A stretch of 35,338 nt of DNA from Streptosporangiales bacterium. GTDB taxonomy: Bacteria > Actinomycetota > Actinomycetes > Streptosporangiales > WHST01. Below are positions 1 to 35,338 of this stretch, one piece after another. Positions within the stretch are counted from its first letter, which is position 1, and every line of letters begins with the position of its first letter. The notes below the pieces were generated by a model. The model searched no databases and was not told where the DNA came from. It worked only from the letters and a program-made list of their open reading frames with translations. The stretch covers positions 1-35,338 of the forward strand of contig WHTA01000061.1 in the NCBI GenBank assembly GCA_009379825.1. The letters are read 5' to 3'. The position numbers and the translations under genes are program-made.

Positions 1-61
1 CCACGTGATCGTCGACCACCACATACAGTGCTGTCAGGAGGGTGTTCAGTTCTTTGGTCAC
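1..61 (-). CDS. Transposase, N-terminal fragment running off the window edge
   Basis: Read leftward from a GTG at 61, the first 20 codons translate as VTKELNTLLTALYVVVDDHV. The stretch LLTALYVxxDD is typical of the start of IS982/IS4-like transposases of actinomycetes; this is recognition from a short fragment, so the family is tentative. The gene is cut by the window edge, so I cannot tell whether it is intact. The start lies inside a perfect inverted repeat (37-48 and 72-83), with the GGAGGG of the upstream arm pairing with codons 5-8. No insertion-sequence end could be located between this start and 140. Confidence 0.5.
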   Translation of the reverse strand, partial: MTKELNTLLTALYVVVDDHV

Positions 62-83
62 ACATCGATCTTGAACACCCTCC
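37..83. repeat. Perfect 12-bp inverted repeat around the transposase start
   Basis: Arms GGAGGGTGTTCA (37-48) and TGAACACCCTCC (72-83) are exact complements separated by 23 bases that contain the transposase start codon. In the leftward transcript the first arm carries a purine-rich GGAGGG and the second lies in the coding region, so the hairpin could restrain translation of the transposase. That role is inference. Confidence 0.5.
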
Positions 84-140
84 GCCCCACGTCTCCGCAG
101 CCGCGCCGACCACACCCTTCAAGGAATCACTCATCTAGAG

Positions 141-311
141 GTGCGGGCGGGGTCAGCTGGCTGCCGGCAGGACGGCCGACCGTGGTCGAGCGGGAACGGC
201 AAACCCACCTCCGCGGCCGCACACCGACCCAGCACCCCGAAGCGCCGCGCAGCCCCGCCAGGTGCACCGTGGCGAACGGCAGCGCCGACGTGTCCGCCTT
301 GGCGGGTGCCG
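141..311 (-). pseudogene. Eroded partial duplicate of the adjacent HEPN gene
   Basis: This stretch repeats the 3' part of the HEPN gene at 324-797 in the same orientation but with two internal deletions. Bases 141-163 are identical to 312-334, which covers the stop codon region. Bases 181-222 match 424-465 with scattered changes. Bases 243-306 match about 599-662. The segments corresponding to roughly 346-420 and 469-597 are missing. On the minus strand the residues DTSALPFATVHLAGLRGA can still be read, parallel to DTPALRFATAHLAALRAA of the intact gene, but the frame is broken afterwards. It is therefore a decayed tandem copy and not a gene. The neighbouring transposase start suggests local rearrangement. 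Confidence 0.75.
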
Positions 312-323
312 GTGCGGGCGGGG

Positions 324-797
324 TCAGCTGGCTGTTGGCAGCACGGTCTGGCCGTCCAGGTCGAGCAGGTCGTCGACGTCGGCTAGGAAGTCCGCCACCA
401 GGCGGCAGAAGGCGCCCACCTGGCCGTGGTCGAGCGGGAACGGCAAGCCTGCCTCCGCGGTTGCACGCAGGCCCGCGCTCTCCGCGAACACCGCCGCCCA
501 TCCGTCCAGCTCGGGCGCTACGGCCAGCAGCTCCTCCCAGGCGCTGCCGGCACGGCGGCGCGCCGGCCGACCTCGGACCGCCAGCACGGCCGCGGCGGCG
601 CGCAGGGCCGCCAGGTGCGCCGTGGCGAAGCGCAGCGCCGGCGTGTCCGTCTCGCCGGCGGCCTCGCCGAGCATCCGGTGCGCCTGCTCGAGGTAGCCGC
701 GGGCGGAGAAGCCGAGCCGACGGGCCCGCGAGCGGTCGCCCGCCCGCCGGCGCCGGTCGAGCATGGCGTCGTCGGTGACCTGGGTGTGCGCCGTCAT
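324..797 (-). CDS. SAV_6107-type HEPN domain protein
   Basis: The 157-residue protein resembles the actinobacterial SAV_6107 HEPN family: helical, alanine-rich, with the segment DTPALRFATAHLAALRAAAAVLA and conserved VFAESAGLRATAEAG. HEPN proteins are helical bundles that are often RNases or nucleotide-binding partners, but no clear Rx4-6H RNase motif is visible here, so catalysis is not claimed. The ATG at 797 overlaps the stop of the upstream DUF6504 gene by four bases (ATGA) and is preceded by GGGGAGG, which fixes the start and shows translational coupling. It should share the LexA-controlled promoter of DUF6504. As I recall, these two families often travel with translesion polymerase (imuB/dnaE2) cassettes, which suggests a DNA-damage role. 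A degraded copy of its 3' half follows at 141-311. Confidence 0.75.
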   Translation of the reverse strand: MTAHTQVTDDAMLDRRRRAGDRSRARRLGFSARGYLEQAHRMLGEAAGETDTPALRFATAHLAALRAAAAVLAVRGRPARRRAGSAWEELLAVAPELDGWAAVFAESAGLRATAEAGLPFPLDHGQVGAFCRLVADFLADVDDLLDLDGQTVLPTAS

Positions 798-1162
798 GCC
801 GGACCTCCCCGATCCTCGGTGCCCGCCGCACCACCGGCGGCGCCGGTGGTGGTCAGCGACCAGTTACCCGGTTGCCCGTGGCTCCAGTCGAAGCACAGCT
901 CGTAGACGCCGGGCACCTGTTGCCGCGGCCGGACGGCCTCCACCTGCCAGAACTCACGGCCACCCGCGGACGACTCATCGGTCACGCCCGGCACGTCCGA
1001 GGCCAGCAGCCCGCGCACCGACGCCGACTGCCACAGCGGACCGGTCTCCAGCCAGTGCGCCAGCACGCCCTGCACCCGATAGACCCGGCCCCGCCACCGG
1101 AACGACGTCGGGCAGGCATCCCTGCTCTCCACGTCGATCGGCTCCGCGAAACCGGCGGCCAT
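794..1162 (-). CDS. DUF6504 family protein
   Basis: The protein has 122 residues and contains the DUF6504 hallmark of a small beta-rich domain (FRWRGRVYRVQGVLAHW, then EFWQVEAV and YELCFDWSHGQPGNWSL). The ATG at 1162 is chosen because AAGGGGG lies seven bases upstream and because homology begins there; the open frame extends further upstream only through structured leader sequence. The function is unknown. As I recall, the family is frequently encoded beside error-prone DNA polymerase genes in actinomycetes, which agrees with the LexA-box promoter found about 175 bp upstream. It is the first gene of a two-gene operon with the HEPN gene, with overlapping stop and start. Confidence 0.8.
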   Translation of the reverse strand: MAAGFAEPIDVESRDACPTSFRWRGRVYRVQGVLAHWLETGPLWQSASVRGLLASDVPGVTDESSAGGREFWQVEAVRPRQQVPGVYELCFDWSHGQPGNWSLTTTGAAGGAAGTEDRGGPA

Positions 1163-1199
1163 TGTCGTACCCCCTTGACATGCTGCTGTCGAGGTCTGC

Positions 1200-1240
1200 G
1201 GAACCGGGTGGGGTGCTTCCCCCACACCACACCCGGTTCC
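1200..1240. repeat. Hairpin 1 in the leader of the DUF6504 operon
   Basis: Arms 1200-1215 and 1225-1240 pair over 16 bp with one mismatch around a 9-base loop. It lies in the untranslated leader between the LexA-controlled promoter and the DUF6504 start. No T-tract follows, so a simple terminator is doubtful. Confidence 0.6.
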
Positions 1241-1248
1241 TGCCGGGC

Positions 1249-1286
1249 CCCGCCCGAGGCGGGGGTCGAGGACCACCTCGGGCGGG
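1249..1286. repeat. Hairpin 2 in the leader of the DUF6504 operon
   Basis: CCCGCCCGAGG (1249-1259) and CCTCGGGCGGG (1276-1286) form a perfect 11-bp stem next to hairpin 1. A third perfect 9-bp stem, GACGCGAAG/CTTCGCGTC at 1303-1311 and 1325-1333, follows directly before the LexA box. The leader is thus almost entirely structured. Confidence 0.6.
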
Positions 1287-1336
1287 ACCCTGCGCCCCGA
1301 CCGACGCGAAGCTGCGAGTCCCTTCTTCGCGTCGAC

Positions 1337-1390
1337 TCGAACACCTGTTCGAATGACAGTTACTCTACCCCGCCCTCACCGAGGGTGCAA
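1337..1390 (-). promoter_or_regulatory. LexA-controlled promoter (SOS box) of the DUF6504-HEPN operon
   Basis: On the minus strand a -35 TTGCAC (1385-1390), a 17-bp spacer and a -10 TAGAGT (1362-1367) form a good housekeeping promoter. The 16-mer TCGAACACCTGTTCGA at 1337-1352 is a perfect palindromic match to the actinobacterial/mycobacterial LexA box TCGAAC-N4-GTTCGA. It begins ten bases downstream of the -10, so bound LexA would cover the transcription start. SOS induction of the operon follows by inference. A weaker rightward -10 candidate, TACTCT at 1361-1366, could in principle serve the gene at 1432 too. Confidence 0.82.
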
Positions 1391-1431
1391 CCCCACGACG
1401 TAACCGCCCCCGTGTCAGGCATGCTGGTGCC

Positions 1432-2121
1432 GTGGAGCAACCTGATCGGACCACGATCACCTCAGCGCTCAAGGAGCAGTACGCCGCGGTGACCGAGGTG
1501 GTCGAACAGCTCCCCGACGACACCTTCATGCGCGGCACCGGGTGTCCTGGCTGGTGCGTACGCGACGTGCTCTTCCACCTGTTGCTGGACGCGCAGCGCG
1601 GGCTCGTCGCCCTTGCCACCCCGGCGCGCGGGTCCACCGACCGCGACCTGGTCACGTACTGGCAGGACTTCAAACCAGACACCGAGGACGCCGCGCAGGC
1701 GGCCAAGGAGCATGCGCGCTTCGTCCGGCTCTCCGCCTCGGCCTACCGCTCCCCGGCCGCGCTGGTGCGGCAGTGGCGGGAGACCGCTGGGGCCACCGCG
1801 AGGGTCGCCGCGGAGGCCACGCAGCAACCGGTGGCCACGCAGGGGCACACCATCGCGAGCACCGACCTGATCGGCACGCTGGCCGTCGAGGCCGCGGTGC
1901 ACTACCTCGACCTCACAAAGGAGCTGTCGGACGTCCCGCCGCCGTCACGGCGCGCGCTCTCGCTCGTCCGGCACACCCTCGACGGCCTCGCCGGCGTGCC
2001 GGCGCCGGACGACTGGGACGACGTCACCTACGCGCTCAAGGGTACCGGCCGGATGCGACTGGACGCGGCCGACCGCGACGCACTCGGCGACGCGGCCGAC
2101 CACTACCCGCTGTTCGGCTGA
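1432..2121 (+). CDS. DinB-fold, maleylpyruvate isomerase-type (mycothiol-dependent) family protein
   Basis: The 229-residue protein has the layout of the actinobacterial maleylpyruvate isomerase N-terminal/DinB-like superfamily: an N-terminal four-helix bundle with GTGCPGWCVRDVLFHLL (histidine about residue 44) and later EAAVHYLDL (histidine about 155). These histidines are typical metal ligands of the fold. Members use or modify mycothiol, or are of unknown activity, so a specific substrate cannot be named. The GTG at 1432 is chosen because homology starts there; a -10-like CATGCT lies seven bases upstream, suggesting a leaderless transcript, with little support from a Shine-Dalgarno sequence. 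The divergent neighbour is the LexA-controlled operon. The downstream neighbour is convergent and starts only 7 bases beyond the stop. Confidence 0.75.
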   Translation: MEQPDRTTITSALKEQYAAVTEVVEQLPDDTFMRGTGCPGWCVRDVLFHLLLDAQRGLVALATPARGSTDRDLVTYWQDFKPDTEDAAQAAKEHARFVRLSASAYRSPAALVRQWRETAGATARVAAEATQQPVATQGHTIASTDLIGTLAVEAAVHYLDLTKELSDVPPPSRRALSLVRHTLDGLAGVPAPDDWDDVTYALKGTGRMRLDAADRDALGDAADHYPLFG

Positions 2122-2128
2122 GCCTCGC

Positions 2129-2794
2129 TCAGCAGGTCGCCAGCATCTCCTCGAGCGCGCCCTTCTCGGCGTCGGTGACGGTGAGGTCGTACACGTACTT
2201 CACGTCCACCCAGCTCCGCGAGTAGACGCACCAGTAGTCGGTGTTCTCCGGCTTCCACTCGGACGGGTCGCTGTCGCCCTTGGACGAGTTGCTCGACTGC
2301 GACGCGATGATCAGCTGAGCGTGCTCCAGGTCGTTGGCGAACGTCTCGCGCTCGTCGATGGTCCAGTCCTGCGCCCCGGAGATCCAGGCGTTCTTCAGCG
2401 GCACCATGTGGTCCACCGTCGCCTCGGACGGCTCCGAAGTGGTGGTCTCGTCGTAGACGCTGAACCAGCTGCCCGACGTCGGATAGCAGTCGCTGCCGAC
2501 CTGGACGTCGGTCCCGTCGCGCTGCAGCACCATCTCCCTGGTGTCGCAGCTGTCACCTTGCTCGGACCAAGTGGGGAACTCGTCCCTGGAGTAGCCGTCC
2601 TCGGGCATCGGATCGGCCACGGTGAGCTCGGCGAGATGCGCGAGCGCGGTCTCGGCGTCCGGCGGCGCCGGCGGTTCTGCGACGGCCGGACCGGCGAACC
2701 CGGAGACGACGAGCAGTGCGGCGGCGGTCAGTGCGGTGAGCACCCGACGCGCCGGCAGGGCGGGCCGGCGGCGGGCAGGTTTGGGGGCAGTCAT
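2129..2794 (-). CDS. Secreted HNH-type nuclease family protein
   Basis: The protein has 221 residues. An N-terminal signal peptide is visible: basic residues up to about 17, a hydrophobic core (VLTALTAAALLVVSG) and a likely cut after AVA near residue 40. The mature part carries the HNH/DUF1524-like core: VDHMVPLKNAW with the catalytic Asp-His pair, then an asparagine/lysine segment NSSKGDSDPSEW and a CVYSRSW region typical of secreted actinobacterial HNH proteins. It probably cuts nucleic acid outside the cell for nutrition or competition; the substrate is inferred. Four cysteines remain after processing and may form disulfides. The ATG at 2794 has GGAGGTG six to seven bases upstream. It is transcribed alone, divergent from lysE-like 2950. 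Confidence 0.8.
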   Translation of the reverse strand: MTAPKPARRRPALPARRVLTALTAAALLVVSGFAGPAVAEPPAPPDAETALAHLAELTVADPMPEDGYSRDEFPTWSEQGDSCDTREMVLQRDGTDVQVGSDCYPTSGSWFSVYDETTTSEPSEATVDHMVPLKNAWISGAQDWTIDERETFANDLEHAQLIIASQSSNSSKGDSDPSEWKPENTDYWCVYSRSWVDVKYVYDLTVTDAEKGALEEMLATC

Positions 2795-2937
2795 GGCGGC
2801 ACCTCCATGGCGAAACTGCGGAATGCAGATATCCGCTTACGAAACGTATCTGGATTCTCGCAGCCGACCGCGGATCTGCGAACCAACAACTACGAAGCGT
2901 TGCATTAACTCGGAGGAAGGCTGTCGGTACGCCGACC

Positions 2938-2949
2938 TATGCTGGCGAC
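2938..2949 (+). promoter_or_regulatory. Leaderless -10 element of the LysE-family gene
   Basis: TATGCT at 2938-2943 is followed by six bases and then GTG at 2950, so transcription should begin at the start codon itself. The GGAGG further upstream (2912-2916) is too far to act as a ribosome site. Confidence 0.5.
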
Positions 2950-3974
2950 GTGAGCTTGAGCGGATACCTGACCTTCGTCGCGTTCTCCGTCGTGGTGATC
3001 GTCGCGCCAGGGCCGGACTTCGCCGTCGTCGTGAAGAACACCCTCAGCGGCGGCCGCACGGCGGGGATCTTCGGCAGCCTGGGCATCGTCAGCAGCTCGT
3101 TCATCCAAGCCAGTGCGGCGGCGTTCGGGGTCGGCGCGGTCATCGCTCGCTCGCAGCCGCTGTTCGAGGCGGTGCGGTGGGCGGGTGTCTGCTACCTGTG
3201 CCTGCTGGCGTTCCAGGCGCTGCGCTCGGCCGTCCGCGGCGACTACACAGCGCACCCGGACGCCGACGGGCATCCGGTGCCGGCGCGACGGTTCGCGGCC
3301 TGGCGGCAGGGCTTCCTCTCCAACATCACCAACCCGAAGGTGCTCGCGCTGTACCTGTCGGTGCTGCCCCAGTTCCTCGACCCCGCGGCGGGACCACTGG
3401 CCGGCATGGCGCTCGCCTACACGTTCGTCGGGTTGAGCCTGGCGTGGCTCGCCGTCGTCGTGTGGTTCCTGCACCGGCTCCGCGCGTGGTTGAGCCGGCC
3501 GCGGGTACGCCGCGCGCTGAACGCGGTCACCGGCACGGTGCTCGCCGGGTTCGCGGTCAGGCTGGCGACCGAGCAGCGGCGACCACCACGACCGCACAGT
3601 GCGCGCCGGGGTTCGCGGTGCCGTGCTCGCCGGGATCGCGGTCACGCTGGCGACCGAGTAGCGGGGAGCTGCCACAGGCATGGCACCCGCCTGGACCGCC
3701 GTCGGGCCGGCGACCTCGACCACCGCCGCGCCGCACCCGCCAGGATCGCGGTCACGCTGGCGACCGAGCAGCGGCGACCTGCCACAGGCATGACACCCGC
3801 CCGCACCGCGGTCACGCTGGCGACCGAGCAGCGGGGAGCTGCCACAGGCATGACACCCGCCCGCACCGCGGTCAGCCCGGCGACCTCGACCACCGCCGCG
3901 CCGCACCCGCCAGGTTCGCGGTCAGGCCGGCGACCGTGCTCGCCGGGTTCGCGGTCAGGCTGGCGACCGGGTAG
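2950..3974 (+). CDS. LysE/RhtB-family exporter with repeat-altered 3' end
   Basis: Residues 1-207 form a normal LysE-family amino acid or metabolite exporter: about six membrane segments, the N-terminal APGPDFAVVVKNTLSGG signature and FLSNITNPKVLALYLSVLPQF near residue 125. The family length is about 205-215. At the expected C-terminus (GTVLAGFAVRLAT, coding 3532-3570) the gene enters a minisatellite. The same 3' terminal bases, this time followed by a TAG stop, recur at 3936-3974, 398 bp later and in another frame. The frame as written therefore has no stop until 4818, deep inside the oppositely oriented decarboxylase gene, giving 622 residues. I give the end as the displaced ancestral stop. 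Either the C-terminus is now a long basic tail, or the sequence is misassembled here. Confidence 0.65.
3538..3974 (+). repeat. Minisatellite of about 60-bp units at the lysE-like 3' end
   Basis: A degenerate tandem array is built on the core GCGGTCACGCTGGCGACCGA. Two consecutive 60-bp units (starting at 3749 and 3809) differ at only a few positions. A longer module containing GACCTCGACCACCGCCGCGC occurs twice, near 3711 and 3880. The array begins and ends with copies of the coding 3' end of the exporter gene (3538-3571 and 3936-3970). This suggests repeated slippage or unequal exchange started from the gene's own terminal codons. The last copy overlaps the 3' end of the convergent decarboxylase gene. 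Confidence 0.8.
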
Positions 3975-5409
3975 TGGCGACCTCGGTCACCGCGGTGCCG
4001 ATCGCTCGCCACGCTGCCTCGACGTGTGGCCACTGTGTCTGTGGCGAACCGATGCAGAATCGCAGCACCATCCGGTCGTCGACGCTCGCGTGCGAAAGGA
4101 AGAGCTCGCCGGACTCGTTCAGGCGGCGGAGTACCAGCTCGGTGAGCTCGTTGCCGTCACCGTCCGGCACGCCCACCAGCTGCTCCCAGCGCGGCCGCAG
4201 GCACACCAGGCCGAGCAGCGGCTCGGTGACGAGCTCGAACCGCTCGTCGGCGCGTACGGCCGCGGCCAACCGGCCGGCCAGCTCGACGCCGTGCTCGATG
4301 TGGGCGCGCAGGCCCGCCGCGCCGTACCACCTGATCACCGACCACAGCTTCAGCGCGCGGAAGCGGCGGCCGAGCGGCACCTGCCAGTCGCGGTAGTCGA
4401 CGACGGCACCCGACTCGGTCGCACGGTTCCTGAGGTACTCGGGGACGATCGAGAGCGCGCCGGTCAACGCCGCCTCGTCACCTACCCAGAGCGCGGTGCA
4501 GTCGAAGTTGGTCAGCAGCCACTTGTGCGGGTCGGTGCAGTACGAGTCGGCGTACTCGGCCACCCCGTCGATCAGGTGCCTGTGGTCCGGGCACACGGTG
4601 GCCACTCCCGCGTACGCGGCGTCGACGTGCAGCCAGATCCCGTGTGCGGCGCAGATCTCGCCGATGCTGCGCACCGGGTCGACCGCGCCGGTACCCGTGG
4701 TGCCGACGGTCGCACACACCATCGTCGGGGTCGCACCGGCGGCGATGTCCGCGGTGAGCAGCCGCTGCAGGCTCGCCGGGTCCATCGCGAGGTCGGCACC
4801 GACGTCGACGACGCGTAGCTGGTCCGCGCCGATACCCGCGATGCGTACGGCCTTCTCCATCGACGAGTGCGTCTCCCCCGTCACGTACACCGTGTGCTCG
4901 CCACCCGCCGTCGACGCCCGGTGCCTCGCGGCGAGCAACGCGACCAGGTTCGCGCTCGACGCGGAGTCCTCGATCACGCCGCCGCCGGCCGAGTCGTGCC
5001 GGAACGCCTCCGGCAGGCCGAGCAGCTCGGCCAGCCAGTCGGTGACCACCATCTCCAGCTCCGTGCACGCGGGGCTCGTCGCCCACAACATGCCCTGCAC
5101 TCCCAGTCCCGACGACAGCAGGTCGCCGAGGATCGCCGGGCCGGACGCGTTCGCCGGGAAGTAGGCGAAGTACGACGGGTGCTGCCAGTGCGTGACGCCG
5201 GGGAGGATCACCCGCTGCAGGTCGGCGAGCACGGCCGCGAACGGCTCACCGTGCTCGGGCGGGTGCGCGGGCAGTGCCGCGCGCACCTCACCGGGGCTCA
5301 CCTGTGCGCCGACGGGATATGTACCGACGCCGGCGAGGTAGTCGGCCACCCAGTCCACGACCTGGTGACCGTACTCGCGGAACTGCTCGGGGCTCATGTG
5401 ACGGGACAT
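3955..5409 (-). CDS. Pyridoxal-phosphate group II aromatic amino acid decarboxylase
   Basis: The 484-residue protein matches the aromatic-L-amino-acid decarboxylase/DDC family over its full length. Visible hallmarks are HPSYFAYFPANAS near residue 77, ETHSS with the cofactor-stacking His181, VDAAYAG with Asp263, and DPHKWLLTNFDC with Lys296 as the Schiff-base lysine. It should decarboxylate an aromatic amino acid (Trp, Tyr, Phe or DOPA) in the cytosol, giving an amine; the substrate cannot be read from the sequence. The first ATG (5409) is supported by a -10 TAAGCT (5417-5422) seven bases before it, a leaderless promoter just past the L,D-transpeptidase stop. The last codons overlap the final minisatellite unit of the convergent exporter gene, and the two stops lie within 20 bp. 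Confidence 0.88.
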   Translation of the reverse strand: MSRHMSPEQFREYGHQVVDWVADYLAGVGTYPVGAQVSPGEVRAALPAHPPEHGEPFAAVLADLQRVILPGVTHWQHPSYFAYFPANASGPAILGDLLSSGLGVQGMLWATSPACTELEMVVTDWLAELLGLPEAFRHDSAGGGVIEDSASSANLVALLAARHRASTAGGEHTVYVTGETHSSMEKAVRIAGIGADQLRVVDVGADLAMDPASLQRLLTADIAAGATPTMVCATVGTTGTGAVDPVRSIGEICAAHGIWLHVDAAYAGVATVCPDHRHLIDGVAEYADSYCTDPHKWLLTNFDCTALWVGDEAALTGALSIVPEYLRNRATESGAVVDYRDWQVPLGRRFRALKLWSVIRWYGAAGLRAHIEHGVELAGRLAAAVRADERFELVTEPLLGLVCLRPRWEQLVGVPDGDGNELTELVLRRLNESGELFLSHASVDDRMVLRFCIGSPQTQWPHVEAAWRAIGTAVTEVATTRSPA

Positions 5410-5427
5410 GAGGCCGAGCTTAGGACG

Positions 5428-6246
5428 TCAGTTGCGTACGTATACCCGCTCGTTGTGCGCGACCATGTCGGGGAACGAGTTCGCGGTGTGCATGGGGATG
5501 CGCACACACCCGTGCGAAGCCGGGTAGAGCGGCACAGAAGGCGCGCCGTGGAACGCGATGCCGCCGTTGAAGTAGATCGGGTTGTACAGCAAGCCGAGCT
5601 TGGACTTGCGCCAGCCGGGGATGCGGCGGGACGCCTTGTAGTCGCCGGTCGGCGTGACCGCCACACCGCACGACGTGCCGGACTCGCCGGTGACCTCGTC
5701 TGTGTACTCCTCGCAGTACTCCACCCCGGAGCCGCTCGAGATGTGGGAGATCAGCTCGATCTCGTCGTCCTCGTACGCGACGAGGAGCTGCTTCTTCAGC
5801 ATCACCTCGACCCGGTCGGCCGCGCCGTTCGGCACCCGCACCTTCGGCTCCTTCGGGTCGGTGAGCGCGTCGCGGGTCTTCCTGCCGATGGTGCTGGTCG
5901 GCTCGATGCCGTTCACCTTCTGGAACGCCCAGACGGCGACGAGCGTGGCGGCGCCGTACTGGCCGTCCACCTTGCCCGGGTCGTAGTTCAGCTCCTCGAG
6001 CCTGCGCTGCAGCTTCTCGACCCGTGGGCCCTTGGCACCCTGCAGGATCTTCTTGTCGCCGAGGTCGAACGGCTCCTCGGTCTTGGTCGGGCTCGGCTTG
6101 GCCGAAGGGGTGCTCTTCGCACTCGCCGACTTGGTCGCCGCGGCCGGCGTCTTGTCGCTCTGTGCGGAGTTGGCGGTGCCGCACGCCGTGGCCAACAGGG
6201 CCGTAGCCACCAACAACACACCCGGCCCCACCAGCCGCCGAACCAT
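5428..6246 (-). CDS. L,D-transpeptidase lipoprotein with peptidoglycan-binding domain
   Basis: The 272-residue protein starts with a lipoprotein signal (VGPGVLLVATALLATAC, lipidated Cys at residue 22), followed by a Ser/Thr/Lys/Pro-rich linker. A peptidoglycan-binding helical repeat follows (KGPRVEKLQRRLEELNYDPG to AVWAFQKVNG, about residues 63-113). The C-terminal YkuD domain has FHGAPSVPLYPASHGCVRIP with catalytic Cys247. Such enzymes make 3-3 cross-links in peptidoglycan on the outer face of the membrane. The ATG at 6246 is chosen over three upstream in-frame ATGs because GGAGG lies five bases before it and the signal peptide begins there. A TAAGCT -10 candidate at 6353-6358 would give a leader of about 100 nt. 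It is divergent from the YbaK gene. Confidence 0.88.
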   Translation of the reverse strand: MVRRLVGPGVLLVATALLATACGTANSAQSDKTPAAATKSASAKSTPSAKPSPTKTEEPFDLGDKKILQGAKGPRVEKLQRRLEELNYDPGKVDGQYGAATLVAVWAFQKVNGIEPTSTIGRKTRDALTDPKEPKVRVPNGAADRVEVMLKKQLLVAYEDDEIELISHISSGSGVEYCEEYTDEVTGESGTSCGVAVTPTGDYKASRRIPGWRKSKLGLLYNPIYFNGGIAFHGAPSVPLYPASHGCVRIPMHTANSFPDMVAHNERVYVRN

Positions 6247-6420
6247 CCGTACCTCCGCAGACATCGTCCCGTCACGCATGGACGTTCGACCGGCGAACGG
6301 CATCGGGGGTTCCTGGTCACGAAAACAACGGCCCCGGGTGACAGGTTTGAGCAGCTTAGCAGCGGGCAACGGTCGTCGATGTGATCCACGCCGGCATCCA
6401 CACAGCCGTGACCGGATCGA

Positions 6421-6433
6421 TAACCTCTCGGCC
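6421..6433 (+). promoter_or_regulatory. Leaderless -10 element of the ybaK-like gene
   Basis: TAACCT at 6421-6426 stands seven bases before the ATG at 6434, and no Shine-Dalgarno sequence is present. The same core GATAACCTC also precedes metF at 9464 on the other strand. Confidence 0.55.
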
Positions 6434-6919
6434 ATGCAGAACAACGTCGAACGAGTGGTCGAGGTCCTCCGGGCCGAGGGCGCGACCGGTGAGGTACGGA
6501 TGCTGGAGGACAGCGCGCCGACGGCCGCGACGGCGGCTGCGGGGCTGGGTGTCGAGGTCGCACAGATCGCGAACTCGCTCGTCTTCGTCGCGGACGGCGA
6601 GCCGTTGCTGGTCATCGCGAGCGGCGGCAGGCGCGTGGACACCACGCTGCTCGCGCAGCACCTGGGGGTCGCGAAGATCCGCCGCGCCGACCCCGAGCTG
6701 GTGCGCTCGCACACCGGTTTCGCCATCGGCGGGGTGGCACCCGTGGGCCACCGCAACCCGATCCGCACGGTGGTCGACAACTCGCTCGCCGAGTGGGACG
6801 AGGTCTGGGCGGCCGCGGGCCACCCGCACTCCGTCTTCCCCACCTCGTACGACGAGCTGCTGCGCATCACCGGCGGTGAGGCGCACGACGTGCGGGCCGA
6901 GCAGGCACCGACGACCTGA
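6434..6919 (+). CDS. YbaK/EbsC (ProXp-type) aminoacyl-tRNA deacylase
   Basis: The 161-residue protein matches the stand-alone YbaK/aaRS-associated editing domain. It has the conserved NSLVFVADGEPLLVIASGGRRVD segment with an extended beta strand, KIRRADPELVRSHTGFAIGGVAPVGH with the GxxP loop, and a C-terminal GGEAHDV. These enzymes hydrolyse mischarged aminoacyl-tRNA in trans (for example Cys- or Ala-tRNA-Pro); the exact substrate is not readable. Translation is placed at the ATG of 6434 because the leaderless -10 is correctly spaced and the fold begins there. The next gene (GNAT) follows after 8-35 bases in the same direction, so these genes and DUF2332 are likely one transcript. Confidence 0.85.
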   Translation: MQNNVERVVEVLRAEGATGEVRMLEDSAPTAATAAAGLGVEVAQIANSLVFVADGEPLLVIASGGRRVDTTLLAQHLGVAKIRRADPELVRSHTGFAIGGVAPVGHRNPIRTVVDNSLAEWDEVWAAAGHPHSVFPTSYDELLRITGGEAHDVRAEQAPTT

Positions 6920-6954
6920 AAAGATGGGTGCGTGCGGGTCGAACGCAGGTGGTG

Positions 6955-7494
6955 ATGGACGAACCGAATCCGGCGCACTATCGCATCGAGGCGGCCGAGC
7001 TGAGCGAGCACCTGCTCGGCGAGCTGGCCCGTGTCTACGGTGCGGCCAACGACCCGAACGACGACCGCACGCGGCGGGCGATGCTGTTCGCCCAACACGC
7101 CAACGAGCCACAGTGGCAGGCGATCATCGCCGGCTCCCCCGTGGTCGGCTTCGCGTACGGCTTCCACTGCGTGCCCGGCCAGTGGTGGCGCGAGACGGTG
7201 TACGAGCAGCTCCGCGCCCGGCTGGGTCGCCGGCGCGCCAAGCGCTGGCTGGCCGACACCTGCTGCCTCGCCGAGCTCCATGTGCACCCGGCCTGGCAGC
7301 GCGGTGGCATCGGGCAGGCGCTGCTCACCGAGCTGTCCGAGTGGCGGACCGAACGCACCATGGTGCTCTCCACCCCCGACCGCGGCAGCGCACACGGCTT
7401 CTACCGCCGGTTGGGGTTCGTCGAGCTCGCCGGCAGCGTGCAGTTCCCCGGCAACGCCTCGCCGTACACCGTCTTCGGCAAGTCCGAGCGCTGA
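6955..7494 (+). CDS. GNAT family N-acetyltransferase
   Basis: The protein has 179 residues. It shows the GNAT acetyl-CoA core: the strand LAELHVHPAWQRGGIGQALL (residues about 104-123) holds the pyrophosphate-binding QRGGIG loop, and the C-terminal RGSAHGFYRRLGFVELA segment is the usual last helix-strand unit. The acceptor substrate is unknown. The start could be the GTG at 6928, GTG 6952 or ATG 6955; none has a convincing ribosome site, and I prefer 6955 because the conserved sequence starts shortly after. It sits between YbaK and the DUF2332 gene, with a 5-base gap to the latter, indicating coupling. Confidence 0.78.
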   Translation: MDEPNPAHYRIEAAELSEHLLGELARVYGAANDPNDDRTRRAMLFAQHANEPQWQAIIAGSPVVGFAYGFHCVPGQWWRETVYEQLRARLGRRRAKRWLADTCCLAELHVHPAWQRGGIGQALLTELSEWRTERTMVLSTPDRGSAHGFYRRLGFVELAGSVQFPGNASPYTVFGKSER

Positions 7495-7499
7495 GCGCG

Positions 7500-8463
7500 A
7501 TGCCCGAGATCAGGTCCACCGCGCAGCTGTACGAGCACTTCGCCACCGAGGAGGCGCTGCCGGCCTCCCCGCTGTACAGCGAGCTCGCGCACGGGGTCAG
7601 CACCGACGCGGCGCTGCTCGAGCTGCTGGCCGAGCTGGCACCGCAGAAGCGGCAACCGAACCTGCTCTTCGCCGCGGTCAGGTACCTGTACGGCACCCCG
7701 CGCACGTACGCGGAGTTCGCGCACCAGGTGCGTACGCACTGGTCGACCGTCGCGGCGACCATGCGCGCGCCGCACCCAGACCAACGAGCCGGCCAGGTGC
7801 GCGGCGACCGTGCTCGCGCTCGCCGCGCTCGACGGGCCGTTCGCGCTGATCGAGATCGGCGCCTCGGCAGGGCTGTGCCTGTACCCGGACAGGTACCGCT
7901 ACGACTACAGCGGTCGCCTGGTAGGCGCGGCGGAAAGCCCGCTCACCATCGAGTGCACCGTCGCCGGCGACCCGCCGCTGCCGACCGCACCGCCGGACGT
8001 CGCGTGGCGCTGCGGCATCGACCTGAACCCGCTGGACGTGTCCGCGGCCGACGACCTGCGCTGGCTGGAGTGCCTGATCTGGCCGGGCGAGGAAGCCGTA
8101 CGGGTGCCGCGCCTGCACGCCGCGGCCGAGGTGGCCGCCGACGACCCGCCGCGCCTGGTCACCGGTGACCTGTTCGTCGCGCTGCCCGAGGTGCTCGCCG
8201 AGGTACCCGCGGGCACCACGCCGGTCGTGTACCACTCCGCGGTGGCGGCCTACCTGTCCCCTTACGACAGGGACCGGCTGACGGACGTGCTCACCGACGG
8301 GCCGGCGCACTGGATCAGCCAGGAGGGCGTCGGCGTCTTCCCCGCCGTCGCGGCCCGGCTACCCCGCAGGCCACCGGCGGACCGCGAGTCGTTCGTGCTC
8401 GCCCTGGACGGCCACCCGCTCGCGTTCGCCGCACCGCACGGCGGCTGGCTGACCTGGCTGTGA
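7500..8463 (+). pseudogene. DUF2332 family gene with a frameshift
   Basis: The first 90 codons from ATG 7500 and the frame that ends at 8463 together form one DUF2332 protein of about 321 residues. Conserved blocks are ALPASPLYSELAHGV at the N-terminus and, after the break, ALIEIGASAGLCLYPDRYRY and VVYHSAVAAYLSP. DUF2332 proteins look like Rossmann-type methyltransferase relatives; their role is unknown. The frame changes at the CG-rich run ATGCGCGCGCCGC (7761-7773). One extra base, or loss of one CG pair, explains it, since RRTQTNEPARCAA reads on directly in the new frame. Everything else is well conserved, so a recent lesion or a sequence error is likely. It starts five bases after the GNAT stop. 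Confidence 0.75.
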
Positions 8464-8470
8464 CCGGAAA

Positions 8471-8521
8471 GCCCCGTGGGCGCTGCCCGGCCGGAGTGTG
8501 GCCACGCAGCGCCCACGGGGC
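8471..8521. terminator. Bidirectional terminator between DUF2332 and metF
   Basis: A perfect 16-bp stem, GCCCCGTGGGCGCTGC (8471-8486) with its complement at 8506-8521, has a 19-base loop. It lies exactly between two convergent genes, 8 bases after the DUF2332 stop and 17 bases after the metF stop. There is no long T-tract, as is common for actinobacterial hairpin terminators. Confidence 0.75.
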
Positions 8522-8537
8522 GTTCGGCGTTCGACGG

Positions 8538-9464
8538 CTAGCGGGCGCCTGAGCCCAGACCGAGCTCGTCGTAGATCTCGCGGGTCGCCGTCGACTTGTT
8601 GAGCGTGATGAAGTGCAGCCCTGGCACGTCTTCGCGCAGCAGCTGCTCGCACATGTCGGACGCGTACTCCACACCGATCTTGCGCACGGCGTCCGCGTCG
8701 TCCTCGACCTCGTGCAGCCTGGCCGCGAGGTCGGGCGGGAACACCGCGTTCGACAGGATGGCGAACTTCTCGATCTGCGCCACGTTCGTCACCGGCATGA
8801 TGCCGGGCACGATGGGCTTGTCGCAGCCCATCGCCGCGACCCGGTCGCGCAGCCGCAGGTAATCCTCGACGTGGAAGAACATCTGCGTGATGGCGAACTC
8901 GGCGCCGGCCTCGAACTTGTCGACGAGGAACCTGGCGTCGGTCTCCATGTCCGGTGATCTCGGGTGCTTCTCCGGGAACGCCGCGACGCCGACCGAGAAG
9001 TCACCGGACGCGCGGACGAGCCGTACCAGCTCGGCGGCGTACGCGTAGCCCTCCGGGTGCTTGGTCCACTCCGCCTGCGGGTCACCCGGCGGGTCACCGC
9101 GGAGCGCGAGCACGTTCCGTACGCCGACATTCGCGTACTGGCCGATCACCTGCCGCAGCTCGGCGACGGAGTGGTTCACCAGGGTGAGGTGGGCAAGGGG
9201 CGTCAACGTGGTCTCGGTCGCGATCTTCTCGGTCACCGACACGGTGCGGTCACGGCTGGAACCGCCCGCGCCGTAGGTGACCGACACGAAGCTCGGCCGC
9301 AGCCGTTCCAGCTCGCGGATCGCGTGGAACAGGTTCAGCTCGCCCTTGTCGGTCTTCGGCGGGAAGAACTCGAAGGAGTACGACTTACCGCCGCTGGCGA
9401 ACACGTCGCCGAGCTTGGGATGTCGGTCAGTCCGGTCAGTTGACGTCGCTGTGTCGTTGGCCAT
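8538..9464 (-). CDS. metF: Methylenetetrahydrofolate reductase
   Basis: The 308-residue TIM-barrel flavoprotein reduces 5,10-methylenetetrahydrofolate to 5-methyltetrahydrofolate for methionine synthesis. The family signature [11 protein letters not shown] (catalytic Glu32) opens the barrel. [10 protein letters not shown] and [12 protein letters not shown] with the folate-binding Asp follow, as do [11 protein letters not shown] and the C-terminal [13 protein letters not shown]. The length is normal for bacterial MetF. ATG 9464 is preceded by a -10 TAACCT (9471-9476) with a six-base gap, so the mRNA is probably leaderless. The stop faces the strong hairpin terminator. Its position beside the Rv2175c homologue and kinase parallels mycobacterial gene order. 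Confidence 0.93.
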
Positions 9465-9465
9465 C

Positions 9466-9482
9466 TCTCGAGGTTATCGAGA
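9466..9482 (-). promoter_or_regulatory. metF -10 element within a small inverted repeat
   Basis: The TAACCT -10 (9471-9476) is flanked by a short inverted repeat TCTCGA-N5-TCGAGA (9466-9482) that spans the core promoter up to one base from the start codon. It could be an operator, but with six-base arms chance cannot be excluded. Confidence 0.4.
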
Positions 9483-9576
9483 ATCGGCCGTCAGCCCCAG
9501 CACGCACGTTCACATACCGAGCAAAGACGCTGACTCGGTGTCCGAAATGTGGACGCTGCCTGCGCAAATACCGAGG

Positions 9577-9939
9577 TCAGAAACCCAACGTCTGAGCGAC
9601 TCGCTTCACCTCTGTGGGCCGTCCCTCAGCCATCGCCTGTACCGGGGACACGCCCAGGACGTCGTTCTCGGTGAACAGCCACCGCAGGCTCTCATCCGGG
9701 TTGTACCCGGCGTCGTGCAGCAGCGTGGTGACGCCGCCGAGGCCCTTCAGCAGCCGCCCGTCGGCGACGAACGCCGCGGGCACGTGCTCGGTGCCCGCAC
9801 GCTTGACGGTGACCAGCCGGTCTTCACGGACCAGCTGGCGGATCTTCTTCGGCTGTTCACCGGTGTGCTCGGCGAGATCCGCCAGGCTCAACCAGGCGGT
9901 CGGGTCGTCCGGGTCGGGGACGCTCGATGCTGTACTCAC
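9577..9939 (-). CDS. Rv2175c-family DNA-binding protein
   Basis: The 120-residue protein matches the small actinobacterial Rv2175c family. It has an acidic N-terminal tail (SSVPDPDDPTAW), a winged helix-turn-helix (LSLADLAEHTGEQPKKIRQLVREDRLVTVKR) and a C-terminal helical part ending in SPVQAMAEGRPTEVKRVAQTLGF. In M. tuberculosis Rv2175c binds DNA and is a substrate of the kinase PknL encoded next to it; phosphorylation of its N-terminal tail weakens binding. Here a Ser/Thr kinase gene lies about 2 kb away and the tail has Thr3 and several serines, so the same partnership is plausible. The start could also be GTG 9975, which would overlap the channel gene; 9939 is preferred because homology begins there. 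Confidence 0.85.
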   Translation of the reverse strand: MSTASSVPDPDDPTAWLSLADLAEHTGEQPKKIRQLVREDRLVTVKRAGTEHVPAAFVADGRLLKGLGGVTTLLHDAGYNPDESLRWLFTENDVLGVSPVQAMAEGRPTEVKRVAQTLGF

Positions 9940-9958
9940 GGGCGCAAGTCTCGCACGG

Positions 9959-10808
9959 TCACTTGGCCCGCTCACCGACCCCGGACCCGCCCGTGGCCTG
10001 CACCGTCTGCAGCGCGTGCACCGCCGCGCGCAGCTCTTTCAGCTCCCGCATGACGGCCTCGTGCTGTTGCTCCTCCAGCGCCTGGTCCTCCTGCCACCGG
10101 TTCCTGTTCACCTCGATCTCCATCGCGCTGACGATCACGCCGATCAGCAGGTTGAGCAGGATGAACGCGGTCAGCACGATGTACCCGACGAAGAACACCC
10201 AGGCCGCCGGCCGCACCGCCACGATCGGCTCGGCGATGTCCGGCCAGTTCTCCAAGCGTCATGATCGCGAACATGGTGAGCAGCGACCGGTCCAGGCTGC
10301 CGAAGTCCTCCGGCGCCACCGACCGGAACAGCTGCACCCCGAGCACCGCACCGCTGTACAGCGCGACCATCAGCATGACGATGATCGACCCGATGCCCGG
10401 CACCGCGGACAGCAGCGCCGCGACGACCCGGCGCAGGCTCGGCACCACCGACACCAGCCTGGCCAGGCGGAGCACCCGAAGCACCCGCACGACGGAGAAG
10501 TAGTGCGTCGGCGGCACGATGGCCACCGCCACGACGACCAGGTCGAACCAGTTCCACGGGTCGCGGAAGAACCTCGTCCCGTACGCGTACAGCCGGAGCG
10601 CGATCTCGATGGAGAACGCGACGACCACGACCACGTCCACCGCCCGGATGAACCCGCCGTACGACTCGTTCAGCTCCGGTGACGTCTGCATGCCGATCGT
10701 GACGGCGTTGACGAAGATCGCCAGCAGCACCGCACGCTGGAACGGCCCGGACTCGACGATCCTGCGGGCACGGCGGCGGGAGTTGGTGGCAGGTTGCTCG
10801 AGCGCCAC
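9959..10808 (-). pseudogene. Voltage-gated cation channel gene with a frameshift in the pore
   Basis: Two frames join into a 283-residue single-domain six-helix channel of the NaChBac type. S1-S4 are present, with the S4 voltage sensor VVRVLRVLRLARLVSVVPSLRRVV carrying regularly spaced arginines. The pore is LTMFAIMTL followed by ENWPDIAEP (selectivity filter TLENW), then S6 (VGYIVLTAFILLNLLIGVIVSAME) and a C-terminal coiled coil (EEQQHEAVMRELKELRAAVHAL). The frame breaks exactly in the filter, at 10252-10254, where one extra base turns TLENW into TLGEL. Removing one G restores the whole protein. GTG 10808 directly follows the stop of the upstream oxidoreductase (TGAGTG). Either the gene is freshly inactivated or a base was miscalled. 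Confidence 0.8.
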
Positions 10809-11984
10809 TCAGTCCACCACTGCCCGCTTGACCGGCACTGCGGGGTCGGCGAGCAGCTGCCGGTCTACCCGCTGGCCGCGCTCGGCCACCTTCCGCGCCT
10901 GCATCGCGTCCCGCGGCCGGTCCACCGTGAACACCGCGCGCACCGTGTCGCCGGACAGCCAGCACGCCGCCCACGCGGCGTCGGCGTCCGGGTCACCGCG
11001 CCAGACGAGCTCGTCGGTGTCGTCGTGCATGCCGACGTACTGCGTGTACCTGCCGAACTGCTCCGACCAGACGTACGGCACCGGGTCGTACGTCTCCGCG
11101 CCGCCGAGCAGGGTCGCCGCAGCGACCGCGGGCGCGCGCAGCGCCGTGTCCCAGTGCTCCACCCGCAGCCGCCTGCCGTACCGCGTCGACGGCCAGGCAG
11201 CGACGTCGCCGACCGCGCACACCCCCGGGCGCGCCGCCAGCCGGTCGTCGACCTCGATGCCGCCGCAGGCGAACGCCAGCCCGCTGTCGGCCAGCCAGTC
11301 GACTCTCGGGCGCACCCCGACGGCGCACAGCACCTCGTCGGCCTCGACGACGGACCCGTCGGTGAGCTCCAGCCCGCCGGTACGTACGGCCGCCACCTTC
11401 GCGCCGACCCGCAGGTCGACGTCGGCCGCCGCCCACCAATGCGCGCACCTGCTGGCGACCTCGGCCGGCAGCGCGCCGGCGAGCGGCCAGTCGGCCGCCT
11501 CCACCACCGTGACCTGGCAGCCGAGGCGGCGCGCCTCCGTCGCGACCTCGGCGCCGATCCAGCCGGCGCCGACGATCGCCAGCCGCGCGCCGGGCCGGAG
11601 CGCGGCGCGCAGCTGCCGCGCGTCGTCGATCGACCGCAGCGTCCGCTGCGGACCGTCACCCGGCAGCCGCACCGGCGCCGCGCCGGTCGCGACGACCACG
11701 CCGTCGCACGGCACCGGCCCGACAGCCGTCCGGACGGCGGACTCGTCCAGGCCGGTCGCGGCCACCCCCCACCGGCAGTCCACCTCGAGGGCGGACCAGT
11801 CCGCGGGCAGCGTGGTGTCGTCGACCTCGCCGCGCAGCAGCTCTTTGGACAGCGGCGGCCGGTCGTACGGCGGGCATGGCTCGGCCCCGAGCAGGGTGAT
11901 CCGCTCCGAGTACCCTTGGTTACGCAACGCGACGGCGGTGTTCAGGCCGGCCAGTCCCGCGCCGACGACGACACAGTGCTCCAC
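10809..11984 (-). CDS. NAD(P)/FAD-dependent oxidoreductase, ferredoxin reductase-like
   Basis: The 391-residue protein has two dinucleotide-binding domains: FAD site VVVGAGLAGLNTAVALRNQG at residues 5-24, the PPYDRPPLSKELL signature of ferredoxin/putidaredoxin reductases near residue 38, an NAD site AIVGAGWIGAEVATEARRLG near residue 135, and the second FAD motif VCAVGDVAAWP near residue 255. The C-terminal domain is of the reductase type. It probably passes electrons from NAD(P)H to a ferredoxin, but no ferredoxin or P450 gene is nearby. GTG 11984 has a -10 TACAGT eight bases upstream (leaderless). The stop abuts the channel start, so the two are translationally linked. Confidence 0.83.
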   Translation of the reverse strand: MEHCVVVGAGLAGLNTAVALRNQGYSERITLLGAEPCPPYDRPPLSKELLRGEVDDTTLPADWSALEVDCRWGVAATGLDESAVRTAVGPVPCDGVVVATGAAPVRLPGDGPQRTLRSIDDARQLRAALRPGARLAIVGAGWIGAEVATEARRLGCQVTVVEAADWPLAGALPAEVASRCAHWWAAADVDLRVGAKVAAVRTGGLELTDGSVVEADEVLCAVGVRPRVDWLADSGLAFACGGIEVDDRLAARPGVCAVGDVAAWPSTRYGRRLRVEHWDTALRAPAVAAATLLGGAETYDPVPYVWSEQFGRYTQYVGMHDDTDELVWRGDPDADAAWAACWLSGDTVRAVFTVDRPRDAMQARKVAERGQRVDRQLLADPAVPVKRAVVD

Positions 11985-12074
11985 AACGCCTCACTGTACT
12001 GGCGGGAATGCAGGCAGTCGCCGCCCTTCCGCGCACCGCCGGGCCGGGTCCCCAGCAACGGGCCCCCCGATCTC

Positions 12075-12088
12075 TACAATCTGGCGGT
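12075..12088 (+). promoter_or_regulatory. Leaderless promoter -10 of the PASTA kinase gene
   Basis: TACAAT at 12075-12080, nearly consensus, ends eight bases before the GTG at 12089. The divergent oxidoreductase has its own -10 (TACAGT, 11993-11998) in the same 104-bp gap. Confidence 0.6.
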
Positions 12089-13936
12089 GTGAGTACGACT
12101 GTGTCCGATCCCATGGTGGGTCGCCTGCTCGACCGCCGGTACCGGATCGAGACGCGCCTCGCCGTCGGCGGCATGGCCACGGTGTACGCCGCGCACGACA
12201 CCCGCCTCGACCGGAAGGTCGCGGTGAAGATCATGCACGGCAAGCTCGCCACCGACGAGACGTTCGTCAACCGGTTCATCCGGGAGGCGCACTCCGCCGC
12301 CAGCCTCTCGCACCCGAACGTGGTCGCCGTCTACGACCAGGGCGAGGACGACGGCATCGTCTTCCTCGCCATGGAGCTGGTGACCGGCCGTACGCTCCGC
12401 GACGTGCTGAAGGAGCGCGGGCAGCTGCAGCCGCGGGAGGCGCTCGAGGTGCTCAAGCGGATCCTGTCCGCGCTCGCCGCCGCGCACGCGGCCGGCCTCG
12501 TCCACCGCGACGTGAAGCCGGAGAACGTGCTGATCTCCGACGAGGGCCGGGTGAAGGTCGCGGACTTCGGGCTCGCCCGGGCGATCAGCACCGGTGGGCC
12601 GCACACCACGGGCATCATCATCGGCACCGTCGCGTACCTCGCGCCCGAGCAGGTCGAGAACGGCCGCGCCGACGCCCGCTCGGACGTGTACTCCGCCGGC
12701 GTCGTGCTCTACGAGATGCTCGCCGGCAAGATACCGTTCACCGCGGACACCCCGCTCGCCGTGGCGTACAAGCACGTGCACGAGGACGTGCCCGCCCCCT
12801 CGGCCGCCGCCGACGTCCCGCTCGAGCTGGACGAGCTGGTGGCCAGGGCCACCCACCGCGACCCCGAGCAGCGCCCGGCGGACGCGGCCGAGCTGCTCGC
12901 CGACGTCACCGCGTGCCGCCGTACCCTCCCCGACGACGTCGTACCGCCGTTCGACGCGCCGCTTACGCCTGCGCCCGAGGAGGGGCAGACGCTCGTCATG
13001 GGCAAGCCGGCGCCCGCGCCGACCGACGGTCCCGCCCCGCTGTCCGACACAGAAAGGAAGAAGCGGCGCCGCAAGGGCGTGCTCGCGTTCGCCCTCGTCC
13101 TGCTGCTCGCCGTCGCAACCGGCGTCGGCGGCTGGTGGTACGGCATGGGCCGCTGGACCGAGGCGCCGAAGCTGGCCGGCATGAGCTCTTCTGAGGCGAT
13201 CGCGGACGCGAAGGAAGCCGGCTTCGAGGTCGAGACGAAGCGCGTGCACCACGAGCGCGTCGACAAGGGCAAGGTCGCCATGACCAACCCTGGAAGTGGC
13301 GACCGGATACTGCGTGGCGGCACCATCACCCTGGTGATCTCGCGCGGCCCGGAGCGGCACGCGGTGCCGAAGCTCAAGGGCCTGTCGGAGACGAGGGCGA
13401 GAGCCGCGATCACGGCGGCGAAGCTCTCCGTCGGCGAGGTCACCAGGCGGTACTCGGCGAAGGTCGACAAGGGTGCGGTCATCTCCGTCAGCCCGAAGGC
13501 CGGCGAGCTGCTGCGGCGCGACGCCAGGGTCGACCTGGTGATCAGCAAGGGCATCCCGCCCGTGTCCGTGCCACAGGTGACCGGGTTGGGCGAGTCCACG
13601 GCGGAGCAGAAGCTCGACGACGCGGGCCTGAAGGTGCGCACCACGTACCAGGCGCACAAGACCGCGAAGAAGGGCACCGTGTTCGCCCAGTCGCCGCAGG
13701 CGGCGACCAAGAAGCCGAAGGGGTCGACGGTAACCATCTCCGTCTCCACCGGGCCACCGATCGTGCAGGTGCCCGACGTCACCGACATGCCGATCGAGGA
13801 GGCGACGAGGAAGCTGCAGGCGGCCGGCTTCCAGGTGGAGACGAACCGCGTCCCGGGCGGCGGTGGCAAGGTGATCCAGCAGGAGCCGAAGAAGCAGGCA
13901 CGCTACGGCTCGATCATCAAGCTCTGGGTGTTCTGA
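12089..13936 (+). CDS. Serine/threonine protein kinase with four PASTA domains
   Basis: The 615-residue protein has a complete kinase domain at residues about 9-275: glycine loop LAVGGMATVY (24-33), Lys47 in VAVK, Glu66, HRDVKPEN (139-146), DFG (159-161), an activation loop with GGPHTTG threonines, and APE (185-187). A proline-rich juxtamembrane linker, a basic KRRRK stop and one membrane helix (about 331-348) follow. Four extracellular PASTA repeats of about 65 residues run from 355 to the end, each with the PxxxG/D-A pattern, and the last is shorter. PASTA domains sense peptidoglycan fragments. By position it corresponds to mycobacterial PknL, which lacks PASTA repeats. The start at 12089 is fixed by the leaderless promoter. 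Confidence 0.92.
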   Translation: MSTTVSDPMVGRLLDRRYRIETRLAVGGMATVYAAHDTRLDRKVAVKIMHGKLATDETFVNRFIREAHSAASLSHPNVVAVYDQGEDDGIVFLAMELVTGRTLRDVLKERGQLQPREALEVLKRILSALAAAHAAGLVHRDVKPENVLISDEGRVKVADFGLARAISTGGPHTTGIIIGTVAYLAPEQVENGRADARSDVYSAGVVLYEMLAGKIPFTADTPLAVAYKHVHEDVPAPSAAADVPLELDELVARATHRDPEQRPADAAELLADVTACRRTLPDDVVPPFDAPLTPAPEEGQTLVMGKPAPAPTDGPAPLSDTERKKRRRKGVLAFALVLLLAVATGVGGWWYGMGRWTEAPKLAGMSSSEAIADAKEAGFEVETKRVHHERVDKGKVAMTNPGSGDRILRGGTITLVISRGPERHAVPKLKGLSETRARAAITAAKLSVGEVTRRYSAKVDKGAVISVSPKAGELLRRDARVDLVISKGIPPVSVPQVTGLGESTAEQKLDDAGLKVRTTYQAHKTAKKGTVFAQSPQAATKKPKGSTVTISVSTGPPIVQVPDVTDMPIEEATRKLQAAGFQVETNRVPGGGGKVIQQEPKKQARYGSIIKLWVF

Positions 13937-13979
13937 ACCACCCCCGCAGGCGGCGCGGTCACTACACTGACCCGCGAAA

Positions 13980-14699
13980 GTGGCCGACTCGACCGATGGG
14001 ATGACCGTGACGGAGGGCCCGCAGGCGTTTCCCGAGCTCACCGACGAGCAGTACCAGTACGTCGTCGCCTTCCACGAGAGTGCGCACATCGTGGCCGCCT
14101 GGGCGTTGGGGCTCCAACACGGCGGCGTGTGGGTCACGCCCGACCGCACCGCCGTCGAGAGCGGCAAGGCGGGCTTCGGCAACCTAGAGAATCCGCCGCA
14201 GGCCACCGCGACCGCGCTCTGCGCCGGTCCCGCGGGCGAGGCGCTGGCGCTTGGCGTCCTGCGCTACGACCCGGCGACCTACCCGGAGGTCTTCCAGCGT
14301 GCCTACGGCAAGCACGCGGAGACCGACGACGCCCAGCTCGACCAGCTACGGGCCACGCACGGGGCCGACGCCTTCGACGAGGCCCGGGCCAGCACCGACG
14401 CAGCACAGCTCGTGAACGACCAGCAGCTGGCCGCAGCGATCTCCGACCTCGCGGAAACCCTGCTGCAGCAGCCGCACACGCTGTTGCAGACCGAGCACTC
14501 GGCCGAACCGATCCCGGTGCAGTACCTCAGTCCGGAACAGGTCCAGCAGGTGCTCGCGCCCCACTGGGCCCAGCCCGCGGTCGACCAGCAGGCGGTCCCG
14601 ACGCAGGCCCCGGTACAGCTCACCCATGGCTCTGCCGCCCCCAGGCTGCAGAACCGCGACGTGGACTACACCCGCGAGCGGGGCGGCACCGCCCGCTGA
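13980..14699 (+). CDS. Stand-alone M41-like zinc metalloprotease domain protein
   Basis: The 239-residue soluble protein has no signal peptide or membrane helix. Near residue 32 it carries FHESAHIVAAWALG, an HExxH zinc motif in the same setting as the FtsH/M41 peptidase (HExGH). Further on, ALCAGPAGEALALG resembles the M41 AGxxAE segment that supplies the third ligand. There is no AAA+ module, so it is at most an isolated peptidase-like domain; the C-terminal 70 residues are Gln/Pro-rich and look disordered. Substrate and activity are unknown. GTG 13980 lies 11 bases after a TACACT -10 (13963-13968); ATG 14001 is an alternative start. It follows the kinase gene after 43 bases and might be co-regulated with it. 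Confidence 0.65.
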   Translation: MADSTDGMTVTEGPQAFPELTDEQYQYVVAFHESAHIVAAWALGLQHGGVWVTPDRTAVESGKAGFGNLENPPQATATALCAGPAGEALALGVLRYDPATYPEVFQRAYGKHAETDDAQLDQLRATHGADAFDEARASTDAAQLVNDQQLAAAISDLAETLLQQPHTLLQTEHSAEPIPVQYLSPEQVQQVLAPHWAQPAVDQQAVPTQAPVQLTHGSAAPRLQNRDVDYTRERGGTAR

Positions 14700-14720
14700 G
14701 GCGGTGCCGCGCCCACGCCG

Positions 14721-14870
14721 TCAGGCCCCGGAGTCCGCGGCCCCGGCGCCTTCATCGGCGGACGGCCGCTTCTTCCTGTCCACGCGCCACGCCCACGACA
14801 TCAGCCACGCGACCACCACGATGGTGCCGCCAAAGAGGATCAGCGTCCAGACAAGCGTTGCCGCATCCAT
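14721..14870 (-). CDS. MetS family small subunit of the NSS transporter
   Basis: This 49-residue protein has one membrane helix (TLVWTLILFGGTIVVVAWLMSW) followed by WRVDRKKRP and a short acidic tail. It matches the small MetS-type partner of bacterial NSS (sodium-coupled) amino acid transporters, described for the methionine/alanine transporter MetPS of Corynebacterium. The ATG at 14870 lies three bases after the transporter stop, and GAGGAGGCC in the last transporter codons acts as its ribosome site, so translation is coupled. The small subunit is needed for activity in MetPS. It is too short for most gene finders. Confidence 0.8.
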   Translation of the reverse strand: MDAATLVWTLILFGGTIVVVAWLMSWAWRVDRKKRPSADEGAGAADSGA

Positions 14871-14873
14871 TTC

Positions 14874-16366
14874 TCAGGCCTCCTCGACCTCGACGCTCGC
14901 GGTGAGCGGCCCACGGCCGATCCTCGACGAGAACACGTTGTTGAGCAGCAACAGCACCACCACGACGATCGCCCACTGGATGAGCACGTGCTGAGGCTGA
15001 ACGTCTGGAACGGGTTGTACCAGGTCTGCGTGGGGTCGGTGACGGACAGGTAGATGAACCAGCCGAACACGACGGCGAACATCACCGGGAACAGGCCGAT
15101 CAGCACCTTCCACCAGGTGCCGACGCGGAAGTCGCTGTCCGCGTCCAGCTCGGCCCGCGCGCGCTCCAGGCCGTAGCGCATCATGGCGATCGCCGCGAAC
15201 AGGCCGGCGATGAGCAGGCCCACGCCCCAGACGTTGTCCTGGTTGGTGAAGACGTCCAGGCTCAACGCGGACGGGATGCCGACGGCGAACGCCACGATGA
15301 CGACGGCCGTGACCGCCGTCCGGCGCGGCACACCAAAGTCCATCACGTTGCGCACGGCCATCTCCGCCATGGCGATCAGGCTGGAGATACCCGCGAGCAC
15401 CAGCACCAGGAAGAACAGTGGCGCGAAGAACCACGTGCCGCCAGGCACCTGGCCGAACAGCGCGGCGAGGTAGACGAACATCAGCCCCTGGTCGCCGGCA
15501 CCGACGGCCGTCTCGGCGTAGTCCGCCCCCTGCAGCGCGAAGACCGTGCAGATCACTGCGATGCCCGCGAGCAGCGACGCCAGGTGGTTGCCCGCGACCA
15601 CGACGCCGGCGTTGAGCGCGAAGTCCTCTTTCTGCCGCATGTAGACCGAGTAGGTCAGGTACAGGCCCCAGCCCGCGCCGGTGGAGAACGCCATCTGGGT
15701 GAACGCACCGAGCCACATCTCGCCGTCGGCGAAGCCCGCCAGGTCGGGGACGAACATGTAGGTCAGTCCCGCGGTGGCGCCTGGCAACGTCAGTGCCTGC
15801 ACGGCCAGGATCACCAGGATGACGAACAACGCTGGCACGGTGACGTTGAGTACGGCCTCGAGGCCGCCCTTCAGGCCGCGGATCACCACGATGCCGACGA
15901 GCAGGATGGCCACGGCGTGGAACAGGATGGTCTGCGCCGGGTTGCCGACGAAGCCGTCCCACATGCTCTGCGTCTCTTCGGCAGTGATGCCGGAAGTGAA
16001 CCTGCCGCTCAGCGCATATACCAGGTAGCGGATCGCCCATCCGCACACCACGGAGTAGTAGCAGAGGATGCCCAACGTCACGAAGCCCATGAAGCCGCCC
16101 ATCCAGGCGAACTTCCTGCCCATGAAGTCACGGAACGAGCCGATCGTGCCCAACCGGCTGCGCGACCCCAACAGTGACTCGGCCATCAGCAGGGGCACTG
16201 CCCAGACGAGGTTGGCGATGACCAACGCGACGATGAAGGTGCCACCGCCCCCGGCGCCGACGTCGCGGGGGAACCGCCAGATGTTGCCGGTACCCACCGC
16301 CATACCGATCGCCGCGGCAACGAAACTGAATCTGCTGCGGAACACTTCCTTGCTCACCGAGGCCAT
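14874..16366 (-). CDS. Sodium-dependent NSS (SLC6-type) transporter, frameshift near the 3' end
   Basis: Of about 497 residues, the first ~457 are in one frame and form eleven membrane helices of the neurotransmitter:sodium symporter family. Helix 1 has AIGMAVGTGNIWRFPRDVG with the Na+- and substrate-binding unwound region; helix 6 has GAFTQMAFSTGAGWGLYLTYSVYM. Near 14985-15003 the frame changes (after NPFQTFS). The expected last helix and tail, HVLIQWAIVVVVLLLLNNVF then SSRIGRGPLTASVEVEEA, are in the next frame, ending at 14874. One missing base explains this. Without correction the protein would end in a Cys/Ser/Arg-rich tail at 14840 and lose helix 12. The MetS partner gene follows, so an amino acid such as methionine or alanine is a likely cargo. 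Confidence 0.82.
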
Positions 16367-16581
16367 CCCCTCTTAGGTCCGGCAAGAGCGCCGTTGCCGC
16401 GTCCCGGCGGCTGCGCTTCGGCGAGAAACCTACCGACGGACGCCAGGCGACGACAGATGTCACAGCCGGCGTTTCGGGGACCCGGATCGGGCGGTCGGTA
16501 GGGTCGACACCGGTGGCCGCACACCGTGAGCAAGCGGAGACCCGGCCGAAGCATGACTGTTACGCACGCGAAGGAGGTCGG

Positions 16582-17442
16582 GTGGCACGCCGCCCACGGC
16601 TGACGCCGATAGGTGCCCACGTCCCGGCAACGAAGGGCATCGCCACCGGCGGCCTCGCGTACGCCGAACGGGTGGGCGCGGAAGCGGTGCAGGTGTTCCT
16701 CTCCAACCCCCGCGGCTGGGCGCCGTCGGCGGGCAAGCCCGCGGAGGACGCCGCATTCGCCGAACGCACCGTGGAGCGGGGCATCCCCTCGTTCGTGCAC
16801 GCGCCGTACCTGGTGAACGTGGGCTCCCCCGACCCGGTCACCTACGAACGTTCTGTGGCATGCGTCGCGCACGCGCTGCGGCGCGCGCACGCGATCGTGG
16901 CCCGCGGCGTCGTCGTGCACACCGGGTCGGCCGTCACGGCGGCGCACCGCCCCGCGGCGTTCGGGCAGATCCGCGACGGCCTGCTCCCGTTGCTCGACCA
17001 GCTGCCCGACGACGGTCCCGACCTGCTGCTCGAGCCGACCGCCGGCGGCGGCGAACCGCTGTGCGCACGGGTGGACGACCTCACCGAGTACCTCGCGGCG
17101 CTCGACGACCACCCCCGGGTGGGCGTCTGCCTGGACACCTGCCACGTCTTCGCCGCCGGCCACGACCTCACCGCTGACGGCGGCGTGGCAGCCATGCTCC
17201 GCGCACTTACGCACGCGGCCGGCAAGGGGCGGCTGCGCCTGGTGCATGCGAACGACTCCAAGGACCCGGCGGGCTCGCTGCGCGACCGGCACGAGAATGT
17301 CGGCGGCGGCACACTCGGCACCCAGCCGTTCGCCGACCTGCTGAACCATCCCACGGCACGTGGCGTCCCCTTCATCGTCGAGACCCCGGGAGATGCCGAC
17401 CGCTGCGCCGCAGACATCGACACGCTGAAGGGCCTGCGCTGA
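16582..17442 (+). CDS. nfo: Deoxyribonuclease IV (AP endonuclease, endonuclease IV)
   Basis: The 286-residue TIM-barrel enzyme cuts DNA 5' of abasic sites in base excision repair. All trinuclear zinc ligands of the family can be seen in order: FVHAPYLVN (His), VVVHTGSAV (His), LLLEPTAGGG (Glu), CLDTCHVFAAG (Asp and His), LVHANDSKD (His), GSLRDRHENVGGG (Asp and His) and FIVETPG (Glu). The GTG at 16582 has AAGGAGG (16571-16577) four bases upstream and homology begins there, so the longer frame from 16513 is not used. It is transcribed alone, divergent from the NSS gene. A TAGGGT at 16499-16504 is a weak promoter candidate. Confidence 0.9.
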   Translation: MARRPRLTPIGAHVPATKGIATGGLAYAERVGAEAVQVFLSNPRGWAPSAGKPAEDAAFAERTVERGIPSFVHAPYLVNVGSPDPVTYERSVACVAHALRRAHAIVARGVVVHTGSAVTAAHRPAAFGQIRDGLLPLLDQLPDDGPDLLLEPTAGGGEPLCARVDDLTEYLAALDDHPRVGVCLDTCHVFAAGHDLTADGGVAAMLRALTHAAGKGRLRLVHANDSKDPAGSLRDRHENVGGGTLGTQPFADLLNHPTARGVPFIVETPGDADRCAADIDTLKGLR

Positions 17443-17485
17443 GCGCTCACCCGGGGGCTGTGACGCGTCCGCGACGGCGATCGGA

Positions 17486-17498
17486 TACGCTTCGTCTC
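17486..17498 (+). promoter_or_regulatory. Promoter -10 of the aroF leader
   Basis: TACGCT (17486-17491) is followed by seven bases and then the GTG of the leader peptide at 17499, so the transcript should start at that codon. The class II DAHP synthase at 24129 has the identical hexamer and spacing (TACGCT at 24137-24142). Confidence 0.6.
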
Positions 17499-17582
17499 GT
17501 GCTAGGCCGTTGGTACTTTCTCTATGACGTGGGCTCCGAGTCAGCCGGAGCGGCACGTCGGTTCGGCCCTGCGCCCAGATAA
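17499..17582 (+). CDS. aroF leader peptide with Trp-Tyr-Phe-Leu-Tyr run
   Basis: A 27-codon open frame begins VLGRWYFLYDVGSESAG and ends FGPAPR with a TAA at 17580. Codons 5-9 are Trp, Tyr, Phe, Leu, Tyr, so all three aromatic amino acids made by the downstream pathway occur together; such a run is very unlikely by chance in this GC-rich DNA. It starts at the predicted transcription start (leaderless). The run ends three bases before the 5' arm of the antiterminator (17528-17540). It is too short for gene finders. Its role is to sense charged aromatic tRNAs. Confidence 0.82.
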   Translation: MLGRWYFLYDVGSESAGAARRFGPAPR

Positions 17583-17632
17583 CCGGCAACACCGCGAAGC
17601 AGCCTCGGAGCCCACGGGCCCGAGGCTTTTTT
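17528..17632 (+). ncRNA. Transcription attenuator of the aroF-type DAHP synthase gene
   Basis: Three mutually exclusive pairings are present. The terminator is AGCCTCGG (17601-17608) with CCGAGGCT (17620-17627), plus inner GC pairs, followed by six T (17627-17632). The antiterminator is CGTGGGCTCCGAG (17528-17540), which pairs perfectly over 13 bp with 17604-17616 and so destroys the terminator's left arm. A competing hairpin is GCTCCG (17533-17538) with CGGAGC (17546-17551), which captures the antiterminator arm. A ribosome stalled at the Trp/Tyr/Phe codons would block little of 17528-17540 and allow antitermination; a ribosome that reads through would favour the local hairpin and the terminator. 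This is classic amino acid attenuation. The structure is read directly; the regulation is inferred. Confidence 0.85.
17601..17632 (+). terminator. Intrinsic terminator of the aroF attenuator
   Basis: An 8-bp GC-rich stem with an additional inner stem is followed by an uninterrupted run of six T, 42 bases before the aroF start. Such canonical U-tract terminators are rare in this window, which supports a dedicated regulatory role. Confidence 0.85.
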
Positions 17633-17673
17633 CATGACCAGCCCCCGACGGGCGAAGACTATGGAGGATCGAC

Positions 17674-18708
17674 ATGGTCGTCGTGATGGACACCACCGCG
17701 AGCGACGAAGACATCGAGAGAGTCGCAGAGGCCGTACGGTCGGCCGGCGGCGAGGCATTCGTGAGCCGCGGCGTCGCGCGCACGATCGTAGGGCTGGTCG
17801 GTGACGTCGACCACTTCGACCGGCTCGACCTCCGCACGCTGCCGGGCGTCGCCGACGTCGTCCGGATCTCGGCGCCGTACAAGCTGGTGAGCCGCGAACA
17901 CCATTCCGAACGCTCGACGATCCACGTCGGCGGCGTGCCGATCGGGCCGGGCAAGTTCACCCTGATCGCCGGCCCGTGCGCGGTCGAGGACTCCAGGCAG
18001 GCCCACGAGGCCGCGGAGATGGCGAAAGCCGCAGGCGCGGCACTGCTGCGCGGCGGCGCGTTCAAGCCGCGCACCTCCCCGTACGCCTTCCAGGGCCTCG
18101 GCGAGAAGGGGCTGGAGATCCTCGCGTCGGCACGGGAGGCGACCGGTCTGCCGATCGTCACCGAGGTCGTCGACGCGCACGACGTGCCGCTGGTCTGTGA
18201 GTACACCGACATGCTCCAGGTCGGGACCAGGAACATGCAGAACTTCGCACTGCTGCAGGCAGTGGGCGCGGCAAACAAGCCGGTGATGCTCAAGCGCGGC
18301 CTGAACGCCACCATCGAAGAGTGGCTGATGGCCGCGGAGTACGTCGCGCAGCGCGGCAACCTCGACATCGTGCTGTGCGAGCGCGGCATCCGCACCTTCG
18401 AGAAGGCGACGAGGAACACCCTCGACATCAGCGCGGTGCCGGTGGCACAACAGCTCTCGCACCTGCCGGTGATCGTCGACCCGTCGCACGCGGCGGGGCT
18501 GCGTGAGCTCATCGTGCCGCTCGCGCGCGCCGGGATCGCCGTGGGCGCGGACGCGCTCATGGTGGACGTCCACCCGCACCCCGAGGACGCCCGCGTCGAC
18601 GGGGCGCAGGCGCTGGTGGGCAGCGACCTGCGCGACCTGGCGAACGCCGTGCGCAGCCTGCCGCCGCTGGTCGGCCGCACCCTCACCACAGGAGCGGACG
18701 CCGCGTAG
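17674..18708 (+). CDS. aroF: 3-deoxy-7-phosphoheptulonate (DAHP) synthase, type I-beta
   Basis: The 344-residue enzyme condenses phosphoenolpyruvate and erythrose 4-phosphate in the first shikimate step. Residues 1-66 form the ferredoxin-like regulatory domain found at the N-terminus of T. maritima-type DAHP synthases, where Tyr/Phe bind. The barrel carries LIAGPCAVED (about 97), GGAFKPRTSPYAFQGLG (about 127), metal Cys in GPCAVE, VGTRNMQNF, MLKRGLNATIEEW and VIVDPSHAAG. Its ATG has GGAGG (17663-17667) six bases upstream. It is controlled by the upstream attenuator. A second, unrelated class II DAHP synthase is encoded 5 kb away. Confidence 0.93.
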   Translation: MVVVMDTTASDEDIERVAEAVRSAGGEAFVSRGVARTIVGLVGDVDHFDRLDLRTLPGVADVVRISAPYKLVSREHHSERSTIHVGGVPIGPGKFTLIAGPCAVEDSRQAHEAAEMAKAAGAALLRGGAFKPRTSPYAFQGLGEKGLEILASAREATGLPIVTEVVDAHDVPLVCEYTDMLQVGTRNMQNFALLQAVGAANKPVMLKRGLNATIEEWLMAAEYVAQRGNLDIVLCERGIRTFEKATRNTLDISAVPVAQQLSHLPVIVDPSHAAGLRELIVPLARAGIAVGADALMVDVHPHPEDARVDGAQALVGSDLRDLANAVRSLPPLVGRTLTTGADAA

Positions 18709-18733
18709 GCGCTGCTCACCCGACGTGACCACA

Positions 18734-18765
18734 CCGGGCCTGGTACTGCCGCGTACCAGGTCCGG
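18734..18765. terminator. Hairpin terminator after aroF
   Basis: CCGGGCCTGGTAC (18734-18746) pairs with GTACCAGGTCCGG (18753-18765), 13 bp with one G-T wobble and a six-base loop, 25 bases after the aroF stop. No T-tract follows. Confidence 0.6.
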
Positions 18766-18793
18766 TTGTGTAATCTTGTCAACCGCGCGAAAA

Positions 18794-18809
18794 TGCAGTG
18801 TGACCTGCA
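18794..18809. promoter_or_regulatory. Possible operator upstream of the ABC importer operon
   Basis: TGCAG (18794-18798) and CTGCA (18805-18809) form an inverted repeat with a six-base gap in the 220-bp region before the importer genes. The arms are short, so this is only a candidate. The rest of 18766-18987 shows no gene. Confidence 0.25.
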
Positions 18810-18987
18810 CTAAAGCGGAAAGCTGACCAGATCTCCTGGGACGCTCAACGTCACCATGGTTGCCAGCAGCCGGGGTCGCTCCGCTACCGTGTCGTCCGCA
18901 CAACCGACGGGAGTGACGCACTAACCTCAGGCGACGTCAGAATCGCGGCGCCGGAGCAGCTGCTCGATCTGGTGAGGAGAACGCGTC

Positions 18988-19635
18988 GTGGGTTTCTGGG
19001 AGTTCCTGGCCGATCGCCGGGAAATACTCACATTCCAGGGCTGGCAACACGTCTGGATGGTGGTCCAGTGTGTGTTCTGGGCGACCGTCATCGCGGTTGG
19101 CGTCGCCGTCCTGGTCTACAAGTCACCGGCAGGTTCCAGCGTCGCCAACGCGGTCTCCGCGATCGGCCTGACGATTCCTTCTTTCGCACTACTCGGCCTG
19201 CTGATCGCTCCGCTCGGGCTCGGCATCGGGCCCTCGGTCATCGCGCTCGCGTTCTACGCCGCGCTGCCGATCCTGCGTAACGCGATCGTCGGCCTCGCCG
19301 GAGTGGACAGCACGCTCATCGAGTCCGCCAAGGGCATGGGGATGGGCAAGCTACGCACGTTGCTGCGCGTGGAGCTGCCGGTCGCCTGGCCGGTCATCCT
19401 CGCCGGGGTGCGGGTGTCGACCCAGCTGGTGATGGGCATCGGCGCGATCGCCGCGTACGTCAGCGGTCCCGGCCTCGGCGGCTTGATCTTCTCCGGCCTC
19501 AGCCGGCTCGGTGGCGTCAACGCGGTGAACGAAGCCCTGTCCGCCACCTTGCTCATCGTCATCCTGGCGCTGCTGCTCGACCTGCTCCTGCTGCTCGTCG
19601 GCCGCCTGACCATCTCGAGGGGTATCCGTGTCTGA
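18988..19635 (+). CDS. ABC importer permease, OpuC/ProW type (first permease)
   Basis: The 215-residue integral membrane protein has about six helices and the BPD-transport permease loop ESAKGMGMGKLRTLLRVELPVAWP (EAA motif, about residues 113-136) that contacts the ATPase. It resembles the OpuBB/OpuCB permeases for glycine betaine, carnitine or choline, and the companion genes agree. GTG 18988 has AGGAGA a few bases upstream. Its stop lies inside the next gene, which begins eight bases earlier (GTG 19628). Confidence 0.88.
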   Translation: MGFWEFLADRREILTFQGWQHVWMVVQCVFWATVIAVGVAVLVYKSPAGSSVANAVSAIGLTIPSFALLGLLIAPLGLGIGPSVIALAFYAALPILRNAIVGLAGVDSTLIESAKGMGMGKLRTLLRVELPVAWPVILAGVRVSTQLVMGIGAIAAYVSGPGLGGLIFSGLSRLGGVNAVNEALSATLLIVILALLLDLLLLLVGRLTISRGIRV

Positions 19636-20863
19636 GACCATCGCAACCGAGGGAACCGCCACGGGCGAGCTGCACGGTGGCGCGTCGATCGAACTCGACA
19701 ACGTGACGAAGAGGTACCCGGGGCAGACCAAGCCCGCGGTGGACTCGTTCAACGTGAACATCAACGCCGGCGAGATCGTCATGTTCGTCGGGCCTTCGGG
19801 GTGTGGCAAGACGACCACGCTGAAGATGATCAACCGGCTGATCGAGCCGACCGGCGGCCGGATCGTCATCGGTGGCGAGGACGTCACCGGCATCGACGCC
19901 GACCAGCTGCGCCGCAGGATCGGCTACGTCATCCAGGCCGGCGGCCTGTTCCCGCACATGACCGTCGCCGCGAACATCGGCCTGGTGCCCGGCATGTTGA
20001 AGTGGGACAAGAAGCGCATCACCGACCGCGTCGACGAGCTGCTCGAGCTGGTCGGCCTGGACCCCGAGCAGTACAAGAACAGGTACCCGCGCGAGCTGTC
20101 CGGCGGCCAGCAGCAACGGGTCGGCGTGGCCAGGGCACTGGCCGCCGATCCCCCGGTGCTGTTGATGGACGAGCCGTTCGGCGCCGTCGACCCGATCACC
20201 AGGCAGCGGCTGCAGGACGAGCTGCTGCGGATCCACGAAGAGGTACCGAAGACGATCTGCTTCGTCACGCACGACTTCGACGAGGCCGTGAAGCTCGGCG
20301 ACCGGATCGCGATTCTCACCGAGGGCGCCCACATCGCCCAGTTCGACACCCCGGACGCCATCCTGGCGAACCCGGCCAACGACTTCGTCGAGGACTTCAT
20401 CGGCCACGGGTCGACGCTCAAGCAGCTCACCCTGACCAAGGTCAGCGAGGTCGAGCTCGATCCCGCCACCACGGTGGCCATCGGCGAGGACGCCGCCGAC
20501 GCCGCCCGCCGCGCCCGCCAGGACGGCAACACCGAGGTCCTCGTGCTCGACGACCGCAAGCGCCCGGTGCGTTGGGAAGAGGTCAAGGACCTGGAACGCG
20601 ACGGCGGCACCGTGCCGAGAGGCAGCGGCCAGGTCGACACGGTGGGCAGGCTCGCGACGTTGAACGACGCGCTCGACACCATGCTGATGTCCAGCCAGGG
20701 CTGCGCCGTCGTCACCGGCAAGGGCGACGAGTTCCTCGGCCTGGTCTCGGTCGAGTCGGTGATGCACGCGATCCAGAGCGCCAGGGATAGCGCGAAGGAC
20801 CAGCAGATCGGCATCACCGGCAAGACGGCGGCACCGGCCGAGCCCGCCGGAGAGGCCGGCTGA
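19628..20863 (+). CDS. ABC importer ATP-binding protein with CBS-type C-terminus
   Basis: The 411-residue ATPase belongs to the ProV/OpuCA group. It has Walker A GPSGCGKTTT (about residue 57), Q-loop VIQAGGLFPHMT, signature LSGGQQQR, Walker B VLLMDEPFGAVD and the switch histidine VTHDFDEA. After about residue 260 a region with CBS-like sequence follows (MSSQGCAVVTGKGDEFLGLVS), which in OpuA-type systems senses ionic strength. It drives uptake of a compatible solute or its precursor. The start overlaps the first permease gene by eight bases. It is followed by the 115-bp intergenic repeat and then the second permease gene. Confidence 0.9.
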   Translation: MSETIATEGTATGELHGGASIELDNVTKRYPGQTKPAVDSFNVNINAGEIVMFVGPSGCGKTTTLKMINRLIEPTGGRIVIGGEDVTGIDADQLRRRIGYVIQAGGLFPHMTVAANIGLVPGMLKWDKKRITDRVDELLELVGLDPEQYKNRYPRELSGGQQQRVGVARALAADPPVLLMDEPFGAVDPITRQRLQDELLRIHEEVPKTICFVTHDFDEAVKLGDRIAILTEGAHIAQFDTPDAILANPANDFVEDFIGHGSTLKQLTLTKVSEVELDPATTVAIGEDAADAARRARQDGNTEVLVLDDRKRPVRWEEVKDLERDGGTVPRGSGQVDTVGRLATLNDALDTMLMSSQGCAVVTGKGDEFLGLVSVESVMHAIQSARDSAKDQQIGITGKTAAPAEPAGEAG

Positions 20864-20866
20864 GCA

Positions 20867-20981
20867 TGACTCCCCACCCCGTCGATCTCGCGCGCTCCGC
20901 TCCTCGATCACGCGCGCTGAGTGCAGCTGGCACGGCCCCCATGCTCGCTACCATACGAACGCGGGAGGTCTCCTCATGACC
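20867..20981 (+). repeat. 115-bp intergenic repeat, copy A
   Basis: This segment aligns without gaps to 30829-30943, with 88 of 115 positions identical by my count. The best blocks are CTCCGCTCCTCG and the end ACGCGGGAGGYCTCCTCATGACC (Y = T here, C in copy B). It starts just after the ATPase stop and ends at the start of the second permease, so it provides that gene's ribosome site inside the near-palindrome GGAGGTCTCC. Confidence 0.75.
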
Positions 20982-21770
20982 ACCGCCACCGTGGAACCAC
21001 CCAAGGTCGATCCGGACGCCATCGCCGCAGAGATCGGCGAGTCGCGGCTGGCCAAGTGGCTGAAGCTGTCCATCCAGCCGGTCATCGTGGCACTGGCCCT
21101 CGGGGCCTACCTGGTCTGGCGGGCCACCGCCGACCTCGACTCCATCGAGGCGCGTGCCCTCTCGTGGAGCAACCTGGGCAACTTCACCTGGGAGCACATC
21201 CAGCTGTCGTTCGTCGCCACGGTGATCGTGCTCGCCCTCGCCATCCCGCTCGGCGTGGTCCTCACCAGACCGGCCACGAGAAGGCTGGCGCCGTTGGTGG
21301 TCGGTATCGCCAACATCGGGCAGGCCGCACCCGCGGTGGGGTTGATCGTGCTCGCCGCCCTGATCTTCGACCTCGGCTTCTGGCCGGCGATCGGCGCGCT
21401 CACGCTGTACGGTCTGCTGCCCTCGCTGCGTAACACCATCGTCGGTCTCGACCAGGTGGACAGCCGACTGGTGGAAGCGGGCCGTGGCATGGGCATGTCG
21501 GCCGCGGCCGTACTGTTCCGCGTCGAGCTGCCACTGGCCGTCCCCGTCATCGTCGCAGGCGCAAGGACGGCGCTCGTGCTGCTCGTCGGCACCGCGGCGC
21601 TGGCCGGTTTCATCGACGGCGGCGGCCTCGGCGAGCTCATCACCGTCGGCATCAAGCTCTCCCGTGGCGCCGTCCTGGTCTCCGGTGCGCTGCTGGTGGC
21701 GCTGCTGGCACTGCTCATCGACTGGCTGGGCCGTATCGTCGAAGAGATCGCCCGACCGAAGGGGATCTGA
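20976..21770 (+). CDS. ABC importer permease, OpuC/ProW type (second permease)
   Basis: The 264-residue protein has a 30-residue cytosolic N-terminus and about six membrane helices. The ATPase-contact loop is EAGRGMGMSAAAVLFRVELPLAVP (about residues 168-191). Together with the first permease it forms the heterodimeric channel typical of OpuC-like systems. ATG 20976 follows GGGAGG in the end of the dispersed repeat, and its first codons (ATGACC) are part of that repeat. The stop TGA is followed immediately by the ATG of the binding-protein gene. Confidence 0.88.
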   Translation: MTTATVEPPKVDPDAIAAEIGESRLAKWLKLSIQPVIVALALGAYLVWRATADLDSIEARALSWSNLGNFTWEHIQLSFVATVIVLALAIPLGVVLTRPATRRLAPLVVGIANIGQAAPAVGLIVLAALIFDLGFWPAIGALTLYGLLPSLRNTIVGLDQVDSRLVEAGRGMGMSAAAVLFRVELPLAVPVIVAGARTALVLLVGTAALAGFIDGGGLGELITVGIKLSRGAVLVSGALLVALLALLIDWLGRIVEEIARPKGI

Positions 21771-24723
<2,953 letters not shown>

Positions 24724-24724
<1 letters not shown>

Positions 24725-25188
24725 CAGAGCCGCCCGATCAGGTCGGCGAGCGCCCCGTTGCCGATCAGCATGGAGACGCCGAAGGTGGCCGCCACTGCCC
24801 CGGCGAGCATGAAGACCACCGTCATGACGCCCACGGACGTGCCCTTCCCCGCGTAGGCCTGCAACGGATCGGCGGCGTCGTAGGTCACCGTCACCTGCTG
24901 GCCGGCGTGGTACCGCGGCGGCGACATGCCGTTCCCCGCCACCGTCTGCACCTCTTTGCCGTCGTTGGTCTGGAATGCGAGGACCGGGTAGTAGATGTAG
25001 TGGCCGGACCGGTCGCTGTTACCGCTGTTCCACTCCGCCCGGACATCGGTCACCAGGCCGACGCACCGCACCGCACGTTTGCGAAACGACAACCAGGTGG
25101 CCGTCGAGCGGATGCCGGAGACGACGAAGATGCTGCCCACCAGCACGAACATACCCGGAACGAACAGGTCGAGATCGAGAGCATCCAT
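24724..25188 (-). CDS. DUF3592-type membrane protein (copy 1)
   Basis: The 154-residue protein has an N-terminal membrane helix (MFVLVGSIFVVSGI), a cytosolic or external beta domain (GLVTDVRAEWN, YPVLAFQTNDGKEV, HAGQQVTVTYDAADPLQAYA) and a C-terminal helix pair (VGVMTVVFMLAGAVAATFGVSML). The pattern YxPVLAFxTxDG then GQxVxVxYDxxDPxxAY is that of DUF3592. The function is unknown. It shares this architecture with the gene at 25380-25829 and is its local paralogue. ATG 25188 has GGAGA upstream. Confidence 0.72.
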
Positions 25189-25266
25189 ACTTGTCTCCGA
25201 TGCGCGTGGCCGGGTGCTGGTTCGGCGGCGCCAAGAGAGTCTGGGCCGGGCGCCACCTGCTCCGGT

Positions 25267-25380
25267 TCACCCGGCGACCACGAAACCCGCGATACCGAAG
25301 AGACGCGAACCGGCCGTCTCGATCACGTGCAGCGGGCGGCGCTGCGCCGGCACCACGTAGCCGGGGCTCATCATGTTCAT
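25267..25380 (-). CDS. Small ORF coupled to DUF3592 copy 2, possibly a truncated partner gene
   Basis: A 37-codon frame starts at an ATG that overlaps the stop of the DUF3592 copy 2 gene in a TGATG, exactly as the 192-residue partner starts after copy 1. Its segment SPGYVVPAQRRP followed by RLFGIAGFVVAG resembles HRDGYVVRRPRGW and SLVAFGSLGLVM at the start of that partner. The simplest reading is a partner gene cut short after its first helix. It may also be a genuine small membrane peptide. Confidence 0.4.
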   Translation of the reverse strand: MNMMSPGYVVPAQRRPLHVIETAGSRLFGIAGFVVAG

Positions 25381-25829
25381 CACCCGCCTCCGAGCAACAG
25401 CGACGGGTTGCCGAAGGCCAGCAGACCGACCACGAGGAACACGCAACCGGCCACGACCACCAAGACGGCCGACAGCTCGGTCATCAGCTCAGTGTCCGCA
25501 TACGCTGTTCTGGGATCGCGCGGGTCATAGCGGACGCCGACCTGGTCGCCGACCTGGTAGTCCGTCACACTGCGCGAGTAGTTCTTCGCCTCCGCCTGCA
25601 CGTCGCGGCCGTCGACCGTGCGGAAGGCGAGCACCGGGTGGTAGCCGCTGCGAATTACCTGGCCTCCCTTGACCCGAATGCGGATGTCCATGACGACACC
25701 GCCCACCTTGATTGCACGGCGTCGGAACAACCACAGCGACACGACCCGGTAGAGGCCGTAGCCGAACGTGCCGACGCCCGCGGCGGTGAGTACCACCGGC
25801 AGGAAACTGAACATCCCGGCTCCGAACAC
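25380..25829 (-). CDS. DUF3592-type membrane protein (copy 2)
   Basis: The 149-residue protein repeats the layout of the 24724-25188 gene: N-terminal helix (VVLTAAGVGTFGYGLYRVV), basic FRRRAIKVGGVVMDIR, YHPVLAFRTVDGRDVQ, YQVGDQVGVRYDPRDPRTAY and a C-terminal helix (LSAVLVVVAGCVFLVVGLLAFG). The two clearly arose by duplication. The function is unknown. GTG 25829 has GGAGG six to seven bases upstream. It is the first gene of the run 25829-24146 read leftward. Confidence 0.72.
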   Translation of the reverse strand: MFGAGMFSFLPVVLTAAGVGTFGYGLYRVVSLWLFRRRAIKVGGVVMDIRIRVKGGQVIRSGYHPVLAFRTVDGRDVQAEAKNYSRSVTDYQVGDQVGVRYDPRDPRTAYADTELMTELSAVLVVVAGCVFLVVGLLAFGNPSLLLGGG

Positions 25830-25880
25830 GCCCGCCTCCGCAAGACCTCGTTGTGAGTTGACCAGGCGATGCCGCCGTCC

Positions 25881-25897
25881 GCCAGCCGAAGGCTGGC
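25881..25897. terminator. Small hairpin downstream of the phosphofructokinase gene
   Basis: GCCAGCC (25881-25887) and GGCTGGC (25891-25897) form a 7-bp stem with a GAA loop, about 80 bases after the pfk stop and before the DUF3592 promoter region. No T-tract is present, so termination is only probable. Confidence 0.4.
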
Positions 25898-25977
25898 CCG
25901 CCCGGCCACGGCACCCCTCGTGCGCCAGACGCAGCCCTGCACGGTTAGGTTCCGAACCGGCGACCCCGCGCGTCGGC

Positions 25978-27003
25978 TCAGCCGAAGAAGACCTCGGCCT
26001 CCTGGTAGCGCTCCGGGGAGACGGTCTTCAGCTCGTCGACCGCCTCGGCCAGCGGCACCCGGACGATCTCGGTGCCGCGCAAGGCGACCATCGAGCCGTA
26101 TTCGCCCTCGTGCACGGCATCGATCGCCTGCAGGCCGAACCTGGTCGCCAGCACCCGGTCGAACGCCGTCGGGGTGCCGCCGCGCTGGATGTGGCCGAGC
26201 ACCGTGCAGCGGGCCTCCTTGCCGGTGCGGTTCTCCACCTCCTTGGACAGCCACTCCCCGATGCCGCCGAGCCGCACGTGCCCGAACGCGTCGAGGTCGG
26301 CCTCCTGCGTGACCATCTGGCCCTCGAGCGGCATCGCGCCCTCCGCGACCACCACGATCGGCGCGTACCTGTTGCGGAACCTGTTCTCGATGTGGGCGCA
26401 GACCTGCTCGACGTCGAACCGCTGCTCCGGCAGCAGGATGACGTTCGCGCCGCCTGCCATGCCGCCGTGCAGCGCGATCCAGCCGGCGTGCCGACCCATC
26501 ACCTCGACGATCAGCACCCGGTGGTGCGACTCCGCCGTGGTGTGCAGCCGGTCGATGGCCTCCATCACGATGTTCACCGCGGTGTCGAAGCCGAACGTGA
26601 AGTCGGTGGCACCGAGGTCGTTGTCGATCGTCTTCGGCACGCCGACGACGTGCACCCCGCGGTCGTACAGCTTGCGTGCGACGCCGAGGGTGTCCTCGCC
26701 GCCGATGGCGACGAGCGCGTCGATCTCCAGCTTCGCCAGGTTCTCGGCGATCCGCTCGTACCCGCCGTCGACCTTCTCCGGGTTGGTCCGCGACGAGCCG
26801 AGGACGGTGCCGCCGCGCGGCAGGATCCCGCGCACGGCCGCGACGTCGAGCGGGACGTAGTCGCCCTCGATCGGCCCGCGCCAGCCGTCCCTGAACCCGC
26901 AGACCTCGTAGCCGTAGACCTCGACGCCCTTGCGCACGACCGACCTGATCACGGCATTCAGCCCGGGGCAGTCGCCCCCGCCTGTCAGCACTCCGACGCG
27001 CAT
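25978..27003 (-). CDS. pfp: 6-phosphofructokinase, pyrophosphate-dependent by key residues
   Basis: The 341-residue enzyme phosphorylates fructose 6-phosphate. The family motifs are all present: VGVLTGGGDCPGLNAVIR (1-20), AIGGEDTLG (99-107), PKTIDND (123-129) with the catalytic aspartates, and MGRHAGWIAL. The residues that separate ATP- from PPi-users, position 104 and 124 in E. coli numbering (Gly/Gly in ATP enzymes), are here Asp104 and Lys124, the PPi pattern. This predicts a reversible, PPi-linked enzyme like that described from Amycolatopsis methanolica. ATG 27003 is preceded by GAGGGG at a good distance; the longer GTG start has none. It follows plsC by 94 bases. Confidence 0.88.
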   Translation of the reverse strand: MRVGVLTGGGDCPGLNAVIRSVVRKGVEVYGYEVCGFRDGWRGPIEGDYVPLDVAAVRGILPRGGTVLGSSRTNPEKVDGGYERIAENLAKLEIDALVAIGGEDTLGVARKLYDRGVHVVGVPKTIDNDLGATDFTFGFDTAVNIVMEAIDRLHTTAESHHRVLIVEVMGRHAGWIALHGGMAGGANVILLPEQRFDVEQVCAHIENRFRNRYAPIVVVAEGAMPLEGQMVTQEADLDAFGHVRLGGIGEWLSKEVENRTGKEARCTVLGHIQRGGTPTAFDRVLATRFGLQAIDAVHEGEYGSMVALRGTEIVRVPLAEAVDELKTVSPERYQEAEVFFG

Positions 27004-27097
27004 TCGATTCCCCTCACCGGACGGCAGTTCGCGCCGCACAGCTTAACGAGACCCACGGCATCGGGGTGTGCGGGGCGCTGTGCTCGATCTCCGCAGG

Positions 27098-27853
27098 TCA
27101 GCTGGCCCGCGGGTGCGCCTCGTCGTCGCCGGCCGCGACGTCCGGCAGCTGCTCGAGCTCCCGTTCCGCCTTCTTCGCGGCCTCGATCTCCTTCTTCACC
27201 GTGCTGGCGTACCTGTCGACGTACTCCTGCCCGGACAGCTTCATGATCGCGTACATCAGCTCGTCGGTCATGGCGCGCAGTACGTACCTGTCGTTGCCCA
27301 TGCCCTCGTACCTGGAGAAGTCGAGCGGCTCGCCCAGCGCCATGCCGACCGGCCCGCGCTTCGGCATGGTGCGCCCCGGCGGGTGGATCTCCCTGGTGCC
27401 GAACATGGCGCACGGCACGACAGGCGCGTTGCTCTCGATGGCGATCCTCGCGACGCCGGTGTGGCCGCGGTGCAGCCGGCCGTCGGGCGACCTCGTGCCC
27501 TCCGGGTAGATGCCGAGCACGTTGCCCTGGGAGAGCACCTTCAGACCCGCACGCAGCGCAGACTCGGCGGCCCGGCCGCCGGACCGGTCGATCGGCAGCT
27601 GGCCGATCCCCCGGAAGAACGCCGCAGTCGCGCGGCCCTTGATCCCCCGGCCGGTGAAGTAGTCGGACTTGGCGAGGAAGGTCATCTTGCGGGGTACGAC
27701 GAGCGGCAGGAACACCGAGTCCGAGAACGACAGGTGATTGCTCGCGATGATCACGGGGCCGTCGTCGGGTACGTTCTCCAGGCCGGTCACCCACGGCTTG
27801 AACGACACCTGAAGCACGGGCTTCAATGTCGTCTTGAGCGTCGAGTAGAGCAC
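27098..27853 (-). CDS. 1-acyl-sn-glycerol-3-phosphate acyltransferase (PlsC family)
   Basis: The 251-residue membrane-associated acyltransferase has the four family blocks: ASNHLSFSDSVFLP with the NHxxxxD catalytic pair (about 37), the glycerol-phosphate site around GQLPIDRSGG, GIYPEGTRSPDG (about 115) and the VPCAMFGT strand. It adds the second acyl chain in phospholipid synthesis or acylates a related lipid. The C-terminus is a charged helix (KKEIEAAKKAERELEQL). GTG 27853 is chosen because GGGGAGG lies four bases upstream; the frame extends to 27907 without a ribosome site. It is the orthologue of Rv2182c by position. Confidence 0.85.
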   Translation of the reverse strand: MLYSTLKTTLKPVLQVSFKPWVTGLENVPDDGPVIIASNHLSFSDSVFLPLVVPRKMTFLAKSDYFTGRGIKGRATAAFFRGIGQLPIDRSGGRAAESALRAGLKVLSQGNVLGIYPEGTRSPDGRLHRGHTGVARIAIESNAPVVPCAMFGTREIHPPGRTMPKRGPVGMALGEPLDFSRYEGMGNDRYVLRAMTDELMYAIMKLSGQEYVDRYASTVKKEIEAAKKAERELEQLPDVAAGDDEAHPRAS

Positions 27854-28067
27854 CGAACCTCCCCGCTGGCGGACGCCGCCCATCGGCCCCGGCACCCAGG
27901 CGAACACGTCCTGACAGGGAACCCTAGCCGAGACACCGTCCCTCGCGGTAGCGCACTGCCAGGTTCCGCCTGGTGACGCGGGGTACGACGGGTGGGGTGG
28001 GCCGGTTCTCGCGCCGGCGCGTGTTCCGTGCGAACATCGAGGATCCGCACGAGGAGGAGGAACAGGC

Positions 28068-28826
28068 GTGCCCGTAACACCTGGTGCGGAGCCCTACCGG
28101 CACGACGGCGGCCCGGTCGGTGTGCTCCTGTGCCACGGCTTCACCGGTTCGCCGTTCGCCCTACGGCCGTGGGCCGAGCACTTCGCCGACGCCGGTTACA
28201 CCGTGTACGTGCCACGGCTACCCGGCCACGGCACCAGCTGGCGGGAGGCGAACCTGACCCGCTGGGAGGACTGGTACGCGGAGATCGACCGCGCGTTCCG
28301 TGAACTGCGCGGCAACTGCGACCAGGTGGCCGTCTGCGGGCTGTCCATGGGCGGCGCGCTCGCGCTGCTGCTCGCCGAGCGCTACGGCGCCGACATCACC
28401 GCGCTGGTGCTGGTCAACCCTTCGGTGCTGGGTCTCGACCGGCGGGTGCGGCTGCTGCCCGTGCTGCGCTACACCGTCCCCTCGCTGGCGAGCATCGCCA
28501 ACGACATCAAGAAGGACGGCGTCACGGAGGGTGCGTACGACCGCACGCCGGTGAAGGCGCTCTACTCCGTCACGAAGCTGTGGGCCGCCGTGCGGAGGAA
28601 CCTGTCCAGGGTCGACCAGCCGTTGCTGATCTTCCGCAGCAGCGAGGACCACGTCGTGGAGGCGGAGAACGTCGAACTCATCCGCGCCTCGGTGTCGTCC
28701 GCCGAGGTGGAGGTGCGGCAGCTGGACAACAGCTACCACGTGGCGGTGCTCGACCACGACGCGCCGCAGATCTTCGCCGAGTCGGCGGAGTTCTTGGCCC
28801 GCCACACGCACGGCGCGAGACACTAG
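28068..28826 (+). CDS. Alpha/beta hydrolase, carboxylesterase or monoacylglycerol lipase type
   Basis: The 252-residue protein has the full catalytic triad: nucleophile Ser93 in CGLSMGG, an acid in RSSEDHVV (about 195) and the histidine in NSYHVAVLDHD near the C-terminus. The oxyanion segment is LLCHGFTGSP (about 20). It resembles the Est30-like carboxylesterases and bacterial monoacylglycerol lipases. A role in lipid turnover fits the neighbouring, divergent plsC gene but is inferred. GTG 28068 has GAGGAGGAGG about nine bases upstream. The next gene starts 41 bases later. Confidence 0.83.
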   Translation: MPVTPGAEPYRHDGGPVGVLLCHGFTGSPFALRPWAEHFADAGYTVYVPRLPGHGTSWREANLTRWEDWYAEIDRAFRELRGNCDQVAVCGLSMGGALALLLAERYGADITALVLVNPSVLGLDRRVRLLPVLRYTVPSLASIANDIKKDGVTEGAYDRTPVKALYSVTKLWAAVRRNLSRVDQPLLIFRSSEDHVVEAENVELIRASVSSAEVEVRQLDNSYHVAVLDHDAPQIFAESAEFLARHTHGARH

Positions 28827-28867
28827 GCAGCAGCGGGCGTCGAAGCGAGAGCTGGAGGACTACCACC

Positions 28868-29587
28868 GTGGGGCGCGACAACGGGCTGGAGGCGGACGAC
28901 TTCGTCTTCCTCGGCACCGTCAACGGACGGCTGGCCGAGGAGTTGCTGGCAGACCTCGGCGCGGAAGGCATCGCGGCGTACACAGCACCTGCCAACGCCG
29001 ACGAACGCGAACACGACGAGCGCGTCTACGTCGACGAGCACTCGCTGAGCTACGCCCGCGCGCTCATGCGCCGTACGGTCGCGGCGGCCGCCGACACCGG
29101 CGAGCCGGCGGCGAGCACGGCCGACGCGGACACCGAGGAGGCCTGGGCACGCCTGGTCGCGGACTTCCACCGCGACCGCGACGAGGCCGACGACGACCCG
29201 CCGTGGCCGCGTGCCGAGGACGTCCCAGACACCGACGAGGAGCCGGCGAAGGAGCCCGCAGACGACCCGCCGGCGGAGAAGAAGGCCAAGGTGACGGTCG
29301 TCGACCTGGACGCCGAACCGGACGAGGTGGTGGACGACGACCACTACGTCCGGCCGGAACCGCCGACGCTGCCCAAGGGCGACCTGCTGACGAAGGCCGC
29401 CTGGGCGGTGATGCTCGTGGCGGTCGTGTACCCGATCACGGCGATCGCGCTCGACTGGAAGATCCCCGGCTGGGCGGTCGTGCTCGCGGTCGCGGGCTTC
29501 GTCGGCGGTGTGGTCGTACACGTGATCCGGATCCGCGACCCGCACGACGACGGTGGCGGTGACAGCGACAACGGCGCGGTGGTGTGA
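28868..29587 (+). CDS. Actinobacterial membrane protein with N-terminal signal-transducing-like domain
   Basis: The 239-residue protein starts with a small alpha/beta region (FVFLGTVNGRLAEELLADLGAEGIAAYTAP to RVYVDEHSLSYARALM, about residues 12-66) similar in shape to DUF2007-type domains. A long acidic, disordered linker rich in Asp, Glu and Pro follows (about 80-160). Two membrane helices come near 168-190 and 195-217, and then a short acidic tail. The function is unknown. The GTG at 28868 has GGAGG nine bases upstream. Its stop overlaps the start of the next gene by four bases (GTGA), so the two are coupled. Confidence 0.65.
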   Translation: MGRDNGLEADDFVFLGTVNGRLAEELLADLGAEGIAAYTAPANADEREHDERVYVDEHSLSYARALMRRTVAAAADTGEPAASTADADTEEAWARLVADFHRDRDEADDDPPWPRAEDVPDTDEEPAKEPADDPPAEKKAKVTVVDLDAEPDEVVDDDHYVRPEPPTLPKGDLLTKAAWAVMLVAVVYPITAIALDWKIPGWAVVLAVAGFVGGVVVHVIRIRDPHDDGGGDSDNGAVV

Positions 29588-30831
29588 CCGTGCAGTACAG
29601 CGACTCCGTGGAGATCCACGGCCACCTGATGGACGAGGGCATCCTCGCGCGCCTGCTCGACGACGTACTGGACTACGGCTGCGAGTACACCATCGAGCGG
29701 TTCACCATCGGCCGGCAGCACGACGACGAGTCGTCCGCGCAGATCACCGTGAGCGCACCGGAAGAGGAGACCCTGCAGCGCCTGTTGATGCGCCTGCAGC
29801 GGCACGGCGCGAACCTGGTGGAGCCGGGCGCGGCGGTGCTCCGCGAGGCGCCCGCGGACGGCGTCTTCCCCGACGACTTCTACTCGACCACCAACCTGGA
29901 GACCGTGGTACGCCTGGACGGCCGGTGGGTGCCGGTGGAGAACCCGGAGATGGACTGCGGCCTGGTCGTCGCCGACCACCGGGCGCGTACCCTGCCGGTC
30001 TCCGACGTCCGCGCCGGTGACCTCGTGGTGTGCGGCGCCGCCGGGGTGCGGGTCACCCCGAGCGCGTCCAGGTCCGGGCACAGCGACAGCGTCTTCGAGT
30101 TCATGAAGTCCGAGGTGTCCAGCGAGAAGCCGCAGGCGGTGCTGGTGCAGCGGATCGCCGACCAGATGCGCGACGTCAAGCGCGAGGGCCGCAAGGTGCT
30201 GTGGGTCGGCGGCCCCGCCATCGTGCACACCGGCGCGGCACCGGCGATGGTGACGCTGATCGAGGCCGGCTACGTCGACGTCCTGTTCGCCGGCAACGCG
30301 CTGGCCACCCACGACATCGAGGCCGCGCTGTTCGGCACCTCGCTCGGCGTCGACCTCAGCAAGGCACGCGGCGTCGAGCACGGCCACGAGCACCACATCA
30401 GGGCGATCAACGCCGTCCGCCGCGCCGGCTCGATCCACAAGGCGGTCGCGGACGGCACCCTGACCAGCGGCGTCATGCACGCCCTGGTCGCCGGCGACAG
30501 GCGGTACGTCCTCGTCGGCTCGGTGCGCGACGACGGGCCGCTGCCCGACGTCTACACCGACGTCATCGAGGGCCAGCGGGCGATGCGCGCCGAACTGCCC
30601 GGCGTCGGGTTCGTGCTGATGATCGCGACCATGCTGCACTCGATCGCGACCGGCAACCTGCTGCCCGCGTCGATCCCGCTGGCGTGCGTCGACATCAACC
30701 CCGCGACCGTCACCAAGCTCGCCGACCGCGGCTCGACCCAGGCCCTCGGCGTGGTGACCGACACCGGCCTGTTCCTGCACCAGCTCGCCTCCGAACTGGT
30801 ACCGAACTACCGGCCCGGCCGGCCGGCGTGA
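29584..30831 (+). CDS. LOR/SDH-domain protein (TIGR00300 family), possible ornithine cyclodeaminase
   Basis: The 415-residue protein matches the TIGR00300 family, whose domain is named after lysine-oxoglutarate reductase/saccharopine dehydrogenase. It has an N-terminal beta-rich region (EIHGHLMDEGILARLLDDVL) and a C-terminal NAD-binding part (KVLWVGGPAIVHTGAAPAM, VDVLFAGNALATHDIEAALF, GVEHGHEHHIRAINAVRRAG). Archaeal members and the C-terminal domain of cyanobacterial ArgZ/AgrE have ornithine cyclodeaminase activity, making proline and ammonia. That activity here is inferred from family membership. GTG 29584 overlaps the previous stop. The gene is followed by copy B of the dispersed repeat. 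Confidence 0.72.
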   Translation: MTVQYSDSVEIHGHLMDEGILARLLDDVLDYGCEYTIERFTIGRQHDDESSAQITVSAPEEETLQRLLMRLQRHGANLVEPGAAVLREAPADGVFPDDFYSTTNLETVVRLDGRWVPVENPEMDCGLVVADHRARTLPVSDVRAGDLVVCGAAGVRVTPSASRSGHSDSVFEFMKSEVSSEKPQAVLVQRIADQMRDVKREGRKVLWVGGPAIVHTGAAPAMVTLIEAGYVDVLFAGNALATHDIEAALFGTSLGVDLSKARGVEHGHEHHIRAINAVRRAGSIHKAVADGTLTSGVMHALVAGDRRYVLVGSVRDDGPLPDVYTDVIEGQRAMRAELPGVGFVLMIATMLHSIATGNLLPASIPLACVDINPATVTKLADRGSTQALGVVTDTGLFLHQLASELVPNYRPGRPA

Positions 30832-30943
30832 CCGCGCACCCCGTCGACCTCCCGCGCTCCGCTCCTCGCTCACGCACGGCCGGCACCCCACCCACGGCCG
30901 GCATCCTCGCTGCGATGCTCACGCGGGAGGCCTCCTCATGACC
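30829..30943 (+). repeat. 115-bp intergenic repeat, copy B
   Basis: This is the partner of 20867-20981, ungapped, about 77 % identical. Both copies start at or just after the stop of the preceding gene and run into the next ATG, supplying GGGAGG within GGAGGCCTCC, here a perfect 10-bp palindrome. The genes before and after the two copies are unrelated. Confidence 0.75.
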
Positions 30944-31608
30944 GACCGGGTGCGGCTGGCCACCGTCCAGCTGCGTGGGCTGCTGCGTGGTGGCGCCGAC
31001 GTCGCCGCGTCGTTGGGTGCGCTCGACGCCGACGTCGTCTGCGTGCAGGGCACGCCGCGGTGGGTGCGGTGGCGCACCCGCTGTGCGGCGCTCGCCCGCC
31101 GGGCCGGGCTGGTCTACGTCACCGGTGGCGGCAGCGCGAGCGGCACCATGCTGCTGTGCTCCCCGCGCGCGTTCGTCGCCCACCGGGAGGACTTCCCGCT
31201 GCCGGGCATCGCGCAGCCGGCCGGCCGGAGCCTGGCGATCGCCGTGTTCTCGTTCACCGGCGGCCAGCAGCTGGTGGTCGGCAGCGTCCGGCTGGGCCGG
31301 GCCGCCGGCGAGCGGCTGCGGCACCTGGACCTGATCGCCCGCCGCCTGGTGTCGCTGGGCCGGAAGTACTCGGCACCGTACGCACTCGCCGGTGACCTGC
31401 ACGAACCGGCCGCGGGCCGAGCTGGCGCCACCTGGCCACCATGCTCCCCGGCGGCCGCGAACCGGTCGCGCCGGGTGGCCGGGCCGGCCAGCCGGGCACC
31501 GCCGGCATCTTCGCCAGCACCCCGCTCGGGCCCGGCGCAGGCACCGCGGCGGACGGTGTGCGGCAGGCCGTGATCGCCGAACTGGAGCTGACCAACCGTC
31601 CCGCGTAG
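30938..31608 (+). pseudogene. Endonuclease/exonuclease/phosphatase-like gene with a frameshift
   Basis: About 223 residues are spread over two frames. The first 161 codons (VRLATVQLRGLLRGGADVA, DADVVCVQGTPRWVRWR, AGLVYVTGGGSASGTMLL, YALAGDLHEP) resemble a reduced EEP/DNase I-like fold with a shortened catalytic core. The typical Asn-Glu start and SDH end are altered, so activity is doubtful. At 31421-31423 the frame changes. The next frame reads WRHLATMLPGGREPVAP and ends ELTNRPA at 31608, a natural continuation. One lost base accounts for it. The uncorrected frame would stop at 31573 with a Pro/Arg-rich tail. The ATG lies within copy B of the dispersed repeat. Confidence 0.6.
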
Positions 31609-31642
31609 TGAGATTGCGGCCACGTAGCGTACGGGTCCTGCG

Positions 31643-31654
31643 TACCATCTGTCC
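31643..31654 (+). promoter_or_regulatory. Leaderless -10 of the DUF4395 gene
   Basis: TACCAT (31643-31648) is followed by six bases and then ATG 31655; no ribosome site precedes the start. Confidence 0.5.
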
Positions 31655-32152
31655 ATGCCCTCGCGAGGGATCCTTGCGTTCCCCAACCCGGTGAATGAGA
31701 AGGCGGCGCGGGCGGTGGCCGCCGGTGTGGTGGTGCTCGCCGCGCTTACGCTGCTCACGCAGTGGTTCTGGCTGCTCGTCCCGCTGGCGTACGGCTTCCT
31801 GGCCCGGATGCTCACCGGTCCGACGCTGAGCCCGCTCGGCCAGCTCGCCACCCGTGTGCTCGCGCCACGGCTGGGCGAACCCCGGCTGGTGGCCGGCCCG
31901 CCCAAGCGGTTCGCGCAGGGCATCGGCGCGGCGATCACCGTGGCCGCGCTGGTCACGTACTACGGCTTCGGCCTGGTCGTACCGACCATCGTGCTCGTCG
32001 CGATGATCGCCGTCGCGGCCGGGCTGGAGGCGGTGTTCGCGTTCTGCCTCGGCTGCCGGATCTTCGCCTGGCTGATGCGGATCGGCGTCATCCCCGCGTC
32101 CACCTGCGAAGCCTGCGACCAGGTCGCGCTGCGCCACCAGCCCACGGCCTGA
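31655..32152 (+). CDS. DUF4395 domain membrane protein
   Basis: The 165-residue protein has the DUF4395 pattern: an N-terminal FPNPVNEKAARAVAA, two early helices (GVVVLAALTLLTQWFWLLVPLAYGF), GPTLSPLGQLA, PPKRFAQGIG, and two later helices ending in a Cys-containing segment (AFCLGCRIFAWLM, and CEACDQ near the C-terminus). In actinomycetes such proteins often accompany thioredoxin- or sulfurtransferase-like proteins; none is encoded here, so the role is unknown. The four cysteines near residues 132-154 are notable. It is convergent with the flavoprotein gene, whose stop lies four bases away. Confidence 0.82.
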   Translation: MPSRGILAFPNPVNEKAARAVAAGVVVLAALTLLTQWFWLLVPLAYGFLARMLTGPTLSPLGQLATRVLAPRLGEPRLVAGPPKRFAQGIGAAITVAALVTYYGFGLVVPTIVLVAMIAVAAGLEAVFAFCLGCRIFAWLMRIGVIPASTCEACDQVALRHQPTA

Positions 32153-32155
32153 CGG

Positions 32156-33607
32156 CTACCGCTTCGCGGCCTCTGCACCTGCGATGCGGCCGAAGACGGC
32201 GCCCTTCAGCACCGACGTGGAACCGGTGTAGCGGGTGTAGTACGACCCGATGATCTCGCCGGCCGCGTACAGCCCGCGGATGGCCGTGCCGTCGCGGTCC
32301 ACCACCTGCGCCTGCGGGTCGACCTTCAGCCCGCCGAAGGTGAACACGTTCGCCGCCGTGATCGGGTAGGCGCGGTACGGCGCCGTGTCGATCGGCCGCG
32401 CCCAGTTCGACTTCTCCGGCTGCAGGTCGGTGGTGGCCAGCCCGTCGGTACGCAGCGGGTCGAAGCTGCCGGCGTCCGGGCAGGCCCGGTTGTACGCCGC
32501 CACCGTCGCCCGCAGGGTTTCCGCGGGGATCTCCAGCTGCTCGGCGAGCGCCTCCAGCGTGTCCCCCTCGATCGCCGGCCGGTCGGTACGAACGGCGCGC
32601 TGCCAGGTCGGCACGTCGTCGATCTTGCCGTCCAGGAGCACGTAGCCGATGCCGCGCGGCTGCTCGTTGATCACCCTGGTGACAGCCTCGTACGTCGCGT
32701 CCGCCGGGCCCGGCGCCTCGTCCACGAACCGCTCGCCGTGCAGGTTGACCAGGATGCCGTAAGGGAACACGAAGATCGCCGGCTCCGCCTGCGACGAGCG
32801 CGGGTCCTGCGGCTCGGCGTGGAACAGGCTGTAGTTGCCCGCCGACGACGCCCCCGCGGCCAGCGCCATCTCGATGCCCTCGCCCTTGTTGTAGTAGCCG
32901 CCGCGCGCGATCGGGCGGCAGACCAGCGCGCGCCCACCGAAGTAGCGCGCCTGCATCTCCGCGTTGCCCTCGAAGCCGCCGCACGCCAGCACCACCCGGC
33001 CGGTGAAGTCGACCGGCTCGCCGTCCGCACGCACGGCGGTCACGCCGGTGACCGCACCGTCGTCGCCGCGCAGCAACCCGCGCGCGGACGTACGGAAGTG
33101 GAAGTCGACGCCGCGGTCGGTGGCCGCCTCGGTCAACGTCTCCACGAGTGCGAGCCCGCCGCCGACCGGAGCCAGCCTGGTCGTCGACGTGGTGATGAAC
33201 CCGGTGGTGGTCGGCCCGAACTCCACCCCGAAGCCACGCAACCAGCCCAGCGTCGGCCCCGCGGACTGCGCGAACGTCCCGACCACCTCGGGGTCGAGGA
33301 TGTGCATCGCCTTCAGGTTCGACGGCCACGAAGACCGGTCGCGTACGAGCTCCTCGGTGAGGCCAGGGTCCGGGTAGCCCATGAAGTCGCCGAGCAGCGA
33401 GTCCTCGAAGTCCGCGGAGACCTCGTCCTCCGACTTCATCCGCAGGTATGCCTCGGTGTACCTGGTGTTGCCGCCGCTCTCCTCGGCCGGCGCCCGTTCG
33501 AGCACGGCGACCCGTGCGCCGGCCTCGTGTGCCGACAGCGCGGAGGCCAGTCCGGCGATGCCAGCACCGACCACCACCACGTCGTACTGCTCGGTCGTGT
33601 TCGTCAT
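32156..33607 (-). CDS. FAD-dependent fumarate reductase/succinate dehydrogenase-like flavoprotein (TcuA-like)
   Basis: The 483-residue soluble flavoprotein has the FAD site DVVVVGAGIAGLASALSAHE at about residues 8-27, ESGGNTRYTEAYLR near 43, VVLACGGFEGN, ERFVDEAPG and the C-terminal GLYAAGEIIGSYYTRYTGST. It is closest to the tricarballylate dehydrogenase (TcuA) and 3-ketosteroid dehydrogenase-like branch of the FRD/SDH family. The substrate is not certain. ATG 33607 is chosen by homology and by GGAAAGG upstream; the longer frame to 33670 overlaps the aldehyde dehydrogenase gene. It likely forms an operon with that gene (19-base gap) and the FCD regulator. Confidence 0.8.
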   Translation of the reverse strand: MTNTTEQYDVVVVGAGIAGLASALSAHEAGARVAVLERAPAEESGGNTRYTEAYLRMKSEDEVSADFEDSLLGDFMGYPDPGLTEELVRDRSSWPSNLKAMHILDPEVVGTFAQSAGPTLGWLRGFGVEFGPTTTGFITTSTTRLAPVGGGLALVETLTEAATDRGVDFHFRTSARGLLRGDDGAVTGVTAVRADGEPVDFTGRVVLACGGFEGNAEMQARYFGGRALVCRPIARGGYYNKGEGIEMALAAGASSAGNYSLFHAEPQDPRSSQAEPAIFVFPYGILVNLHGERFVDEAPGPADATYEAVTRVINEQPRGIGYVLLDGKIDDVPTWQRAVRTDRPAIEGDTLEALAEQLEIPAETLRATVAAYNRACPDAGSFDPLRTDGLATTDLQPEKSNWARPIDTAPYRAYPITAANVFTFGGLKVDPQAQVVDRDGTAIRGLYAAGEIIGSYYTRYTGSTSVLKGAVFGRIAGAEAAKR

Positions 33608-33626
33608 CTCTCGCGCCTTTCCGGGT

Positions 33627-35129
33627 TCACGCTCGCGGGTTGAACGGGTCCTTGACGCCCTGGCCGACATCCACCCAGACGCTCTTCTCCTCGGTGTACT
33701 CGTAGAGCGCGTCGGGGCCGTTCTCCCGGCCCACGCCGCTCTGGTCGAAGCCGCCGAACGGCGTCAGGTACGACGTCTTGCGGTAGTTGTTGATCCAGAC
33801 GGTGCCGGCCCGCAGCTTCGACGCCATCCGGTGCGCCCGCGGCAGGTTGAGTGTCCAGACGCCTGCCGCCAGGCCGAACTCGGTGTCGTTGGCGATCTGC
33901 AGCGCCTCGTCCTCGTCGGCGAACTTGAGCACGCTGGCGACCGGCCCGAAGACCTCTTCCCTCGCGATGCGCATGTCGTTGGTGACGTCGGCGAACACCG
34001 TCGGCTGCACGAACAGCCCCTGGTCGAGCCCGGGGCCGGTTGCCCGCTGCCCGCCGGCGGCCAGCCGTGCACCGTCGTCCTGCGCGATGTCGAAGTAGCG
34101 CAGCACCTTCTCGAACTGTGCCGGCGACGCCACGGTGCCCATCTCCGTGTCGTCGGCGCGGGGGTCGCCGAGCTTGATCTTCTTCGCCCGCTCGGCGAGC
34201 TTCGTCACTACCTCGTCGTAGATCGAATCCTGCACGAGGATGCGCGAGCCGGCCATGCACGACTGCCCGCTCGCCCCGAAGATGCCCGCGACCATGCCGT
34301 TGAGCGCGACATCCAGGTCCGCGTCGTCGAACACGACGTTCGGCGACTTGCCGCCGAGCTCGAGCGACAGCCGGGTCAGCGACGAGCCCGCTGCAGTGGC
34401 GATGGCGCGCCCGGTGGCGGTCGAGCCTGTGACGGCGATCTTGTCCACGCCGGGGTGCTCCGACAGCGCGCGCCCGGCCGGGTCGGCAAGACCGGTGATG
34501 ACGTTGAACACGCCCGGCGGCAACCCGGCCTCGACGGCGAGCTCGGCCAGCCGCAGCGTCGACACCGGCGTGATCTCCGACGGCTTCGCGACGAGGGTGT
34601 TGCCGGTCGCAAGCGCCGGCCCGAGCTTCCACGCGAGCAACAGGATCGGCGAGTTCCACGGGGTGACGGCGGCGACCACACCGAGCGGCTGCCGCACCGT
34701 GTAGTTCATCATGCCCGGCAGGTGCACGGGGTTCGTCCGGCCGCCGTGCGTCTGCGCCAGGCCCGCGTAGTAGTGGAAGTGGTCAGGCAGCAGCTTCATC
34801 TGGCCGACCATCTCGCGCATCAGCTTGCCGTTCTCGCGCACCTGGAGCTCTGCCAGCTCCTCGGCGTGGTCGCCAAGCAGGTCGCCGAACCGCCGCAACA
34901 GCCGGGCGCGCTCGGGCACGATGGTGTCCGCCCAGGGTCCGGACGTGAACGCCTTGCGCGCGGACGCGATGGCGGCGTCGACGTCCGCCGCACTGGCGTC
35001 GGGCACCTGGGTCCAGGTCTCTCCCGTGTACGGATCGGCGACGTCGATGTAGGCCCCAGAAGACGGCGGCCGCGACTCGTTGTCGATGAACAGGCCGTAC
35101 CGCTTGGCGTCCTGCACGTCACTGGGCAT
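33627..35129 (-). CDS. NAD(P)-dependent aldehyde dehydrogenase
   Basis: The 500-residue protein is a full-length aldehyde dehydrogenase. Seen are TPWNSPILLLAWKLGPAL with Asn159, AKPSEITP with Lys182, the Rossmann segment VTGSTATGRAIA, the general base Glu257 in LELGGKSPN and the nucleophile Cys291 in GQSCMAGSR; EVFGPV and the C-terminal FGGFDQSGVGRENG follow. It oxidises an aldehyde to an acid in the cytosol; the substrate is unknown. ATG 35129 has GGAGG nine bases upstream. With the following flavoprotein and preceding GntR/FCD regulator it suggests a carboxylic acid or amino acid-derived catabolic operon. Confidence 0.9.
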   Translation of the reverse strand: MPSDVQDAKRYGLFIDNESRPPSSGAYIDVADPYTGETWTQVPDASAADVDAAIASARKAFTSGPWADTIVPERARLLRRFGDLLGDHAEELAELQVRENGKLMREMVGQMKLLPDHFHYYAGLAQTHGGRTNPVHLPGMMNYTVRQPLGVVAAVTPWNSPILLLAWKLGPALATGNTLVAKPSEITPVSTLRLAELAVEAGLPPGVFNVITGLADPAGRALSEHPGVDKIAVTGSTATGRAIATAAGSSLTRLSLELGGKSPNVVFDDADLDVALNGMVAGIFGASGQSCMAGSRILVQDSIYDEVVTKLAERAKKIKLGDPRADDTEMGTVASPAQFEKVLRYFDIAQDDGARLAAGGQRATGPGLDQGLFVQPTVFADVTNDMRIAREEVFGPVASVLKFADEDEALQIANDTEFGLAAGVWTLNLPRAHRMASKLRAGTVWINNYRKTSYLTPFGGFDQSGVGRENGPDALYEYTEEKSVWVDVGQGVKDPFNPRA

Positions 35130-35174
35130 TGCGTTCGTCCTCCAGCACTGGCATGGGTTTGTCGTCTTACGGGG

Positions 35175-35338
35175 ATTACGTCAGCGCACGCAACGCCGAC
35201 TCCTCGCTCGCGGCGAGATGTCGGCGCATGGCGTCCTTGGCCTGCTCCACGTCACCGGCACGCAACGCGGTGAGGATCTCCTCGTGCTCACGCACCGCCT
35301 GCTCGGTGCGTTGCTCCGTCGTGGCGACACTGAGGTAC
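35175..35338 (-). CDS. GntR-family transcriptional regulator, C-terminal end of the FCD domain (partial)
   Basis: The last 53 codons before the TAA at 35175 read EHEEILTALRAGDVEQAKDA then MRRHL, the closing helices of the FCD ligand-binding domain of FadR-type GntR regulators, with the metal-coordinating histidine of RRHL. The DNA-binding part lies outside the window. It ends 45 bases before the aldehyde dehydrogenase start in the same direction and probably controls this operon. Confidence 0.75.

Follow-up and report, generated by a model that had tools for sequence, protein, structure and literature searches.

Descriptions of actinomycete SOS regulons usually list proteins. Small RNAs under LexA control are known from enterobacteria and are of the IstR-2/TisB type; the trait they have in common with the RNA described here is transcription from a LexA-repressed promoter, and they differ from it in phylum, architecture and neighbouring genes. 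To our knowledge there is no relation in sequence or structure between the two. The mycobacterial-type operator of the actinomycete LexA/SOS regulon, TCGAAC-N4-GTTCGA, is matched in both sequence and place by a box in the window, that is, the whole 35,338-nucleotide stretch of Streptosporangiales DNA considered in the current analysis. The LexA regulon of S. venezuelae (PMC9380542), in the portion of that account available to us, has similar regulon neighbours, namely imuA'BdnaE2, a radical SAM gene and dinB; the same portion mentions neither a structured RNA nor HEPN_SAV_6107, whereas the window operon has both. The ImuA'-ImuB-DnaE2 mutasome, the composition of which is still under study (PMC10421592), is likewise under SOS control, and DUF6504 and, in Pilimelia, the RNA with HEPN are found in the same gene runs. 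The window operon differs from it in that no polymerase, ImuA' or ImuB is encoded in the operon, and none adjoins it in two congeners.

The window comprises the entire contig C61 of a 6.15-Mb actinomycete genome, and its position 1 is an assembly end. The features of the operon are collected in Table 1. The box TCGAACAGGTGTTCGA, at 1352-1337 of the minus strand, is a perfect 6-4-6 palindrome located downstream of the -10 element. A sequence-only reading of this DNA had described a promoter of 17-bp spacing with a perfect palindrome over its start site, which is as read here from the minus strand, and had placed the operon under SOS control. Comparison strongly supports LexA control of the DUF6504-HEPN operon, since the box is kept in the congeners and before the orthologues and since HEPN and DUF6504 have independent boxes where the two genes are apart. 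A perfect box whose 4-bp centre differs is present in both congeners (G001 and G002), where it precedes the DUF6504 domain by ~222-226 bp; the operon of G001 is split across the ends of two contigs and we infer its continuity. Perfect boxes number 8 in the window's own genome of 6.15 Mb, against about 0.12 expected from base composition, and boxes with at most one mismatch number 61, against 25 for a reversed control pattern. The other perfect boxes are near imuA'-imuB-dnaE2, a radical-SAM gene, a sigma-70 factor, dinB and others. One perfect box of this genome (G000:C5:8011, L025) is close to an ORF that resembles a phage antirepressor (KilAC and Bro-N) and possibly belongs to a prophage.

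Table 1. Promoter, RNA and gene features of the operon in the window
Feature	Position	Strand	Basis
-35 element TTGCAC	1385..1390	-	read from sequence
-10 element TAGAGT, 17-bp spacing	1362..1367	-	sequence; congeners L115 and L117 similarly laid out
Perfect LexA operator TCGAACAGGTGTTCGA over predicted start site	1337..1352	-	sequence; kept in G001 and G002
RNA hairpin H1, GACGCGAAG...CTTCGCGTC, loop AAGGGACUCGCAG	1303..1333	-	fold; homologous H1 in 35-leader alignment A1
RNA hairpin H2, 18-bp stem, loop with CUCGACCC	1245..1290	-	fold; hairpin most alike among three congeners
RNA hairpin H3, conserved loop GGGGAAG(C)	1200..1240	-	fold; model R1 matches 1189-1309 at 27.8 bits
Probable ribosome-binding site AAGGGGG	1170..1176	-	sequence
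DUF6504 gene, 122 aa, predicted all-beta	794..1162	-	PF20114 E 1.7e-15; model pLDDT 76
HEPN_SAV_6107 gene, 157 aa, all-helical	324..797	-	PF18726 E 4e-27; model pLDDT 88
Decayed partial repeat of HEPN 3' half, beside contig end	140..310	-	parts of 311-663 repeated

The ~175 nt from the box to DUF6504 fold into three hairpins with a z of -5.6 against dinucleotide shuffles, and the congeners share all three, with compensatory changes among them. Judged from these sequences, the first element of the SOS module is a conserved structured RNA situated between the box and DUF6504, which the sequence-only reading had overlooked, though its suggestion of a distinct small damage-response module is otherwise supported. 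Rfam 15 gave no match in the window at E<=1, and the loci of relatives gave one sub-threshold match (E 0.54). The leader RNA is apparently undescribed: searches within an open-access library found neither a report of it nor one of HEPN_SAV_6107 under SOS control. A small RNA that is induced by damage and connected with error-prone DNA repair is the probable identity of this leader.

Elsewhere in the order the HEPN_SAV_6107 and DUF6504 genes are apart, the former lying close to metF and a BldD-like gene and the latter at another locus. Eighty further HEPN stretches were fetched and 75 loci, including the window, were scored; L121 and L173 are one locus, which leaves ~74 distinct ones. Another 16 loci missed by the tblastn step were excluded, 15 of them in or near the fetched set of the order. 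A LexA box (at most one mismatch) upstream of HEPN and the loop GGGGAAGC between the box and the HEPN gene were each found in 73 of the 75 scored loci, one locus being counted twice; one exception is a locus cut by a contig end, and another has a variant loop. The leader loops RCUCGCGG and AGGGGAAG follow the LexA box before nearly every stand-alone HEPN_SAV_6107 gene that is readable in the order (72-73 of ~74). Two LexA boxes ~40 bp apart have been observed upstream of HEPN in L137, L146, L125 and many more loci, the first preceding the core promoter and the second overlapping it.

A covariance model (R1) was built from an alignment of 35 leaders (A1) that belong to genera other than that of the window. 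Its scores are 27.8 bits (E 0.003) for the window, 37 bits for G003 and 32 bits for Pilimelia; the match in the window rests on H3, the H1 part being misregistered. Among 151 genomes of the order, 100 have the H3 pattern, only 3 of these with two matches; in the HEPN-bearing genomes it is located just upstream of HEPN. None of 395 other genomes of the phylum has the exact pattern, and viral contigs likewise gave none. The RNA is not strictly confined to the order, as Pilimelia carries the hairpins. A hairpin match in G056, at another locus and with no LexA box, was judged to be due to chance.

A genus-level clade (g8) is distinguished by an extra hairpin with GCUUCCCC or a variant of it, present in all 16 of its scored leaders (for example L125, L138, L140 and L186) and absent from every other scored leader. 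This hairpin is complementary to the H3 loop GGGGAAGC, which suggests that the loop pairs, either intramolecularly or in competition with a target.

Ten genomes that have no match to PF18726 (G011, G016, G025, G035, G039, G046, G053, G087, G109 and G132) nevertheless carry H3. They belong to four genera (g6, g7, g14 and g19), and R1 recovers all ten loci. The RNA is at the same place, from the metF side to the BldD-like gene, with a LexA box (at most one mismatch) 81-123 nt upstream of H3; the gene that comes next, the BldD-like one, is convergent, no HEPN ORF comes after the RNA, and HEPN queries at the ten loci found no real homologue. H1 is weak or altered at these loci. The 36-nt H3 is 92-100% identical between the HEPN-less genera, as compared to 52-66% for the flanks. 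The weak HEPN match seen in L254, which lies over the RNA itself, was considered spurious. Short ORFs of these transcripts are in overlapping frames and have in common only short stretches over the conserved elements, none of them being convincing as a conserved peptide. The simplest reading is that HEPN has been lost and the SOS-controlled RNA retained because it is functional without HEPN. These ten loci, with a LexA promoter and a structured RNA and no ORF behind it, probably encode a stand-alone SOS small RNA; the window, in which two ORFs follow the RNA, is not of this kind.

The RNA could instead be a cis-acting 5' leader only, one that governs how well the HEPN (or DUF6504-HEPN) mRNA is translated or how stable it is, perhaps by autoregulation through bound HEPN, and the HEPN-less copies would then be relics. 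Almost all genomes of the order with HEPN have the RNA directly before the HEPN ORF, which agrees with such a role, as does the proposal that HEPN domains without the usual RNase motif bind RNA (PMC3710099). However, the retention of the LexA box and H3 in ten HEPN-less genomes of four genera, the near invariance of H3 while its flanks diverged, which argues against relics, and the presence of another gene, DUF6504, after the RNA in the genus of the window render this explanation unlikely.

The reading that we favour, and consider probable from the comparisons, is that the LexA-repressed transcript consists of the conserved three-hairpin RNA, probably a small RNA acting via the H3 loop, together with DUF6504 and HEPN as accessories of the translesion response. 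LexA would bind and repress a single promoter, the transcript of which would start with the three-hairpin RNA and run into DUF6504 and HEPN_SAV_6107; upon DNA damage, RecA-stimulated cleavage of LexA would release the RNA and both genes. The RNA would most likely be an independent small RNA, released from the leader by processing or partial termination wherever a gene lies behind it, and would act in trans, its exposed G-rich H3 loop (AGGGGAAG) being the putative active site that meets a partner. HEPN and DUF6504 would serve as protein accessories of the translesion (ImuA'-ImuB-DnaE2 or DnaE-type) response, and might in this manner influence the function of the mutasome and mutagenesis. Counting against the small RNA are the weak or altered H1 and the overlapping short ORFs of the HEPN-less loci; moreover, a gene follows the RNA in most genomes, so that a purely cis role is possible there. 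A more specific proposal is put forward only tentatively: an undescribed LexA-controlled actinomycete small RNA with an exposed G-rich loop, met in one clade by a built-in complementary C-rich hairpin, and working with or beside HEPN_SAV_6107 and DUF6504, may be an RNA component or a regulator of the error-prone repair machinery. A conserved RNA that heads an SOS operon and is kept after loss of the protein gene would bring RNA into the damage response as an additional layer, and the actinomycetes concerned are a group that makes many genotoxic antibiotics. HEPN_SAV_6107 and DUF6504, two families of unknown function, would gain a testable place beside the mutasome.

Both families had been said to sit beside translesion polymerase genes. 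This is true of DUF6504, which has a LexA-like box (at most two mismatches) in 31 of 32 loci and which, in 25 of the 30 loci of the order, is followed directly by a DnaE-type error-prone polymerase; G003 (L118) has the arrangement imuA'-DUF6504-imuB-dnaE2. For HEPN it holds in only two of 55 named loci (imuA'-imuB-dnaE2 in Pilimelia and dinB in a member of Frankiaceae) and in none of 11 stretches examined in the order. From the boxes and the loci of the two families, the window operon joins two genes that are elsewhere separately SOS-controlled. The claimed absence of a polymerase next to them is not readable from the window on the contig-end side, as position 1 is the end of C61, and it is the two congeners that show none there. 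A search of the rest of the genome for imuA, imuB and dnaE2, as had been advised, revealed imuA'-imuB-dnaE2 on contig C1, where it has a perfect box of its own and lacks DUF6504; imuA' and dnaE2 were placed by homology matches, the automatic calls having given antisense ORFs there. The idea that the operon is the surviving tail of a mutasome cassette is rejected as worded, given this separate cassette with its own box and the location of HEPN at the syntenic metF-side locus. The dnaE2 of this genome (G000:C1, L023 4140-6230) aligns to residues 1-597 of the G003 DnaE2 and then, in the same frame, to 1020-1097, about 420 residues being missing in frame; the gap may be a real deletion or an assembly collapse.

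Another form of this idea considers the operon as the remainder of an ancestral box-RNA-HEPN-imuA'-imuB-dnaE2 cassette from which the polymerase genes moved away. In Pilimelia terevasa (L098) the elements lie in precisely this order, all on one strand next to metF, and the imuA' and imuB there are 49% and 48% identical to those of the window's genome. We regard this origin as quite unlikely, since the arrangement has been seen at a single locus, every genome of the order that was checked has HEPN apart from imuA'BdnaE2 or DUF6504-DnaE, so that the Pilimelia arrangement may itself be derived, and the genus of the window would in addition require a gain of DUF6504.

Over H1 and H3 of alignment A1, 91.6% of the cells are standard pairs and 15 of the 25 pairs have changes on both sides; there are 82 cells with a double change, as against 27.8 for shuffled alignments and no more than 26 for any slid control. 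That the hairpins are a GC-rich by-product or DNA-level elements with no RNA function is scarcely credible, for although a high GC content (70%) yields strong folds, the fold exceeds that of dinucleotide shuffles, the compensatory changes exceed those of the slid controls, so that covariation contradicts such a reading, the loops are invariant, and there is about one copy per genome.

The HEPN_SAV_6107 genes of Streptomyces have neither the LexA box nor the RNA, and HEPN thus does not need the RNA. The motif TTGTCRGTG-N8-nAnnnT is found upstream of HEPN in 44 of the 55 named loci (L060-L114), nearly all of them from Streptomyces, and, within the window's order, in 32 of 74 loci, as against 0.4 of 129 in shuffled sequence. 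The same motif has also been written as TTGTCAGTG-N8-nAnnAT and is PafBC/RecA-NDp-like. We take it to be the RecA-independent (PafBC, RecA-NDp) promoter type, and if this is right HEPN_SAV_6107 would be a damage gene via two circuits. Promoters of this type are known from mycobacteria and from SCO6735 of S. coelicolor, and one paper reports the M. smegmatis motif as not conserved in S. venezuelae.

The HEPN protein of the window scores 95.1 bits against PF18726 (curated cut-off 27.2) and is a clear Pfam member of HEPN_SAV_6107, the SAV_6107 family of HEPN-M (Anantharaman et al. 2013, PMC3710099). The family was listed as being without the Rx4-6H motif and no operon context was given for it; here, R-x4-H (R56 and H61) is invariant in 40 sequences (alignment A2) and sits in the helix 53-75 of the model, earlier than the usual place of Rx4-6H. 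The fold of the model is all-helical, and HEPN toxins are among its best PDB matches, which are weak (E about 0.4). From the invariant R-x4-H and this fold, binding or cleavage of RNA by HEPN_SAV_6107 is possible. The preceding ORF, which overlaps that of HEPN by 4 bp, scores 57.6 bits against PF20114 (curated cut-off 24.2) and is a member of DUF6504; a fold search of its model against PDB gave no close or usable fold. A relationship of DUF6504, as a free domain, to the C-terminal domain of ImuB was considered and rejected, the hhalign probability being 0.2% against one ImuB tail.

Beyond the HEPN gene, the decayed copy reported earlier is real, and the transposase reported with it is unconfirmed, as no Pfam family is matched by the 27 residues that remain up to the end of the window. 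The congeners keep the order GmrSD_C-like gene, DUF6504 and HEPN together with the perfect box, and compared to them the window holds an extra mycothiol-dependent isomerase-type gene at 1432-2121. The gene of a putatively secreted protein with a GmrSD_C domain is at 2129-2794 of the window, and in the congeners it is syntenic beside DUF6504.
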